Position numbers and translations under genes: made by a program. 64,000 nt of DNA. It comes from Salinibacterium xinjiangense (GTDB taxonomy: Bacteria; Actinomycetota; Actinomycetes; Actinomycetales; Microbacteriaceae). The notes under the pieces were generated by a model that worked only from the letters and a program-made list of their open reading frames with translations, did no database searches and had not been told where the DNA came from. Of this stretch, positions 1 through 64,000 are shown piece after piece. Numbering within the stretch: the stretch's first letter is position 1; every line of letters begins with the position of its first letter. Location: contig NZ_BMLC01000001.1 in assembly GCF_014645015.1 (NCBI RefSeq), positions 310,001-374,000 of the forward strand. The letters run 5' to 3'.

Positions 1-417
1 TTCCAGCTGGTGACACCGTCAAAGGATGAAGGACCGACTCTGCTGCTCGCTGCCCTCCAGGTGTGGGTGACGAACGTCATCGTCTTTGCACTGCTCTACT
101 GGGAAGTGGACCGGGGAGGGGCGGTCGCCCGATCGAAGCGTGAGAGGAAAGATCTACCTCCGGCCGATTTCAGGTTTCCCCAGGATGAAGACCACGATGC
201 TGTCGAGGAGGTGGCTGTGCGATCATCCAGAAGCCTCAACTGGACGGCCAGTTTCGTCGACTACCTGTACTTCTCGCTGTCCAACTCGATGGCCTTCAGC
301 CCGACAGATGCGATGCCGCTCTCGCACCGTGCGAAGGTGCTGATGGGCCTGCAGTCGTTCGCGGGGTTCGTTATCCTCGCGCTGGTTATCGCGAGGGCGG
401 TATCGCTGCTCGGTTAG
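1..417 (+). CDS. Integral membrane protein, C-terminal part (5' end outside window)
   Basis: The reading frame is open from base 1, so the true start lies upstream; the first start codon inside the window is GTG at 10. The visible part has a hydrophobic helix (about residues 10-30 from that GTG), a charged loop of about 50 residues, a re-entrant-looking segment with YFSLSNSMAFSPTDAMP, and a last hydrophobic helix. The helix, pore-like loop, helix layout resembles the end of a two-TM potassium channel, but the selectivity-filter signature is absent, so channel function is only a guess. It ends tail to tail with the next gene: the two stop codons overlap at 414-417. Confidence 0.75.
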   Translation, partial: FQLVTPSKDEGPTLLLAALQVWVTNVIVFALLYWEVDRGGAVARSKRERKDLPPADFRFPQDEDHDAVEEVAVRSSRSLNWTASFVDYLYFSLSNSMAFSPTDAMPLSHRAKVLMGLQSFAGFVILALVIARAVSLLG

Positions 418-788
418 GGCGCGAACAACTCGACCATGAGCGCCACAAACACGGCGATGAAGATGGCTGGTGTGACGAAGCGTACGACGTTCAGGAGCGG
501 TGCGAGCTCGACGATCTGACGGCCGGTGATCGAGGCTGACGGCACGGCGATCAGGTCGCGAGCGATGGCCATGCCCTCTGTGGCAGCCGAATACTGCGCG
601 AGAGCGCCGAGAATTCCCGAGGCGAGCAGAATGCCCGCGGCCGAGATCCTGAGCGCAAGGGACGTGCCGCCGAGGTCGAGGATGCCCAGCCAGACGGTGA
701 AACCGAGCAATCCGGTGGGCGCCAGCTGCGACACGATGATGTGCCAGCGGGCCTTCGACCACAGCTCGATGAAGTCGCGTTCGCTCAT
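414..788 (-). CDS. Small hypothetical membrane protein
   Basis: 124 residues with about four hydrophobic helices (near residues 18-36, 44-64, 78-95 and 102-121) and a charged N-terminus, so an inner-membrane protein. No family was recognised. The ATG is only three bases after the stop of the peroxiredoxin gene at 792, so the two are very probably co-transcribed. It meets the preceding gene tail to tail with overlapping stop codons. It could be an accessory to the peroxiredoxin, but nothing in the sequence proves this. Confidence 0.7.
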   Translation of the reverse strand: MSERDFIELWSKARWHIIVSQLAPTGLLGFTVWLGILDLGGTSLALRISAAGILLASGILGALAQYSAATEGMAIARDLIAVPSASITGRQIVELAPLLNVVRFVTPAIFIAVFVALMVELFAP

Positions 789-791
789 GAC

Positions 792-1265
792 TCAGACCCG
801 TGCCGCGTGCAGCCCTGCCAGCGCGGCGGTGTACTCGCTCATCGAACGTGCCTGGCCGGGGGCTGTGACGAATGTTGCGCGGATCACGCCATCGATATCG
901 ATGAGGAAAGTCGCCCTGGTCGCGAAACCCTTCTCCTCCAGGAACACGCCGTATTCCTTGGCAACGCTGCCGTGCGGCCAGAAGTCGGCAAGCAGCGTGA
1001 AATCGTATCCTTCGGCGTCGGCAAAGGCCCGGAGGGTTGCCTTCGAATCGACGGAGATACCGATCAGCTCGACTTGCTCGTTCTTGAAAAGCGCGAGATT
1101 GTCGCGGAGGTCGCACAGCTCGGTTGTGCAGGTGCTCGAGAAAGCGAGCGGGAAGAACACGAGGGCGACGGGCTTCCTGCCACGGAAGTCGTGGAGCCTC
1201 ACGTGCTCACCGAATTGGTTCGGCAGCTCGAAGTCGGGCGCCGTTGTGTCGTTTGCGAGAGTCAT
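792..1265 (-). CDS. AhpE-type peroxiredoxin
   Basis: 157 residues. Thiol peroxidase that reduces hydrogen peroxide, organic peroxides or peroxynitrite in the cytosol. The active-site segment PLAFSSTC places the peroxidatic Cys at residue 46, as in mycobacterial AhpE; a second Cys lies five residues later (Cys51), which the one-Cys AhpE of Mycobacterium lacks. Thioredoxin-fold features (DFELPNQ near the N-terminus, central WPHGSVAKEYGV) are intact. The ATG at 1265 was chosen because AAAGGAAC lies a proper distance upstream; the frame stays open further upstream but without family-like sequence. Divergent from aceE and apparently in an operon with the membrane protein at 414-788. Confidence 0.9.
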   Translation of the reverse strand: MTLANDTTAPDFELPNQFGEHVRLHDFRGRKPVALVFFPLAFSSTCTTELCDLRDNLALFKNEQVELIGISVDSKATLRAFADAEGYDFTLLADFWPHGSVAKEYGVFLEEKGFATRATFLIDIDGVIRATFVTAPGQARSMSEYTAALAGLHAARV

Positions 1266-1481
1266 TGAAACAGTTCCTTTCGCGCCGTGACCCGATTTCG
1301 GACCGGCACGATGGGCAATACTACGCCCGTGCGAGCGTACACAGCGGTGGTGGCTAGAATCTACTGGCGCAACAGAACATTTGTCGCGGCTCATCCAGAA
1401 CGACAGGTCATGGCAGTCGCAACCCGGCAGTCAGGACCTTAGTTCTCACAACCCCCACTTCTCATAAGAAAGAGGTCAACG
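1266..1481. promoter_or_regulatory. Divergent promoter region, peroxiredoxin / aceE
   Basis: 216 bases with no gene. The minus side holds the peroxiredoxin ribosome-binding site directly next to its start. On the plus side TAGAAT at 1355-1360 is a plausible -10 for aceE, which would leave a 5' UTR of roughly 115 bases; no convincing -35 was seen. AGAGG shortly before 1482 is the aceE ribosome-binding site. Confidence 0.4.
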
Positions 1482-4208
1482 GTGACGGTGAACGACCAGG
1501 ACCCATATTCGGTGAACAACATCGACAGAGATCCGGAGGAAACAGCCGAATGGCAGGAGTCGCTCGACGGTCTCGTTGCAACTCACGGTCATGAACGTGG
1601 TCGTGAGATCATGCTCAGCCTGCTGAAGCGATCGAAGGACCTCCACCTCGGCGTGCCGATGGTTCCCACCACCGACTACCTCAACACGATCGCTGTCGAG
1701 GATGAGCCTGCCTTCCCCGGCAACGAAGACCTGGAGCGCCGGTATCGCGCCTGGATCCGGTGGAACGCGGCCATCACCGTGCACCGCGCACAACGCCCCG
1801 GCGTCGGCGTCGGAGGCCACATCTCGACGTACGCGTCGTCTGCTGCCCTCTACGAGGTCGGTCACAACCACTTCTTCCGGGGCGCCGATCACCCCGGTGG
1901 CGGCGACCAGATCTTCTACCAGGGCCATGCCTCCCCCGGGATGTATGCCAGGGCCTACCTCGAGGGGCGACTGACCGAAGACCAGCTCACCGGGTTCCGC
2001 CAGGAGAAGTCGCACCCGTCCGGCGGGCTGTCGAGCTACCCTCACCCCCGCTTGATGCCGGAGTTCTGGCAGTTCCCCACCGTCTCGATGGGTCTCGGCC
2101 CGATCAATGCGATCTACCAGGCCCAGTCGAACCGGTACCTCACCAACCGCGGCATCAAAGACGCGTCCGACCAGCAGGTGTGGGCGTTCCTCGGTGACGG
2201 GGAGATGGATGAGGTCGAGAGCCGTGGCGCCCTGCAGTGGGCAGCCAACGATGGTCTCGACAACCTGAACTTCGTCATCAACTGCAACCTGCAGCGCCTC
2301 GACGGCCCTGTGCGCGGCAACGGGAAGATCATCCAGGAGCTCGAGAGCTTCTTCCGCGGCGCTGGCTGGAACGTCATCAAAGTGGTCTGGGGTCGCGAGT
2401 GGGATTCCCTGCTCGCCGGTGACACTGAGGGGGCGCTACGCGACCTCATGAACCGCACCCCCGATGGCGATTACCAGACGTATAAGGCCGAGAGCGGCGC
2501 GTACGTCAGGGAGAACTTCTTCGGTCGCGATCCCCGCACCCTCGAGATGGTCAAGGACTACACCGACGACCAGATCTGGAACCTCAAGCGCGGCGGTCAC
2601 GACTACCGCAAGGTTTACGCCGCGTTCAAGGCTGCCCAGGAGCACAAGGGTCAGCCGACGGTCATCCTCGCGAAGACCGTCAAGGGCTACGGGCTGGGTC
2701 CGTCATTCGAGGGACGCAACGCGACCCACCAGATGAAGAAGCTCACGCTCGACAACCTCAAGCAGTTCCGCGACGAGATGCGCGTGCCGATCACGGACGC
2801 TGCGCTCGAGGCTGACCCGTACCTGCCCCCGTTCTACCACCCCGGTGAGAACGATGAGGCGATTCAGTACCTGCACGAGCGTCGACGCGAGCTCGGTGGT
2901 TACGTACCCGAGCGCCGATCGAGGTACACGCAATTCGATCTGCCCGCAGAGTCGGTGTGGGAGGTCGCGAAGAAGGGCTCAGGCAAGCAGGAGATCGCCA
3001 CCACCATGGCGTTCGCGCGCTTGCTCAAGGACCTGCTGCGCGACAAGGGCATCGGTAATCGCATAGTTCCGATCATCCCCGACGAGGCTCGAACCTTCGG
3101 AATGGATGCCTACTTCCCCACCGCGAAGATCTACAACCCCAACGGGCAGCATTACACCTCCGTCGACCGCGAGCTGCTGCTCGCGTACAAGGAGAGCCCG
3201 CAGGGCCAGATCGTGCACGTAGGAATCAACGAGGCCGGGGCATTCGCCGCGTTCACCGCCGCCGGTACGTCATACGCGACCCAGGGCGAACCGCTGATTC
3301 CGGTCTATGTGTTCTACTCAATGTTCGGGTTCCAGCGCACTGGCGACGCGATGTGGGCCGCGGGCGACCAGATGGCCCGCGGGTTCATCATGGGCGCTAC
3401 TGCGGGCCGCACCACTCTCACAGGTGAGGGCCTGCAGCATGCGGACGGGCACTCCATCCTGCTGGCATCGGCCAACCCGGCCGTCGTCAGCTATGACGCT
3501 GCATACGGATACGAGCTCGCGCACATCGTGCGGGCCGGGCTCGAGCGCATGTACGGAGGGGTGCATCCCGACCCCAACGTCATGTACTACCTGACGCTGT
3601 ACAACGAGCCCATCCAGCAGCCGGCCGAACCCGAGAACCTTGACGTCGACGGTGTCCTGCATGGCATCTACCACCTCAAGACCTCGCCGGTCGAGGGACC
3701 CCGTGCGCAGCTCCTTGCGTCCGGTGTGGCCGTGCCGTGGGCGCTCGAGGCCCAGCAGCTGCTGGCCGACGACTGGGGCGTGTCTGCCGACGTCTGGTCT
3801 GTCACATCGTGGACCGAGCTTCGCCGAGAGGGACTTGACGCCGAGGCTCATAACTTCCTCAACCCGAACGCCGAGGAACGTGTGCCGTACGTCACCCGGA
3901 AGTTGTCGGGCTCCAACGGGCCGTTCGTGGCAGTGACCGACTTCATGCACGCTGTGCCCGACCAGATCAGGCAGTTCGTGCCCGGAGACTTCGCCACCCT
4001 GGGTGCCGATGACTTCGGATTCTCGGATACCCGTGCCGCCGCCCGTCGTTTCTTCAAGATCGACGGCCCGTCAGTGGTCGTGCGCACTCTCCAGTCGCTG
4101 GCAAAGCGTGGACTGGTCGATCGGTCCGTGCCCGCGCAGGCCATCGAGAAGTACCGCCTGCTCGACGTTACGGCCGGCACGACCGGCTCTGTCGGCGGAG
4201 AGAGCTAG
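1482..4208 (+). CDS. aceE: Pyruvate dehydrogenase E1 component (homodimeric)
   Basis: 908 residues, normal length for the single-chain AceE type. It decarboxylates pyruvate with thiamine diphosphate and passes the acetyl group to the E2 lipoyl domain, giving acetyl-CoA. The thiamine-diphosphate motif is clear: GDGEMDE followed about 30 residues later by NCN (near residues 239-270), and the N-terminal region has the AceE-typical [11 protein letters not shown]. The GTG start has AAGAGG a few bases upstream. The gene sits directly before fasR and the fab genes, as in many actinobacteria, so the enzyme that makes acetyl-CoA is next to the pathway that uses it. Confidence 0.97.
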
Positions 4209-4258
4209 GTACGCGCATTCCCCCCGTCCAGAAGACCAAAGAGCAGACGCTTGCCTGG

Positions 4259-5407
4259 TTGCGCACCATCACGGGTGAGCTGTCGACGGCGACTCTGAAG
4301 CGACTCGAAGAAACGCTGCCCTGGTATGGCGACATGCCGCCAGGGCGGCGCTCTGCGGTCGGGTTGGTCGCACAGGCGGGCATCACGAGTTTCATCAGCT
4401 GGTTCGACGATCCGAAGTCGACCCCATGGATCGCTGCTGACGTGTTCGGTGCCGCGCCACGGGAGTTGCTGCGGTCGGTATCCCTGACCCAGACCCTCCA
4501 GCTCATCAGGCTGACTGTGGAAGTGGTCGAGCATCGCATCAAGAACGACGACGATGTGCTGCGCGAGGGGATCCTGTTGTATTCGCGAGAGATCGCGTTC
4601 GCTGCGGCCGACGTCTATGCTCGCGCCGCCGAAGCCCGCGGGTTGTGGGACGCCAGGCTTGAGGCGCTCGTCGTCGACTCCATCCTGAGTGGTGAGTACG
4701 ACAACGAACTGCCGTCGCGCATTGCGGCCCTCGGGTGGAACGGTCACGGCGAGGTCTGCGTCCTGGTCGGAACCGCACCGAAGATGCTCGACGTCGACCA
4801 GTTGCGCCGCACTGCACGCCACCTGAGCGCAGACGTGCTGATCGGCGTGCAGGGCAGCAGGCTCGTGCTCGTGATCGGTCGAGCCAGCCCGAGAACCGAT
4901 GATCCCGATGCCGCTGAACCGATGGCGTTCCTCGAGATCGCCAAGCAGCTCGAGCCGGGGTTCGGCACCGGGCATCTCGTGCTCGGTCACGAGGTGCCGA
5001 CGCTCGTGGATGCGTCGAAAAGCGCGAAGGCTGCTCTCGCGGGATTCGCAGTAGCGAGGTCGTGGCGTAACGCCCCACGACCGACCCTGGCGGACGATCT
5101 GCTGCCGGAGCGTGCATTCGCCGGTGATCCTCTCGCCAGGTCCACCCTCATCAACCGCATCTACAAGCCGCTGCAGGCGCACTCGACCGACCTCCTCGCA
5201 ACACTCTGGTGCTACCTCGACAACGGCCGTTCACTCGAAGCGACAGCTCGCGAACTGTTCGTGCACCCCAACACCGTGCGATACCGGCTGAAGAGGGTCA
5301 GCGACGTGATCGGATGGGATGCCACCGGTGCGCGAGAGGCGCTCATCCTGCAGGCGGCGCTCATCGTCGGCTCGATCGCTGATCCGGATTCCTCGAAGCG
5401 ACGGTGA
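4259..5407 (+). CDS. fasR: PucR/CdaR-type regulator of fatty-acid synthesis (FasR-like)
   Basis: 382 residues from a TTG at 4259. The C-terminal HTH (LEATARELFVHPNTVRYRL, near residues 327-345) is the PucR-type DNA-binding domain; the middle holds the degenerate GGDEF-like region usual in this family. Streptomyces FasR, encoded just before fabD, activates fabD-fabH-acpP-fabF, and the position here is the same. The start is uncertain: the frame stays open upstream and the extra residues (IPPVQKTKEQTLAWL) look like family N-termini. The only plausible initiator there is ATT at 4217, 12 bases after GGAGAGAG that overlaps the end of aceE. Confidence 0.88.
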   Translation: MRTITGELSTATLKRLEETLPWYGDMPPGRRSAVGLVAQAGITSFISWFDDPKSTPWIAADVFGAAPRELLRSVSLTQTLQLIRLTVEVVEHRIKNDDDVLREGILLYSREIAFAAADVYARAAEARGLWDARLEALVVDSILSGEYDNELPSRIAALGWNGHGEVCVLVGTAPKMLDVDQLRRTARHLSADVLIGVQGSRLVLVIGRASPRTDDPDAAEPMAFLEIAKQLEPGFGTGHLVLGHEVPTLVDASKSAKAALAGFAVARSWRNAPRPTLADDLLPERAFAGDPLARSTLINRIYKPLQAHSTDLLATLWCYLDNGRSLEATARELFVHPNTVRYRLKRVSDVIGWDATGAREALILQAALIVGSIADPDSSKRR

Positions 5408-5527
5408 GGTCGGCCGCGCCCTCTCGAGGCGTTCTCGGGCTGCGTTTGAACGTGATCGACAAGGTTGCGCCTGTTTCTTCGGAGGTTCAGCACCTCACGA
5501 GCAGCTGAATCTTGGCAGACTAGAGCA

Positions 5528-6445
5528 GTGATCGTCATCGTCGCGCCTGGACAGGGCTCCCAAACTCCCGGATTTCTCGAACCCTGGTTGGCTGAGCAGC
5601 GCTTCCGCGACCAGCTCGCATCTATGTCTGACTCCGTCGGCATCGATCTCGTGGCTCACGGCACCACGAGCGACGCAGACACCATCCGGGACACCAGGGT
5701 CGCCCAGCCGCTGATCGTCGCCGCGGGACTGCTCACCGCCTCGGCGCTCCTGGCCGACGGCCGTCGGGACAGGATCGGCGGGGTGGCCGGCCACTCCGTC
5801 GGTGAGGTTACTGCCGCTGCGGTCTCCGGCATCCTGAGTGAACACGATGCCATCGCCTTCGTACGCGAACGCGGCCAGGCGATGGCGGATGCCGCTGCGC
5901 TCGAGCCCACGGGCATGTCCGCTGTTCTCGGCGGCGATGAGATGGCATTGCTGGAACGACTCGCGGAGCTCGACATCCAGCCCGCCAACTTCAACGGCGG
6001 CGGCCAGATCGTTGTCGCCGGCGCGTTGCCGGCCCTGGCTGAGTTCGCCGAGAACCCGATTGCCGGCACCAGGGTTATCCCGCTCCAGGTGGCCGGAGCG
6101 TTCCACACCCGCTACATGCAGCCCGCCGTCCGACGCCTCGAACTCGTCGCAGCCGGCCTCGAGAAGCACGACCCGACGATCCCCATCTGGACGAACCGCG
6201 ACGGTTCGCGCATTGAGAACGGCAACCACTTCGTCGAGTTGATGGTCGGCCAGGTCTCGTCGCCGGTACGGTGGGACATGGCCATGGCGTCACTTGCCGC
6301 GGCCGGGGTGACCGGAATCATCGAACTCGCACCAGCGGGCGCGTTGGTCGGCCTTGCCAGACGCGGGCTGAAGGGCATACCTTCGGTTGCGGTGAAAACC
6401 CCTGACGACCTGCCTGCAGCATTCGCCATGATCGACGGGATCTGA
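5528..6445 (+). CDS. fabD: Malonyl-CoA:ACP transacylase
   Basis: 305 residues. It moves malonyl groups from CoA to acyl carrier protein, giving the extender unit of type II fatty-acid synthesis. The N-terminal GQGSQ and the nucleophile motif GHSVGE (Ser90) are intact, and GAFHTRY carries the catalytic His. GTG at 5528 is preferred because the protein then begins MIVIVAPGQGSQ. There is no good ribosome-binding site; instead CAGACT lies exactly six bases upstream, which fits a leaderless transcript. First gene of fabD-fabH-acpP-fabF, with fasR 120 bases upstream. Confidence 0.95.
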   Translation: MIVIVAPGQGSQTPGFLEPWLAEQRFRDQLASMSDSVGIDLVAHGTTSDADTIRDTRVAQPLIVAAGLLTASALLADGRRDRIGGVAGHSVGEVTAAAVSGILSEHDAIAFVRERGQAMADAAALEPTGMSAVLGGDEMALLERLAELDIQPANFNGGGQIVVAGALPALAEFAENPIAGTRVIPLQVAGAFHTRYMQPAVRRLELVAAGLEKHDPTIPIWTNRDGSRIENGNHFVELMVGQVSSPVRWDMAMASLAAAGVTGIIELAPAGALVGLARRGLKGIPSVAVKTPDDLPAAFAMIDGI

Positions 6446-6450
6446 GAACT

Positions 6451-7455
6451 ATGACCACAGCAAGCCTCACGCAGTCGACGGGCGTCGAGTTCACCCGTAT
6501 CTACAGCTACGGCGCTGCCCGCGGCGACCTCGTCGTTCCCAACAGCGAACTCATCGGCCCGATCGATTCGAGTGATGAATGGATCCAGCAGCGCACGGGC
6601 ATCATCACGAGAACCCGCGCATCAGCCGGTATCCTCGCGGTCGACCTGGCGACGGACGCGGCCACAGAGGCCATCGAGAAATCCGGAGTTCCAGCGCACA
6701 AAATCGACCTCGTCATCGTCGCGACCATTGGCAACGTGCAGCAGACTCCGTCCCTTGCCGCGGTGTTAGCCGACAGAGTCGGCTGCACTCCCGCAGCCGC
6801 CTACGACGCCAACGCGGCCTGCGCCGGCTTCAGCTACGGGGTCACCCAGGCCGATGCTCTCATCAGGTCCGGCGCAGCACACTACGCGCTTGTGGTCGGT
6901 GCGGAGAAGCTCTCAGACATGGTCTCGCCCACCGACAGGTCGATCTCGTTTTTGCTCGGCGATGGCGCGGGTGCCGTCGTCATCGGCCCTAGCGACTTCC
7001 CCGGCATTGCGGCTCCGGTCTGGGGTTCTGACGGATCCAAGGCCGAGGCTGTGGGCATGGACAGCACGCTCGTGGACTTCCGCGACGGGACAGCCGCGTG
7101 GCCGACGCTCCGCCAGGATGGGCAGGTCGTGTTCCGCTGGGCTGTCTGGGAAATGGCCAAGGTCGCCAAGCAGGCCCTTGAGGTGGCGGGCATCACAGCG
7201 GCCGATCTCGCGGCCTTCGTGCCCCACCAGGCCAATATGCGCATCATCGACGAACTCGCCAAGCAGCTCGGGCTTCCGGAGACCGTGACCATCGGTCGCG
7301 ATATCGCAACGACCGGGAACACCTCGGCCGCGTCGATCCCGCTTGCGACGCACAGGTTACTGGCCGAGCATCCTGAACTGAGCGGCGGCCTGTGCCTCCA
7401 GATCGGTTTCGGCGCCGGCCTCGTGTTCGGCGCGCAGGTCGTCGTACTCCCGTAA
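6451..7455 (+). CDS. fabH: 3-oxoacyl-ACP synthase III
   Basis: 334 residues. It condenses an acyl-CoA primer with malonyl-ACP and so starts each fatty-acid chain; in actinobacteria it usually takes branched primers. The Cys-His-Asn triad is visible: Cys124 in NAACAGF, His in VPHQANMR and Asn in GNTSAAS. The N-terminus has the usual SSDEWIQQRTGI. The ATG is five bases after the fabD stop, so translation is probably coupled. Gene order and length are those of the actinobacterial fab cluster. Confidence 0.96.
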   Translation: MTTASLTQSTGVEFTRIYSYGAARGDLVVPNSELIGPIDSSDEWIQQRTGIITRTRASAGILAVDLATDAATEAIEKSGVPAHKIDLVIVATIGNVQQTPSLAAVLADRVGCTPAAAYDANAACAGFSYGVTQADALIRSGAAHYALVVGAEKLSDMVSPTDRSISFLLGDGAGAVVIGPSDFPGIAAPVWGSDGSKAEAVGMDSTLVDFRDGTAAWPTLRQDGQVVFRWAVWEMAKVAKQALEVAGITAADLAAFVPHQANMRIIDELAKQLGLPETVTIGRDIATTGNTSAASIPLATHRLLAEHPELSGGLCLQIGFGAGLVFGAQVVVLP

Positions 7456-7495
7456 ACTGTCCAACGGTCAAATCACATCCCTCAAGGAGAAAACA

Positions 7496-7744
7496 ATGGC
7501 ACTGTCCACCGAAGAAGTCCTCGCCGGCCTGGCTGAACTGATCAACGACGAAACCGGCATCGCGACCGACACCGTCGAGATGGACAAGTCGTTCACTGAC
7601 GACCTTGACATCGATTCCATCTCGATGATGACGATCGTCGTCAACGCAGAAGAGAAGTTCGATGTGAAGATCCCGGACGAAGAGGTCAAGAACCTCAAGA
7701 CAGTCGGCGACGCCGTCAGCTTCATCACCAGCGCACAGGGCTAA
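7496..7744 (+). CDS. acpP: Acyl carrier protein
   Basis: 82 residues, acidic and helical. It carries the growing acyl chain on a 4'-phosphopantetheine arm. The attachment serine is Ser41 in DLDIDSISM; most ACPs have DSL at this point, so DSI is a small variation. A strong ribosome-binding site (AAGGAG) lies before the ATG, as expected for one of the most abundant proteins. It lies 40 bases after fabH and 75 before fabF. Confidence 0.97.
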   Translation: MALSTEEVLAGLAELINDETGIATDTVEMDKSFTDDLDIDSISMMTIVVNAEEKFDVKIPDEEVKNLKTVGDAVSFITSAQG

Positions 7745-7819
7745 CAGTCCCTCAACGGAATGGCGAGCCGGTTAGCGGGTCGCCATTCCGCAGGCAGTGC
7801 CCCGCTCCAGAGGAATGAC

Positions 7820-9064
7820 ATGACCAAGAAGATCGTTGTAACCGGAATCGGCGCGACCTCCCCGATCGGTGGAACCGCCCAAGAATCATGGGAAGCTCTG
7901 CTCGCCGGAGAATCCGGCACGCGGAGCATGGAACACGACTGGGTAGAGCAGTACGGACTGCCCGTCACGTTCGCCGCAGAAGCCAAGGTTCGGCCCGAAG
8001 AGGTACTCGAGCGCGTCGAATACAAGCGACTCGACCCCTCGAGCCAGTTCGCCCTGATCTCGGCGAGGGAAGCCTGGGCCGATGCCGGATCCCCGGACGT
8101 CGATCCGATCCGCGTCGGAGTCGACTACTCCACCGGTATCGGTGGCCTGTGGACACTGCTCGATGCGTGGGACACGCTGAAAGAGAAGGGCCCGCGAAGG
8201 GTGCTTCCCATGACGATCCCCATGCTCATGCCTAACGCCGCCGCGGCCGCGATCAGCATGTCCATTCCGTCACGGGCATATGCCCGAACCGACGTTTCGG
8301 CGTGCGCGTCGAGCACCGAGGCTCTGACCAACGCCTACGAACATCTCCAGAAGGGGCTCGCCGATGTCGTCATCGCCGGCGGCACCGAGGCCGTCGTGCA
8401 TCCTCTGCCGATCGCGGCGTTCGCCTCGATGCAGGCGCTGTCGAAGCGCAACGACGACCCCTCTACCGCGTCGCGCCCGTATGACATCAGCCGCGATGGA
8501 TTCGTACTCGGTGAAGGCGCGGCAACACTCGTACTCGAAACAGAAGAGCACGCGCTGGCGCGTGGCGCCCGTATCTATGCGGAGCTCGCCGGAGGCGCTG
8601 TCACGAGCGACTCCTTCCACATCACGGCACCGGACCCCGAGGGTTCGGCCGCTGCACGCGCCATGCTCGGTGCGCTGGAGCAGGCTGGCGCATCCATCGA
8701 GGACGTTCGGCACATCAACGCCCATGCGACGAGCACGCCGGTCGGCGACATTGCCGAGTACAAGGCACTGCTGCGGGTGTTCGGAGACCTCCTGCCGGGC
8801 ATCCCGGTGTCTGCGACAAAGGCAGCAACCGGTCATCTCCTGGGCGGCACTGGTGCACTCGAGGCCATTTTCACCGTGCTGGCGCTTTATCACCGCACCG
8901 CACCGCCGACGATCAACCTCACCGAACAGGATCCATTGATCCCGCTCGACGTCGTCACAACTCCGCGCGCCCTCGGTGACGGTCCACTACTGGCGATCAG
9001 TAACTCATTCGGATTCGGCGGCCACAATGCCGTCGTCGCGTTCAGGAGTTACGAGTCCCACTGA
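7820..9064 (+). CDS. fabF: 3-oxoacyl-ACP synthase II
   Basis: 414 residues. It elongates acyl-ACP by condensation with malonyl-ACP. The Cys-His-His triad is present: Cys162 in DVSACASSTEA, His in INAHATSTPVGD and the second His in KAATGHLLGG. ATG 7820 is chosen because AGAGGA precedes it and the protein then starts MTKKIVVTGIG; the frame is open 20 codons further upstream without family similarity. Last gene of the fab operon; it runs tail to tail into the small gene at 9093-9251. Confidence 0.97.
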   Translation: MTKKIVVTGIGATSPIGGTAQESWEALLAGESGTRSMEHDWVEQYGLPVTFAAEAKVRPEEVLERVEYKRLDPSSQFALISAREAWADAGSPDVDPIRVGVDYSTGIGGLWTLLDAWDTLKEKGPRRVLPMTIPMLMPNAAAAAISMSIPSRAYARTDVSACASSTEALTNAYEHLQKGLADVVIAGGTEAVVHPLPIAAFASMQALSKRNDDPSTASRPYDISRDGFVLGEGAATLVLETEEHALARGARIYAELAGGAVTSDSFHITAPDPEGSAAARAMLGALEQAGASIEDVRHINAHATSTPVGDIAEYKALLRVFGDLLPGIPVSATKAATGHLLGGTGALEAIFTVLALYHRTAPPTINLTEQDPLIPLDVVTTPRALGDGPLLAISNSFGFGGHNAVVAFRSYESH

Positions 9065-9092
9065 TCCGACTCGCTGCTGGGCAGCGTCGCAG

Positions 9093-9251
9093 TTATGCCG
9101 CGATCTGCCGGCAGCCGTCGTGAATCGTGCACTCGCCGTCGAAGGCGAGCATGTCGTCTTCCGTGACGAGTCGCTCGAGCTGCTCGAGGTCGATGAACGT
9201 CGGAGCGACCTCGCCGATGAGATCTTCCAACTCACGGTGCAGGATATCCAT
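9093..9251 (-). CDS. Small acidic protein, 52 residues, next to DUF3145
   Basis: 52-residue frame from ATG 9251 to TAA 9093, below the usual ORF size limit. It has an excellent ribosome-binding site (TTTGGAGG, six bases before ATG) and a protein-like composition: acidic and helical at the N-terminus (MDILHRELEDLIGEVAP), with two Cys and a His near the end (CTIHDGC). It follows the DUF3145 gene on the same strand, separated by a 15-bp tandem repeat, and meets fabF tail to tail. Function unknown. The overlapping Ser-rich frame of 85 codons has no ribosome-binding site and was judged a shadow. Confidence 0.75.
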   Translation of the reverse strand: MDILHRELEDLIGEVAPTFIDLEQLERLVTEDDMLAFDGECTIHDGCRQIAA

Positions 9252-9277
9252 GATGCCTCCAAATGTTGGGTTGTACT

Positions 9278-9337
9278 ACGTCACAGTGCAATGAGTCACG
9301 GTGCAGTGAGTCACAGTGCAGTGACTCGCAGCGCAGT
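9278..9337. repeat. Four 15-bp tandem repeats
   Basis: Four adjacent 15-base units with consensus GAGTCACAGTGCAGT. Units start at 9278, 9293, 9308 and 9323; the third matches the consensus exactly and the outer units carry two or three changes. The block lies between the DUF3145 gene and the 52-residue gene, so it would sit in the mRNA linking them. No coding or known operator role was recognised. Confidence 0.8.
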
Positions 9338-9348
9338 GATAGAGATTC

Positions 9349-9852
9349 TCAACCGACCTTGTGCAGCCAGACGACGGCCGAATCCTGGCTGGCATGACGG
9401 AACACCTCGAGCTCGTCGTCCCAGGCCTGCCCGAGGGCGAGCCTCAACTCGCGGTGAAGTTCGACGGCGTTGGCTCCCGCGATGTCCATGGCGTAGCGCA
9501 CGCGATCCTCGGGGATGACCACGTTGCCGGCTGTGTCGGTCTGGGCGTAGAAGATTCCAAGGTCAGGCGTATGCATCCAGCGACCACCGTCGGTGCCGAG
9601 CCCCGCGTCTTCGGTCACCTCATAGCGCAGGTGCTCCCATCCGCGCAGGGCAGACGCGAGCCGCGCACCGGTGCCGCGGGGGCCTTCCCAGTAGAACTCG
9701 GCTCGTTGGGAGCCCTTGAGCACGGGCTGCTGGTCCCAATCGAAGTTGACCGCGCGATCGAGCGCGCGACCTGCAGCCCACTCAATGTGAGGGCACAGGG
9801 CGCGTGGCGAAGAGTGCACGAATAGCACTCCGCGAGCGTGTGATGCAGTCAC
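9349..9852 (-). CDS. DUF3145 family protein
   Basis: 167 residues, matching the actinobacteria-specific DUF3145 family with its N-terminal RGVLFVHSSPRALCPHIEWA. The family is soluble, has no signal or TM segment, and its function is unknown. The GTG start has CGGAG seven bases upstream. It is encoded convergently to the fab operon, a neighbourhood often kept in actinobacteria, so a role linked to lipid or envelope metabolism is possible but unproven. The upstream region has a 16-bp tandem repeat and a palindrome. Confidence 0.88.
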   Translation of the reverse strand: MTASHARGVLFVHSSPRALCPHIEWAAGRALDRAVNFDWDQQPVLKGSQRAEFYWEGPRGTGARLASALRGWEHLRYEVTEDAGLGTDGGRWMHTPDLGIFYAQTDTAGNVVIPEDRVRYAMDIAGANAVELHRELRLALGQAWDDELEVFRHASQDSAVVWLHKVG

Positions 9853-9916
9853 GATGACTCCGTTCCGGTTGGGTGCGACTTCCCCATCGACCCATGGAAC
9901 ACGGTGTTACCAAAAA

Positions 9917-9997
9917 TTCGTGTGACTGATTATTCGTATGACTAACTATTCAGTTGGGCAGGGCTGCTCCCGCAGGCCCACTTTGGTCATTATGACC
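9917..9997. promoter_or_regulatory. Direct repeats and palindrome upstream of DUF3145
   Basis: Two abutting 16-base direct repeats (TTCGTGTGACTGATTA at 9917 and TTCGTATGACTAACTA at 9933; 13 of 16 identical) are followed by the perfect odd palindrome GGTCATTATGACC at 9985-9997. All lie in the 211-base gap between the DUF3145 start and the PadR gene end, in AT-richer sequence. They look like protein-binding sites controlling DUF3145, but the binding factor is not identifiable. Confidence 0.45.
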
Positions 9998-10063
9998 CAT
10001 TGGGCCGGGTAATCACAAGCATGTAGTTCCGCAGGGCGCGAAATACCGCCCAGCCGGATGATG

Positions 10064-10612
10064 TCAGCCGCGAACAGGTCGGCCGCGACGCGGTGGCTCG
10101 GCCTCGAGCCCGAACGGTTCGGAACCCCTCACCAGCGCTTCTGCTCGCTGCAACCATCCCAGTTCGGCTTCCGCCGCCGCGAGTTGCGCCTGTATGACGA
10201 GCTGACGGGACAACTGGATCGCGGGCTTCTCCCGACGGAGGGCATCAACGGCCGCCGCGGTCGACTCCCGATGGCGGCTCACCACCGCCGCGGCATCCAC
10301 ACCCGGCAGCGACTGTGCCAGGGCTACCTTCTGTGCAAGCTCATCGAGACCAATCGACGGCACGGCAGTCTCGAACCAACTGCGCACACAGATCCGACCC
10401 TCGTCGGTGATGGCGTAGTAGACATGCCCCGTGGAGTTGGCACCGAGCTTGGACACGAGGCCGTCTCGTTCCAGCCTGTCGAGGGTGGCATAGACCTGGC
10501 CCACATTGAGCGATCGATAATGCCCTGTCCGGCGTTCGAATTCGACGCGGAGCTGGTATCCGTAGCAATCCCCTTCATCGAGGATGGCGAGAAGGCTCTG
10601 ACGGATCGACAT
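10064..10612 (-). CDS. PadR-family transcriptional regulator
   Basis: 182 residues. The N-terminal winged-helix domain (CYGYQLRVEFERRTG, then VGQVYATLDRLERDGLV) is typical of PadR. The C-terminal half is the helical dimerisation domain of the longer PadR subfamily. PadR proteins are usually repressors of nearby efflux or stress genes, but no such target adjoins it. Its ATG is preceded by TACCGT exactly six bases upstream and by no ribosome-binding site, so a leaderless transcript separate from the polymerase gene 24 bases upstream is likely. Confidence 0.9.
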   Translation of the reverse strand: MSIRQSLLAILDEGDCYGYQLRVEFERRTGHYRSLNVGQVYATLDRLERDGLVSKLGANSTGHVYYAITDEGRICVRSWFETAVPSIGLDELAQKVALAQSLPGVDAAAVVSRHRESTAAAVDALRREKPAIQLSRQLVIQAQLAAAEAELGWLQRAEALVRGSEPFGLEAEPPRRGRPVRG

Positions 10613-10636
10613 GCATACACGGTATATGGCAACAGG

Positions 10637-12304
10637 CTATTTGGCCTGCCCATAGTTGTCGACGATGGCTATGGTGACCGGGAATTGCGCGGGGAGCTGG
10701 CCGAACAGCAGCCTGCCCGCATCGACCGCAGCATCGGAGATCACCCCGGCAACCTGAACGGCCAGGTCGGCTGGCGCGTGGACCACGACCTCGTCGTGAA
10801 GGAAAAAGACCAGATGCGGGCCGTCGACCAACGCACCAGCGTCGTTCAACTCGTGAAGCCGTCGGCGGATGCTCCCCATCCAGCACAACGCCCACTCGGC
10901 CGCCGTACCCTGCACGATGAAGTTACGAGTGAATCTCCCCCAGGCGCGCCCGCGGTCTCGGGCCCGCGCGGCCTCTGCCGACGACACCGTCTCGTTCCAC
11001 GTACCGCTGTCGTGCCCGGGAGGGGAGCTGCGCCCCAGCCTGGTCGTTACGACCTCCCCGCGCTCGCCCGCCCTCGCGGCGTTCTCCACCATCCCGATCG
11101 CACGCGGATAGGCGCGGGTAAGGGCTGGCATGAGACGCCCTCCCTCCCCCGTCGTTGCGCCGTACATCGCGCCGAGCATGGCGACTTTGGCCTGGTCACG
11201 GGTCTCCAGGGCGCCGCTGGCCACGATGCCGGCATACAGGTCCCCCGCTGAACCCGCCTCGATCATTCCCCGGTCGACAGCCATGGCGGCGAGGATGCGC
11301 GGCTCGAGTTGTGACGCATCTGCGACCACGAGCTTCCAGCCCTCATCCGCTACGACAGCGCCGCGGATGTTCTTCGGCAACTGCAGCGCTCCCCCACCGC
11401 TGGTCGCCCAGCGCCCGGTCGCCGCACCACCCGGAACGTAGTCCGGGCGGAATCGCCCGCCTGCAACCCAGTTATCGAGCCAGGCCCAGCCGTTGGACGA
11501 CAGCAGCCGCGACAGCTTCTTGTACTCGAGCAGCGGGGGAATCGCGGGATGTTTCAGTGTGGCGAGTTCCCATGAGCGGGTGGAAGTGACCATGAGCCCG
11601 GCGAGCCCGAGCGCGCGCAGAAGGTCAGCCGGGGAATCCGGATTCAATTCCGGCGATTCGAGCCGCTGTCGCACGATGTCGAGCACGGCCTGCAGCTTCG
11701 CCGGTCGGGCGCCGTCCACGGCCGGCCGAGGACCGAGGGATGCGGAGAGGATGGCATCGTGCCTGCCCGCACTCCACGGGAGGCCCGCGAACCGCATCTC
11801 GGCCGCAATCAGGGCACCGACCGACTCTGCAGCCAGCAACCGTCCGAGGCGCGAGGGCTCAGGGCACCCCGCGACGGCAGACCGTTGGAGTTCGAACTCG
11901 GCAACCGGGTCGGATTCGACCGACGGTGCGGGAGCAGCAACCTGATCCCACTCGAACAGTGCCGAGTGGGAGGGCGCCGCAGCGACCGGTCCGGCTGCGG
12001 GCGCTGGCGCATCCCACAGGCCGCGTCGTGACCGCGCGAGCCGGGAATCCGAGGTCAGTGATGACGATCGGAGGATCGCGTGACACAGCCGAAGGTCGAA
12101 GCATCGATCGACCCGAACTCCGGCAGCCAGCAGGGGTGCGTACCAGCGGGAGGTGTCGTCCCAGACCCAGCGTGGATGCCCCGTCTCACGCGCGACAACG
12201 AACGCCGCCAGGTCGTCCACCTGCTCGACACCGATCACCGCACCCGAATCGCCGAACGAGGTCGCCCGCACAACTCCCTGGACGCGAGCGAGGACTATGT
12301 GCAC
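10637..12304 (-). CDS. Family A DNA polymerase-like protein (exonuclease-like N-terminus)
   Basis: 555 residues, the size of the actinobacterial 'bifunctional 3'-5' exonuclease/DNA polymerase' family, much shorter than PolA. The C-terminal half has family A polymerase motifs: A (VVADASQLEPRILAA), B (DQAKVAMLGAMYGATTGEGG) and C (FFLHDEVVVHA). The N-terminal third aligns in position with a 3'-5' exonuclease domain, but its acidic DEDD residues are not evident, so proofreading may be lost. In vivo role is not established. The GTG start is preceded by CAGACT and six bases, as at fabD, suggesting leaderless expression. Confidence 0.88.
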   Translation of the reverse strand: MHIVLARVQGVVRATSFGDSGAVIGVEQVDDLAAFVVARETGHPRWVWDDTSRWYAPLLAAGVRVDRCFDLRLCHAILRSSSLTSDSRLARSRRGLWDAPAPAAGPVAAAPSHSALFEWDQVAAPAPSVESDPVAEFELQRSAVAGCPEPSRLGRLLAAESVGALIAAEMRFAGLPWSAGRHDAILSASLGPRPAVDGARPAKLQAVLDIVRQRLESPELNPDSPADLLRALGLAGLMVTSTRSWELATLKHPAIPPLLEYKKLSRLLSSNGWAWLDNWVAGGRFRPDYVPGGAATGRWATSGGGALQLPKNIRGAVVADEGWKLVVADASQLEPRILAAMAVDRGMIEAGSAGDLYAGIVASGALETRDQAKVAMLGAMYGATTGEGGRLMPALTRAYPRAIGMVENAARAGERGEVVTTRLGRSSPPGHDSGTWNETVSSAEAARARDRGRAWGRFTRNFIVQGTAAEWALCWMGSIRRRLHELNDAGALVDGPHLVFFLHDEVVVHAPADLAVQVAGVISDAAVDAGRLLFGQLPAQFPVTIAIVDNYGQAK

Positions 12305-12338
12305 GCCCCCAGTCTGCCCTCCGCCACCGTCGCCGGGC

Positions 12339-12746
12339 TCAGGCGAAGGGTTCTGCGGTCTCCATCAGCCGGGATCGGATCAAGAAGCGCAGGCCCTCCG
12401 GGCCCTCGAGCGAGAATCCACTTCCCCTGCCCTTGACCACGTCGACGGTCAGGAAGGTGTGACTCCAATAGGTGAACTGCTCTTTCGACATCCAGAAATC
12501 GATGTTTCGAGCTTCTGAACCGCGTTGGGCAATATCGAAGACGCCCAGCAGGATGTCGTTGTCCGAGGTCCAGAACTCGCCGGCCGCGAAGCACATCGGG
12601 GAGCTGCCATCGCAGCAGCCACCCGACTGGTGGAACATCAGCGGGCCGTGCTGGTCCCACAGTTTTCGCAACAGATCGACGCTCTCGGAGGTGAGCGCGA
12701 CCCTGGGTAGGGTCTCGCCCGAAATAACGACGGTGGATTCGATCAT
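12339..12746 (-). CDS. DUF779 family protein, partner of aldehyde dehydrogenase
   Basis: 135 residues. DUF779 proteins are small and often lie next to acetaldehyde/alcohol dehydrogenase genes. The Cys-rich segment SGGCCDGSSPMC (near residues 40-51) is the family hallmark and suggests metal binding. The start at 12746 has AAAGGAG nearby; ten extra codons upstream lack such support. It lies downstream of the aldehyde dehydrogenase on the same strand with a strong hairpin between them. Function unknown; a role in maturing or assisting the dehydrogenase is inferred from context only. Confidence 0.88.
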   Translation of the reverse strand: MIESTVVISGETLPRVALTSESVDLLRKLWDQHGPLMFHQSGGCCDGSSPMCFAAGEFWTSDNDILLGVFDIAQRGSEARNIDFWMSKEQFTYWSHTFLTVDVVKGRGSGFSLEGPEGLRFLIRSRLMETAEPFA

Positions 12747-12787
12747 GCCCTTGCTCCTTTGCCTGGTGATCTTCACAACAGCAGGTA

Positions 12788-12826
12788 CCTCCGGCGGTCA
12801 TCCAACCCAGGGATGACCGCCGGAGG
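12788..12826. repeat. Perfect 16-bp inverted repeat between ALDH and DUF779 genes
   Basis: Arms at 12788-12803 (CCTCCGGCGGTCATCC) and 12811-12826 are exact reverse complements with a seven-base loop. There is no T-run on either strand, so it is not a typical terminator. Inside the ALDH-DUF779 transcript it would form a very stable hairpin that could protect the upstream message or reduce read-through. Confidence 0.8.
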
Positions 12827-12844
12827 CTGCCGTGCCGTGCCGGT

Positions 12845-14368
12845 TTAGAAGAAGCCCAGCTTGTCTTCCGAGTACGACACGAGCAGGTTCTTCGTCTGCT
12901 GGTAGTGATCGAGGGCGAGCACGTTGTTCTCGCGGCCCATCCCCGAGCTCTTGTAGCCACCGAACGCCGCACCGGCGGGGTAGGCGTGGTAGTTGTTTAT
13001 CCAGACACGACCGGCCTGGATGTCGCGCCCAGCGCGATACGCGACGTTGCCGTTGCGCGACCACACTCCGGCTCCGAGCCCGTACAGCGTGTCGTTGGCG
13101 ATCGAGATACCGTCGTCGTAGTCGTCGAAGCTCGTGACCGAGACCACTGGCCCGAAGATCTCCTCCTGGAAGATGCGCATCTTGTTGTCGCCTTCGAAAA
13201 TGGTCGGCTGCACGTAGTAACCGCCGGTCAGGTCGCCGCCGAGGTCGACCCGCTCGCCGCCGAGCAGCAGCTTCGCGCCCTCCTGCTTGCCGATGTCGAC
13301 GTAGCTCAGGATCTTCTCAAGCTGGTCGTTCGACGATTGCGCGCCGACCTGCGTGTCGGTGTCGAGCGGGTTGCCCTGCACGGCTGCCCTCGTGCGCTCC
13401 ACCGCGGCGCCCAGGAAGGAGTCGTAGATCGGCTTCTGGATGAGGGCGCGCGACGGGGATGTGCACACCTCGCCCTGGTTGAACGCGAAGAGCACAAAGC
13501 CTTCCTGCGCCTTGTCGTAGAAAGCGTCGTCCTGGTCAGCGACGTCGGCGAAGAAGAGGTTCGGGCTCTTGCCGCCGAGTTCCAGCGTCGCGGGGATGAT
13601 ATTCGCACTCGCATATTGCAGGATCAGTCGGCCGGTCGTGGTTTCACCGGTAAAGGCGATCTTACGGATGCGGGGGCTCGAGGCGAGGGGTTTACCGGCT
13701 TCTGCTCCGAAACCGTTCACGATGTTCACGACCCCGGGAGGGAGGATGTCCCCGATCAGCTCGATGAGAACGAGGATCGACACCGGCGTCTGCTCGGCCG
13801 GCTTGAGCACGATCGCGTTACCAGCGGCGAGGGCCGGTGCGAGCTTCCAGACGGCCATGAGAATGGGGAAGTTCCACGGGATGATCTGCCCGACAACGCC
13901 GAGCGGCTCCTTGTAGTGGTACGCCGTCATGGAGCCGTCCATCTCGGCAAATTTGCCCTCCTGGGCCCGGATCACGGCCGCGAAGTAGCGGAAGTGATCG
14001 GCTGCCAGCGGCAGGTCGGCGTTGAGCGGCTCTCGGATCGGCTTGCCGTTGTCCCAGGTCTCGGCCACAGCGAGCAGCTCGAGATTGGCGTCGATCACGT
14101 CGGCGATGCGGTTGAGCACCGCCGCGCGCTCGGTGGTGGAAGTCTTGCCCCACGCCGGGGCAGCCTTGTGGGCGGCGTCGAGAGCCGCGTCGATGTCTTC
14201 GGCTGTGCCACGGGCCACCTCGGCAAACGGCTTACCGTTGACCGGCGAGATGTCTTCGAAGTACTGGCCCTTCACAGGAGCAACCCACTCACCCCCGATC
14301 CAATGTTCGTATCGGGGCTTGAATGAGACTTTTGCGTCGGGTGTTCCCGGTGCGGCATAAACCGTCAT
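12845..14368 (-). CDS. NAD(P)-dependent aldehyde dehydrogenase (acetaldehyde type)
   Basis: 507 residues, complete. It oxidises an aldehyde, probably acetaldehyde, to the acid. The catalytic Cys is in [11 protein letters not shown] and the general-base Glu in LELGGKSPN; cofactor-loop residues [16 protein letters not shown] are intact. It resembles the ExaC/AldA group that works with alcohol dehydrogenases. ATG 14368 has AGGAGT upstream. The upstream neighbour is a GAF-domain regulator of the AcoR type and the downstream one DUF779; together with aceB/aceA nearby this points to growth on ethanol or other C2 compounds. Confidence 0.95.
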
Positions 14369-14464
14369 GCACTGACTCCTGTCGACATCGTTGTCTGGTG
14401 ATTTCTCGACGATATTCGCGACGGGGTTGCGAAGAGGTTGCAGGATGTTGCGAGCGTGCTGCAC

Positions 14465-15757
14465 TCAGCGCAGTTCGGCCTCGATGTGCTCGATGCGCGC
14501 CACCACGGCGGCTCGCTTGGGGGACTTTGCCGGCAGCATCCTGAGGCAGGCGCGCCAGACCTCGATGTCGAAGGCGGCCTCATCGGTGCGGGCATAGGTA
14601 AGCAGCGTGTCGACTGCCGCATCCGTCATCAACGCGTCTCGCAACCGATGGCTGACCTCGGCCCGGAGTTGTTCCACCCCCGGTGCCCTCGAACCTGGCA
14701 GCACCGGCCCCGAGTATCCGGCGAGCGCCACCCGATGCGCGCCCCGGTCCAGGAAAGCAAGCACCCTGTGTGCATCGAGCTCAAGTCGCCTTGGCAGCCT
14801 ATACGGTCGCGACAACGGTACGAGACTCTGATCGAACGCCTCAAGATGCTTGCGCAGCCGCACCATCTCGGGCCGAAGGGTCTCGATGGAGCAGTCCAGC
14901 TGACCCGCAAGCGCCTCAGCGGACATACCGGAGGGATACCACGCCAGCAGTGTCAGGATCTCGGCGTGACGCGAGCTCAGGTCGATCTTGCGCCCACCCG
15001 ATTCGAGGCGCCCACCGTCACTGCCCAGCACCGACAGCGCGGGGGAAGAGTTCGGGCGCGCCACCGCGTGGTGCACGGTCCGACGCGGACGCGACACCTG
15101 TTCGTCAAGCCGGCGGATGCGCAGCTCCGATTCCACAGCGGCGACCGCGGCCTCGAGCAGCGGGAGGGTGGCCGGTGCAACAGCATCCTCGCCCCCGGTG
15201 ATGTCTATGACACCGATCAGCGTGCCGGAGATCGGATCGTGCACCGGGACGGCCGTGCAGCTCCATGGGTGGGCGATGCGATTGAAGTGTTCGGCGCCAT
15301 GGATCTGGATGCCACGATCCAGCGCCAGCGCGGTGCCCGGGGCACTCGTGCCCACGACGCGCTCGCTCCAGTCAGCACCTTCGACGAACAGCATGCCCTC
15401 GGCTTTGCGGCGCAGGTTCCTGTCGCCATCGATCCACAGGAGCCTGCCGTCCTGGTCGCCGATAGCCACAATCAGTCCCGCATCAAAGGTGTGACGGATG
15501 AGCAGCCTGTGAATCGTCGGAAGCGCGAGCGCAAGCGGATGCGCGTCCCGATAGTCCCGCAGGTCGGAGTCGTCGAAGCGGAGGCCGTCAAGCGGCTGGT
15601 CGGGGTCGAGCAGGAGTTGCAGGGACCGTTCCCACGACTCCTGTACGAGCTTGCGGACGCCAGCCACGGCCATCCGCTGGTCGATGACTGATTCGTGAGC
15701 TTGTTCGAGTTGGGCGCGCGCGACAACGCCCGGCGGGACGCTCCACGGGCTGGACAC
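14465..15757 (-). CDS. GAF-domain regulator of the aldehyde dehydrogenase gene (AcoR-like, lacking AAA domain)
   Basis: About 430 residues. Residues 60-215 form a GAF-like sensor domain resembling the N-terminal half of AcoR-type activators (DGRLLWIDGD, SAPGTALALD, GVIDITGG). The C-terminal part has no sigma-54 AAA domain; it holds a winged-helix-like segment (SSRHAEILTLLAWYPSGMSAE). The GTG at 15757 is favoured because GGAG lies five bases upstream; TTG 15772 and GTG 15763 are in the same frame. TAGCAT near 15793 could be its -10. It lies just before the aldehyde dehydrogenase gene on the same strand and probably controls it. Confidence 0.8.
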   Translation of the reverse strand: MSSPWSVPPGVVARAQLEQAHESVIDQRMAVAGVRKLVQESWERSLQLLLDPDQPLDGLRFDDSDLRDYRDAHPLALALPTIHRLLIRHTFDAGLIVAIGDQDGRLLWIDGDRNLRRKAEGMLFVEGADWSERVVGTSAPGTALALDRGIQIHGAEHFNRIAHPWSCTAVPVHDPISGTLIGVIDITGGEDAVAPATLPLLEAAVAAVESELRIRRLDEQVSRPRRTVHHAVARPNSSPALSVLGSDGGRLESGGRKIDLSSRHAEILTLLAWYPSGMSAEALAGQLDCSIETLRPEMVRLRKHLEAFDQSLVPLSRPYRLPRRLELDAHRVLAFLDRGAHRVALAGYSGPVLPGSRAPGVEQLRAEVSHRLRDALMTDAAVDTLLTYARTDEAAFDIEVWRACLRMLPAKSPKRAAVVARIEHIEAELR

Positions 15758-15819
15758 TGTCACTCCGATCAACGATGGTCGAGTGCTCTCATGCTACGCG
15801 TGCCAGCCCGTGAAACCCA

Positions 15820-17427
15820 CTACGCGGCCACGACCTCCGCGTTCTCCACCAGGTACCGGCTGTAGGCGGTGAGCGTGAGGAAGGTCGGGAAGTCTTCCTC
15901 GAGCGTGACGGCCCTGAAGACCTCGGCCGCATCAGCGAATCGTCCTCCCGCCGACGCAGATTCGAGCACGGCTGCGAGCTCTCGCTCGACGACCGACCTC
16001 GTGATTAGGGTGCCCTCGGCGGTGACCACCCGCTGGTGCATCCACTGCCACAACTGGCTGCGGCTGATCTCGGCCGTCGCGGCATCTTCCATCAGGTTAT
16101 CGATCGCGGCTGCTCCTACCCCGCGCAGCCAGCTCTCGATGTACCTGACGGCTATCGACACGTTAGAGGCGACGCCGGCATCCGTCACCTGCCCCTCGAT
16201 GCGCAGGTCGAGCAGGTCCTCCGCCGAGACGTGCACGTCGGGCCTGAGACGATCAACCTGGTTCGGCCGGTCTCCGAGCACTGCGTCGAATTCGGCCTGG
16301 GCCGTCGAGACGAGGTCGGGATGCGCGACCCATGTGCCATCGAACCCATCCGTCGCCTCCCGCCGTTTGTCTGCCGTCACAGCGGCAAGCGCGCGGGCCG
16401 TGACCTCGGGATCCCGACGGTTCGGGATGAACGCACTCATGCCCCCGATGGCATGAGCCCCGCGTTTATGGCACGTGGCGACCAGGAGCTCGGTGTACGC
16501 CCTCATGAACGGAACCGTCATCGTGATATCCGACCTGTCCGGCAGTACGAAGCTGGCGCCACGACCGCGGAAGTTCTTGATGATCGAGAAGATGTAGTCC
16601 CATCGACCGGCGTTCAGCCCGGCACAGTGCTCTCGAAGTTCGTACAGGATCTCCTCCATCTCGAACGCAGCGGGAATCGTCTCGATCAGCACGGTGGCCC
16701 TGATCGTCCCGTGCTCGATGCCGAGAGCATTCTCGGTGAAGGTGAACACGTCATCCCACAACCGCGCCTCGAGATGATTCTCGATCTTGGCGATGTAGAA
16801 GTATGGCCCGCTGCCGCTGTCGATGAGCTGCTTCGCGTTGTGGAACGCGTACAGCCCGAAGTCGACGAGCGAGCCGGATGCGGGTGAGCGCTGGCCTGCA
16901 CGGTCGGTGTACCTGACGTGCTTCTCGACGAGGTGCCAACCGCGCGGTCGCATGACGATCGTCGGCGTCGACTCCCCCAGCCTGTATTCCTTGCCCTCGG
17001 GGCTCGTGAAGTCGATCTGGCGCCGGATAGCGTCGTGCAGGCTCAATTGGCCTCCGATCACGTTCTCCCAGGTGGGGCTCGTGGCGTCCTCCTGATCTGC
17101 CAGCCACACCTTCGCGCCGGAATTCATCGCGTTGATCGTCATCTTGCGATCGGTCGGCCCGGTGATCTCCACTCTTCGGTCTTCCAGGCCCGGGCCTGGG
17201 CCGGCGACCCGCCAGGTCGGTTCTTCGCGAATCGCCGCCGTCTCCGGCAGGAAGGCGAGATTGCGGCCGTTGTTGATGCGTTTGCGCGACTCCATCCGCG
17301 CGGCCAGCCGGTCGTGCCTGCGGCCAGCGAACTGGTCGTGCAACCTCGTGAGAAACTGCAGCGCCTGTGGTGTCAGTATCTCGTCGAATCGGTCGCCGTC
17401 AGCGCCGATGATGTCCATGCGGTTCAT
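15820..17427 (-). CDS. aceB: Malate synthase A
   Basis: 535 residues, normal for the A isoform. It condenses glyoxylate with acetyl-CoA to malate in the glyoxylate shunt. Family signatures include [22 protein letters not shown], the Arg-containing VMRPRGWHL, and [12 protein letters not shown] with the C-terminal [15 protein letters not shown]. The start ATG has GAGGAC upstream. It lies 38 bases after isocitrate lyase on the same strand, so both shunt enzymes form one transcription unit from the promoter next to the RamB-type regulator. Confidence 0.97.
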
Positions 17428-17465
17428 GATGTCCTCGAAAAAGTCGTTAGTCGGTATTGCGCGGT

Positions 17466-18788
17466 TTAGTGAAACTGGGCAGTCTCGGTGCTGCCGACCA
17501 GGGCCAGCGTTTCGCTTGTGGGGTTGAGTGCGGTCGCGATGCGATCGAAGTACCCCGTTCCGACCTCACGCTGGTGGCGTGTCGCCGTGTAGCCGTCCTG
17601 TTCGGACGCGAATTCTGCTTCCTGCAGCTCCACGTACGCGCTCATGTGGCGCTGCGAGTAGTCGCGAGCCAGCGTGTACATCGAGTGATTGAGGGAGTGG
17701 AAACCGGCGAGGGTGATGAACTGGAACGCGTATCCCATGGCCGCCAGCTCCCGCTGGAAGGTGGCGATCTGCGCGTCGTCGAGGTGGCTCTTCCAGTTGA
17801 ACGACGGGGAGCAGTTGTACGCGAGCTTCTTGCCGGGGAATTCCTTGTGGATGCTCTCCGCAAAGGTGCGCGCAAGCGCGAGATCCGGCTCCGCGCTCTC
17901 CACCCACAGCAGGTCGGCATACGGAGCGTACGCGTGACCCCGAGACAGCACGGTCGCAATGCCGGGCGTCGTGCGGAAGAAGCCTTCCGTCGTGCGCTCC
18001 CCTGTCAGGAACTCCCGGTCGCGCTCATCGATGTCACTCGTGATCAGGTCGGCGGCGAGAGAGTCTGTCCGCGCGATCACAAGCGTCGAGACCCCGGCGA
18101 CGTCGGCCGCGAGTCGTGCCGCGTTGAGGGTGCGCACATGCTGGGCGGTGGGGATGAGCACTTTGCCGCCCATGTGACCGCACTTCTTCTCCGAGGCGAG
18201 CTGGTCTTCCCAGTGCACGCCGGCCGCCCCGGCCTCGATCATCGACGACATGAGTTCGTAGGCGTTCAGCGGGCCACCGAAACCGGCCTCGGCATCCGCG
18301 ACGATCGGTGCGAGCCAGTCTGTTCGGGGGCTGCCATGCTCGGCGACCTCGATCTGGTCGGCGCGTAGCAGGGCATTGTTGATGCGACGCACCACCGCGG
18401 GAACGCTGTTGGCGGGATAGAGACTCTGGTCGGGGTAGGTCTGCCCTGACAGGTTCGCATCCGCTGCCACCTGCCATCCGCTCAGGTAGATCGCCTTCAA
18501 TCCCGCCCTGACCTGCTGGACTGCCTGGTTGCCGGTGAGAGCACCGAGCGCCGGAACCCACTCCTGCCCACCGTTCTCGGCTCCGTGGATGAGGTTCCAC
18601 AGGTTCTCGGCCCCACGACGGGCCAGGGTGCGGTCCTCCCTGACGCTGCCGCGCAGCGCGATGACGTCCTCGGCTGTGTAGTTGCGCTCGATACCGTTCC
18701 AGCGGGAATCGGTCTTCCACTCGGTCTCGAGCTGCGCTGCGGTCTGCGTCTGGTCGCCCGAGCGGATGATGGTGGCGTCATTCGTCAT
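17466..18788 (-). CDS. aceA: Isocitrate lyase
   Basis: 440 residues. It splits isocitrate into succinate and glyoxylate, bypassing the decarboxylating steps of the TCA cycle. The active-site signature KKCGHMGGK is present, as are [10 protein letters not shown] and the C-terminal YSPS-type region [16 protein letters not shown] precedes the ATG. First gene of the aceA-aceB unit, divergent from a RamB-type regulator with only 131 bases between the starts. Confidence 0.98.
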
Positions 18789-18840
18789 GTGAAACTCCCT
18801 GGTCGTTGCTGTCCTGTTTCGACTCTGGGGCTTCAGCGGT

Positions 18841-18898
18841 GGTTCTTCTCACACAATAGGGGCAGAATAAACGTGATTCTTCTGGTTCTCGGAAGAAC
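18841..18898. promoter_or_regulatory. Putative operator half-sites between aceA and ramB
   Basis: The 131-base divergent gap carries three copies of a GGTTCTTC-like box: forward at 18841-18848 and 18875-18882 and reversed at 18891-18898. The last two make an inverted repeat TTCTTC-N9-GAAGAA. Their position between isocitrate lyase and its probable regulator suggests a regulatory site. They do not match the Corynebacterium glutamicum RamB motif (AAAACTTTGCAAA), so the binding protein is not assigned. Confidence 0.4.
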
Positions 18899-18919
18899 AC
18901 CACGCTGGAGGGTCCTCCG

Positions 18920-20383
18920 ATGAACGCGAACGACACGAACGCCGAGCACGATGAAAACATGCTCGATTCCCTCACCGTCGGTCGTCGCATCCGGCAGCTT
19001 CGAACGGATCGCGGTCTGACTCTCGACGACCTCGGCGCCGAACTGGGCCGGGCAGCATCACAGGTGTCCGTCATCGAGAACGGTAAGCGCGAACTCAAGC
19101 TGGGCGAACTGCAGAAGCTCGCGCGGATCCTCGGGGTGACGGTGGACCAGCTGCTCAGCCCGGAGGCGCCGTCTCGTCGAGCCGCGCTGGAGATCGCGCT
19201 GGAGCGCGCCCAGCGCGGGCCGCTCTACTCGAGCCTGACGCTGCCGAGCCTCCCCGTGCGCAAGTCTCTCAGCGACGAGGCGATCGAGACGATCCTCGGG
19301 CTGCATGACGAACTGAAGCGGCTCCATCGGGAGCGTGCCGCCACTCCGGAGGAAGCGCGCAGGGCCAACACCGAACTGAGAAAATCCATGCGAAAGCGCA
19401 ACAACTATTTCGGTGAACTGGAGTCGACGGCGAAGCAACTGCTCGATGCCGTCGGCCATGCCGGAGGGCCGCTCTCCCAGCGTGTCGCCTCCGACCTCGC
19501 GACACATCTCGGGTTCTCCCTGCACTTCGTACCCGACCTGCCGGGCTCGACTCGGAGCGTGACCGACCTCCGCAACGGCAGGATCTACCTCCCCGTCGGG
19601 CAGGCCGATGGCTCCGACCCCCGATCGACGCTGCTGCAGGCACTGGCCGGCCATGTGCTCGGGGTCGGCGAACCCAAGGACTACGCAGACTTCCTCCAGC
19701 AACGGGTGGACACCAACTACCTGGCTGCCGCCTTAATGGTGCCTGAGCACACTGCAGTCGGGTTTCTGCTTGCAGCCAAGTCGAAGCGCGAGCTATCGGT
19801 CGAAGACCTGCGCGACACGTTCGCCGTCAGCTACGAGACGGCCGCGCATCGGTTCACGAATCTGGCCACCCAGCACCTCGGGGTGCCGGTGCACTTCCTG
19901 AAGGTGCATGAGGGCGGCTCGATCTCAAAGGCCTATGAAAATGACAGTGCTGCCTTCCCGACGGATGCCCTCGGCGCCGTCGAAGGGCAGCTCGTGTGCC
20001 GCTACTGGAGTGCGCGCCGCGTGTTTGACATCTCGGATCGTTTCAGCCCGTACCACCAGTACACCGACAAGCCGGGCGGGACATATTGGTGCACGTCGCG
20101 CATCCAGTCCAGCAGCCGCGGGTATTTCTCAGTGAGTGTGGGCACCCCGTTCGCCACCGCGAAATGGTTCCGCGGCCGGGACACCACCAACCGCGCGACC
20201 TCCACCTGCCCTGACGAATCCTGCTGCCGCCGAGCTCCTGAATCACTGGCCGACCGCTGGGAGAAATTCTCTCTCCCCAGTGCCAGGCTCAACAGCTCGC
20301 TGCTCGCCGCGATGCCCACCGGCATGTACCCGGGGGTCGACTCGACCGAGGTATTCGAGTTCCTGGAGCACCACGACGGATAG
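18920..20383 (+). CDS. ramB: RamB-type regulator of acetate/glyoxylate metabolism
   Basis: 487 residues. An XRE-type HTH (VGRRIRQLRTDRGLTLDDLGAELG..., near residues 20-75) is followed by an IrrE/DUF955-like segment and the C-terminal short-chain fatty acyl regulator domain with its Cys cluster (CPDESCCRR). This layout is that of Corynebacterium RamB and mycobacterial PrpR-like regulators, which sense acetyl- or propionyl-CoA status and control aceA and aceB. The ATG follows GGAGGG. Its location directly divergent from aceA supports the assignment; repression versus activation cannot be read from sequence. Confidence 0.9.
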   Translation: MNANDTNAEHDENMLDSLTVGRRIRQLRTDRGLTLDDLGAELGRAASQVSVIENGKRELKLGELQKLARILGVTVDQLLSPEAPSRRAALEIALERAQRGPLYSSLTLPSLPVRKSLSDEAIETILGLHDELKRLHRERAATPEEARRANTELRKSMRKRNNYFGELESTAKQLLDAVGHAGGPLSQRVASDLATHLGFSLHFVPDLPGSTRSVTDLRNGRIYLPVGQADGSDPRSTLLQALAGHVLGVGEPKDYADFLQQRVDTNYLAAALMVPEHTAVGFLLAAKSKRELSVEDLRDTFAVSYETAAHRFTNLATQHLGVPVHFLKVHEGGSISKAYENDSAAFPTDALGAVEGQLVCRYWSARRVFDISDRFSPYHQYTDKPGGTYWCTSRIQSSSRGYFSVSVGTPFATAKWFRGRDTTNRATSTCPDESCCRRAPESLADRWEKFSLPSARLNSSLLAAMPTGMYPGVDSTEVFEFLEHHDG

Positions 20384-20396
20384 CGCGACGCGAGTA

Positions 20397-21230
20397 TCAC
20401 ACCTCGTGCAGCAGCGATCCGTCCTTCTTCAGCACATTCTTCTCCCCCGCCTCGATAGCCACGCGGAAACGATTCTGTTTCGGCGGCATCGGGCAGTTGA
20501 AGTTGTAGCTAAAGGCGCACGGCGGCAGCACGGCGAGATTGAAGTCGAGCGTGATGGTGCCGTCGGGATTCGGGGCGATGAACAGGAAGCGGCCGACGCT
20601 ATAGGTGTCGACTCCATTGGTGGCGTCGGCGTAGACGAGCTGGAGCGCGCGACCCGACTTGAACGCGACGAGGTTGTAGTCCACGCCATCCTTGACGAAC
20701 GAGATGTCGCCCGGGATCACCTGTTCTTTCGTTTTACCGTTGTCTTTCAGGTGCTCGAAGCCCATCGTGGTGCCAGCCGGGTTTTCGGTGAAAGTCGCGG
20801 TAATCACCCAGTCCGGGTTGTAGGCGTAGCCGTCGATGCCGCCGAACTCCTGAATGCCCTCCGAAGCAGAATCCCAGACGCGGAGGGCATATTTGCCCTC
20901 GTCGCCTGCGATGACGAAGCCGCTGACCGTGTCACTGAAGATGATCTCGCTCGGCTCGGCATTGTCTTTTCCGCGCACGATTGTCTCGCCATCGACGAGT
21001 AGTCCATCGACGACGATGTTGTCGGATGCGGCCGCAGTGACCCGCAGCCCACCTTCCGCCGGGGCCCAGGTTCCGGGCACCCCCCAGATGGTCTGCCCAG
21101 AGTCGATCCACTGCGTATTGACCAGCGCCAGGCTGCCCTTCGGCTGCACCACCGATGCCTCGCGGCGTGAGCGGAAGGTCGCTAGTCGGGTCTCAGCTGA
21201 AGGGGCAGTCTGGTCGGTCGGGTCAGTCAT
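20397..21230 (-). CDS. DUF1684 family protein
   Basis: 277 residues from ATG 21230, where GGGGAG lies upstream. The C-terminal half has the DUF1684 signature: YSVGRFLFIAPNP, DFNLAVLPPCAFSYNFNCP and a final RVAIEAGEK. No signal peptide, so cytosolic. The role of the family is unknown. It meets ramB tail to tail with a 13-base gap and is divergent from the small membrane protein at 21252, the two starts being 21 bases apart. Confidence 0.88.
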   Translation of the reverse strand: MTDPTDQTAPSAETRLATFRSRREASVVQPKGSLALVNTQWIDSGQTIWGVPGTWAPAEGGLRVTAAASDNIVVDGLLVDGETIVRGKDNAEPSEIIFSDTVSGFVIAGDEGKYALRVWDSASEGIQEFGGIDGYAYNPDWVITATFTENPAGTTMGFEHLKDNGKTKEQVIPGDISFVKDGVDYNLVAFKSGRALQLVYADATNGVDTYSVGRFLFIAPNPDGTITLDFNLAVLPPCAFSYNFNCPMPPKQNRFRVAIEAGEKNVLKKDGSLLHEV

Positions 21231-21239
21231 GCTCCCCAT

Positions 21240-21251
21240 TATGCTGGCCCC
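21240..21251 (+). promoter_or_regulatory. Leaderless-type promoter (-10 TATGCT)
   Basis: TATGCT at 21240-21245 ends six bases before the ATG of the 63-residue membrane protein, and no ribosome-binding site is present. This is the spacing expected when transcription starts at the A of ATG. Confidence 0.6.
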
Positions 21252-21443
21252 ATGGATCCCGTAACCATCACCTTTGGCGGCCTCGTCGGCTTCGTCATCT
21301 TCATTATCACTCTCGTCTCCATCGTGAAAAACCCCAACCACGGCGCACTCGGCAAGTTCATGTGGATTCTCGTGGCGTTCTTCCTGTCGGTGCTCGGATC
21401 GATCCTCTGGCTGCTCTTCGGCCGGGGTCGAGTCTCACGCTAG
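21252..21443 (+). CDS. Small PLDc_N-like membrane protein
   Basis: 63 residues with two hydrophobic helices (about 8-26 and 38-57) joined by KNPNHGALGKFMW. This resembles the small actinobacterial PLDc_N / 'phospholipase D nuclease N-terminal' proteins, which contain only the membrane hairpin and no catalytic part. Expression is probably leaderless: TATGCT lies six bases before ATG. Divergent from DUF1684. Function unknown. Confidence 0.8.
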   Translation: MDPVTITFGGLVGFVIFIITLVSIVKNPNHGALGKFMWILVAFFLSVLGSILWLLFGRGRVSR

Positions 21444-21645
21444 AGAACACGACAGCCCCGGGATAATTCCCGTGAGCAGCGCCCAGTCAGGTGCGCCAGT
21501 ATGCGATCCTCGACCGGGATTGGCGAAACGTGAGACCGACTGGTGCGGGTCCCATTCCGGCTCCAGATAGCCCCCACGGGAACGCTATCAAGACCTGAAA
21601 CAGGTGCCCGACACCGCTCAGGTCGGGATTGACGACGACCATCAT
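21444..21645. other. Gene-free gap
   Basis: About 200 bases. Two weak dyads are visible: CGGGATAATTCCCG near 21459 and CCCGAC/GTCGGG around 21608-21628. No start codon with a supported frame was found on either strand. Confidence 0.4.
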
Positions 21646-21661
21646 TCGAACGTATGTTCTA
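21646..21661. promoter_or_regulatory. LexA (SOS) box-like operator
   Basis: TCGAACGTATGTTCTA matches the actinobacterial/mycobacterial SOS box TCGAAC-N4-GTTCGA in 11 of 12 defined positions. It overlaps TATGTT (21653-21658), the leaderless-type -10 of the gene starting at 21665. Binding here would block RNA polymerase directly. Confidence 0.6.
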
Positions 21662-21664
21662 TTT

Positions 21665-22219
21665 ATGACGCATCACTGGAGGCCGAGCGACCATCTCGAA
21701 CGGGCTCTCGGGCGCAACGAGTGGTTGCTGATCCACCGCGGTAATCAACTCGGGCGTATCGAATACGGCCGGGTTGCCCACCGGCCCGCGTTCCGCTCGG
21801 TCACTCGACCAGACCTTCACACCGGCGTCGAGGCGACAGTGGGCTACGCCTGGGCCCTCGAGACGGCGTGTGACCGGCTCTGGGACTGGTCAGTCCGGGT
21901 AAGAGCAGCGACCACGGCCAATCCGCCACCGCCGAAGGAGAAGCTCAGCATGGCTGCATGGCCCTGGCCCCCGATACGCATCAGCGATACGGAATGGGTC
22001 GTCATGCGCAACAGCGCCAGCCACCCGAAAGCCGTAATCCGACGCATGGAGGCCGACCCGGGACATCCACCCTTCTTCAGGGCCGTGAGTTGGGCACAGG
22101 TGTCGTCCGATCGCCGCCTCATCGGCTATTTCCCGTCACTGGAGTCGGCCGATCTCGCAATTCTGGAGGATGCGCCACAACTGATTACGCACGGGCCCAC
22201 CGGGCCATCTCGGCCCTAA
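21665..22219 (+). CDS. Unknown protein, possibly SOS-controlled
   Basis: 184 residues, no recognised family. It is rich in Trp and Arg (RNEWLLIHRGNQLGRIEYG, WPWPPIRISDTEWVVMR), with no signal peptide or TM helix, so soluble. ATG 21665 is chosen over a frame-open start 12 codons earlier because TATGTT lies six bases before it, matching the leaderless pattern seen elsewhere in this window. A LexA-like box overlaps that hexamer, suggesting DNA-damage induction. The C-terminus ends in Pro-rich sequence reading into a short repeat. Confidence 0.7.
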   Translation: MTHHWRPSDHLERALGRNEWLLIHRGNQLGRIEYGRVAHRPAFRSVTRPDLHTGVEATVGYAWALETACDRLWDWSVRVRAATTANPPPPKEKLSMAAWPWPPIRISDTEWVVMRNSASHPKAVIRRMEADPGHPPFFRAVSWAQVSSDRRLIGYFPSLESADLAILEDAPQLITHGPTGPSRP

Positions 22220-22256
22220 CCCACGGGCCTAACCCATCGGCCCTAACCCACGGGCG
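22210..22256. repeat. Short CCCTAACCC-type tandem repeat
   Basis: Three imperfect 13-14 base units (GGCCCTAACCCACG, GGCCTAACCCATC, GGCCCTAACCCACG) in a row, starting inside the last codons of the preceding gene. It resembles a microsatellite more than a binding site. No other feature was seen in 22257-22323. Confidence 0.6.
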
Positions 22257-22323
22257 CTGGCGCCAGACGGCATCCGGCGTGAACATCCTCAGAGGTCACA
22301 GCAGCCTTGAAAGTCACAGCCGC

Positions 22324-22677
22324 CTAGATGCCATCGAGCGAACTCGACATCACATCGGAACTCGACTTCACATCGTCTGGGGCGCTCGGCTGCACGCCCG
22401 GAGGGGTATCGAGCCTGCTGCGACGTTCTTCGAGCAGCGCAAGACAATCGCCTTCGTCGATCTTTCCGTTGAACTCAGACCCGGCATCCTCGACCATGAG
22501 CTGGCTCGCTGGCCCGATCACAATTTCGGCGGTGCCGACTTCCCCATGTGCGACGATCGGAATGACCACCGCCTCAGCGGTTCCGGCTCGCGCAAGTGAG
22601 GCCGCGTACAGCGCGATGGAATGAGCAATTCCGTCTCCGGTGAGAACCGAGCCGCCAGAATAGAGGATTCGTTTCAT
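22324..22677 (-). CDS. Hypothetical protein (lineage-specific)
   Basis: 117 residues beginning MKRILYSGGSVLTGDGIAHSI. The ATG at 22677 has a perfect GGAGG at close spacing. The N-terminal two thirds look globular and soluble; the last 35 residues are Ser/Asp-rich and probably disordered. Similar small proteins with a YSGGxVxTG start occur in Microbacteriaceae, from memory, without known function. It stands alone between the unknown gene at 21665 and a divergent small protein at 22865. Confidence 0.72.
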   Translation of the reverse strand: MKRILYSGGSVLTGDGIAHSIALYAASLARAGTAEAVVIPIVAHGEVGTAEIVIGPASQLMVEDAGSEFNGKIDEGDCLALLEERRSRLDTPPGVQPSAPDDVKSSSDVMSSSLDGI

Positions 22678-22864
22678 GCCTCCACTCTTCTGGCGAACCT
22701 CCCCGGAAGCAATCCCCCGCCCATGGTTGGCGAATCTGCACAACAGCAGCTAGCCTTCGTGGTGCCAATTCAGCCGCCCCAACCCAGCGATCTGAATATG
22801 CGAGATTCATTTGACTCTCGGGGTATCCTGAAGGCCTCTTACCGCTGATCGTCTGGGAGTCTCC
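22678..22864. other. Divergent gap between two small genes
   Basis: 187 bases. The left end carries the ribosome-binding site of the minus-strand gene and the right end GGGAG before GTG 22865. No hairpin, repeat or clear promoter hexamers were found between them. Confidence 0.4.
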
Positions 22865-23173
22865 GTGGGAACCATGTACTACGCCGACGCCACGCGCGTC
22901 GCCATTCCCCTACCTGACCGCGACCTCGCTCACATAAAGTTCGTCATCGTCAACAAGTTGCGCCGCAATGAGGCTTTCACGTTCTCGTGGGATAAGGCGG
23001 AAAGCGACGGCGGCGGCCGATCCAGCGTCTGGATCTCGGCGCAGATCCCTCTCGAATTCGAATTCGACGACGCGACTCCCCCCGAGATGAACCGCGAGTG
23101 GCTCGAGCAGCTCTCGCAGGCAGCCTCGACCGTCAACGGCCTGACCCCGATCCCGGAACCGGAAAAGGCGTAG
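22865..23173 (+). CDS. Small DUF7882-like protein
   Basis: 102 residues. The pattern MGTMYY...DRDLAHIKFVIVNKLRR with FTFSWDK matches small Microbacteriaceae proteins that begin MGxLxY and contain 'LAHLQxVIxxKLRRxExFxFSW' (named DUF7882, as I recall). The GTG at 22865 is preferred over ATG 22874 because it restores the MGT start and has GGGAG upstream. Soluble, mixed alpha/beta. Function unknown; often described as an ATP-dependent DNA ligase-like or hypothetical protein without evidence. Confidence 0.75.
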   Translation: MGTMYYADATRVAIPLPDRDLAHIKFVIVNKLRRNEAFTFSWDKAESDGGGRSSVWISAQIPLEFEFDDATPPEMNREWLEQLSQAASTVNGLTPIPEPEKA

Positions 23174-23272
23174 CCCGGTCGACGCCTGTAGTGTCGAGGC
23201 CCCTGGCGTCGAGGCCGAAAGCGTCGGGGCATGCAGTGCAGACGCCAAGCCAGCCGGCGCACAATGGGTGGC

Positions 23273-23734
23273 ATGGCCCGAACTCCAGAACTCACTGATC
23301 CGACCCCATCCGACGGACTTTCACGCACGAGCCGAATCGGCCGCCGCGTGGGACGCATCGTACTGGGCGCGTCACTCGTGTCTGCCGGTATCGGGCACCT
23401 GAGCTTCGCGCGCATGGACTTCCAGGCGCAGGTACCCCGCTGGCAGCCCCTCGATCCTGATGTCGTGGTGGTGGCATCCGGTCTCGTCGAGATCGCGCTC
23501 GGCAGCGCCCTGATCCTCAGCAGACAGCACCGCACGACGGTCGGTTGGGTCGCCGCAGCGTTCTTCGCGGCCGTGTACCCCGGAAACATCTCCCAGGTCG
23601 TCAACCGCATCGACTCGCTCGGCCTCGACAGCGACCTCAAACGGTGGATCAGGATGCCCCTCCAGCCGGCGCTGATCGCGTGGGCGCTCTGGTCGACCGG
23701 CGCGTGGCAGGCCGCGCGGCGCACTGGCAGCTGA
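23273..23734 (+). CDS. DoxX-like membrane protein
   Basis: 153 residues with four hydrophobic helices (VLGASLVSAGIGHLSF, VVVVASGLVEIALGSALIL, VAAAFFAAVYPGNISQVV, LQPALIAWALWSTG), the layout of DoxX/YphA-type membrane proteins. The exact role is unknown. Start uncertain: ATG 23273 or ATG 23264, neither with a good ribosome-binding site. The last 249 bases of this gene are duplicated exactly at 24968-25216, on the far side of an inserted segment. This copy is the complete one. Confidence 0.82.
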   Translation: MARTPELTDPTPSDGLSRTSRIGRRVGRIVLGASLVSAGIGHLSFARMDFQAQVPRWQPLDPDVVVVASGLVEIALGSALILSRQHRTTVGWVAAAFFAAVYPGNISQVVNRIDSLGLDSDLKRWIRMPLQPALIAWALWSTGAWQAARRTGS

Positions 23735-23803
23735 AGGCCGACAGCATCCGGCACGCATCCAACAAAGTAGGGCGGATGGGACGTGAACCCATAACCGACG
23801 GAT
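23486..23803. repeat. Left copy of 318-bp direct repeat (island flank)
   Basis: Bases 23486-23803 recur at 24968-25285, 1482 bases to the right, with only two mismatches (23783 G versus T, 23793 A versus G). The repeat contains the DoxX-like gene's 3' half and 36 bases of a tRNA 3' end. Both mismatches fall in the tRNA part; the other 282 bases are identical, so the duplication is recent. Confidence 0.95.
23768..23803 (-). pseudogene. tRNA 3'-end fragment (att-like)
   Basis: 36 bases equal to the tRNA gene at 25250-25323 from the 3' side of the anticodon stem to the 3' end, with two changes. One change is in the T-loop, so even the arm is no longer a normal one. The 5' half of the tRNA is absent. 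Such displaced 3' fragments are the usual scar left by tRNA-targeting integrative elements. Confidence 0.85.
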
Positions 23804-23816
23804 CGAGGTCAGCTAT

Positions 23817-24566
23817 TTACAAACCGACCGAAGCCACTCCGAACTCTGCTTCCTCCGCGCTAAAACCTTCGAACAACAACTGATCAATAAGACCATCTCG
23901 CGAGAATGCCGAGTAGTCCAGGTAGCTTTTGGCTTTCCCCGCCGCCTGCTGGCCCCAGTCCGCTCCAACAGTGTCAGTCCCGTATGTCGCGTCTTCTGCC
24001 GAGAAGCCCTCGAAAATCAACTGGTCAATGAGTCCAGTGCGTGAGAACGACGAATAGTTGAGGTAGCTTTGGGCCTTTCTCGTGGCGTTGGACTGACTCA
24101 CTGTCTCAACCGGTTTTGGCGGGGCCGGTGCCACTGTCGGGGCGGGGGTTGCTGTCGGCGTGAGCTCCGGCGCCGGCTTAGTCGTCGGGGTGGGTTTAGC
24201 CGTGACTCTTGGTGCAGGCGTCGCCGTGCTTGTGGCGGCCGGAGCAACAGCGGTGGTTGATTCACTCACATTGGCAACACCACTAATCAGCGCGATTGTC
24301 GTGATGAGGGAAGTCAGTGCCGCAATGCAACCAAGGATGAGGCCGGCGAACGCGAATACTTTCCGTTGCTTTTTAACTAGGGCGATCGACGCTAGCGCTA
24401 TAGCGCCAGCGCCAGCGACCACACCCCAGAATGGCACCCAGCCGCTTACGAATGCGACAATACCGACGGCAAGAGCAGCTATCGCCAGCGGCGACGGTGG
24501 CTTCCCGGTATCTTCGAGCGGTGCGGACTGATAGGCAGAAGGATGCGGTTCGTTAGTTATGCTCAC
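23817..24566 (-). CDS. Membrane-anchored protein with two Ltp-type repeats
   Basis: 249 residues. A short cytosolic start is followed by two TM helices (about 27-62 and 70-98, DUF4190-like), a Pro/Thr/Ala-rich linker (105-155) and two tandem 45-residue repeats at about 162-205 and 208-249. Each repeat has KAxSYLxYSxFSRxGLIDQLxFEGFSAE, the Ltp ('host cell surface-exposed lipoprotein') domain. In Streptococcus phage TP-J34, Ltp blocks DNA entry of superinfecting phages. Here there is no lipobox; the TM hairpin would anchor the repeats outside the cell. GTG start. It is the only cargo of the tRNA-linked island, so a phage-exclusion role is a reasonable hypothesis. Confidence 0.85.
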   Translation of the reverse strand: MSITNEPHPSAYQSAPLEDTGKPPSPLAIAALAVGIVAFVSGWVPFWGVVAGAGAIALASIALVKKQRKVFAFAGLILGCIAALTSLITTIALISGVANVSESTTAVAPAATSTATPAPRVTAKPTPTTKPAPELTPTATPAPTVAPAPPKPVETVSQSNATRKAQSYLNYSSFSRTGLIDQLIFEGFSAEDATYGTDTVGADWGQQAAGKAKSYLDYSAFSRDGLIDQLLFEGFSAEEAEFGVASVGL

Positions 24567-24640
24567 CTAAGCATCTTGGCGCAAACTTAGACACGATTCT
24601 CTCCCCCAAACGAGGGTGCAATTGTCGTGCACAAGAGGCA

Positions 24641-24671
24641 AACGCCGCTCATAATGATTCAGAGCGGCGTT
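24641..24671 (-). terminator. Hairpin inside the island, likely terminator
   Basis: Perfect 10-bp stem AACGCCGCTC (24641-24650) with GAGCGGCGTT (24662-24671) and an 11-base loop. On the minus strand the stem is followed by TTTGCCTCTTG, a weak T-tract. It would end a transcript coming from the right, where no intact gene survives; it may belong to a lost gene of the element. Confidence 0.55.
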
Positions 24672-24967
24672 GTGTGAGTTCGGTTTGCCGCATCCATCGG
24701 AAAGGCGTCTGCCTCGTCTGTTCCGAGTTGATCTTCCTCTTCTTCGGGCAAATGCCCACCTGACCGGAGCGCGGTCCCGAGTTGTCGCGCCAAGCCCAGC
24801 TCGGGCCAAGCATGCGCGCCTTTTCTGCAACAGCTCCATGCGTGGCTAGTGTTCTCGGATACACAGGGCGCGCCATCAGGTCTCGATTGGGAGTCCCTTT
24901 GGGGCGTTATTGCGTTTGGACGCTTCAGCCCAGAGCCCAACTCCTGCTGCTTCATCAGGAAGGCAGA
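24672..24967. other. Island sequence without a supported gene
   Basis: Several overlapping short frames exist on both strands but none has a ribosome-binding site, a leaderless promoter pattern or recognisable sequence. A plus-strand frame fuses this stretch to the duplicated DoxX 3' end and is an artefact of the junction. Probably decayed element DNA. Confidence 0.5.
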
Positions 24968-25216
24968 GTCGAGATCGCGCTCGGCAGCGCCCTGATCCTC
25001 AGCAGACAGCACCGCACGACGGTCGGTTGGGTCGCCGCAGCGTTCTTCGCGGCCGTGTACCCCGGAAACATCTCCCAGGTCGTCAACCGCATCGACTCGC
25101 TCGGCCTCGACAGCGACCTCAAACGGTGGATCAGGATGCCCCTCCAGCCGGCGCTGATCGCGTGGGCGCTCTGGTCGACCGGCGCGTGGCAGGCCGCGCG
25201 GCGCACTGGCAGCTGA
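24968..25216 (+). pseudogene. 3' fragment of the DoxX-like gene
   Basis: Exact copy of the last 249 bases of the DoxX-like gene, lacking the first helix and any start signal of its own. It is joined to unrelated island sequence at its left edge. Produced by the duplication that flanks the island. Confidence 0.9.
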
Positions 25217-25285
25217 AGGCCGACAGCATCCGGCACGCATCCAACAAAGTAGGGCGGATGGGACTTGAACCCATGACCGACGGAT
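24968..25285. repeat. Right copy of 318-bp direct repeat
   Basis: Second copy of 23486-23803. It starts abruptly inside the DoxX-like coding sequence and runs into the intact tRNA gene, ending at the anticodon stem. Beyond 25285 the two copies diverge completely, which places one recombination edge at the tRNA anticodon region. Confidence 0.95.
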
Positions 25286-25323
25286 TATGAGTCCGCTGCT
25301 CTAACCAGCTGAGCTACCGCCCC
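25250..25323 (-). tRNA. tRNA with CAT anticodon (elongator Met, or Ile2)
   Basis: The minus strand folds as a complete cloverleaf: acceptor GGGGCGG with CCGCCCT (one G-U pair), D-stem GCTC/GAGC, anticodon arm GCGGA-CTCATAA-TCCGT, T-arm ATGGG-TTCAAGT-CCCAT, discriminator A. The anticodon is CAT. It is not an initiator type, as it lacks the three G-C pairs in the anticodon stem. Elongator Met is most likely; a lysidine-modified Ile tRNA cannot be excluded. CCA is not encoded. It is the integration target of the adjacent island. Confidence 0.93.
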
Positions 25324-25436
25324 AAGCCCGACGAGCGCGAGCGAGTTCCTACGATACAGGGCCACGACACGGGTGGCAGTCACCCCGCCGCCAGCCGAAC
25401 CGCGCTCGGGCTCGGGCTCTGCGGTAGTGTTCGGGC

Positions 25437-25790
25437 ATGATAATTTCCTGCTGCGTGCTGTTCTGGGCCCATCCTGGACTCGAAGCGGATCTCTCCCGTT
25501 ACATCGACACGGTCGTCGATCTCGAGATCGAACACGGCGCGACCGTGAGGTATCGCGGGCTCACCGATGCAACGGACGACCAGCCGCTGGAGGTGCACAT
25601 CCTCGAGTTCCCCAACGAAGACATGCTGAGTAACTTCATGGGTGACGAGCGGCGCGTGACGATGGACCCGGAGCGCCAGCGCGTGATCGCGAAGATCGAG
25701 ATCATGCAGTTGACCCGCCAGCCGGTTCCTGCGCCCCGGGCGCCTGAACTGCCTGAACCCGAGCTGCCCGAGTCGGAGCTCACCCGCTAG
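25437..25790 (+). CDS. Small alpha/beta hypothetical protein
   Basis: 117 residues. The first 85 residues read like a dimeric alpha-beta barrel protein (CCVLFWAHPGLEADLSRYIDTVVDLEIEHGA..., VHILEFPNEDMLSNFMGD), similar in style to DUF1330/antibiotic-monooxygenase folds, but no catalytic residues can be named. The tail is an acidic PELPEPELPE run. TAGTGT ends six bases before ATG and there is no ribosome-binding site, so leaderless expression is likely. It stands alone downstream of the tRNA. Confidence 0.65.
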   Translation: MIISCCVLFWAHPGLEADLSRYIDTVVDLEIEHGATVRYRGLTDATDDQPLEVHILEFPNEDMLSNFMGDERRVTMDPERQRVIAKIEIMQLTRQPVPAPRAPELPEPELPESELTR

Positions 25791-25800
25791 CTGCCCCGGT

Positions 25801-26445
25801 ACCGATGGCGCGCGGCCAGCCTTTCGCGGGCGGCGGCGAAAATTATCAGTTCATTGTCCTCGGGCTGCCGGGCTGTTTGCTGCCCAACAACGTCATCACG
25901 AGAACCAGCACACCGATGGTCATACCCAGGTGTGGAGCTGCGCGTCCCAAAACGCCTGCGAGCAGATCATCAGCCACATCCACCAGCAGTTGCAGGAGAG
26001 TTTGGCTCTCGTCGCCCACACCCACAAGCGACGCGGCGGCACGATCGATGATTGCCATGGCGCGCGACGCGGCAGCAGATCGCAGGTCTGTCAGCTGCGG
26101 CATACCAGGGAGGGGACGAAGCACGCGCGCTTGCTCGGCCTACATACGAGCTGTCCGCTCGACGAATCAGAAAACGGCGAGATCGGCCACGGCAGCTCGA
26201 TCGACGATGGCGACGACATCCGGTGTCGAAAGAGCTGGAGAGCCGACGAGGATCTCGGCGAACGCTCTCAGCCCGTACCTGGCCCTGGCCCTGCTGCATT
26301 CGATCCGCACGTCGGGATGACGCGGATCGAACAAAGAATGCGGGCGTTCCGTACCCTGCGCTACCAGGCGGCCACCGACATTCGAGAGACGTCACGGACC
26401 GGCGGGGCCGTAAGAAACGCTGGTCATGCCCTGAGTTGAGGCGAC
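25801..26445. other. Gene-poor, probably decayed region
   Basis: About 640 bases with overlapping frames on both strands, none convincing. The best candidate is a minus-strand frame from GTG 26124 to 25846 (92 codons) ending in a hydrophobic helix (MTIGVLVLVMTLLG). Upstream on the same strand another frame reads AEILVGSPALSTPDVVAIVD before a stop near 26165. Both contain similar stretches (AIVDRAA and AIIDRAA), so a broken gene or small duplicated gene is possible. Nothing was recognised. Confidence 0.35.
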
Positions 26446-26447
26446 GA

Positions 26448-27689
26448 TCAAGCCCCTTGCTGGACCATGCCATCCGCGTCGACAGGCTCACCGCGGTACA
26501 GCGACTCGAAGGTATCGAGGGTGCGCTGGATGTCGTGAGCGGCGACGATTTTCAAGCTCTCCTGCTTGAACTTCAGGATCTCGTCGTGCGGCATGCTGAG
26601 TAGTGTGGTCAGCCTGTCGGCAAGCTGTGCAACATTGCCTGGTTCGAACAGGAAACCGTTCTCGCCGTCATGGACGAGGTGTGGAAGTGCCATCGCATCG
26701 GCAGCCACGATCGGCAGTCCCGAGGCCATCGCCTCCATGGTCGAAATGCTCTGCAGCTCGGCGATGGACGGCATCGCGAAGACCGAGGCCCTGGTGAGCG
26801 CGTTACGGAGGTAGGCCTCATCCACGTACCCGGCGAACGTCACGCGCTCGGTCACGCCGAGCTGCGCGGCCAGCAACTTGAGCCTCGCCTCCTGGTCACC
26901 GCCTCCGACGATCTCGAGGCGGGCATCCAGTGACGAATCAAGCGTTGCGAAAGCTTTGATCAACTTGTCGATCTGCTTCTCTTCGACCACCCGGCCCAGG
27001 AAGACAATCAGATTGTCGGTTTTGGGCTGCATGTCGGGCGTGTAGTTGTGGGCGTCGATGCCGCACGAAATCGCGACGACATTCTTCACTGACGTCTGGG
27101 CCTCGAGGTATTCGGCCGCCTTGCGTGTCGGCGTGGTCACCCGTTCGGCGCGGCCGAACGTGCGGTTCGCGGCTTTCCATGCCGCCTCGATGGCCCGTTT
27201 CGTGAGAAACGGAGGGATGACCAATGTGTATTCGAGAAGATTCTCGGGCATGAAATGGTTGGTACCGATGATGCGGATGCCGCGCTTGCTGCCCTCGATC
27301 GTCATTCCCCGCCCGATCACGACGTGCGACTGGAAATGGATGACATCGGGTTTCACCTGTTCGATGATGCTCGCGCTGTTGTGCCTGATACGCCACGGCA
27401 GGGAGAACCTCAGCCAGGGATGCGGGTACCAGCGCCAGGAGTAGATGCGATGCACCGTGAACTTCTGGCCCTCGTGCTCTTCGACCTGCGCGCCGAGCTT
27501 CTTGTTCGAGTATGACGGTGCCGCGACATGCACGTCATGCCCGCGCTCGGCCAGCCCCGCCGACAACCGCGCGATGAAGCTCGCAGCGCCGTTGATCTCG
27601 GGCCAGAAGGTGTCTGCTCCCATGAGGATTCGGAGTCGAGGCTTGCCGTCGTGGGGAGAAATTCGAGGGGCGTCAGGCACGCTGTACAC
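26448..27689 (-). CDS. GT4-family glycosyltransferase
   Basis: 413 residues. Retaining GT-B glycosyltransferase: N-terminal domain with MGADTFWPEINGAASFI and the GNHF-like IGTNHFMPEN, C-terminal donor domain with VVEEKQIDKLI and the E-x7-E signature region SIAELQSISTMEAMASGLPIV. It most resembles transferases making glycosyl-diacylglycerols or phosphatidylinositol mannosides. No TM helix; membrane-associated at the cytosolic face is likely. Start is GTG 27689 or GTG 27680; TACGGT lies seven bases before the latter. The DMT-type transporter gene lies 15 bases upstream on the same strand. Confidence 0.9.
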   Translation of the reverse strand: MYSVPDAPRISPHDGKPRLRILMGADTFWPEINGAASFIARLSAGLAERGHDVHVAAPSYSNKKLGAQVEEHEGQKFTVHRIYSWRWYPHPWLRFSLPWRIRHNSASIIEQVKPDVIHFQSHVVIGRGMTIEGSKRGIRIIGTNHFMPENLLEYTLVIPPFLTKRAIEAAWKAANRTFGRAERVTTPTRKAAEYLEAQTSVKNVVAISCGIDAHNYTPDMQPKTDNLIVFLGRVVEEKQIDKLIKAFATLDSSLDARLEIVGGGDQEARLKLLAAQLGVTERVTFAGYVDEAYLRNALTRASVFAMPSIAELQSISTMEAMASGLPIVAADAMALPHLVHDGENGFLFEPGNVAQLADRLTTLLSMPHDEILKFKQESLKIVAAHDIQRTLDTFESLYRGEPVDADGMVQQGA

Positions 27690-27704
27690 CGTACCCCAAT
27701 GGTT

Positions 27705-28679
27705 CTAGGCGCCATCTCCAGCCACGTCGGCGAGTGAGGTATTGGCCAGCGCAAGGGGGTGATGCCTCGAGAGCGATGTCACGCCCCACACCGCACAGCC
27801 CCCGGCCGCGATGAACGCGAAGACAGCCCAGAGCGGTGCGCCCGCGGCCTCACCGAGCACGATGATGCCGATCGCCACTGCGACGATCGGGTCGATCACC
27901 GTCAATCCGGCAACGACGAGGTCTGGCGGATTCGACGAGTAGGCGGTCTGCACGAAATAGGTTCCGAGCAACGCGGCGAGGATCAGTCCGACCACGCACA
28001 GCACCGTGAGGATGTCTGCGGAGCTGAATTCGAACTCCTTCTGCAGGATGGTCTGCACCCGCCCGATCACGACGTTGGCGAGCGTCACGACGAAGCCGAA
28101 CAGCACACCGGCGGCAACGACATAGAAGATCGGCTTCGGTGCCCGCCTGCGGATGACTACGAAAAGGGTGATGAACACGGCAAGCACCACCGACAGGATG
28201 ATCAACACGATCGAGAGCTGCGTTGCGGTGATCGGGTGCTTCTTGGTGACCACGGCAGCAATCGTCACGAAGACAGCGACACCACCGATGCAGACGACGA
28301 TCGAACGAATGGATATCCGGTCGAGCGGAACGCCGGAAATGCGCGAATTGACGATCGCTGTGATGACGAGCGCGATAGCGCCGAGCGGCTGAACGACGGT
28401 GATCGGGGCGAGCGTGAGACTCGTGAGCTGGAGCACGACGGCGAGCCCGAGCAACAGCGTCCCGATGACCCACGACGGTCGCGCCAGTAGTGCTGTGAGC
28501 TGCCTGATGCTGAGTCCGGTCTTACCTTCGTGACGGGATCTCTCGTTCACGAGAGCGACTCCACCGTGCTGGAACTGGGTGCCCAGCGCCAGCAATACCG
28601 CGGCGATGACGGCAAGGGCGATTCCGAGGGGCGCGTTGCCACTCAGGTTGTCTGCGAGGTCTGTCAGGTCCAGCTGCAC
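27705..28679 (-). CDS. DMT-superfamily transporter
   Basis: 324 residues with about ten hydrophobic helices in two repeated halves, a C-in layout of the drug/metabolite transporter superfamily (EamA or NIPA-like). Conserved pieces include ITVVQPLGAIALVI in the first half and GLTVIDPIVAVAIGIIVLGE in the second. Substrate unknown. The GTG start is preceded by TAGATT and exactly six bases, with no ribosome-binding site, so the transcript is probably leaderless. It continues into the glycosyltransferase gene 15 bases downstream. Confidence 0.87.
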   Translation of the reverse strand: MQLDLTDLADNLSGNAPLGIALAVIAAVLLALGTQFQHGGVALVNERSRHEGKTGLSIRQLTALLARPSWVIGTLLLGLAVVLQLTSLTLAPITVVQPLGAIALVITAIVNSRISGVPLDRISIRSIVVCIGGVAVFVTIAAVVTKKHPITATQLSIVLIILSVVLAVFITLFVVIRRRAPKPIFYVVAAGVLFGFVVTLANVVIGRVQTILQKEFEFSSADILTVLCVVGLILAALLGTYFVQTAYSSNPPDLVVAGLTVIDPIVAVAIGIIVLGEAAGAPLWAVFAFIAAGGCAVWGVTSLSRHHPLALANTSLADVAGDGA

Positions 28680-28719
28680 CCGATGAATCTACCCGTTCAG
28701 CCTCCGTTATTCTGGAGGC
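28680..28719. promoter_or_regulatory. Back-to-back leaderless promoters in 40 bases
   Basis: Two divergent genes start at 28679 (GTG, minus) and 28720 (ATG, plus). Each start codon lies six bases from a -10 hexamer: TAGATT on the minus strand (28686-28691) and TATTCT on the plus strand (28708-28713). GGAGG at 28714-28718 is only one base from the def ATG, too close to act as a ribosome-binding site. Confidence 0.6.
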
Positions 28720-29286
28720 ATGGCCGTGCTCCCCATCCGAATCACCGGTGAACCGGTACTCCACACGATCGCAGGGCCCGTGGTCGACTTCGACGCGCAG
28801 CTTCGAACGCTTGTCGACGACATGTTCGAGACCATGGAGGCGGCGCCAGGGGTCGGGCTCGCTGCTCCGCAGGTCGGGGTCGGACTGCGCCTGTTCGTCT
28901 ACAACTGGGTCGACGACGATGAGGTGTTGTGGCGCGGCGTCGCGATCAATCCCGAATTATGGCTCGCACCCATCCCCGCCGGCGAAGCGGACGAAGACGA
29001 AGAGTCGGAGGGATGCCTGTCGATCCCAAGTGAGCGGTGGGCCCTGCGGCGCGCTCCGAAAGTCATGCTGCGCGCGACCGATATCGACAAGAAGGTCTTC
29101 GAGATCGAAGCCGGTGGCTGGCTCGCCAGGATCTTCCAGCACGAGTATGACCACCTCGACGGCACCCTGTATTCCGATCGCCTCGACCACGCGCAGTCGA
29201 AAGCTGTCGCCAAGGTGATCAGGAAGAGCGGCTGGGGCGTGCCCGGCCAGAGCTGGATGCCCGGCGAAGACGACCTCGAAGGCTGA
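28720..29286 (+). CDS. def: Peptide deformylase
   Basis: 188 residues. It removes the formyl group from the N-terminal Met of new proteins; cytosolic metalloenzyme. All three family motifs are intact: GVGLAAPQVG, EGCLSIP (metal Cys) and QHEYDHLDG (two metal His and catalytic Glu). The start is fixed by the leaderless-type TATTCT six bases upstream. The C-terminal tail of about 20 residues beyond the catalytic domain is charged. Divergent from the DMT transporter. Confidence 0.96.
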   Translation: MAVLPIRITGEPVLHTIAGPVVDFDAQLRTLVDDMFETMEAAPGVGLAAPQVGVGLRLFVYNWVDDDEVLWRGVAINPELWLAPIPAGEADEDEESEGCLSIPSERWALRRAPKVMLRATDIDKKVFEIEAGGWLARIFQHEYDHLDGTLYSDRLDHAQSKAVAKVIRKSGWGVPGQSWMPGEDDLEG

Positions 29287-29298
29287 CCCGCGCTCGCG

Positions 29299-29604
29299 CT
29301 AGGTCAATGCCCTGATCAGCGCAGCCGTTGCCGCCGCGGCAACGATCACCAGGATGAACGGCACCCTGAGTGCGAAAAGCCCGGCGGCGACCACCAGCGC
29401 GGGCACCCTCGCATCGAGCGTGACGCCCTGGCCCGACCCGATGGTCTGCGTCACGATGAGTGCTGAGAGCAGTGCAACCGTCAGCAACCCCGCGATGCGG
29501 GCGGGCACCGGCTTCTCGATGAGCGAGGGTGGCACGAGATAGCCCAGGAGTTTCAGCACCAGAACTGCAATCGAGGCGAGGATGACCACCTGCCAGACGG
29601 TCAC
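29299..29604 (-). CDS. azlD: AzlD-type branched-chain amino acid export subunit
   Basis: 101 residues with three or four hydrophobic helices (VVILASIAVLVLKLLGYLVPP, TVALLSALIVTQTIG, FALRVPFILVIVAAA). AzlD works with AzlC as a branched-chain amino acid exporter. The GTG start overlaps the azlC stop in a GTGA, so translation is coupled. Tail to tail with def, 12 bases apart. Confidence 0.9.
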   Translation of the reverse strand: MTVWQVVILASIAVLVLKLLGYLVPPSLIEKPVPARIAGLLTVALLSALIVTQTIGSGQGVTLDARVPALVVAAGLFALRVPFILVIVAAAATAALIRALT

Positions 29605-30314
29605 GATTTCGCTCCCCACCAGTTGGTGAGGCCCACCACGACCGCCACGACGGCGGCAAGGAGCACGGGGACCCCGGGCGGGAGCCACGGAGTGAGTACC
29701 GCGGCGACCACGGCGGCTCCGACGGCGACCACGATCGGCTGCAGTTGCCTGAGCCGGGGCCACAGGAGCCCGAGAAAAGCGGCGGCGGCGGCGGCATCCA
29801 GCCCATATTGGCTCACGTCACCGAGCAGGTCACCGATCAGGGCACCAACGAGGGTGGTGAGATTCCAGCCGACGTAGATGATCGCTCCGGTGAACCAGAA
29901 GCCCGTGCGCTGGCTTTCAAGCGTGGGTTGTGCCGAGCCGACGGCGGTGCTCTCATCGATGGTCCAGTGGGCGGCAAGGAGCTTCTTCGGCCACCCGCCA
30001 CCGACGATCGGCGCCATCCGAAGGGCGTACAGTCCATTTCGGGTACCGAGAAGGGCAGCGCTGGCGATTGCGGCACCTCCTGCTGCCGTACCGCCGGAGG
30101 CGAGCACACCGATAAGCGCGAATTGCGAGCCGCCGGAGAACATCAACACGCTGAGCACGCACGTCTGCCAGATGTCGAGCCCGGATGCCACGGACAGCGC
30201 CCCGAACGACACACCGTACGCAGACACCGCCGCTCCGACACCGAGGCTCGCGCGAATGGCGGCCGCGCGTTCGGTGATGCCCCGCGCCGGGGCGCTACCT
30301 GCGTCATCGATCAA
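29601..30314 (-). CDS. azlC: AzlC-type branched-chain amino acid exporter
   Basis: 237 residues from a TTG at 30314, which has GGAGGGAG eight bases upstream; no ATG or GTG in the frame gives a normal-length protein. AzlC signatures are present: SLGVGAAVSAYGVSFGALSV, LMFSGGSQFALIGV and RNGLYALRMAP. About seven hydrophobic helices. With AzlD it exports leucine, isoleucine or valine. It lies 60 bases after a small membrane-protein gene on the same strand. Confidence 0.92.
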   Translation of the reverse strand: MIDDAGSAPARGITERAAAIRASLGVGAAVSAYGVSFGALSVASGLDIWQTCVLSVLMFSGGSQFALIGVLASGGTAAGGAAIASAALLGTRNGLYALRMAPIVGGGWPKKLLAAHWTIDESTAVGSAQPTLESQRTGFWFTGAIIYVGWNLTTLVGALIGDLLGDVSQYGLDAAAAAAFLGLLWPRLRQLQPIVVAVGAAVVAAVLTPWLPPGVPVLLAAVVAVVVGLTNWWGAKS

Positions 30315-30373
30315 CGACGAATCTCCCTCCGGGGGAGGTATCGGCCGTGCCGATCCTGCTCCGAAGTCAGACT

Positions 30374-30733
30374 CTATCCGGTGCTGGTATCGATGCAGGC
30401 AGCGACCGAGACGAACGCGACGACCGGGCCGGGAATGCGCCGGACCAGCAGCAGGGCGAGCGGGCCGATGATGGCGAGTGCGATCGTGAGCACAGAGGCG
30501 AGCTCGCGCAACTGGGTTAGCCACCACAGGTTGGGAGGAATCTGGACGACCAACGACAGGATGACCGGAATGACCAGCCTGGCTCTCGAGGAGAGGTGCA
30601 ATGGTGGCGGCGAAGGCGGCCCCACGCGGTCCCCGTCCCCGGACCACTGATCCTGCATCCACTGCTTGCGCAGAGCGTGCTGTTGCCACCGCTCGCGTCT
30701 GCTCTCGGCACGCACAGAATCGGGCAACGGCAT
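30374..30733 (-). CDS. Hypothetical membrane protein
   Basis: 119 residues. A charged N-terminal half (RRERWQQHALRKQWMQDQW) is followed by three closely packed hydrophobic helices (LVIPVILSLVVQIP, VLTIALAIIGPLALLLV, PGPVVAFVSVAACI). The membrane part resembles the N-terminal sensor region of some actinobacterial histidine kinases, but no kinase domain follows. ATG 30733 has TACGAT six bases upstream, again a leaderless pattern, and longer frame versions run into the tRNA and were rejected. Confidence 0.7.
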   Translation of the reverse strand: MPLPDSVRAESRRERWQQHALRKQWMQDQWSGDGDRVGPPSPPPLHLSSRARLVIPVILSLVVQIPPNLWWLTQLRELASVLTIALAIIGPLALLLVRRIPGPVVAFVSVAACIDTSTG

Positions 30734-30834
30734 GTGACGATCGTAGTTGCGGCCACCCCTGCCGTCATCGGCCCGGCGGCGTCGCCCGGCTACTCCCCCG
30801 GGCGTACCCGATCCGTGGGCTCTCGACGCCCGGA

Positions 30835-30870
30835 CAAAGAAAAGGCCCGGATCGTGGAGGACCCGGGCCT
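30835..30870 (-). terminator. Rho-independent terminator after tRNA-Asn
   Basis: Stem AAGGCCCGG (30841-30849) pairs with CCGGGCCTT (30862-30870). On the minus strand the hairpin is followed by TTTCTTTG. It starts three bases after the 3' end of tRNA-Asn, which it clearly serves. Confidence 0.9.
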
Positions 30871-30872
30871 TA

Positions 30873-30946
30873 GCTCCTCGACTTGGACTCGAACCAAGAA
30901 CCTGCCGATTAACAGTCGGCTGCTCTGCCAATTGAGCTATCGAGGA
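30873..30946 (-). tRNA. tRNA-Asn (GTT)
   Basis: Cloverleaf on the minus strand: acceptor TCCTCGA/TCGAGGA, D-stem GCTC/GAGC, anticodon arm GCCGA-CTGTTAA-TCGGC, T-arm CTTGG-TTCGAGT-CCAAG, discriminator G. The anticodon GTT reads Asn, and G73 is the usual Asn discriminator. The variable region is six bases. CCA is not encoded. It has its own promoter and terminator. Confidence 0.96.
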
Positions 30947-30964
30947 TTGGCATTTAGCTTGCTT

Positions 30965-30992
30965 ACTTTACCAAAGGTTGCGAGTTCGCCAA
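30965..30992 (-). promoter_or_regulatory. Promoter of tRNA-Asn
   Basis: On the minus strand TTGGCG (30987-30992) and TAAAGT (30965-30970) are separated by 16 bases and lie 19 bases before the mature tRNA 5' end. This is a good vegetative sigma-factor promoter. Confidence 0.65.
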
Positions 30993-31017
30993 ATCGAGGT
31001 ACAAAACTGCTGCCCCA

Positions 31018-32031
31018 TCAGTAGCCTGCAACCGGATCGACAATGCCGACGAAGGCGCCATCACCCAGGAGCGCAGCGACATTGGCCCTGATACGCTCCG
31101 CAAGCAGTGGCTCCGTCATCTCCGGAGTGTCCGCGGAGTGTGACGTGATCACGACGCGCGGCGCGGTCCACAACGGATGACCGTCCGGAAGCGGTTCAGG
31201 GGTGGTCACGTCGAGGCCAGCCCCGGCAAGGTGCCCCGCCGCCAGGGCTTCGGCGAGGGCATCCTGGTCGATGAGGTGCCCGCGGGCGATGTTGACGAGT
31301 GCGGCCGACGGTTTCATCGCGGCGAGTTGCTCCCGACCGATGAGGTGTGCGGTCTTGTCGGTCGCCGCCGCGGCGAGGATGACGACATCCGCTTGCGGCA
31401 GCACGTCCATGAGCGCGGATGCCACGACAGTGCGCCTTGCACCGGGAACGTCGCCCGCTGTGCGTCGCACGATCGTGATCGAGACCTCGAAGGGTGCGAG
31501 AAGCCGCATGATCTCGAGGGCGATACCGCCCGCCCCGACAATCACAATATTGCGGCCGAAGAGCGAGATACCGGTTTTCGAATCCGCCCAGCTCGTGGAG
31601 CGGCTCTTGTCCGGCAGGCCGCGCAGCACGGCAAGAGCGAGAGCCACAGCATGCTCGGCCACGGGCTCTGCGAAAGAGCCTTTGGCGCTGGTCCACAGGG
31701 GAAGCTCGGCAGCGCCCTGGGCCATGAACAGCGGTGCAAAGCGTTCGACACCGGCCATGGGAACCTGCACCCATTCGACCCCGGGATGTGCCGCCAGCAC
31801 GTCGCCGAGCGCGTCGTGGTCGAGGTTTAGCCAGACGACGCCACGCGTCGAGTTGTCGAGCGGGCCGACTTCACCGCCACCGTCACGCACGGCCGCCGCG
31901 AACCCCTCATGGTCGAAGGGCAGGATCGCGACCCGCCCCGCCGTGGGGCGCGCTCCGCTGATCGGTCGTGCGAGCGCAGCAACCGGGTCACGATGCTGGC
32001 CGGGCGCGCGGGTCTGAGTAGCGTCGCTCAC
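31018..32031 (-). CDS. D-isomer-specific 2-hydroxyacid dehydrogenase
   Basis: 337 residues. NAD-dependent oxidoreductase acting on D-2-hydroxyacids or reducing 2-oxoacids. The nucleotide-binding loop VGAGGIALEI (about residues 163-172) differs from the usual GxGxxG by an extra shift. The catalytic set is visible: Arg in NIARGHL, Glu in TPEPLPDGHP and His in ITSHSAD. The GTG at 32031 overlaps the stop of the ABC ATPase gene as GTGA, so the enzyme is the last gene of the peptide-transport operon. It may process an imported substrate, but the substrate is unknown. Confidence 0.9.
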   Translation of the reverse strand: MSDATQTRAPGQHRDPVAALARPISGARPTAGRVAILPFDHEGFAAAVRDGGGEVGPLDNSTRGVVWLNLDHDALGDVLAAHPGVEWVQVPMAGVERFAPLFMAQGAAELPLWTSAKGSFAEPVAEHAVALALAVLRGLPDKSRSTSWADSKTGISLFGRNIVIVGAGGIALEIMRLLAPFEVSITIVRRTAGDVPGARRTVVASALMDVLPQADVVILAAAATDKTAHLIGREQLAAMKPSAALVNIARGHLIDQDALAEALAAGHLAGAGLDVTTPEPLPDGHPLWTAPRVVITSHSADTPEMTEPLLAERIRANVAALLGDGAFVGIVDPVAGY

Positions 32032-32870
32032 GATGCCGACCACCTGCCGCCGTCCTGCGACCGGGCGAGGCCTTTCACGTATGGGTGCTCGGCCGTCGCA
32101 AGCACCTCGTCGAGCTGGCCACTGGCGACGATCACACCGCGATGCATGATCGCGACCCGGGTGCTCACCCGGCGCACCTCGGCAAGGTCGGCAGTCACGA
32201 TCAGGGTCGAGAAGCCGCGCTCCCGCTGCAACGAGACGATGATGTCGAGGATGGCGCGTCGAGCCGTCACGTCGATGCCGGCGGTCGGATCATCCGCCAC
32301 CAGCAATTTCGGCTCGAGGATCATCGCCCTCGCAATCGCCACCCGCTGTCGCTGCCCCTTGCTCAGCTCATGCGGATACCTGTTCATCACCGTCAGTGGC
32401 AGGCGCACGGCGTCGATGACCGTGGCCACGGCCTCGCCGGCATCATTCTGGTTGAACCGGCGATCGCGCGCGTAGATCGGTTCTGCTACGTTCTCGCCCA
32501 CGGTCAGTCGTGGCTGGAGACGGTCACCGGCCTCCTGTGGAACATAGCCGACGTAGAGTCCCACACGGCTTCGACGCCGCGGGGAGATGCCGCGCACTCG
32601 TGCGCCCAGCACGTTGAGCTCACCACCGCTGATGCGCGGTGACGAATCATCCAGTCGGTCGACGTCGAGTGCCACCACGCGGGCGAGAGTGCTCTTGCCC
32701 GATCCCGACTCCCCCACGACGGCGAGCACCTCGCCGGGCGAGAGGTCGAAATTAACACCGTCGAGCGCGACTGCCCTGGTTTCGGGGCTGCTGGAGCTGT
32801 AGCGCACAGAGAGATCCCGAGCGCTCACTGTCGCCCCGGTCGCAGACGTCGTCATGGATGAGTGCGGCAC
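32028..32870 (-). CDS. ABC transporter ATPase with degenerate catalytic residues
   Basis: 280 residues. Single nucleotide-binding domain of the peptide/nickel (DppD/OppF) group: Walker A GESGSGKS, Q-loop region VPQEAGDRLQP and signature LSKGQRQR (usual LSGGQ). The Walker B end reads LLVADD, so the catalytic Glu is Asp, and the H-loop reads IVTADL, so the switch His is Ala. Both residues needed for efficient hydrolysis are thus altered. It is a third ATPase domain in the operon, as the preceding gene already encodes two complete ones. Gap of three bases upstream and a GTGA overlap downstream. Confidence 0.92.
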   Translation of the reverse strand: MPHSSMTTSATGATVSARDLSVRYSSSSPETRAVALDGVNFDLSPGEVLAVVGESGSGKSTLARVVALDVDRLDDSSPRISGGELNVLGARVRGISPRRRSRVGLYVGYVPQEAGDRLQPRLTVGENVAEPIYARDRRFNQNDAGEAVATVIDAVRLPLTVMNRYPHELSKGQRQRVAIARAMILEPKLLVADDPTAGIDVTARRAILDIIVSLQRERGFSTLIVTADLAEVRRVSTRVAIMHRGVIVASGQLDEVLATAEHPYVKGLARSQDGGRWSAS

Positions 32871-32873
32871 GGC

Positions 32874-34565
32874 TCAATCAGCCGCCTTCAGGGCAGCGAG
32901 AGCCGACCTGCGCTTACCCTGCTCGATCGGGTCCGGTACGGGAAGTGACGCGAGCAGTCGCTGGGTGTACGGGTGCTTCGGAGCGCCGAGCACCTCGTCG
33001 CCCGTGCCCTCCTCCACCAGCTTTCCCTTGTAGAGCACCGCTATGCGGTCGGAGAGCATGTCGACGACCGCGAGGTCATGACTGATGAACAGCGCGGCAA
33101 AGCCGAGTTCTTTCTGGAGCTCAGCGAAAAGCTCGAGCACTCGCGCCTGCACCGACACGTCGAGAGCACTCGTGGGTTCGTCGGCGATCAGGAGGGTGGG
33201 GTTCAGCGCAAGGGAGCGAGCGAGACTGGCGCGCTGGCGCTGTCCACCGCTGAGCTCGTGCGGGAATCGGTCAGCGAACGCCCGGGGCAACTGCACGGCC
33301 TCCAGCAGATCGTTCACACGGGACCTCGCCTCGACCGCATCCCGCGCCCTGCCGTGCACGATGAGCGGCTCGGCGACGCACTGTGCGATGGTCAACAGCG
33401 GGTTGAAGCTCGAGGCCGGATCCTGGAAGACAAATCCGATGTCCCTGCGAACCGGCCTGAAGGTGCGCTCACGGATGCCCAACATCTCGTGGCCGAGCAC
33501 CTCGAGCGATCCGCCGGTGATCTTCGTGAGACCACCGATCGCGCGACCGATGGTGGTCTTACCCGATCCACTCTCGCCTACGAGGCCCAGGACTTCACCG
33601 GGTGAGATCGTGAAGCTCACGCCGTCAACAGCGCGGAAGTTGTTGCGTCCGAATCTGCCGCCGTACTCGATCACGAGGTCGCGGGCTACCACCACGGGAG
33701 CGGCCATGTTGACGGTTCCCGCCGCGACCCGCTCAGCAGTCCGTGCCGACGCCATGGCGCCACCCTTGCCGATGCGGGGAACCGCTGCGAGCAGTCGCTG
33801 GGTGTAAGGATGCTGCGGTGCCGAGAATAACTGCTCGACCCCGGCCTCCTCCACGACGTCCCCCTGGTACATCACGGCGACGCGATCTGCCAGGTCGGCA
33901 ACGATTCCCATGTTGTGGGTGATCAGGATGATCGCGGTGCCGAACTCATCACGGCACCGGCGCAGCAGGTCGAGGATCTCCGCCTGTACCGTCACGTCGA
34001 GCGCGGTCGTCGGCTCATCGGCAACGATCAGCTCGGGATCCAACACGAGCGCCATCGCGATGACGATGCGCTGCTTCTGCCCCCCGGAGAACTGATGGGG
34101 GTAGTAGTCGATGCGGTTCTCGGCGTCGGGGATGCCCACCTTGCCGAGCATGTCGATGGCCCTCGCACGCGCCTGCTTCGCGTCGAAACCCTTGTGCGCA
34201 CGAAGGCCCTCGATGATCTGCCAGCCGACGGTGTAGACCGGGTTGAGGGCGAGAGACGGCTCCTGGAACACCATCGCGACATCTGTTCCGCGAATCTCCC
34301 GCAGCTGGGAACCCGTCATCCCTACGATGTCCCGACTGTTCAACACGATCGCACCGCGCGTAACGGCGGTGTCCGGCAGCAGGCCGAGGATCGTCTTCGC
34401 CGTGACGGTCTTTCCGCTGCCGCTCTCACCGACGATCGCGAGTACCTCGCCGGCGCCGACCGACAGCGTGACGTTGTTGACCGCGACGACATCACCGCCG
34501 TCAGTGGCGAAGGTGACCTCGAGGTTGGTGATATCCACCACCTTCTTTATGGGCGCATTGATCAT
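32874..34565 (-). CDS. Fused double ATPase of a dipeptide/oligopeptide ABC importer
   Basis: 563 residues made of two ATPase domains, equal to DppD plus DppF fused (about 8-265 and 296-545). Both are intact: Walker A GESGSGKT twice, signatures FSGGQKQR and LSGGQRQR, Walker B IVADEP and IADEP, H-loops ITHNMG and ISHDLA. Each ends with the oligopeptide-transporter C-terminal motif HPYTQRLL. It powers the two permeases encoded just upstream; the ATG overlaps the permease stop as ATGA. Confidence 0.95.
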   Translation of the reverse strand: MINAPIKKVVDITNLEVTFATDGGDVVAVNNVTLSVGAGEVLAIVGESGSGKTVTAKTILGLLPDTAVTRGAIVLNSRDIVGMTGSQLREIRGTDVAMVFQEPSLALNPVYTVGWQIIEGLRAHKGFDAKQARARAIDMLGKVGIPDAENRIDYYPHQFSGGQKQRIVIAMALVLDPELIVADEPTTALDVTVQAEILDLLRRCRDEFGTAIILITHNMGIVADLADRVAVMYQGDVVEEAGVEQLFSAPQHPYTQRLLAAVPRIGKGGAMASARTAERVAAGTVNMAAPVVVARDLVIEYGGRFGRNNFRAVDGVSFTISPGEVLGLVGESGSGKTTIGRAIGGLTKITGGSLEVLGHEMLGIRERTFRPVRRDIGFVFQDPASSFNPLLTIAQCVAEPLIVHGRARDAVEARSRVNDLLEAVQLPRAFADRFPHELSGGQRQRASLARSLALNPTLLIADEPTSALDVSVQARVLELFAELQKELGFAALFISHDLAVVDMLSDRIAVLYKGKLVEEGTGDEVLGAPKHPYTQRLLASLPVPDPIEQGKRRSALAALKAAD

Positions 34566-35602
34566 GCCGGTGCTCCCGTCGAATCCGTTGCCGACGTGGC
34601 AGCCATGTCGGGTGCCGCGATGGGGGTCGCCGTAGGAGAATCCGCCTTGCGCCTCGTCCTGAGGCGCGGGTCGGCGAGATCGTTCAGGCTCTCACCCACG
34701 AGGGTGATGCCGAGCACCACGAGAACGATCGCGAGGCCTGGGAACAGTGATGTCCACCAGATACCGCTCGTGACATCCGAGATCGAACGGTTCAGGTCAT
34801 AACCCCACTCGGCCGCAGAGGTCGGCTCGATCCCGAATCCGAGAAAACCCAGGCCAGCGAGGGTCAGGATGGCCTCGGAACTGTTGAGCGTGAAGATCAG
34901 CGGCAGGGTGCGGGTGGCGTTGCGCAGCACGTGGCGGAACATGATGCGGGAGGTGCTCGAGCCGATCACCTTGGCCGATTCCACATAGGCCTCCGTCTTG
35001 ATGCGCACGGTTTCTGCCCTGATCACCCTGAAGTACTGCGGGATGTAGACCACCGTGATCGAGATCGCGGCTGCGAGCACACCGCCGAGCAGCTTCGACT
35101 GGCCGCCGCTGATCACAATGGCTGCGACGATCGCCAACAACAGCGTGGGAAACGCGAAGACGGCATCGGCGATGACCACGAGCACACGGTCGAGCCATCC
35201 GCCGAGGTATCCGGAAACCAGGCCGAGCAGAACGCCCGCGAAGATCGACAGCACCACGGCGACCACGATCACCGCCAGTGCGGTCTGGGTGCCCCAGATG
35301 ACCCGGGACAGCACGTCATAACCACCGACCGTTGTGCCGAGGATGTGCGCGCCTCCGGGAGGCTGCTGCGCGCCGAAGTTACCGTTCTCATCCTGCAGCT
35401 CGGCAAAACCATACGGGGCGAGCAATGGAGCGAAGATCGCCGTGAGGATGAAGATCCCGGTGATGACAAGTCCCACCACGAGCATGCCGCGTTGCAGGCC
35501 GACGCTCTGGCGCAGCTGGTGCACCACGGGGAGGTGATGCCAGCGGGGTGCCCGGGCAGCGAACGATGCCGGGTCGGCACTGGTCGCATCGGTGTTGGTC
35601 AC
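34562..35602 (-). CDS. ABC importer permease (DppC-like)
   Basis: 346 residues with an N-terminal helix after a 40-residue cytosolic stretch and five further helices. The inner-membrane component signature is visible around YVESAKVIGSSTSRIMFRH (EAA loop). It pairs with the DppB-like permease encoded one base upstream. Forms the channel for peptides or similar substrates. Confidence 0.94.
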   Translation of the reverse strand: MTNTDATSADPASFAARAPRWHHLPVVHQLRQSVGLQRGMLVVGLVITGIFILTAIFAPLLAPYGFAELQDENGNFGAQQPPGGAHILGTTVGGYDVLSRVIWGTQTALAVIVVAVVLSIFAGVLLGLVSGYLGGWLDRVLVVIADAVFAFPTLLLAIVAAIVISGGQSKLLGGVLAAAISITVVYIPQYFRVIRAETVRIKTEAYVESAKVIGSSTSRIMFRHVLRNATRTLPLIFTLNSSEAILTLAGLGFLGFGIEPTSAAEWGYDLNRSISDVTSGIWWTSLFPGLAIVLVVLGITLVGESLNDLADPRLRTRRKADSPTATPIAAPDMAATSATDSTGAPA

Positions 35603-35603
35603 C

Positions 35604-36707
35604 TCAGTACCTCACCCTCGGGTCGATGATCGCTGCGAGTATGTCGACGATGAAGTTGCTGAGCGCAACGATCACCGCCAGCAACGCTACGATCCCCTGC
35701 ACGGCGACGAAGTCGCGGGCGCTGAGGTATTCGGCGAGTTTGAATCCGAGACCCTTCCACTCGAAGGTGGTCTCGGTCAGGACCGCGCCGCCGAGCAGCA
35801 TCGCGATCTGCAGGCCGATGACGGTGATGATCGGGATGAGTGCCGGCTTGTAGGCGTGACGACGCACCAGTCGGTATTCGCTGACGCCGCGGGAGCGTGC
35901 GGCGTCGACGTAATCCATCGACAGGGTACCGATGACATTCGTGCGCACCAGCCTCAGGAACACGCCTGCGGTGAGCAGGCCAAGCGCAAGGCCCGGGAGC
36001 ACGGCGTGCTGCAGAACATCGGCGACGGCGGCCGCGCTTCCGAGCTGGATCGCATCGATCAGGTAAATCCCCGTGCGATTGTCGAGCCTGCCCATCTGCA
36101 GCTCCGTACGTGTGCTGGCGCGACCGGCGACCGGGAGAACATTCAGCCAGACGGAGAACACGAGCTTCAGCAGCAGCCCGGCAAAAAACACGGGGGTCGC
36201 GTAGAACAGGATGGCGACGATGCGCAGCACGGCATCCGGCCAGCGATCACGCAGGTACGCGGCGACCATACCGAGCGGGATTCCCACGATGAAGGCCACG
36301 AGAAGCGCGTAGAACGCGAGCTCGAGAGTAGCTCCCCCGTAGGTGAGGAGGAGTTCGGACACCGGGCGTCCGTCGCTGATCGCCGTGCCGAAATTGCCCG
36401 TCGCGACCTGGCCGATGTATTCGAAGTACTGAACGATCAGCGGCCGGTTGTAGCCGGCAGCGTCGATGCGCTCAGCGAGCTGCTGTGCGTTCAGCCGCCC
36501 GCCCAGCGCAGCGGTGATCGGATCGCCGATGGTGCGCATGAGCAGGAAGACCATGGTGACGAGGATGAAGATCGTCGGGAAGATCAGCAGGAAGCGGACG
36601 ATGATGAACCGCAGCAAAGGGCTGCCTGCGCCCAACGATCGTCGTGGGGCCTGCGGTGGTCCCACCGGTGCCAGTGGGGCCAGGACGGTCGTGGTCATAT
36701 CTGCCAA
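35604..36707 (-). CDS. ABC importer permease (DppB-like)
   Basis: 367 residues, six TM helices after a Pro-rich N-terminal extension of about 25 residues. The EAA loop reads YVDAARSRGVSEYRLVRRH, as expected for DppB/OppB. ATG 36707 or the ATG three codons later could start it. It lies 93 bases after the substrate-binding protein gene, with a strong terminator-like hairpin between. Confidence 0.94.
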   Translation of the reverse strand: MADMTTTVLAPLAPVGPPQAPRRSLGAGSPLLRFIIVRFLLIFPTIFILVTMVFLLMRTIGDPITAALGGRLNAQQLAERIDAAGYNRPLIVQYFEYIGQVATGNFGTAISDGRPVSELLLTYGGATLELAFYALLVAFIVGIPLGMVAAYLRDRWPDAVLRIVAILFYATPVFFAGLLLKLVFSVWLNVLPVAGRASTRTELQMGRLDNRTGIYLIDAIQLGSAAAVADVLQHAVLPGLALGLLTAGVFLRLVRTNVIGTLSMDYVDAARSRGVSEYRLVRRHAYKPALIPIITVIGLQIAMLLGGAVLTETTFEWKGLGFKLAEYLSARDFVAVQGIVALLAVIVALSNFIVDILAAIIDPRVRY

Positions 36708-36726
36708 TCATGCTGGGAACGAAAGA

Positions 36727-36753
36727 GGGCGACCCGCTCGACGCGGGTCGCCC
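36727..36753 (-). terminator. Intra-operon terminator/attenuating hairpin
   Basis: Perfect 11-bp stem GGGCGACCCGC (36727-36737) with GCGGGTCGCCC (36743-36753) and a five-base loop, followed on the minus strand by TCTTTCG. It lies just after the substrate-binding protein gene. Partial termination there would make binding protein in excess over the membrane components, a common arrangement. Confidence 0.75.
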
Positions 36754-36800
36754 CCTTCATTGCGCTAGAGAAACTCTAGCCGTCGCGCACTTGCGGTTCG

Positions 36801-38420
36801 TCAGCCCTTGACGAGGCTGCCGTAGCGGAACTTGAATGAACCGTCCAGCACCGCGCCCGTGACAGCGGAGCCGGTCACAGCGATCTGCGAACCCTGAAGC
36901 AGCGGCAGCGTCGACAGGTCGGCGGCGACCTTGGCCTGGATCTCCTCGATCAGCGCCTGGCGGCTGGCAACATCCGTCTCGACCGCCTGATCCTTAATCA
37001 ACTGGTCGACCTCAGGGTTGTCGTAGTGGTTCCCGAGGAAGTTCTCCGCGGCGAAGAACGGCGTCAGGTAGTTGTCAGCGTCGGAGTAGTCAGGGAACCA
37101 TCCGAGCTGGTACGCCGGGTACAGGTCCTCGGTGCGGTCCTTCGAGTACGTAACCCACTCGGTCGACTGCAGGTTGACCGCGAACAGGCCGGTCGCTTCG
37201 AGCTGGCTCTTCACCAATGCGTACTCGTCACCCGACGATTCACCGTAGTGATCCGGGTTGTACTGCAGGTTCAACGCCACAGGAGTGGCGACTCCGGCGT
37301 CGGCGAGCACCTTGGCAGCGGCGTCGGCATCCGGGCCGCCATCCTTCCCGTACAGGTCTTTCAGCACCTCGGTCGCACCGGTCAGACCGGCGGGAACGTA
37401 AGAGTACAGCGGCAGGTAAGTGCCCTTGTAGACCTGTTCTGCGAGCTCCTCACGGTCAACGAGACCGGCAGCAGCCTGACGGACCGCGAGTGCCTTGGCC
37501 GCGTCGGCCTCAGGAGTCGTCGCACCGAACGGCTGGGTGTCGAAGTTGAAGACGATGTAACGAGTCTCGCCACCAGGACCGACGACGACATTGACGCTGT
37601 CGTTGCCTTCGAGGTCGGCAACGTCGGTTGCCGAGAGGCTGCGGTAGGCGACATCGATGTTGCCCTCCTGCACGTCGAGCTTCAGGTTCGAAGCATCCGT
37701 GTAGTACTTGAGGTCGATGTTGGTCGTCGCAGCTGCGCCGAGCACTCCCTGGTAGTCGGAGTTGGCTTCGAACGAGATCAGGTTGTTGAAGTCGTAGCTC
37801 GAGATAACGTACTGGCCGGCGAAAGCATTTCCGGCAACGATGTCGGCGTCAGGGGTAACGGAGTCAGCCGAGAACACTTCTTCATCGACGATCGGTGCGG
37901 CCGGGCTCGACAGGATCTGCGCGAACGTCTGGTCGTTTCCGTTGTTCAGCGTGAAAACGACGGTCGTGTCATCCGGTGCGTCGATGCTGGCGATATTGCC
38001 GAGCAGCACTGACGGGCCGTTTTCGTCGGCGATCGCCTGCTGGCGGTCGAAAGAGAACTTCACGTCGGACGAGGTGAGGTCGTGTCCGTTAGCGAACTTC
38101 AGGCCCTCCTTGAGGACGACCGTGTACTCGGTGTCGGTCGTGTACTCGGCAGAAACAGCGATGTCAGGCTCGACATCTGACGTGCCCTGCGGGGAGTTCA
38201 GGAGGAACGGGTACACCTGGGTCATGATCGCGAACGACCCGTTGTCGTACGAGCCTGCCGGGTCGATAAACGTGACCTTGTCGGTGGTTCCGACGATGAG
38301 TGATTCGCTCGAACCGCTGCCCGAATCCCCGCCTGCGGCGCAACCGGCGAGGACCAGTGCGAACACGGCCGAGCCTGCGACCGCTGCGAGAGCGCGCTTG
38401 TTATTGGATGCGGATGTCAT
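36801..38420 (-). CDS. Peptide-type substrate-binding lipoprotein (SBP_bac_5)
   Basis: 539 residues. The N-terminus is a lipoprotein signal peptide with lipobox LAGC (Cys26), then a Gly/Ser linker. The mature part has SBP_bac_5 features: VLKEGLKFANGHDLTSSDVKFSFDR and a C-terminal YQLGWFPDYSDADNYLTPFF. It would catch peptides or related solutes outside the membrane and pass them to the permeases. GGAAGAGG lies before the ATG. First gene of the operon SBP, permease, permease, double ATPase, degenerate ATPase, dehydrogenase. Confidence 0.95.
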   Translation of the reverse strand: MTSASNNKRALAAVAGSAVFALVLAGCAAGGDSGSGSSESLIVGTTDKVTFIDPAGSYDNGSFAIMTQVYPFLLNSPQGTSDVEPDIAVSAEYTTDTEYTVVLKEGLKFANGHDLTSSDVKFSFDRQQAIADENGPSVLLGNIASIDAPDDTTVVFTLNNGNDQTFAQILSSPAAPIVDEEVFSADSVTPDADIVAGNAFAGQYVISSYDFNNLISFEANSDYQGVLGAAATTNIDLKYYTDASNLKLDVQEGNIDVAYRSLSATDVADLEGNDSVNVVVGPGGETRYIVFNFDTQPFGATTPEADAAKALAVRQAAAGLVDREELAEQVYKGTYLPLYSYVPAGLTGATEVLKDLYGKDGGPDADAAAKVLADAGVATPVALNLQYNPDHYGESSGDEYALVKSQLEATGLFAVNLQSTEWVTYSKDRTEDLYPAYQLGWFPDYSDADNYLTPFFAAENFLGNHYDNPEVDQLIKDQAVETDVASRQALIEEIQAKVAADLSTLPLLQGSQIAVTGSAVTGAVLDGSFKFRYGSLVKG

Positions 38421-38465
38421 ATCCGTCTACCTCTTCCTGGTGTGAATGCCTGACTCGGCACTGCA

Positions 38466-38506
38466 TGGCAAAAAACGCCTCGAGACGCGAGAGGCCCCGG
38501 CGTTGC
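38466..38506 (-). terminator. Rho-independent terminator after dnaG
   Basis: On the minus strand a GC-rich imperfect stem (outer AACGCC with GGCGTT, inner GCCTC with GAGGC) is followed by TTTTTT. It lies about 110 bases after the dnaG stop and just upstream of the transporter operon, separating the two. Confidence 0.75.
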
Positions 38507-38614
38507 TGTACCCCAGTAGTAACACAGTCGCCCAACGGCACGGTCTCGATGACGATGAAAATGAAGGATCTTTACGCAATAGAAATGCAGGCGCATTCGC
38601 CCCGCAACACCGCG

Positions 38615-40504
38615 CTACTCGTTGCGCAGGATGCGTCGTTCCGTCTCGATGCGAACCAATTCGCGCTGAACCTCGGCGTAGCGTGCGGGATCTGCCGCGG
38701 CATCCAGTCGCTGCATCGAGCCCATGACCGACCGTTTCTCGCGCAGGAGATCCCTGTCGATAAAGTCGGACACGATGCTCGTGCAATAGCCGGGCAGCTT
38801 GTCTTCACGCGCCGGAATCGGAGCGACAGCGAGCTGGTTGACGAGCGTCGCATACCGTTGCGGCACCTCTGCTGCGACTCGTGCGATCCAGTCGGCGCTG
38901 TCAGCGTGGGCGATGCCTACGGCCACGGCATCCCTGACGATCTCCAGCGACGCATCAGTGAAACCGATGGCGGCGGCCTTGGACATCAGGGACTGGCCGA
39001 CCAGTTCAGGATGCTGGAGGATCGCCATCAGCACGTCGCGCTCGGTGCGGGTCGTGGTGTCGGTCGCCAGCCGCGTGATGGAGGGCTCATCGATCGCTGG
39101 AGCCGATGCCGCCTGCTGGCCATCATCCCTCGACGACGTGGATCGGGAATCGGGCTGGGTGTGGTTGCCCGGTGCCGAACGAGCCGACGAAACGGCCCGC
39201 TGCACTTCGGCAGGGTCGAGTCCGAGCCATCCCGCTAGGTTCCTCACGTAACCCACGCTCATCGACTGGTCACGGATCCCGGCGACGACCGGTGCCGCAG
39301 CCCTGAGGGCAGACACCCGGCCCTCCACTGTTTCGAGATCGAAGCCGCCCAACACCCTTCGGACCATGAACTCGAACATCGGCTTACGCGTCTTGATCAG
39401 GCGCCGCACAGCGTCATCGCCCTTATTGAGTCGGAGGTCGCAGGGGTCGAGCCCCTCCGGTGCGACGGCGACGAACGTCTGGGCCGCGAATCGCTGCTCC
39501 TCAGCGAACGCCCGACTGGCCGCCTTCTGGCCGGCCTCGTCAGGATCGAAGGTGAAGATCACCTCGCCTGTGCCCGTCGTGTCCGGGTTGTCTGTGTCAC
39601 CGATGATCCTGCGCACGATCTTGATGTGGTCGACCCCGAACGAGGTGCCGCAGGTCGCGACGGCGGTCGTGACCCCAGCGAGGTGACAGGCCATGACGTC
39701 GGTGTAGCCCTCGACGACGACCACCTGTTTTCCGCGGGCGATGTCGCGCTTGGCCAAATCCAGGCCGTAGAGCACCTGGCTCTTGTGATAAACCGGCGTC
39801 TCCGGAGTGTTCAGGTACTTGGGTCCGTTGTCGTCGTCCAGCAGTCTTCGCGCGCCGAAACCGAGGGTAGCGCCCGTCACATCCCGGATCGGCCACACCA
39901 GCCGACCACGGAACCTGTCGTAGACGTCCCCGCGTTCCCCTCGACCCAGCAGGCCAGCAGTGACCAGCTCGTCTTCGCTGAACCCTTTGGACGTGAGGTG
40001 TTTACCGAGGGCCTGGCCACGCGGAGCGAATCCGATTCCGAATCGCTCGGCGGCCGACGCATCGAACCCGCGCTCCCCCAGGAAGGTGCGCCCGGGCTGG
40101 GCTTCTGGCGTCGTCAGCTGCTCGACATAAAAGTTGGCGGCTGCCTGGTTGGCGGCGAGGATGCGCGCGCGGTTGCCGTGATCCGTCGCGGCCCCACCGT
40201 CCTCGTAACGCAGCTCGTACCCGATGCGCCCCGCCATCCGTTCGACGGCCTCCGAGAAGCTGACATGGTCCATCTTCTGCAGGAAGGTGAAGACATCGCC
40301 GCCCTCACCGCAACCGAAGCAGTGGTAGAAGCCGACAATCGGCCGCACGTGGAAGCTGGGGCTGCGTTCCTCATGGAACGGACAGAGCCCCTTCATCGAT
40401 CCGACGCCGGCGTTCTTGAGTGTGACGTAATCACCGACGATGTCACCGAGGTTGGTGCGCGACCTCACCTCGTCGATATCGGTTCGTCGGATCAGTCCAG
40501 CCAC
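38615..40504 (-). CDS. dnaG: DNA primase
   Basis: 629 residues. It makes the RNA primers for lagging-strand replication. The N-terminal CHC2 zinc finger (CPFHEE ... YHCFGCGEGGD) and the TOPRIM domain (VEGYTDVMA, FTFDPDEAG) are intact, and a C-terminal helicase-interacting domain follows from about residue 470. The GTG start has TAGAAT exactly six bases upstream and no ribosome-binding site, so it is probably leaderless. Downstream of dusB and dgt on the same strand. Confidence 0.97.
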   Translation of the reverse strand: MAGLIRRTDIDEVRSRTNLGDIVGDYVTLKNAGVGSMKGLCPFHEERSPSFHVRPIVGFYHCFGCGEGGDVFTFLQKMDHVSFSEAVERMAGRIGYELRYEDGGAATDHGNRARILAANQAAANFYVEQLTTPEAQPGRTFLGERGFDASAAERFGIGFAPRGQALGKHLTSKGFSEDELVTAGLLGRGERGDVYDRFRGRLVWPIRDVTGATLGFGARRLLDDDNGPKYLNTPETPVYHKSQVLYGLDLAKRDIARGKQVVVVEGYTDVMACHLAGVTTAVATCGTSFGVDHIKIVRRIIGDTDNPDTTGTGEVIFTFDPDEAGQKAASRAFAEEQRFAAQTFVAVAPEGLDPCDLRLNKGDDAVRRLIKTRKPMFEFMVRRVLGGFDLETVEGRVSALRAAAPVVAGIRDQSMSVGYVRNLAGWLGLDPAEVQRAVSSARSAPGNHTQPDSRSTSSRDDGQQAASAPAIDEPSITRLATDTTTRTERDVLMAILQHPELVGQSLMSKAAAIGFTDASLEIVRDAVAVGIAHADSADWIARVAAEVPQRYATLVNQLAVAPIPAREDKLPGYCTSIVSDFIDRDLLREKRSVMGSMQRLDAAADPARYAEVQRELVRIETERRILRNE

Positions 40505-40549
40505 GATCCAATTCTACGGTCGCCCGGCAGTGGCGTGCTGCGGGAGTGC

Positions 40550-41788
40550 TCAGCCCACGAGCCGCGTGTGCCAGGCCATCGCGGACTGGTCGGTGAGAGA
40601 CGCGACCTGGTCGACCACGGCACGCTTGCGCCCGGCATCGGTGTCGGCATCCGTGAAGTCGGCTGCGAAGCCGGCATCCAGGTTCCTGGGCGCCGTCCAC
40701 AACAGCACATCGGCCAGTTCCGACAGCATGTCGCGTTGTTGGGCATAGATCGGCCGGCGCGCATTCGTCGACATCACGAATGCCGCGACGATACCCTTCA
40801 GCACGGCTATCTCCGCCTGGATCTCGCGGGGAACCACGAGGTCGGCCCCGAAGCGCGCAAGATTCCCCGAGTGCGACTCCCTGGTCGCCTGCACGGCAGC
40901 GCCAGCAAAGCGGCCGATCAGTTGGCTCGTCAGGTTCTTGAGCCGGCCGTGGGCCTGCCTGCTCCCGTCCCAGCGGTCGATCCACACGTCGAGGTTGTCG
41001 AGCCTGTCGAACGCTGCGATGAGCTCGTCGTGATCGACCTCTCCCCCGATCCAGGCGAACATCGAGTTGACGAGTTCGTCGTGATCGACGCGGGCGCCCA
41101 GGGCCGTGACATCCACGTACCCGTTGACGATCGCGTCTTCGAAGTCATGCACCGAATAGCCGATGTCGTCGGAAAGATCCATGACCTGGGCCTCTATGCA
41201 CCGCTGTCGATCGGGAGCACCCTCCCGCAGCCACTCGAACGCGGTGGTGTCGTCGTCGTAGAAACCGTACTTGCTGCGACCGCTCGGGTCCGCCACGCCC
41301 TGCGCGCTCGGCCACGGGTACTTGCAGCTCGCGTCGAGAGAGGCTCGCGTGAGGTTGAGCCCATAGGTCGCGCCATCGGCCCCGAACACCTTTGGTTCGA
41401 TTCGCGTCAGCAATCGCAGGGTCTGCGCATTACCCTCGAAGCCGCCGATGTCTGCCGCCCACTCGTTGAGGGCACGTTCGCCGTTGTGACCGAAGGGTGG
41501 ATGCCCCAGATCGTGCGCGAGGCAGGCCGTGTCGACGACATCCGGGTCGAGCCCGAGGCTGGCTGCAAGCTCCCTGCCGACCTGCGCCACCTCCAATGAA
41601 TGGGTCAACCTGTTGCGGGCGAAATCGAGAGCCGTCGTCGGGCTGAGCACCTGAGTCTTCGCGGCAAGCCTGCGGAGCGCGCTCGAATGCAACACCCGTG
41701 CCCTGTCCCTCGCGAAGTCGCTGCGGCGACTTCCATGTTCTTCGGGCAGCCAGCGCTCGGCGTCGAACGCCGTGTACCCGTCAACCAC
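40550..41788 (-). CDS. dgt: dNTP triphosphohydrolase (Dgt-like)
   Basis: 412 residues. HD-domain enzyme that hydrolyses dNTPs to nucleoside and triphosphate, balancing dNTP pools. The metal-binding HD set is seen in RLTHSLEVAQVGR, CLAHDLGHPPFGHNGE and the later DLSDDIGYSVHD. The GTG start lies inside the end of dusB (8-base overlap), so the two are translated together. The dusB-dgt-dnaG order is frequent in actinobacteria. Confidence 0.94.
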   Translation of the reverse strand: MVDGYTAFDAERWLPEEHGSRRSDFARDRARVLHSSALRRLAAKTQVLSPTTALDFARNRLTHSLEVAQVGRELAASLGLDPDVVDTACLAHDLGHPPFGHNGERALNEWAADIGGFEGNAQTLRLLTRIEPKVFGADGATYGLNLTRASLDASCKYPWPSAQGVADPSGRSKYGFYDDDTTAFEWLREGAPDRQRCIEAQVMDLSDDIGYSVHDFEDAIVNGYVDVTALGARVDHDELVNSMFAWIGGEVDHDELIAAFDRLDNLDVWIDRWDGSRQAHGRLKNLTSQLIGRFAGAAVQATRESHSGNLARFGADLVVPREIQAEIAVLKGIVAAFVMSTNARRPIYAQQRDMLSELADVLLWTAPRNLDAGFAADFTDADTDAGRKRAVVDQVASLTDQSAMAWHTRLVG

Positions 41789-42959
41789 CGCTGGTGTTCA
41801 ATTCGGCTTCGGTGAGTTGCACGCGATGAGTCTCCTGCAGCTCCCTGCTGTCGAGCCAGCCCTGTGGCAGGCTCGGGCTCTTGGGGGTGCCAGCGCGGCC
41901 TCGCTGGCCCTCGGCATCCGCGCCCGGGTATGGCTGCTCGCCGTCAAGCTGGGCGAGCAGTTCGTCGAGCTGCGCGAGGTCTTTGACCGTCGCCATGGCC
42001 GCCCGCAGTTCGCCGCCGACCGCGTAGCCCTTGAAGTACCAGGCGACGTGCTTGCGGATGTCGCGGCACGCGCGATCCTCTTCCTCAAAGAATTCGGTGA
42101 GCAGTTCGGCATGGCGCTTGAATGCCCGGGCGACGTCGCCGAGGCTCGGCTCCGCTTTGAGCTCCTCACCGCGGAAGGCCGCAGCCAGGTCCCCGAACAG
42201 CCAGGGGCGTCCGAGGCATCCGCGACCGACGACGACACCGTCGCACCCCGTCTCGTCGACCATGCGCAGGGCATCCTTGGCGCTCCAGATGTCGCCGTTG
42301 CCGAGGATGGGAGTGCCGGTGATGGTGTTCTTGAGCTTCTCGATCGCGGACCAGTCCGCCGTGCCCGAATAGAACTCGGCGGCGGTGCGAGCGTGGAGCG
42401 CGATGCTCGCGACGCCGGCCCCCTCTGCGGCCTTCGCGGCCTCAAGGTAGGTGAGGTGATCAGAGTCGATGCCCTTGCGCATCTTGACAGTCAGGGGCAC
42501 GGCACCGGCAGCCTTCACTGCGCCCTCCACGATGTCGCGGAAGAGGTCACGCTTCCACGGCAGCGCTGCACCGCCGCCTTTGCGCGTGACCTTCGGCACG
42601 GGGCATCCGAAGTTCAAGTCGATGTGGTCTGCTCGATCTTCGGCGACCAGCATCGTGACAGCCTCAGCGACAATTTTGGGATCGACGCCGTAAAGCTGGA
42701 TGCTCCGGGTCGTCTCAGACTCGTGGTGCCTGATCAGCCGCATGCTTTCGGGCGTGCGCTCGACCAACGCCCGGCTGGTGATCATCTCACTGACGTACAG
42801 CCCTGCGCCGTATTCGCGGCACAACCTCCGAAACGCCGTGTTCGTGATGCCGGCCATCGGCGCGAGCACCACGGGCACGTCGAGCTCGATCGGCCCGATC
42901 TTCAGCGCCGGTTTCGACGCTGGCGCCGCGGCGGTGCGCGGGTCGGCAACAATGGTCAT
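41781..42959 (-). CDS. dusB: tRNA-dihydrouridine synthase
   Basis: 392 residues. FMN enzyme that reduces uridines in tRNA. Family motifs: LAPMAGITNTAFRRLCREYG, HIDLNFGCPVPKVTRKGGGAAL with the catalytic Cys, LTVKMRKG and GRGCLGRPWLF. GGGAG lies nine bases before the ATG. The next plus-strand gene starts on the adjacent base, so the two promoters must interpenetrate. Confidence 0.96.
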   Translation of the reverse strand: MTIVADPRTAAAPASKPALKIGPIELDVPVVLAPMAGITNTAFRRLCREYGAGLYVSEMITSRALVERTPESMRLIRHHESETTRSIQLYGVDPKIVAEAVTMLVAEDRADHIDLNFGCPVPKVTRKGGGAALPWKRDLFRDIVEGAVKAAGAVPLTVKMRKGIDSDHLTYLEAAKAAEGAGVASIALHARTAAEFYSGTADWSAIEKLKNTITGTPILGNGDIWSAKDALRMVDETGCDGVVVGRGCLGRPWLFGDLAAAFRGEELKAEPSLGDVARAFKRHAELLTEFFEEEDRACRDIRKHVAWYFKGYAVGGELRAAMATVKDLAQLDELLAQLDGEQPYPGADAEGQRGRAGTPKSPSLPQGWLDSRELQETHRVQLTEAELNTSGG

Positions 42960-43568
42960 GTGGCAATTCTCCCAGAGATTTCAGAAGAGGGCGCCAGCAC
43001 AGGTGCCGGCACCCAGCGGGTGATGCAGGATGCCGCCAGCCGGGGCATCCCGATCGAGCTCGTGTCGCGCCCCGGGGCCCGTTCGCTCACTGAAGCCGCG
43101 CAGCTTCTCGGTGTCACTCCCGGCGAGCTCGTGAAGTCTCTCGTGGTGAAGCGCCATGACGGCAGCTTCCTGTTCGCGCTGGTGGGCGGTGACCGCCAGA
43201 TCTCGTGGGCCAAACTCCGCGCCGTCGTGGGAGTCAACAGGTTGACTCTTCCCACCGCCGAGCTCGCGCTGGAGGTGACGGGCTTCGAGCGCGGTGCGAT
43301 CACGCCCCTCGGCAGCACGACAGCCTGGCCGGTGTTCGTGGATGAGCGGATCACCGGTCGGCGGATCGCCATGGGTGCCGGCGCCCGCGGTTTGAGCGCG
43401 TGGGTCGCCGCCGACGACCTGGTCGCGGGCCTCGACGCAACGGTGGCCGACATCTCGGTGGAAGCCATGGACTCCCCGGAAGCCGGGGTCTCCGCGGAAG
43501 GCACGATCTCCCACGAAGCCAGAGACCTCCCAGAAGGTACGATCTCCCACGAAGCCAGAGGCGACTGA
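42960..43568 (+). CDS. YbaK/ProX-type aminoacyl-tRNA deacylase
   Basis: 202 residues from GTG 42960 (ATG 43023 is a possible shorter start but would cut the first helix). Trans-editing enzyme that removes wrongly charged amino acids from tRNA. The fold core is visible: ARSLTEAAQLLGVTPGELVKSLVVK with the conserved Lys, LFALVGGDRQISWAKL and VNRLTLPTAE...GAITPLG. The last 40 residues are a low-complexity tail made by a 36-base tandem repeat (GTISHEAR twice). It abuts dusB head to head and its stop overlaps the next start as TGATG. Confidence 0.85.
   Translation: MAILPEISEEGASTGAGTQRVMQDAASRGIPIELVSRPGARSLTEAAQLLGVTPGELVKSLVVKRHDGSFLFALVGGDRQISWAKLRAVVGVNRLTLPTAELALEVTGFERGAITPLGSTTAWPVFVDERITGRRIAMGAGARGLSAWVAADDLVAGLDATVADISVEAMDSPEAGVSAEGTISHEARDLPEGTISHEARGD
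43497..43568. repeat. 36-bp tandem repeat in the deacylase tail
   Basis: Two adjacent 36-base units share GAAGG(C/T)ACGATCTCCCACG and the following bases through GCCAGAG. The repeat is in frame and encodes EGTISHEAR twice, extending the protein tail. It ends at the stop codon. Confidence 0.8.
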
Positions 43569-44005
43569 TGGCACTGGACGATCATCCGAATGTCTTCAGA
43601 TTCGAAGGCCACACCTGGGCGAGCCTTGCGCCACGGGAATTGGCGCTCTCGCAGCTACGCGCCCAGCGGGACTGGGACATGACGAATGCGAAGCTGCAGC
43701 GCTGGTGGGTTGCCATCACGATCGGCGCGATCGCAGGAGTCGCCGCCACCCTGGCCTTCGGCACCGCGGCCGCGCTCGCTCCGGCGCTATACCTGCTGCT
43801 GCTGCCCATCGGGTTCGGGATCGGCGCCGTGCTCGGCGCGCTCGTCAACAAGAGGTTCAACCCGACCGGGCAGCATGCATCCCTTCCAGGGCGACCGACG
43901 ACGGTGCCTCTCATCAGGGTTCCCCCGCGGGTCGCGAGGGCCGCGACTGCGGAGGCGACGGCTGCCCAGATCATCGAATGGTCGAACAGGGGCTTCGTCG
44001 AATAG
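43568..44005 (+). CDS. Hypothetical membrane protein
   Basis: 145 residues. Two hydrophobic helices in the middle (about 48-66 and 69-92: ITIGAIAGVAATLAFGTAAAL, LYLLLLPIGFGIGAVLGAL) and basic tails. No family recognised. Its ATG overlaps the stop of the deacylase gene as TGATG, so translation is coupled. The region downstream up to 44388 has no gene. Confidence 0.75.
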   Translation: MALDDHPNVFRFEGHTWASLAPRELALSQLRAQRDWDMTNAKLQRWWVAITIGAIAGVAATLAFGTAAALAPALYLLLLPIGFGIGAVLGALVNKRFNPTGQHASLPGRPTTVPLIRVPPRVARAATAEATAAQIIEWSNRGFVE

Positions 44006-44388
44006 GCCGAAATTGCGCAACTCGTCAGCCATTTTTATTCGATCAACTGTCGATGATCCTGCATTAGCCGTTACACAATCCCCGATCGTAAAGTGCGGTG
44101 GATAGCGCTACCTCCTCCCGTTCGGCCGCTTTGCCCGCGCACGCGGCCTCCCGCCCTTCCCGCTTTTCTCCCCTTTCCGGGCGCCGCGACATCACCAGTC
44201 GCTAACCCCGCGCCTACCCATGCCGCCGCTGTGACATTCCCGTCGCACTTGTCGCCCCCAAGCCTCACCAGTACGCCGATCGCGACGATGCGACGACGCG
44301 TGATGCAGGCACCGGGACGACCGTCTACGGCGACTTGAAAGCATGCGAAACGACCGACCTCACGTAGTCAGCGCCCACGGTCGAGCCG
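44006..44388. other. Gene-free stretch before the GH81 remnant
   Basis: About 380 bases. An 81-codon plus-strand frame (44093-44338) reads like a signal-peptide-like Pro/Ala-rich start but ends in a stop and has no ribosome-binding site; it may be decayed 5' coding sequence of the downstream glucanase. Otherwise nothing was found. Confidence 0.4.
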
Positions 44389-45285
44389 GTGGGATCCCTC
44401 GACCTGCGAGGACTCTCACGAAAGACAAGGTCCGGTAGGATGGACCCTGCCAGTTGCACGACCGGCACGGAGCGCTGCTTCGTGTACGACCCGGAAGCCA
44501 AGGGCATCGTCGGACTGGCCGCATCGTTCGGGTCAGACCAGTTCAACGACCACCTTTTCCACTACGGGTACTTCCTGTATGCCGCGGGCGTGCTCGCCGC
44601 GGATGATCCCGCCCTCGCCGACCAGTGGGCGCCCGTTATGAACCTCCTGGCGGCAGACATCGCAACGCAGGGAGACAGCACGTACTTCCCTGAACGGCGG
44701 ACCTCCGATGCTGATGTCGGCCACTCGTGGGCCAGCGGCACCTCCCCGTTCACCGACGGCAACAACCAGGAGTCCAGCTCGGAAGCAGTCAATGCGTGGA
44801 ACGGACTCGCCCTATGGGCATCGGCTAGCACGCAGCCGGAACTCGCCACGGAAGCCCAGTGGATGCTCGCGGCCGAGGCCAAACCTGCATTTGCCTACTG
44901 GACTAACTTCGACACGACGGAGTCCGTCTACGACGGCTTCGACCACGACGTCGCCTCCATCAACTGGGGAGGAAAGCGCGACTACGCCACCTGGTTCAGC
45001 CCGGAACCGAGCGCCATGCTGGGGATCCTCGTGCTGCCGATGAGCCCGGTCGCCAGCTACCTCGGCGTCGACCCTGAACGCGTGCGAACCAATATCGCAG
45101 AGGCCGCGCCCAACGGATCAGACGTGCTGTTCGGTGACTATCTGCTGATGTATTCAGCGCTGGGTGGGAAGGAGGATGCCACGGCTGCTCTCAAAGAGAC
45201 CACGAACCTCAACGAGGATCGCATCGATGACGGCAACAGCCGAAGTTATCTGCTCGCGTGGATCATGAGCAGGCTCGAAAACTAG
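44389..45285 (+). pseudogene. 5'-truncated GH81 endo-1,3-beta-glucanase
   Basis: 298 codons, while GH81 enzymes have about 600-750 residues. The surviving part is the catalytic C-terminal half: FGSDQFNDHLFHYGYFLYAAG (usual HHFHYGY, one His is Leu here), DGNNQESSSEAVNAWNGLALW with the catalytic Glu, and NWGGKRDYATWFS. Similarity starts only near 44470. The N-terminal beta-sandwich domain and secretion signal are missing and no ribosome-binding site precedes GTG 44389. It is most likely a decaying gene for laminarin/callose degradation. Its stop overlaps that of the minus-strand small gene. Confidence 0.8.
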
Positions 45286-45431
45286 ACCGCGTTCTCGTCG
45301 AGCCTGCGGTTCACGATGGCCTGAACATGATGCTCGGGAATTGCACAGAAGTCGCCAGCACAGGCTGCTGCATCCGGATCGCCCAGCTGCTGCAGACTGA
45401 CGATGGGCTGGGGGTTTGTCGTAGCATCCAC
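45282..45431 (-). CDS. 49-residue peptide coupled to the DsbA-like gene
   Basis: 49 residues from GTG 45431 to TAG 45282. The GTG shares its G with the stop of the DsbA-like gene (TAGTG), so translation is directly coupled. The middle carries two Cys in ACAGDFCAIP and the end reads HHVQAIVNRRLDENAV, an amphipathic helix. Soluble, acidic. The linkage with a thiol oxidoreductase and the Cys pair suggest a redox partner or substrate, which is inference. It is too short for normal ORF cut-offs. Confidence 0.72.
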   Translation of the reverse strand: MDATTNPQPIVSLQQLGDPDAAACAGDFCAIPEHHVQAIVNRRLDENAV

Positions 45432-46090
45432 TATTCGCTCTTCTCGGTTGACCGCTCTGCCTGAACCTGTGTGAGGGCGTTAGCGAAGGTCGTCGCATCC
45501 TGCGCGCCGGATACCCCGTACCTGCCGTCGATCACGAAGAACGGCACACCCTGGATGCCATACTCCTGGGCGAGAGCGACGTCGGCTTTGACATCGGCAA
45601 GGAACCGATGGCTCTCGAGCGCCTCGGTGACCTCGGCGCCGTCGAATCCGAGTTCCTCGGCGATGGCCACGAGGTCGGGAATTCGGCCGACATGCTCTCC
45701 ACGCACGAAGTACGCGTCGAGCAGCCGCTCCTTCATCTCGATCTGGCGACCCTTGCTCTTCGCGAAGTGGATGAGCTCATGGCTGATCACCGTGTTCGTC
45801 TGGTGAACGTGGTCGTAGTCGTACTCGAGGCCAACGCTTCTGGCAATGTCGGTCACGTTCGCGAGCATCTGGGTGACCTGCTCGGCCGGAATACCTTTGC
45901 GCTGGCTGAGGAAGTCGGTGGGCGTTCCATCGAAGTCGACCGGGGTATCGGGCGCAAGCTCGAAAGAGTGGTATTCCACCTCGACGTCACCGCCGAACTG
46001 GGCTGCTCCGGCCTCAAACTTACGCTTACCGATGTAGCACCAGGGGCACTGCACGTCTGACCAGATGTCTACCTTGATGGGATTGCTCAC
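45431..46090 (-). CDS. DsbA-family (FrnE-like) thiol oxidoreductase
   Basis: 219 residues. Thioredoxin fold with a long helical insertion; active site CPWC at residues 15-18 and the cis-Pro segment GIQGVPFFVIDGRYGVSGAQ near the end. No signal peptide, so it belongs to the cytosolic FrnE/2-hydroxychromene isomerase-like group. GTG start. A 100-base inverted-repeat element lies directly upstream and the 49-residue peptide is coupled downstream. Confidence 0.93.
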   Translation of the reverse strand: MSNPIKVDIWSDVQCPWCYIGKRKFEAGAAQFGGDVEVEYHSFELAPDTPVDFDGTPTDFLSQRKGIPAEQVTQMLANVTDIARSVGLEYDYDHVHQTNTVISHELIHFAKSKGRQIEMKERLLDAYFVRGEHVGRIPDLVAIAEELGFDGAEVTEALESHRFLADVKADVALAQEYGIQGVPFFVIDGRYGVSGAQDATTFANALTQVQAERSTEKSE

Positions 46091-46139
46091 CCCGACGACA
46101 ACACCGTCTCGGCGCAGGTATTCCCGCGCCCCTTCCCTT

Positions 46140-46239
46140 CCTTCGGAAATTCAGGAACTGCCGCGAAAGCGACCGTACCTGCCGCGCTGTTGCGGGGCGC
46201 CTGACGCCCTGATCGCTGGAGTTCCTGAATTTCCGAAAG
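46140..46239. repeat. Inverted-repeat element, copy A
   Basis: Left arm CTTCGGAAATTCAGGAACT (46141-46159) and right arm AGTTCCTGAATTTCCGAAAG (46220-46239) are complementary apart from one missing T. The 60-base interior is GC-rich and shares nothing obvious with the other copies. It overlaps the last 30 codons of the nuclease-like gene and lies 50 bases upstream of the DsbA-like start. Same family as copies B, C and D. Confidence 0.93.
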
Positions 46240-47098
46240 ACGGGGGTGCGTGTGACGCCACCGCGAGTTCAACCGCGTGCAAAAAGTGACCCCAGTTGGT
46301 GAAGACCATATTGGCGCTCACCGCCATCGCGTGAAAGCCGGCGATCGTGATATCTATCGCCTTGAGGTGGTCTTTCTCGAAAGTCGCGGCGTGAAATTCC
46401 CTGCCGTCGATCTCGAGCCCGACAGTCCCGTCTATCACCATGTCGATCCGCTGGGAGCCCAAAGGAACCTGGATGGTGACCGTGTAGCCCGCAAGACGGA
46501 GCCGAGTACGTGTCAGGCTCTCGGGAAGGCTCTCGCATGCCCCGTCCACCCAGCCACGCACCCACGACTTGCTTTTCGGAAGACCAAGAAAGACCCGCTC
46601 TAGGTCGATTTCGTCCAGCAATCCGGAGTGCACGGCCCAATCGAGCGCGGCGACGGCAGTCTCGAGCTCTTCGTCCAGCACCACGCGGATGAGAGCGTCA
46701 ACGGCAGATACGCTCCACGCCGCTCCCCGCTCGCTCAGCTCTGGGGCGTCCCAGTGCACGTGAACTCCGCGCGCAGCGGCAAGCGGGCGCCTCCGGTTCC
46801 ACTGGTTGCGCAACCTTGCCGAATTGCGCGGGACCGACACCTGCAAGCGGGGGTTTGCGAGAACCCAGCCGCCCCAGTCCTGTATCGCGGAGATTCCCGT
46901 CAGCCTGCCGCCCACTCTCGCTGCGCGCACGCGAGGCTCTGCCTCGTCGACTGTCGTGTACCAGCCCTGACGAGCGCGCACCGCGGTTCCATCACGGACC
47001 GCCCGCGTGAGGTCGAGGTCGCGCGCGCCTCTCGATACGAGTTGCTGCTTTTGGGCAAGGCCGCCGAGGAGATGGATCAGTTGTGCGATGTCAACCAT
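46151..47098 (-). CDS. AbiEi-like / DUF559 PD-(D/E)XK-type protein, flanked by repeat elements
   Basis: 315 residues. The N-terminal third resembles AbiEi-antitoxin-like winged-helix segments (LTRAVRDGTAVRARQGWYTT). The C-terminal third has the DUF559/Vsr-like nuclease core: RIDMVIDG followed by GLEIDGREFH and a later basic stretch, giving Asp219, Glu229 and Asp231 as likely metal ligands. Such two-part proteins are common in actinobacteria; their function is unproven. ATG 47098 begins a family-like N-terminus (GATGCT lies six bases upstream). Residues from about 287 on (SFGNSGTPAIRAS...) are translated from repeat copy A, while copy B lies upstream. Confidence 0.82.
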   Translation of the reverse strand: MVDIAQLIHLLGGLAQKQQLVSRGARDLDLTRAVRDGTAVRARQGWYTTVDEAEPRVRAARVGGRLTGISAIQDWGGWVLANPRLQVSVPRNSARLRNQWNRRRPLAAARGVHVHWDAPELSERGAAWSVSAVDALIRVVLDEELETAVAALDWAVHSGLLDEIDLERVFLGLPKSKSWVRGWVDGACESLPESLTRTRLRLAGYTVTIQVPLGSQRIDMVIDGTVGLEIDGREFHAATFEKDHLKAIDITIAGFHAMAVSANMVFTNWGHFLHAVELAVASHAPPSFGNSGTPAIRASGAPQQRGRYGRFRGSS

Positions 47099-47190
47099 CG
47101 CCACAGCATCACGGTGGCATTCGCGACTGCGGAGATGCCAGACAAAGCCGTGGAAATCTTCCAGATCCCCCCGCAGTGGAGGAGCCGCGA

Positions 47191-47291
47191 CTTTCGGAAA
47201 TTCAGGAATAAGCACCGTTGCGCCCGCAGCAGCCCGCAGCAGACGGCGGATCACCAGCGCGGCCGCCGCCGACTTCCTGAATTTCCGAAAG
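47191..47291. repeat. Inverted-repeat element, copy B
   Basis: Left arm CTTTCGGAAATTCAGGAA (from 47191) and right arm CTTCCTGAATTTCCGAAAG (47273-47291); about 60 bases between. It lies 34 bases after the glyS stop and about 90 bases before the nuclease-like gene, which thus sits between copies A and B. Confidence 0.93.
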
Positions 47292-47324
47292 GCGGATGGG
47301 GAGTGGAGTTCGGGGCGAGGGCTT

Positions 47325-48710
47325 TTAGGCCCCGATGAGCTGCGCAGCGAGGTAGGCGCGCAGGCCCTCGAGCGGGATGCGTTCCTGGGCCATGGTGTCG
47401 CGCTCGCGCACGGTCACAGCGTTGTCATCGAGCGAGTCGAAGTCGACCGTGACGCAGAACGGCGTTCCGATCTCGTCCTGTCGGCGATAACGGCGACCGA
47501 TGGCCCCAGCATCGTCGAAGTCAACGTTCCACAGCTTGCGAAGGTCAGCGGCAACGTTACGGGCCAGCGGCGAGAGCTGCTCATTGCGCGACAGCGGGAG
47601 GACGGCGACTTTCACTGGGGCAAGCCTTCGGTCGAGGCGCAGCACCGTGCGCTTGTCGATACCGCCCTTGGCGTTGGGGGCCTCGTCTTCGGCGTAGGCG
47701 TCGATGAGGAACGCCATGAGCGCCCGGGTGAGGCCGAACGCAGGCTCGATGACATAGGGAATCCAGCGCTCATCTTTCGCCTGGTCGAAGTAGGAGAGGT
47801 CAGCGCCGGAGCCTTCCGAGTGGGTGCGCAGGTCGTAGTCTGTGCGGTTGGCGACGCCCATGAGTTCGCCCCACTCGCTGCCCGCGAAACGGAACCGGTA
47901 TTCGATGTCGACGGTGCGCTTCGAGTAGTGCGACAGCTTCTCCTGCGGGTGCTCGAATAACCGCAGGTTCTCCGGGTTGATCCCCAGGTCGGTGTACCAG
48001 CGCATGGATTCATCGATCCAGTACTGGTGCCACTCTTCGTCCGTACCCGGCTCGACAAAGAACTCCATCTCCATCTGCTCGAATTCGCGGGTTCGGAAGA
48101 TGAAGTTTCCGGGGGTGATCTCGTTGCGGAACGACTTTCCGACCTGCCCGATGCCGAACGGCGGCTTCATCCGCGAAGCACCCATCACGTTGGCGAAGTT
48201 CGTGAATATTCCCTGCGCGGTCTCGGGACGCAGGTAGTGCATCCCTTCCTCGTTGTCGACGGGGCCGAGGTAGGTTTTGAGCATTCCCGAGAAGTTCTGC
48301 GGTTCGGTCCATGATCCGGGCTGGCCGGTGTCAGGGTCGCGAATATCGGCAAAACCGTTGGCCGGCGGATGACCGTGCTTCTCCTCATACGCTTCGAGGA
48401 GGTGGTCGGCGCGGTATCGCTTGTGCGTGTGCAGCGACTCGACCAGCGGGTCGGAGAACACCTCGACGTGGCCAGAGACCTCCCACACCCGACGAGGAAG
48501 GATCACGGCAGAGTCGATTCCGACAACATCGTCGCGACCCTGCACGACGGTCTGCCACCACTGCTTTTTGATGTTCTCTTTGAGGGCCGTGCCCAGGGGT
48601 CCGTAGTCCCAGGCGGACCGCGAGCCACCGTAGATCTCTCCGGACTGGAAGACGAATCCTCGTCGCTTAGCGAGGTTGATAACGGCGTCGATCTTGCTGG
48701 GCGTTGCCAC
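47325..48710 (-). CDS. glyS: Glycyl-tRNA synthetase
   Basis: 461 residues, the dimeric (alpha2) class II enzyme. It charges tRNA-Gly. Class II motifs are visible: motif 2 [23 protein letters not shown] and motif 3 [10 protein letters not shown]; the C-terminal anticodon-binding domain ([12 protein letters not shown]) follows. The N-terminal [19 protein letters not shown] is typical. GTG start with GGAG upstream. (In alpha2 systems the gene is also called glyQS.). Confidence 0.97.
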
Positions 48711-48812
48711 GGTGTAACTCTCCTTCGGCCTGCCCGCACAGGCGCGGCATGCTATCAGTCAGCCGAGCTGGATGCCCGGTTGGCGAAGCGTCCAGCCTAC
48801 CGGTGCGGCCAG

Positions 48813-49856
48813 CTACCGCAGCGCGTGGAGCACAGCATCGACGTCGCCCTCGGTATTCCAGAGATGGAAGGATGCCCTAAGCCGGCCCGCCCGCCCCGAT
48901 GCCCTGATTCCTGCGCCGAGCAGTTTCTGCAGGTCTGCACCCGAGGCATCCGGCCAGCTGACTATCGCCTGGTGCTGCTGCGGAATTCCGAGGCCGTCAC
49001 ACAGCGCGTCGCCAAGCCCGCTCGCGCGCGCCCAGACCTCGTTTATATCGAGCCCGTCGAAGAGCGCGATCGACTGTTCAGCGCCGATCCATGCCTGCCA
49101 GGCCGGCGACACGTCGAATCGCCTCGCGGTCGACGCCAGTGACATCGATGGACCGTAGCAGCTCTTCCAGACATCGTCGCCGGCATACCAGCCGGCGTGA
49201 AGCGGCGTCAGCAGCGCGTCGAACCTGGTGGACAGGGTCAGGAATGCGACCCCCCGCGGCGCGCATAACCACTTGTACGTGTGGCATACCGTGGCGTCGA
49301 AGAGCGACGCATCCACCGGCAGCACACCGGCTCCCTGCGTGGTGTCGCACATCGTGTAGGTGCCATGCCGTGCGGCCGCGGCGTTGATCGACGCGATGTC
49401 GGCAACGACTCCCCTGGATGACTGCACGAGGGAGAACACGACCAGCCAGGTTTCATCCGTTATGGCATCGGCCAGGGCTTCGAGCGCTACAGGGCGCACT
49501 GTGATGTCTGGCCGTTGGAGGAAGGGGAACACGATCGACGAGAAATCGCCGTCGACGCACAGCACCTCGGCACCGGGGGGTACCGCGGCCGCGATGAGCG
49601 ACGTCAGCACCGAGGTCTGGGAACCCTGCGCGACGCGATCCGGATGCACGCCCACAAGGGACGCGTACGATGCCCGAGTGCGTTCGATCACCGCGTCGTA
49701 ACCCTGCGGATCCCGGTCGGCGAGACTCCACGCCTCGAGATCAGCTGTCAGGGCATCGACCGCCTGGCGGGGAGGCAGTCCTATGGATGCCACGGCCAGG
49801 TAGCCGCGCGGGTCACCGAAGCTCTCGATCGCCGACTGGAGGGATGCTGAGGTCAT
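48813..49856 (-). CDS. Class V aminotransferase-fold PLP enzyme
   Basis: 347 residues. The PLP Lys is in CHTYKWLCAPRGVAF, preceded by the Asp in YTMCDTTQGAGVLPVD that contacts the pyridine ring. The overall pattern is closer to the isopenicillin-N epimerase/kynureninase side of class V than to cysteine desulfurases. Substrate unknown. It stands 64 bases after the oxidoreductase gene on the same strand and may be co-transcribed with it. Confidence 0.87.
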   Translation of the reverse strand: MTSASLQSAIESFGDPRGYLAVASIGLPPRQAVDALTADLEAWSLADRDPQGYDAVIERTRASYASLVGVHPDRVAQGSQTSVLTSLIAAAVPPGAEVLCVDGDFSSIVFPFLQRPDITVRPVALEALADAITDETWLVVFSLVQSSRGVVADIASINAAAARHGTYTMCDTTQGAGVLPVDASLFDATVCHTYKWLCAPRGVAFLTLSTRFDALLTPLHAGWYAGDDVWKSCYGPSMSLASTARRFDVSPAWQAWIGAEQSIALFDGLDINEVWARASGLGDALCDGLGIPQQHQAIVSWPDASGADLQKLLGAGIRASGRAGRLRASFHLWNTEGDVDAVLHALR

Positions 49857-49919
49857 GCCCCAGCATCCCGCGTGCGGCCAGCGGCGGGCAAGTGCCGCCC
49901 TCGCGACTCTGGACTGGCG

Positions 49920-50978
49920 CTAGACCGACGCCGCTGCGGAGAGGGCATGAGCCCGCTCGATGATGCGTACGACCTCGAGGGCCTCCTTCGGGTCGACGGG
50001 TGACGGCGCACCCTCGAGGATGCTGGCGGCAACTCCCGCGTAGAAGTCTGGATAGGCGCCGCGCTCGGTAGGGGTGGGCTCCAGGTCGTCGGCCACGCCG
50101 ATGAGGCCCCACTCCGCTTCCGGAGTGACACCGTAGCCGTCGGACCCCGGCCAGCGCTGCTCTTTGAGGAACGGCTCCTGGTTGTCGAGGCCGTTCACCG
50201 AGTACGACGATTCAGAGCCGAGCACCCTGAAGCGCGGGCCGGTTTGACCGGCGGCGCGACTCATCGTCAGGTGCGAGCGCACGCCACTGTCGTGCAGCAG
50301 CGAGATGAACGCGTCGTCGTCGCTCACTCCCCCGTCACGCACGACCGTGAGCTCGGCAGCATCGACGGTCGCCGGGCCGAACAGTTGCAGTGCCTGGTCG
50401 ATCAGGTGGCTGCCCAGGTCATAGGTGATGCCGGCACCCTGCTCGGGGGTGGTGGAATCCTGCCAGCGGTCGCGCAACGCGCCTCCCCAGCGCTCGAACG
50501 TCGACTCGAAGCGATGGATGTCACCGAGCGCACCCTCGACGAGCAGTCGCCTGATCGTCAGGAAGTCTCCATCCCACCGGCGGTTCTGGAACACGGCGAG
50601 CAGCTTCCCGGCATCCTCGGCGGCGGCGATGAGCTGCTTCGCGTCGGTGACCGTGGGCACGAAGGGCTTGTCGATGACGACGTTCGCGCCCGCTTCGAAT
50701 GCGGCAAGAGCCTGCTCGAGATGTACATGTGCCGGTGAGGCGAGAATCACCAGGTCGAGGTCGGCAGCGCGCGCCAGCAGCTCGTCGGGGCTCCCGACGA
50801 TCTCGGCGCCGGGGTGCTGGGCTGTGGCCTGTGCCGCCCGGTCAGGGCTGCCGGTCGAGATCAGGTCGAGCCGGAACGCCGGGTTCGTCGCGATGAACGG
50901 AGCGTGGAACACCCGGCCCGACAGGCCGAAGCCGATGATGCCGGTGCGGATGGGGTTGGGATTGTGCGTGGTAGGCAT
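49920..50978 (-). CDS. Gfo/Idh/MocA-family oxidoreductase
   Basis: 352 residues. N-terminal Rossmann domain (IIGFGLSGRVFHAPF), the family motif NVVIDKPFVPTVTDAKQL with the catalytic-region Lys, and a C-terminal alpha/beta domain. NAD(P)-dependent oxidoreductase of sugars or similar compounds; substrate not predictable, though the YxH-like pattern resembles the YhhX/YdgJ group. ATG 50978 has TAGGCT six bases upstream and no ribosome-binding site: leaderless pattern, separate from the NAD operon that ends nine bases upstream. Confidence 0.91.
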   Translation of the reverse strand: MPTTHNPNPIRTGIIGFGLSGRVFHAPFIATNPAFRLDLISTGSPDRAAQATAQHPGAEIVGSPDELLARAADLDLVILASPAHVHLEQALAAFEAGANVVIDKPFVPTVTDAKQLIAAAEDAGKLLAVFQNRRWDGDFLTIRRLLVEGALGDIHRFESTFERWGGALRDRWQDSTTPEQGAGITYDLGSHLIDQALQLFGPATVDAAELTVVRDGGVSDDDAFISLLHDSGVRSHLTMSRAAGQTGPRFRVLGSESSYSVNGLDNQEPFLKEQRWPGSDGYGVTPEAEWGLIGVADDLEPTPTERGAYPDFYAGVAASILEGAPSPVDPKEALEVVRIIERAHALSAAASV

Positions 50979-50987
50979 TCAGCAAGC

Positions 50988-52136
50988 CTAGCCAAAGAGG
51001 GATGAGGCGAGCGTACCGACGGTCGCAGACGCCCCAGCCAGGTGCCTCGCGGCCTCCCGCAGCTGTTCGGCGGTGATGGTCGAATCCATGCTGAATCTCA
51101 CGGCCGTCTGCGCGACCTCCCGGTCGATTCCCATGGCCAGCAGCACATGCGAGGGCTCGTCGCTGCCGACGGCACATGCCGAGCCCGCCGAGCAGACCAC
51201 ACCGCGCCGGCCGAGTTCGAGCAGGATCGACTCGCCGCTCGTGCCCGGGAAGCAGAAGGAAGCGTTGGATGCCAGACGCCCCTGCCGCGGACCGGTGAGC
51301 TGCGACCCCGCCACCGTGTCGAGCACCTCGGTGATGAAGTCGTCGCGCAGGGCGGTGACCCGATCCGCATCGGCTACGCGAGTGCTCTCGCTGAGTCGGA
51401 TTGCCGCTGCGAGCCCGACGATCCCGGCAACATTCTCGGTGCCGGACCGGCGATCGCGCTCCTGGCCACCACCGTGCAGGAGTGGCTCCAGGGCGACCCT
51501 GCGGCGCAGATACAGTGCGCCGATTCCCTTGGGTGCACCGAGTTTATGACCGGAGATGCTGATGGCGTCCGCGCCGAGACTGCGCAGGTCGATCCATGCA
51601 GCGCCCTGCACGGCGTCGGTGTGCATGACCGCTCCAACGCTGTGAGTGAGCGAAGCGATCTCGCGGACGGGTTGGACAGCGCCCACCTCGTTGTTTGCGA
51701 GCATGATGCTGACGAGGGTGGTGTCGGGCCTGAGCAGTGCGGCCACCTCATCCGCGTCGACAATTCCTAACCCGTCGACTCCGACCACAGTGGTCTCGAA
51801 CCGATGGAACCGTTCAAGATACGCGCACGACTCCCGCACCGCCTCGTGCTCCACCGCCGAGATGATGAGATGCCTGCCCCGGGGGTTGGCGAGCGCCATG
51901 CCCTTGATCGCGAGATTATCGGATTCGGTTCCGCCTGACGTGAAGACGATCTCGGACGGCCTTCCGCCGAACAGGTCGGCGACGGTGGCCCTGGCATCCT
52001 TCACCGCAACCGCGGCCGACTCGCCCAGTTCGTGATGACTGGACGGGTTGCCGAAATCACCGCTGAAGTAGGGCCACATCGCCTCGAGCACTTCTCGACG
52101 CACCGCGGTCGTGGCCGAAGCATCGAGGTAGATCAC
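50988..52136 (-). CDS. Cysteine desulfurase of the NAD operon
   Basis: 382 residues. PLP enzyme that takes sulfur from Cys for Fe-S cluster assembly. The PLP Lys is in SISGHKLGAPKG, the active Cys in GVVCSAGSAC, and the C-terminal SDEPSHVLLAMG is typical of IscS/NifS. The GTG start overlaps the nadC stop as GTGA. Encoded together with NadA, which needs a [4Fe-4S] cluster, it most likely serves that enzyme, as known for NifS-like proteins in other nad operons. Confidence 0.93.
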   Translation of the reverse strand: MIYLDASATTAVRREVLEAMWPYFSGDFGNPSSHHELGESAAVAVKDARATVADLFGGRPSEIVFTSGGTESDNLAIKGMALANPRGRHLIISAVEHEAVRESCAYLERFHRFETTVVGVDGLGIVDADEVAALLRPDTTLVSIMLANNEVGAVQPVREIASLTHSVGAVMHTDAVQGAAWIDLRSLGADAISISGHKLGAPKGIGALYLRRRVALEPLLHGGGQERDRRSGTENVAGIVGLAAAIRLSESTRVADADRVTALRDDFITEVLDTVAGSQLTGPRQGRLASNASFCFPGTSGESILLELGRRGVVCSAGSACAVGSDEPSHVLLAMGIDREVAQTAVRFSMDSTITAEQLREAARHLAGASATVGTLASSLFG

Positions 52137-52981
52137 GTGATGGCCATGTCAAGCCCGAGGTCGAGGGCCCGAACGCTGTGGGTCAGTGCACCCACGGAGA
52201 TCACGTCGACGCCGCACCTCGCGATCTCGCCAACGGTGTCGAGATCGACCCCTCCGCTGGCCTCCACGAGCGCTCGACCAGCCACGATGGCGACACCCTC
52301 GCGTAGCTGGGCCGGGCTGAAGTTGTCGAGCATGATGGTGTCGACCCCGGCTGCCACGACGGGCTCGATCTGTTCGATACGGTCGACCTCGACCTCGAGG
52401 TGGGTCGTGTGCCCCAACCGCTGCCTGGCTGCGCGGATGGCATCCCCGATCGGGATGCCCGCCTGCTGCAGGATCGCGAGGTGGTTGTCTTTGGCGAGCG
52501 CGGCATCTGAGAGCGAGTAGCGGTGGTTGTGACCACCACCGTCACGTACGGCCTTCCGTTCGAGCATCCTGAGCCCCGGAGTCGTTTTGCGGGTGTCGAC
52601 GATGCGCGCCGGAGTGCCAGCCACGGCCTGCACGTAGCGGGTCGTCAGCGTCGCGATCCCGGTCATGCGCTGGCAGAGGTTGAGCGCAATCCGCTCGGCC
52701 CGCAACACTCCGCGAGCGGTGCCGTCGACACGTGCGAGCACGTCACCAATTTCGAACGAGACACCATCATCGGCGAGCAACTCGATGACGGCACCGGCGT
52801 CGACCAGCTCGAACACTCTCGCAAACACCTCGATGCCGCTCAGCACACCCGGCTCCCGCGCCACGAGGCTCGCCTGTGCGCGTGCGGATTCCGGCAGGAA
52901 TGCCTCGGAGGTGATGTCGCCCCAGGGCGCATCTTCCTCCAGCGCGCGGCGGATGATGTCGTCGACCACATCTGGATTCAC
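52133..52981 (-). CDS. nadC: Nicotinate-nucleotide pyrophosphorylase (carboxylating)
   Basis: 282 residues. It converts quinolinate and PRPP to nicotinate mononucleotide. Conserved parts: EDAPWGDITSEA, LNLCQRMTGIATLT, DTRKTTPGLRMLERKAVRDGG and LEVEVD. The GTG at 52981 overlaps the nadB stop as GTGA; a longer frame would add 32 residues without similarity. Third step of the de novo NAD pathway. Confidence 0.96.
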   Translation of the reverse strand: MNPDVVDDIIRRALEEDAPWGDITSEAFLPESARAQASLVAREPGVLSGIEVFARVFELVDAGAVIELLADDGVSFEIGDVLARVDGTARGVLRAERIALNLCQRMTGIATLTTRYVQAVAGTPARIVDTRKTTPGLRMLERKAVRDGGGHNHRYSLSDAALAKDNHLAILQQAGIPIGDAIRAARQRLGHTTHLEVEVDRIEQIEPVVAAGVDTIMLDNFSPAQLREGVAIVAGRALVEASGGVDLDTVGEIARCGVDVISVGALTHSVRALDLGLDMAIT

Positions 52982-54516
52982 TGGATAGCCTCTGCTTTCA
53001 CTCGTGCACTCATGGAGCCAACACAGTCGAAGGAGCTGGCATATTGACCTGAAGCATCCGGGAAGTCTCTGCGCCAATGTGCTCCGCGGGACTCTTCACG
53101 GCGCAGGGCAGCCCGCACGACGAACCACGCGAGATCCAGCAGGTTACGGGTCTCCAGATCATGGATCGACTCGCCCGGCACGGTCCACCGCGTGAGCTGG
53201 CTCGCCGCTGCCTCGAGGCCTTCCGCGGATCGCTCGATGCCCACGAGATCCCACATGAGTCGCTGCAACTCCGCGCGTTCGACGGGCTGCGTGCCAGTGG
53301 TGGGGTCGATCACCGTCACGTCCCGCCGATCGGGCGCGGGCCACGGCTCACCCAGCACCTCGGTGGCACGCCAAGCGAACACGAGAGATTCGAGCAGCGA
53401 ATTAGATGCGAGCCTGTTCGCGCCATGAACACCCGTGCACGCGACCTCGCCGACCGCGAACAGCCCTTCCAGCGACGTACGCCCGTAGGCGTCCGTGCGA
53501 ATTCCCCCCATCCAGTAGTGCGCCGCGGGCGTCACGGGGATCGGAGTTGTCGCCCAGTCGAAACCGTTAGCCGTGCACGACCGGTCAATACCGGGGAAGC
53601 GCTGCTCAAGGAACTCGCGGCCGAGGGATGTGGCATCCAGCAGCACGGGGCGACCGCCCTGTGCCGCCATCGCCGACGCGATTCCCCGGGCCACGACGTC
53701 ACGCGGGGCAAGCTCGCCGTCGGGGTGCACGTCGAACATGAAGCGGCGTCCGGCCTCATCCAGCAATGCTGCACCCTCGCCACGCACAGCCTCAGAGACC
53801 AGCGGGGTGCCAGCAACGGCGAGCGCCGTCGGATGGAACTGGTAAAACTCGAGATCGGCGAGCTCGACGCCAGCACGGAGCGCCGCAGCCGTGCCATCAC
53901 CGGTCGCGACCAGCGGATTCGTCGTGTGAGTGTAAAGCTGCCCGGCACCACCACTGGCGAGAATCACGATGTCTGCAGCGATCACGCGACGGTCACCGTC
54001 GGGATCGACGACCTCGATGCCGCTGACCCGGCGCTCGGGACCGCTGTCGTCGATCACGAGGTCCCGCATGAAGGTGTTTTCGTGCACTTCGAGGGCGAGG
54101 TGTCGCACCGCAGCAACCAGCGCTGTCTCGATCACCAGCCCCGTGGCATCCCCACCGGCATGGATGACGCGTCGCGCGGAATGCGCCGCCTCATGCCCGC
54201 GCTCGAGTTCCCCATTGATGCGGTCGAACTCCACGCCCAGCGCGATCAGGTCGCGAACCCGACCCGGACCCTCCGCGCACAGGATGTCCACCGTTGTGGC
54301 ATCGCACAGTCCGTCGCCTGCCCGCACGGTATCTGCGGCATGCGCCTCGGGGCTGTCATCGGGGAAAAGCGCCGCCGCGATGCCACCCTGGGCGTATTTC
54401 GTGTTGCTCTCGCCGAGATCCGCTTTGGTCACCAGCACCACGTCATGCTCGGCGCTCGCACGATAGGCGGCGATCAGTCCGGCAATTCCGGTGCCGACGA
54501 TGACGATCCTGGCCAT
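52978..54516 (-). CDS. nadB: L-aspartate oxidase
   Basis: 512 residues. FAD enzyme that oxidises L-aspartate to iminoaspartate. N-terminal FAD motif VGTGIAGLIAAY, the family segment ESNTKYAQGGIAAAL and HPTAL, and the C-terminal helical domain of the fumarate reductase type. The ATG overlaps the nadA stop as TGATG. Confidence 0.96.
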   Translation of the reverse strand: MARIVIVGTGIAGLIAAYRASAEHDVVLVTKADLGESNTKYAQGGIAAALFPDDSPEAHAADTVRAGDGLCDATTVDILCAEGPGRVRDLIALGVEFDRINGELERGHEAAHSARRVIHAGGDATGLVIETALVAAVRHLALEVHENTFMRDLVIDDSGPERRVSGIEVVDPDGDRRVIAADIVILASGGAGQLYTHTTNPLVATGDGTAAALRAGVELADLEFYQFHPTALAVAGTPLVSEAVRGEGAALLDEAGRRFMFDVHPDGELAPRDVVARGIASAMAAQGGRPVLLDATSLGREFLEQRFPGIDRSCTANGFDWATTPIPVTPAAHYWMGGIRTDAYGRTSLEGLFAVGEVACTGVHGANRLASNSLLESLVFAWRATEVLGEPWPAPDRRDVTVIDPTTGTQPVERAELQRLMWDLVGIERSAEGLEAAASQLTRWTVPGESIHDLETRNLLDLAWFVVRAALRREESRGAHWRRDFPDASGQYASSFDCVGSMSARVKAEAIQ

Positions 54517-55793
54517 CAGGCCACGACCGGGGTGGCGGCAGGCCGTACAGCGAGCATGCGCTCAAGGGCCACACGGGCGCCGGTGGCGACATCTGCCGGC
54601 ACTGAGATCTGGTTGATGACCTCGCCTCGCACGAGCCCCTCGAGCACCCAGGCGAGGTAGCCGGGATGGATGCGGTACATCGTCGAGCACGGGCAGATCA
54701 CGGGATCGAGGCAGAAGATCCGGTGTTGCGGATACTCCGCCGCCAGCCGGTTGACCATGTTGATCTCGGTGCCGATGGCGAAAGTCGTCGGTTCGGTTGC
54801 CGCGGCGACAGCTTTCCGGATGTAGTCGGTCGATCCCGCCTCATCTGCTGCATCGACGACGGCCATCGGACATTCCGGATGCACGATCACCCTGACCCCG
54901 ACGTGCGCCGCTCGCGCCGCCTCGATCTGCGCGACCGTGAAACGCTTGTGCACGCTGCAGAATCCGTGCCAGAGGATGACCTTCGCGTCGAGGACATCGC
55001 TCCCGGCATTACCGCCGAGTGGCTTATGCGGGTTCCACATCGGCATGAGTTCGACGGGGATTCCCATCGCCTTCGCGGTGTTGCGCCCCAGGTGCTGGTC
55101 GGGGAAGAACAGCACGCGCTGCCCGCGTTCGAACGCCCACTCCAGCACGGTTGCCGCATTCGAACTCGTGCAGACGATTCCGCCATTGCGGCCGCAAAAA
55201 TCTTTCAGCGCCGCCGACGAATTCATATAGGTGACGGGGATGATCGGAACCCTGCCTGCGGCATCCGGCGCTGTGCCGTAGACCTCGGCCAACTGCTCCC
55301 AGCAATCCTCCACCGAATCGATGTCGGCCATATCGGCCATCGAACAGCCCGCTGCAAGGTTCGGGAGGATGACGGCCTGGCCCGGCTTCGCGAGGATATC
55401 CGCCGTTTCAGCCATGAAGTGCACACCGCAGAAGATGATCGCCTCGGCGTCGGGCACAGTCTGGGCGGCGTTGGCGAGTTGGAAGGAATCCCCCAGGAAG
55501 TCGGCGTGCTGCACGACCTCGTCACGCTGGTAGAAGTGTCCGAGCACAACCGCGCGGCTTCCGAGAAGCTGTTTGGCCGCACGGATGCGTTCGTTCAGTT
55601 GATCATTCGATGCGTGCTGGTATTCCAGCGGTAACTGGCCCTGGCGAGGTGACCCTGTCGGGATCACGTCGCCCATCGACGAACCGGGTCCGTAGCCGGG
55701 CGTTCCGAGGTCCAGGGTCCACGGACCCTCGGCAAGTTCGGGGGCACAGCTCTCCCCCGGGGCGCTCCGGATGATGGCGTCAACTGATGGCAC
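54516..55793 (-). CDS. nadA: Quinolinate synthase
   Basis: 425 residues. [4Fe-4S] enzyme that condenses iminoaspartate with dihydroxyacetone phosphate. Likely cluster Cys residues lie in NLAAGCSMAD, GIVCTSSNA and the C-terminal CPCSTM. GTG 55793 is chosen because AGGGAG lies upstream and it overlaps the end of the NrtR gene by 14 bases; a longer frame would read through that gene in another frame and was rejected. Confidence 0.95.
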   Translation of the reverse strand: MPSVDAIIRSAPGESCAPELAEGPWTLDLGTPGYGPGSSMGDVIPTGSPRQGQLPLEYQHASNDQLNERIRAAKQLLGSRAVVLGHFYQRDEVVQHADFLGDSFQLANAAQTVPDAEAIIFCGVHFMAETADILAKPGQAVILPNLAAGCSMADMADIDSVEDCWEQLAEVYGTAPDAAGRVPIIPVTYMNSSAALKDFCGRNGGIVCTSSNAATVLEWAFERGQRVLFFPDQHLGRNTAKAMGIPVELMPMWNPHKPLGGNAGSDVLDAKVILWHGFCSVHKRFTVAQIEAARAAHVGVRVIVHPECPMAVVDAADEAGSTDYIRKAVAAATEPTTFAIGTEINMVNRLAAEYPQHRIFCLDPVICPCSTMYRIHPGYLAWVLEGLVRGEVINQISVPADVATGARVALERMLAVRPAATPVVA

Positions 55794-56493
55794 GATTACT
55801 CCCTGTCTTCTCTCGGCTGATGGGGCCGTTGTCGACCACCTCGATGGTCTGGTTGTAGCGATAGAGCTTCGGCGGGCGATGACGCCCGCCAGAGACCACC
55901 GCTCCCGTCGGAACAAGCGTCGATGCGACCTGGCGTCGGAAATTCGCGGGATCCAGCGGACGACGCAGCACGGCCTCGTGCACCTCACGCAGGTCGGTGA
56001 GGGTGAAAGTCTCGCCGAGGAATGCCTGGGCTATACGGCTGTACTCGAGCTTGGTTCGCAGTCGCCACAGCGCGTAGTCGATGATCACGTTGTGATCGAA
56101 GGCGAGCTCGGGCAGGTCATCGGCCGGGAACCACCGCACGTTCTCGCCCTCAGTCGCCCGCTCGGCCTGGTCTGCGCGCACGAGCGCCCAGTAGACGATG
56201 GAGACGACGCGACCGGAGGGCGAGCGGTCCACATTACCGAAGGCATACAGCTGTTCGAGGTACGTCGGCTCGAGGGCTGTGGTCTCGAGCAGGTTGCGGG
56301 ATGCGGCATCCGCCAGCCCCTCCTCGGCGCGCACCCACCCACCGGGCAGTGCCCAGCGTCCGCCGAACGGCTCGGTGATGCGGCGCACGAGCGGGATCCA
56401 GAGCGCGCCGAGCCCTGACTCGGCGTCGGAGCGCAGCGCGAAAATGACCGTAGACACGGCCAGCGGAATCCCGTCTCGCGGTGAGGCTGCCAT
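55780..56493 (-). CDS. nrtR: NrtR-type NUDIX regulator of NAD synthesis
   Basis: 237 residues. The N-terminal NUDIX-like domain has a degenerate Nudix box (GGWVRAEEGLADAASRNLLETTAL lacks the REUxEE acidic pair), fitting a sensor rather than a hydrolase. The C-terminal winged helix ends with the usual HRPPKLYRYN. NrtR binds ADP-ribose or related NAD metabolites and represses nad genes. It is the first gene of nrtR-nadA-nadB-nadC-desulfurase. Two palindromes of the NrtR type flank the promoter just upstream, pointing to autoregulation. GAGGGG precedes the ATG. Confidence 0.93.
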   Translation of the reverse strand: MAASPRDGIPLAVSTVIFALRSDAESGLGALWIPLVRRITEPFGGRWALPGGWVRAEEGLADAASRNLLETTALEPTYLEQLYAFGNVDRSPSGRVVSIVYWALVRADQAERATEGENVRWFPADDLPELAFDHNVIIDYALWRLRTKLEYSRIAQAFLGETFTLTDLREVHEAVLRRPLDPANFRRQVASTLVPTGAVVSGGRHRPPKLYRYNQTIEVVDNGPISREKTGSNRAIS

Positions 56494-56511
56494 CGTGTAT
56501 CCCCTCAGTAA

Positions 56512-56526
56512 AGGTCTTTATGACCT
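56512..56526. promoter_or_regulatory. NrtR operator O1
   Basis: Perfect palindrome AGGTC-N5-GACCT, right at the predicted transcription start and 19 bases before the nrtR ATG. It would block promoter clearance. Confidence 0.8.
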
Positions 56527-56532
56527 GAAGAG

Positions 56533-56561
56533 AGTGTAACACTTCGGGTCAGCCTGACCAA
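56533..56561 (-). promoter_or_regulatory. Promoter of the nrtR-nad operon
   Basis: On the minus strand TTGGTC (56556-56561) and TACACT (56533-56538) are separated by 17 bases. Start of transcription is expected near 56526. O2 overlaps the -35 and spacer, O1 the start point. Confidence 0.75.
56547..56559. promoter_or_regulatory. NrtR operator O2
   Basis: Perfect palindrome GGTCAG-C-CTGACC, also of GGTC-N5-GACC form. It is 34 bases from O1, about three helical turns, so both sites face the same side of the DNA. Confidence 0.75.
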
Positions 56562-56614
56562 AAGACTGAGGGCGGCTTCACAGCCACGCCCGCACTTCCC
56601 ACCGCCCCGCCCCC

Positions 56615-56712
56615 CTTTCGGAAATTCAGGAACTGCGCAGCCGCGCGGCGACGCGCGCCGCCAGGCTCCGGCTTTCGGATTCGGCGAGACCGCGACACTT
56701 CCTGAATTTCCA
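56615..56712. repeat. Inverted-repeat element, copy C
   Basis: Left arm CTTTCGGAAATTCAGGAACT (56615-56634) is intact. The right arm ACTTCCTGAATTTCC (from 56697) is decayed at its outer end, reading CAACG instead of CGAAAG. It lies 38 bases after the uppS stop and before the NAD promoter region. Confidence 0.9.
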
Positions 56713-56750
56713 ACGTCAGGGGGTCGCGGACAGGTCGAGCGGCTCCCGCC

Positions 56751-57554
56751 TCAGGCAGTCGGGGTGTCGATCGCGCCACCGAATCGGCGGTTGCGATTCG
56801 CGTACGTCATGATTCCCTGCCAGAGATCTTCACGCGTGAAATCAGGCCAGAGCGTGTCGAGAAACACCATCTCGGCGTATGCGCTCTGCCACAGCATGAA
56901 GTTGCTCGTGCGCTGCTCCCCCGAGCTGCGCAGGAACAGGTCGACATCGGGCAGGTCGGGCACGTACAGATGCTTCTGGATGGTTTTCTCCGAGATCCCG
57001 GACGGCTTAAGCCGCCCCGCCGCAACCTCATCCGCAAGCGCCCGAACGGCGTCCGTGATCTCGTTGCGCCCGCCGTAGTTGATGCACATCGTGAGCGTCA
57101 GGGTCGAGTTCTGCGCCGTGAGTCGTTCGGCGAACTGCAGTTCATTGATGACCGAGCCCCACAGCCGCGGGCGGCGCCCGGCCCAGCGGATTCGCACCCC
57201 CCACTCGTTGAGCTGGTCGCGCCGGCGGTGCAGCACGTCACGGTTGTAGCCCATCAGGAATCGAACCTCGTCGGGCGAGCGCTTCCAGTTCTCGGTGGAG
57301 AACGCATAAACACTCAGGTGCTTGACCCCGACCTGAATCGCTCCGGCCACCACCTCCAGCAGGCTTGCCTCGCCAGCCTTGTGGCCCTCGATGCGTGTGA
57401 GGCCTCGAGCGTTGGCCCAGCGACCGTTGCCATCCATGACGATCGCGATATGTTCGGGCACAGCTTTGCGTGGGAACGCCGGCGGTTGGATACCCGTCCA
57501 GTCGATGGGGCGAAACTCGACCGCATCCTTGTGGGTCTTCCCGACGGGACTCAT
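56751..57554 (-). CDS. uppS: Isoprenyl (undecaprenyl-type) diphosphate synthase
   Basis: 267 residues. cis-Prenyltransferase that makes the lipid carrier for cell-wall synthesis. Motifs: [28 protein letters not shown] and [19 protein letters not shown]. The ATG at 57554 overlaps the recO stop as ATGA; a 107-residue N-terminal extension in the same frame is a shadow of recO. Chain length of the product cannot be read from sequence. Confidence 0.96.
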
Positions 57555-58312
57555 GCCGTGCGGCCGATCCGGGCGGGCCCGGCGTCGGTGGAACGATCGA
57601 CGTGCTGCAGCGAACGCAGCGATCGCTCGAGATGGAACTGCGCATACGCCGCGACAACACCGCTCGCCTGGTTGCGTGCGCGATCGTCCGCCGCCTCGGC
57701 GGCCTCCCACCGGCCCTCGATAAGTGCACCGAGAAGGTCCAGGGTGTCGAGGTCGAGCCGCGGAGCGCCGGGAGGGGCGACCTCGTCTGCGACGACCCCA
57801 CCCAGCTGTGCGACGAAGACCGTGTGAGGTCCGGGCGCGCCGGTGACGGCGCAGTCTTCGAAACTGGGCGCCCATCCCGCGATCGACAGCGACCGCAACA
57901 GGTACGAGTCGAGGGTAAGGCTCGGGTGGTGCTCCCGCCGTGCGAGCGAACGCAGGGCCCCCACCAGCAGGAGGTATTGCTGCAGGCTGCCATCATCATC
58001 CGTGATCTTGTCGGCCGTCTCGATCATGGCGCTTGCCGCGGTGTAGCTCGCATAGTCGTCAGCTATCTCCGCGCCGTACGACCCGAGGGACTCTGCCTGC
58101 TGGATGATGTCGAGGCTCCGACCGACGTAACACTGCACGTCGGCGACCATCATCGGCTCCAGTCGTGCGCCGAACTTCGACGCCGTGCGACGAACTCCCT
58201 TGGCTACGGCGCGGATCTTGCCGTGCTGCCGAGAGAGCATCGTCACGATGCGATCGGCTTCACCCAGTTTGTGGGTGCGCAGCACAACGGCTTCGTCACG
58301 GTAGGTCGGCAC
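57551..58312 (-). CDS. recO: DNA repair protein RecO
   Basis: 253 residues. Recombination mediator that loads RecA with RecR. The N-terminal OB-fold begins [25 protein letters not shown], and the central helical region with [13 protein letters not shown] replaces the four-Cys zinc site of some RecO proteins by a single Cys. GTG start with GATAAT six bases upstream: a leaderless pattern. Confidence 0.94.
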
Positions 58313-58444
58313 ACCACGATTATCCTCTCCTCCACCGTCAGTTTCTGGATGCCCGGCCGACAGGCTCGACGGATCCGCTCGACAGCAACGGCGAACCGGT
58401 GGTGCCGCAGCAGGCGGTCACGCTCGCCATGGTACGAATAGAGC

Positions 58445-59101
58445 GTGACTCCCACGTTCGTGATCCCCCTGTGGGCCGACCTGCTCGCCATCGGCATCGG
58501 AGCGGCGCAGGGTGCGCTGTTCGCTGCCCAGTTCCGGGACCGCAGGCTCGACCTGCTCGGCGTCGCCATCATCGGCGTCGCAACCGGCTTCGGCGGAGGA
58601 ATCCTGCGCGATGTGCTGCTGGCACAGGTGCCTGCAGCCCTGACCAGCAACTGGTACCTGATCGTGGCGACCGGCGCCGCCCTCATGGGCATGCTGCTCG
58701 AGCGTCTCATCTCCCGGCTGGGTCCGCTCGTCACCGTGCTCGACGCGCTCACCATCGGGCTCTTCGGCGCGATCGGTACGACGAAGGCACTGGCGATCGG
58801 TCTTCCGGAGGTACCGGCGATCTTCGTCGGCGTGCTGTCGGCCGTGGGCGGCTCGATCCTGCGCGACCTGCTCCTGAACCGGCCGATCGCGCTGATGCAC
58901 GTCGGTTCGCTCTACGCCCTGGCTGCCGTGGCGGGCACCGGCACACTCACGCTGCTGCTGCGGCTCGACGTCGACGTGTTTCTCGCCGCATCGTCGTGCG
59001 TCGCCCTGACCTTCGGCGTCCGAATTCTCGCGGTGCTGTTCAACTGGACGCTGCCGGAACAGCGCGCCATCGAAAAGATGCCGCGCATCCGCCGTCGTTG
59101 A
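58445..59101 (+). CDS. TRIC-type cation channel (UPF0126)
   Basis: 218 residues with seven hydrophobic helices in two repeats of three plus one. Each repeat holds the family glycine motif: GFGGGILRDVLL and GGSILRDLLL. Prokaryotic TRIC homologues are trimeric potassium-permeable channels. GTG start, divergent from recO, with no clear ribosome-binding site. Tail to tail with leuA across repeat copy D. Confidence 0.92.
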   Translation: MTPTFVIPLWADLLAIGIGAAQGALFAAQFRDRRLDLLGVAIIGVATGFGGGILRDVLLAQVPAALTSNWYLIVATGAALMGMLLERLISRLGPLVTVLDALTIGLFGAIGTTKALAIGLPEVPAIFVGVLSAVGGSILRDLLLNRPIALMHVGSLYALAAVAGTGTLTLLLRLDVDVFLAASSCVALTFGVRILAVLFNWTLPEQRAIEKMPRIRRR

Positions 59102-59118
59102 CCCCCCGACCGCGATCC

Positions 59119-59207
59119 CTTTCGGAAATTCAGGAACTCAGCGCGATCTCGTCCCGGGGAACCGCGTAGTACGCCGTCCGATGTCGGACTTCCTGAATTT
59201 CCGAAAG
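59119..59207. repeat. Inverted-repeat element, copy D
   Basis: Arms CTTTCGGAAATTCAGGAACT (59119-59138) and ACTTCCTGAATTTCCGAAAG (59188-59207) pair along almost the full length with 49 bases between, the shortest copy. It lies between two convergent genes, 18 bases after the TRIC stop and 34 bases after the leuA stop. Confidence 0.95.
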
Positions 59208-59240
59208 GTGGGCACGCACGCGCGCCAACCTCGCTCGGAT

Positions 59241-61007
<1,767 letters not shown>

Positions 61008-61064
61008 TTAGCTCTTTCGTCTGATTGAGGAGTCAGCCCACGGCGCTTTGTGACAGCGCGGTCT

Positions 61065-61102
61065 CCGCGACGAGTGAGGCCTGAAGCTAGGACTCGTCGC
61101 GG
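61065..61102 (-). promoter_or_regulatory. leuA attenuator hairpin
   Basis: Perfect 11-bp stem CCGCGACGAGT (61065-61075) with ACTCGTCGCGG (61092-61102). The 5' arm on the transcript is the end of the leader peptide coding sequence, so a ribosome finishing the peptide would cover it, whereas one stalled at the Leu codons would not. A second, weaker dyad lies nearer to leuA (around 61040-61062). Confidence 0.7.
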
Positions 61103-61128
61103 CAGCTAAGAAGGAGCAGACCGAACAC
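61087..61128 (-). CDS. leuA leader peptide
   Basis: 13 residues, MFGLLLLSCRDES, from GTG 61128. The Leu codons CTG CTC CTT CTT are consecutive. TATTCT lies exactly six bases upstream (61135-61140), so the message probably starts at the GTG itself. Position 86 bases before leuA and the overlap of its end with the attenuator stem fit a transcription-attenuation leader. Confidence 0.8.
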   Translation of the reverse strand: MFGLLLLSCRDES

Positions 61129-61144
61129 AACAAGAGAATACCAC

Positions 61145-63598
61145 TCAACGAAGGCCGCGGACGAGTGCCGTCGACTCCCGGAGCGTGAGTTCAGGCAGAT
61201 AGCAACGTGCGATTGCCACCGCCATCGCCGGGAGCGACATGGCGTCAGGGTAGGCAAGGTACAGCGGGACCAGCCGCGGCTGAAACTTCTGCTTGAAATT
61301 GAGGAGCGACCGAAAGCCGTAAACGGGTTCGAGTGACGTGCCGAGCATCCCGAGGACACGGTCGAGCGGCGACGACTTCTCGTCGGTGGGTGCCACCGCG
61401 AGCGGTGCACCCGAGAGACTGAGGAAGTCGAGACCGTCGAGCTGTGCTCGGACGGCAGCTTCGGCAATCACAAACTCCATGACTCCATTCATGCCGTCGG
61501 CGCGCCTGCGCATGAAGTCGAGAGTCCTGCCTGTAATTACGCCATCGGTCCAGGTTGGCAGCCAGCTCGTCACCGCCTGCACAGTGCCAGCCCCGTCGGC
61601 CGCGATCCCGAGCAACACGTCCGGATCGCGCAATTCCTCGAGGCCGCCGAGCGTGAAGCCAAGCTCTGGTAATTTCTTCTCCACTACCCACAGTTCCGAA
61701 ATCTCGGCGACCTGGTTTGCGGTGTGCGTCGACAGTTCACGCCAGGTGCTCCAGCTCACCTTCACTCCCTCACGCGCTGCGCGGTTGACAGACGAGCGCA
61801 CGTCCTGCCATTTCTTTCCCGTCATCTTCCACGTGGCTGGATCGATGACCGTCTCCTCCGCGACAACCGTGGTTGACCAGCCAAGTTCGGTGAGCAGGCG
61901 CGCCCATCGCTCGTGGACTCCGTAGAACGCGGGAGTCCACGCGTTCGAGTCACAGAAGGTGATGAAGGCCCCGATCGCCTCTCTGGGATCCAGCGGCTCG
62001 CCTACCGGCGCGCTCGTGGTCACCGCGCAACCGTTTACGACGCGATAGGCGATGGCCATGCTGCGCTCCGAGTTGAACCAGTAGCTGTTGCCAGCCCACG
62101 TGCCCGGGAACGACATCGATCCGCCTGCGGAGCGTTCGAGTGCGAGAAACTCGGCCCTCTCACTTGCCGAGGAGCCAGCGGACCTGCTTTCGCGCAGCAA
62201 CACGACGACAGCCACCAGCAATGCCGTCCAGAGCAGGGGACCCACGCCGTGGTAGAGCAGGCGAGAGGCGAGACCTGTCGGTACAAAGTCCCGCAATTCG
62301 GCGTCCAGAAATGACACGGGGATGAAGCGTTCGGGCAAATCTGCGAGGAGATCACCGAATCCGACGGTCGGGTTGAATTGACCGGCGAGCAGCGATCCGC
62401 CAAGCAAATAGCCACCGGACGCCACTGCGACCGCGATAACAACGATGCTCAGGAATCGGCGCGCAGCCTTCGCCCGCGGCTGACGCGGGAAGTGCCGACG
62501 CTGGGACAGAACGATCAGGGCGAAGAGCACCGGCAACACTGCATTGGCCGCGATCCACACTCCGAACTCTGGTGACTGCCCCGCCCGTAGCGCAGCATGA
62601 GAGGCTGAACCGATCACAGGCACAATGCCGAAATAGAAGCCGGCGAGGACCCCATTGGCCGCGGCAATCGCTGACACGACATAGATCGCGGCCCGGCGAC
62701 CATGCAGAAGTCCGTACGCACCTATCAGCATTATCGCGAGGGGCAGCAACGCCAGCACCACGACCGAGGCGCCCTGGCCAGAGTGGGATTCCCACTGTTC
62801 GTAGCAGGCGCGTGCGGGGCCGGAGACTGCGCACGGCTCCCCCCCGCTGCGCGACGGCGGCATGACTGCGGTGGTGAAAGCGCCGAGTGGCGACAGAAAT
62901 CCGAACCGAGCGTGCGAAACGAGTGTGATGACAGGGCCCAACGCGAACACGACTGCGGCGGCCGCCAACAACACCCTGGTCTCGTGATGCGAGCTCGTCC
63001 AGCGCTCCACACGCAGACGCCGCCTGGTCAGGAGGGAACCGAGCAGCAGCCCGACCAGCGCGGCGAGCAACCGATACAGATCCGACGGCTGCCCCGAATA
63101 GAGCAGGAACACGACAGTAGACCCCACGACCATGAAACGGAGTCGACGACGCCAGAGCACCGAGGCGAATGCGCTCGCGACGGCCACAGTACCCACGATG
63201 GGGCTCAGTGGGTCGAGCGTGACCACACCGCGCACCGCATCCGCCCAGTACTCCCCAGCGAACACGCCGAGCGACTCGATGCCAAGTCCCAGGGTGGATG
63301 CAGCAACTCCCGTCACCGCGAAAGCGAGAACCGTGCGGGCTGTGCCCATCAAACGCTCGGCCGCTCCGACCCCGACGGCGGCAGCCCCGAGGACGATCAG
63401 GAGTTGAGCCAGGTTGTCGACAAAAAAATCGGTCGTGATGAACGACCACCACTCATGGCGACCGAGAGCCGCGAGATCCGCACCGACGAGTCGCCTCACT
63501 GCGGAAGACGGCCCATTCACCGGACCGGTCACGACTGCAACCGTGAGCAGCACAGCGAGGAGCGCAGCGGTGAAGGGGGTACGCCGTAGTCTTCTCAC
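61145..63598 (-). CDS. MprF-like lysyl/alanyl-phosphatidylglycerol synthase with rhomboid-like membrane part
   Basis: 817 residues. The N-terminal 470 residues hold about a dozen hydrophobic helices; the first six resemble a rhomboid-like fold. The C-terminal third (about 490-800) is the DUF2156 / LPG-synthase GNAT-like domain (FPGTWAGNSYWFNSERSMAIAYR, DPREAIGAFITFC, FMRRRADGMNGVMEFVIAEAA). Such proteins transfer an amino acid from aminoacyl-tRNA to a membrane lipid, lowering surface charge and giving resistance to cationic peptides. The GTG start overlaps the esterase stop as GTGA. Which amino acid is used cannot be predicted. Confidence 0.85.
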   Translation of the reverse strand: MRRLRRTPFTAALLAVLLTVAVVTGPVNGPSSAVRRLVGADLAALGRHEWWSFITTDFFVDNLAQLLIVLGAAAVGVGAAERLMGTARTVLAFAVTGVAASTLGLGIESLGVFAGEYWADAVRGVVTLDPLSPIVGTVAVASAFASVLWRRRLRFMVVGSTVVFLLYSGQPSDLYRLLAALVGLLLGSLLTRRRLRVERWTSSHHETRVLLAAAAVVFALGPVITLVSHARFGFLSPLGAFTTAVMPPSRSGGEPCAVSGPARACYEQWESHSGQGASVVVLALLPLAIMLIGAYGLLHGRRAAIYVVSAIAAANGVLAGFYFGIVPVIGSASHAALRAGQSPEFGVWIAANAVLPVLFALIVLSQRRHFPRQPRAKAARRFLSIVVIAVAVASGGYLLGGSLLAGQFNPTVGFGDLLADLPERFIPVSFLDAELRDFVPTGLASRLLYHGVGPLLWTALLVAVVVLLRESRSAGSSASERAEFLALERSAGGSMSFPGTWAGNSYWFNSERSMAIAYRVVNGCAVTTSAPVGEPLDPREAIGAFITFCDSNAWTPAFYGVHERWARLLTELGWSTTVVAEETVIDPATWKMTGKKWQDVRSSVNRAAREGVKVSWSTWRELSTHTANQVAEISELWVVEKKLPELGFTLGGLEELRDPDVLLGIAADGAGTVQAVTSWLPTWTDGVITGRTLDFMRRRADGMNGVMEFVIAEAAVRAQLDGLDFLSLSGAPLAVAPTDEKSSPLDRVLGMLGTSLEPVYGFRSLLNFKQKFQPRLVPLYLAYPDAMSLPAMAVAIARCYLPELTLRESTALVRGLR

Positions 63599-64000
63599 GA
63601 TGCGGGCCTCGATAACCCCATCTGGGCGTAGATAGCGGGCATTCCGTGCTCAAACGCATATCGAACCGTGGACCAGTCATGCGCGGTTCCGGGCGAGGTC
63701 AGCACTGTACTCTGCATCCCCGCCAGCTGTGCTGCGGCCGCGATAGTCGCGATCCGGGGCATGTACCTCGAATCGAGGGAGCCGGCCGCAAAGATCGCCA
63801 CCGTGTCGCGGTACGGGGACTCGCGGGAAAGGATCGCGAGTGGCTTAGCCCGGTCGTAGGCCGCGGAATTACCGCCGAACCCGCGGGCGATCGTCTGCTC
63901 GGGGCTGCCCGCCTTCGGTTCGAGTTCACCGGAAATATCCATGATCGAGCCGAAGATCTCCGGATGCCCAGCTCCGAGTTGGATCGCGCACGTACCGCCC
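63595..64000 (-). CDS. Alpha/beta-hydrolase (esterase family), C-terminal part
   Basis: Partial gene continuing beyond the right edge; the frame is open through base 64000. The visible C-terminal 134 or so residues read GGTCAIQLGAGHPEIFGS, DISGELEP and a final GTAHDWSTVRYAFEHG with the catalytic-type His, as in the esterase D/antigen-85-like hydrolase group. The nucleophile motif lies outside the window. Translationally coupled to the MprF-like gene. Esterases paired with aminoacyl-lipid synthases can hydrolyse aminoacyl-phosphatidylglycerol, a plausible but untested role here. Confidence 0.8.
   Translation of the reverse strand, partial: GGTCAIQLGAGHPEIFGSIMDISGELEPKAGSPEQTIARGFGGNSAAYDRAKPLAILSRESPYRDTVAIFAAGSLDSRYMPRIATIAAAAQLAGMQSTVLTSPGTAHDWSTVRYAFEHGMPAIYAQMGLSRPAS

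Follow-up and report, generated by a model that had tools for sequence, protein, structure and literature searches.

To our knowledge, REPIN/RAYT is the most thoroughly studied partnership in which a bacterial gene long stays put while maintaining a population of tiny repeats. A REPIN is described as two inverted repeats enclosing a highly diverse spacer, and the RAYT gene as single-copy and vertically inherited (PMC8049555); a GTAG or CGTC tag is given as a feature of most REPs (PMC3733652). Two other protein families bear on the locus presented here. Antitoxins of the AbiEi family are reported to autoregulate by binding inverted repeats in their own promoter (PMC7319586), and the homing endonuclease I-Bth0305I is described as a dimer on a target of nearly 60 bp (PMC3943268). 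The gene-plus-repeat pairing found in this work, which recurs in many related bacteria, appears to represent a type of in-genome mobile or regulatory system that has not been described before, and no account linking the AbiEi-like/EDxHD protein family with repeats was found among the titles and abstract openings of the open-access literature.

The window, i.e. the whole stretch of 64,000 nucleotides of Salinibacterium xinjiangense DNA that was analysed, had originally been predicted to contain four copies of an inverted-repeat element, and all four were confirmed at their positions. Copy 1 spans 46140–46239 (arms 46140–46159, plus, and 46220–46239, minus), copy 2 47191–47291 (arms 47191–47210, plus, and 47272–47291, minus), copy 3 56615–56712 and copy 4 59119–59207; the elements as such have no assigned strand. 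Allowing up to 3 mismatches, the 20-mer arm matched 7 times in the window compared to 0 times in 100 shuffles. The eighth arm, the right one of copy 3, is missing its outer bases and has the sequence TTCCTGAATTTCCAACG. A gene absent from the original prediction (46151–47098, minus strand) is situated between copies 1 and 2 and encodes a protein with an AbiEi-like winged-helix N-terminal region and an EDxHD/Vsr-like (MTES_1575/DUF559) nuclease domain. Copy 1 overlaps the 3′ end of this gene (46151), its left arm containing the stop codon, and copy 2 is located on the 5′ side, 33 bases from a tRNA-synthetase-like ORF ending at 47325. Copy 3 lies downstream of uppS (minus strand), 38 bases from the ORF end at 56751. 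Copy 4 is placed between a convergent pair, a Gly_transporter-family gene (plus, end 59101) and a leuA-like gene (minus, end 59241), at distances of 17 and 33 bases, respectively. The predicted placement, with each copy overlapping the 3′ end of a gene-like ORF or no more than about 40 bases away from it, holds for the window. It does not extend to a general rule, however: according to a crude gene caller, 72 of 180 elements lay between tandem genes, 42 inside an ORF call, 35 in convergent and 20 in divergent regions, and 11 at a locus edge.

The original prediction had proposed a search of the genome and its relatives with the arm, and had named as its refutation just four copies without counterparts in relatives; this refutation did not occur. 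The own genome (3.02 Mb, 9 contigs) holds 8 inverted pairs of the window arm, 4 of them inside the window. As a 17-mer with up to 2 mismatches, the arm is present in 23 of 99 genomes, these 23 being spread over six genera of a single family; with the reversed pattern, 7 genomes had one chance match each. When genome contigs were scanned for inverted pairs, 105 stretches emerged that, among the matches listed, came from Microbacteriaceae genera, Salinibacterium amurskyense among them, or MAGs, a few being labelled merely Micrococcales/Actinomycetota. One genome carries a small tandem arm array with one plus and three minus arms, the latter spaced 45 bp (G047:C1:3125253-3125463). In another (G017:C1), two canonical arm matches are duplicated about 794.5 kb apart (837858, 849748, 1632380, 1644392).

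The nuclease comprises 315 aa from the ATG at 47098, a start picked from the ortholog alignment; the ORF remains open upstream as far as a GTG at 47254. Residues 1–185 have the AbiEi fold (6y8q), and the nuclease domain has the EDxHD/Vsr catalytic fold and residues, the latter being conserved. The immediate neighbours encode a DSBA-like protein and a class II tRNA synthetase, and no AbiEii (DUF1814) toxin gene directly adjoins the window gene. The family profile, which covers proteins annotated as DUF559, MTES_1575 or AbiEi-domain, matched in 293 of 394 genomes of the class, and many genomes hold several diverse members each. Grouped by flanking genes, 52 of 70 gene loci fell into nine shared groups and 18 were ungroupable, indicating that the nuclease gene stays put where loci can be compared; the partner gene is vertically inherited. 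A phage origin was rejected, as the exact paired pattern was found 0 times in viral contigs and the nuclease 0 times in phages. A plasmid origin was likewise rejected: the nuclease had 2 weak plasmid matches, neither with convincing flanking pairs, and both plasmid members, from Tsukamurella, had flank scores of 12 and 15, no better than chance.

The flank test behind these scores presupposes no particular arm; it asks whether both flanks of a gene hold an inverted pair of one and the same 12-mer. Of the 22 ortholog loci, 20 scored ≤11 and 2 missed the cut; for the 47 paralog loci, the figures were 38 and 9. Random anchors, 400 in the window and 250 in other loci, never scored as low. At the level of the class, 19 of 29 loci scored ≤10 and 10 failed; among the controls, this score was reached by 8 of 290 mixed flanks and by none of 400 anchors. 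Left and right flanking elements mostly had gaps equal within 1, and several of the remaining differed by about 11. The two paralogs of the own genome are flanked by arms CGAAATGACGGA and CAAATGAAGGAG, and subfamilies elsewhere by AACGCAGGAGAT, GAACTCAGGCAG, GAATCTGTGCCT and others. Each subfamily has its own arm sequence, the repeat usually differing from one type of gene to the next. Where element pairs lay 1.05–1.09 kb apart, the gene between them was the nuclease wherever the crude caller found the right frame.

Arm and protein diverge together. Among the 99 genomes, at least two canonical arm matches occurred in 17 of 21 genomes with an ortholog (E≤1e-39) and in 1 of 78 without. In the four remaining ortholog genomes (G001, G013, G030, G049), the arms next to the gene are altered, in G013 just on one side. 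A variant-arm pattern, GGYAAYTCAGG, built from the flanks of G013 and G030 and from arms of G004, found inverted pairs in G004 (7, a scan not blind since its variant arms were known beforehand), G013 (4) and G030 (3), one pair per genome adjoining the nuclease gene, and none in the other 96 genomes. Similarity of arms correlated with that of the proteins most highly in the winged-helix part (r 0.79) and least in the nuclease part (r 0.56), a correlation for part of which kinship by itself would account.

Subfamily arms likewise form dispersed populations. Counting pairs that adjoin genes, AAATGAMGGA pairs were present in 8 of 60 genomes (29 in the own genome, 35 in G023 and 3–10 in six others), and AAAYGCAGGA pairs in 10 of 60 with up to 21. 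Within another family of the class, pairs of GATCGTACTGA numbered 3 in G223, two of which adjoin its gene, and 0 in 7 other genomes. Reversed-pattern controls gave 0 for these three scans and for the variant arm. Among the matches listed, no nuclease stood beside the AAATGAMGGA arm in G007 and G015, nor beside the AAAYGCAGGA arm in G007, G009, G018 and G022. Elements were clustered near the gene in the three genomes where clustering was noticed: of the non-flanking places, 14 of 14 were on the gene's contig in G055, 5 of 13 within 50 kb of the gene in G047, and 6 of 19 on the gene's contig in G004.

With regard to element anatomy, two details of the original prediction had to be refined. The 20-bp arms are present, but strong conservation across 180 pairs is limited to a 12-bp core, GGAAATTCAGGA, with a weaker CYTTC outside and RWT inside. 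Text matches to this core in the open-access literature looked unrelated, as judged by title. The arm spacing, predicted as 49–63 bases, actually falls into discrete classes. In the set of 167 pairs that remained after removal of look-alikes, core-to-core gaps were centred on means of 56.1, 67.2, 77.3 and 88.0. One pair each had a gap of 46 and 102, and the ranges 60–64, 70–75 and 80–86 were empty. The best period was 10.85 bp, with 10.5 and 11.2 fitting almost equally well. Two other arm families had an even tighter spacing: pairs of AAACGCAGGA had a gap of 54–56 in 38 of 39 cases and pairs of AAATGAAGGA one of 54–57 in 39 of 40. As the gaps are quantised by helical turn, both arms are probably recognised by a protein from the same side of the double helix.

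The interiors are mostly unrelated: among the 180 elements, 30 similar pairs involving 40 elements were found, some representing one element counted twice via tandem arms. In the related pairs (29 rows, one pair counted twice), arms were 98% identical and interiors 76%, a comparison in which the arms themselves had served to select the pairs. Interior folding hardly exceeded that of shuffled sequences (mean z −0.21, s.e. 0.09, n = 180), and no element matched Rfam at gathering scores. Profiling of the arm families revealed weak signals at the centre of the interiors. Near the middle, AAGCGCTT recurs in several G004 and G013 elements, and some G008 and G023 elements have middles resembling CCAGCAAAA. 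In G004 (L395:1079-1263), two tandem 94-bp palindromic units GGGTTGAGTAGG...ACTCAACCC, perhaps a different family of dispersed palindromes, adjoin a AAACGCAGGA element.

Some dispersed copies in G008 and G023 show a likeness of 70–88% across the element, in either orientation, which ends with the arms or extends no more than about 25 bp past them. Because these copies match just at the element, the aligned sequences indicate that some copies have moved as a discrete unit; most interiors have nothing in common, and thus most copies show no trace of copying. At three loci of G023 (L330, L338, L343), adjacent elements 157–176 bp apart have interiors 95–96% identical, which suggests recent local copying. 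No direct repeat of 2–9 bp exceeded the level in permuted flanks (172 elements, 60 permutations), and most elements may be too old to retain a target duplication. At one G008 site and in the intergenic stretch that holds copy 3, some relatives have no element, yet comparison of relatives at these two places gave no clean empty-site junction owing to surrounding indels and other sequence differences. In G013, the copy 3 region also contains an element with differing arms, which fits either one ancestral site or two insertions.

Taken together, we consider it probable that these components form a two-part system in which the AbiEi-wHTH/EDxHD nuclease reads and copies its phased bipartite elements, phased recognition being held more firmly than copying. 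The vertically inherited nuclease gene would be the partner of a population of short bipartite elements, which its product would recognise. Since AbiEi-family proteins bind inverted repeats and I-Bth0305I acts as a dimer, it is natural to suppose that a dimer would read two in-phase arms: two subunits would contact the two inverted arms of about 12 bp through their winged-helix domains on one DNA face. Such same-face reading would fix the spacing at whole helical turns and leave the middle free. The nuclease domains may then act in or near the element, occasionally leading to its copying to new, often nearby, sites, and selection would keep the arms matched to the protein. That binding, cleavage and copying are carried out by this nuclease is what we infer from comparative data.

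The elements might instead be operators or chromosome-architecture sites, with an AbiEi-like repressor of its own gene, dispersed pairs forming a regulon or bridging the nucleoid, and the nuclease secondary. The reported autoregulation of AbiEi antitoxins via promoter inverted repeats (PMC7319586) is in line with this, as are arms kept (98%) while middles drift (76%) as in functional sites, although the arms selected those pairs. Elements are, however, located on both sides of the gene and not at the promoter alone, and among intergenic contexts the divergent one is the least common (20 of 180 by the crude caller). The catalytic residues are kept and related copies moved as units, and we regard operators as unlikely, if worth serious consideration. 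A toxic or defence nuclease, restriction-like or suicidal, whose elements titrate the protein or act as own-genome triggers, appears quite improbable: AbiEi kinship, the restriction-endonuclease-like fold and the several diverse family members in many genomes would suit it, but PADLOC gave a weak AbiEi match (E 0.0086), the immediate neighbours include no toxin partner, and cleavage at tens of targets in the own genome would come at a high cost.

Ordinary MITEs or REPINs mobilised by another transposase, the nuclease gene being merely a frequent neighbour, would likewise be dispersed and have terminal inverted repeats of about 20 bp. Against this, the arm sequence follows the nuclease across species and paralogs, and target duplications were not detected. 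The search for a RAYT/Y1 gene proposed in the original prediction gave 0 matches to the Y1 transposase (PF01797) in the own genome, with matches in 5 of 14 genomes as a control; such mobilisation is very improbable. We give still less credence to RNA elements, i.e. large terminators or structured RNAs with a 20-bp stem. Complementary arms and the position of the window copies at 3′ ends would fit, but interiors folding hardly above shuffled sequences, the missing Rfam match and loops of 55–90 nt quantised by DNA helical turns, for which RNA offers no obvious reason, speak against them.

Beyond the locus, we lean slightly towards the wider view that domesticated element-copying nucleases occur class-wide in Actinomycetes, convergent with RAYT/REPIN, with each gene keeping and spreading its own phased bipartite elements and the diverging pairs of winged-helix domain and arm representing a natural DNA-recognition code. 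If true, a second, unrelated enzyme would lead a REPIN/RAYT-like life, such a lifestyle would evolve repeatedly, and the large protein family that carries DUF559, MTES_1575 or AbiEi-domain annotations would gain a role. Dozens of matched protein–target pairs would then be available for learning how winged helices read DNA.

Among known systems, MITEs and insertion sequences share terminal inverted repeats and movement as a unit with the elements described here. They differ in that no target duplication was found here, interiors are mostly unrelated, and the partner gene occupies fixed loci where comparable. AbiEi antitoxins of type IV toxin-antitoxin systems resemble residues 1–185 in fold (6y8q), and the family is reported to recognise inverted-repeat DNA (PMC7319586). 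In contrast, the present protein is fused to a nuclease, no AbiEii adjoins the window gene, and sites lie on both sides of the gene as well as dispersed. The catalytic domain shares fold and residues with Vsr and with the EDxHD homing endonuclease I-Bth0305I, the latter also described as dimerising on a long target (PMC3943268); here, however, the nuclease has an AbiEi-like N-terminal half, its gene is found at one locus where comparable, with no homing allele noticed among the loci compared, and many bipartite sites occur in its own genome. The predicted likeness to REPIN doublets stands for the layout, with paired inverted arms, a diverse spacer, dispersal, a flanked and vertically inherited partner gene, and co-divergence of gene and arms. 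It does not stand for membership, as the partner is an AbiEi-like/EDxHD nuclease and RAYT a Y1 transposase. Furthermore, the window arm and its complement lack a GTAG or CGTC tag, the interiors show no folding, the gaps are tied to whole turns of the DNA helix, and several subfamilies coexist per genome. Our best reading is thus a REPIN/RAYT-like partnership built around an unrelated nuclease.
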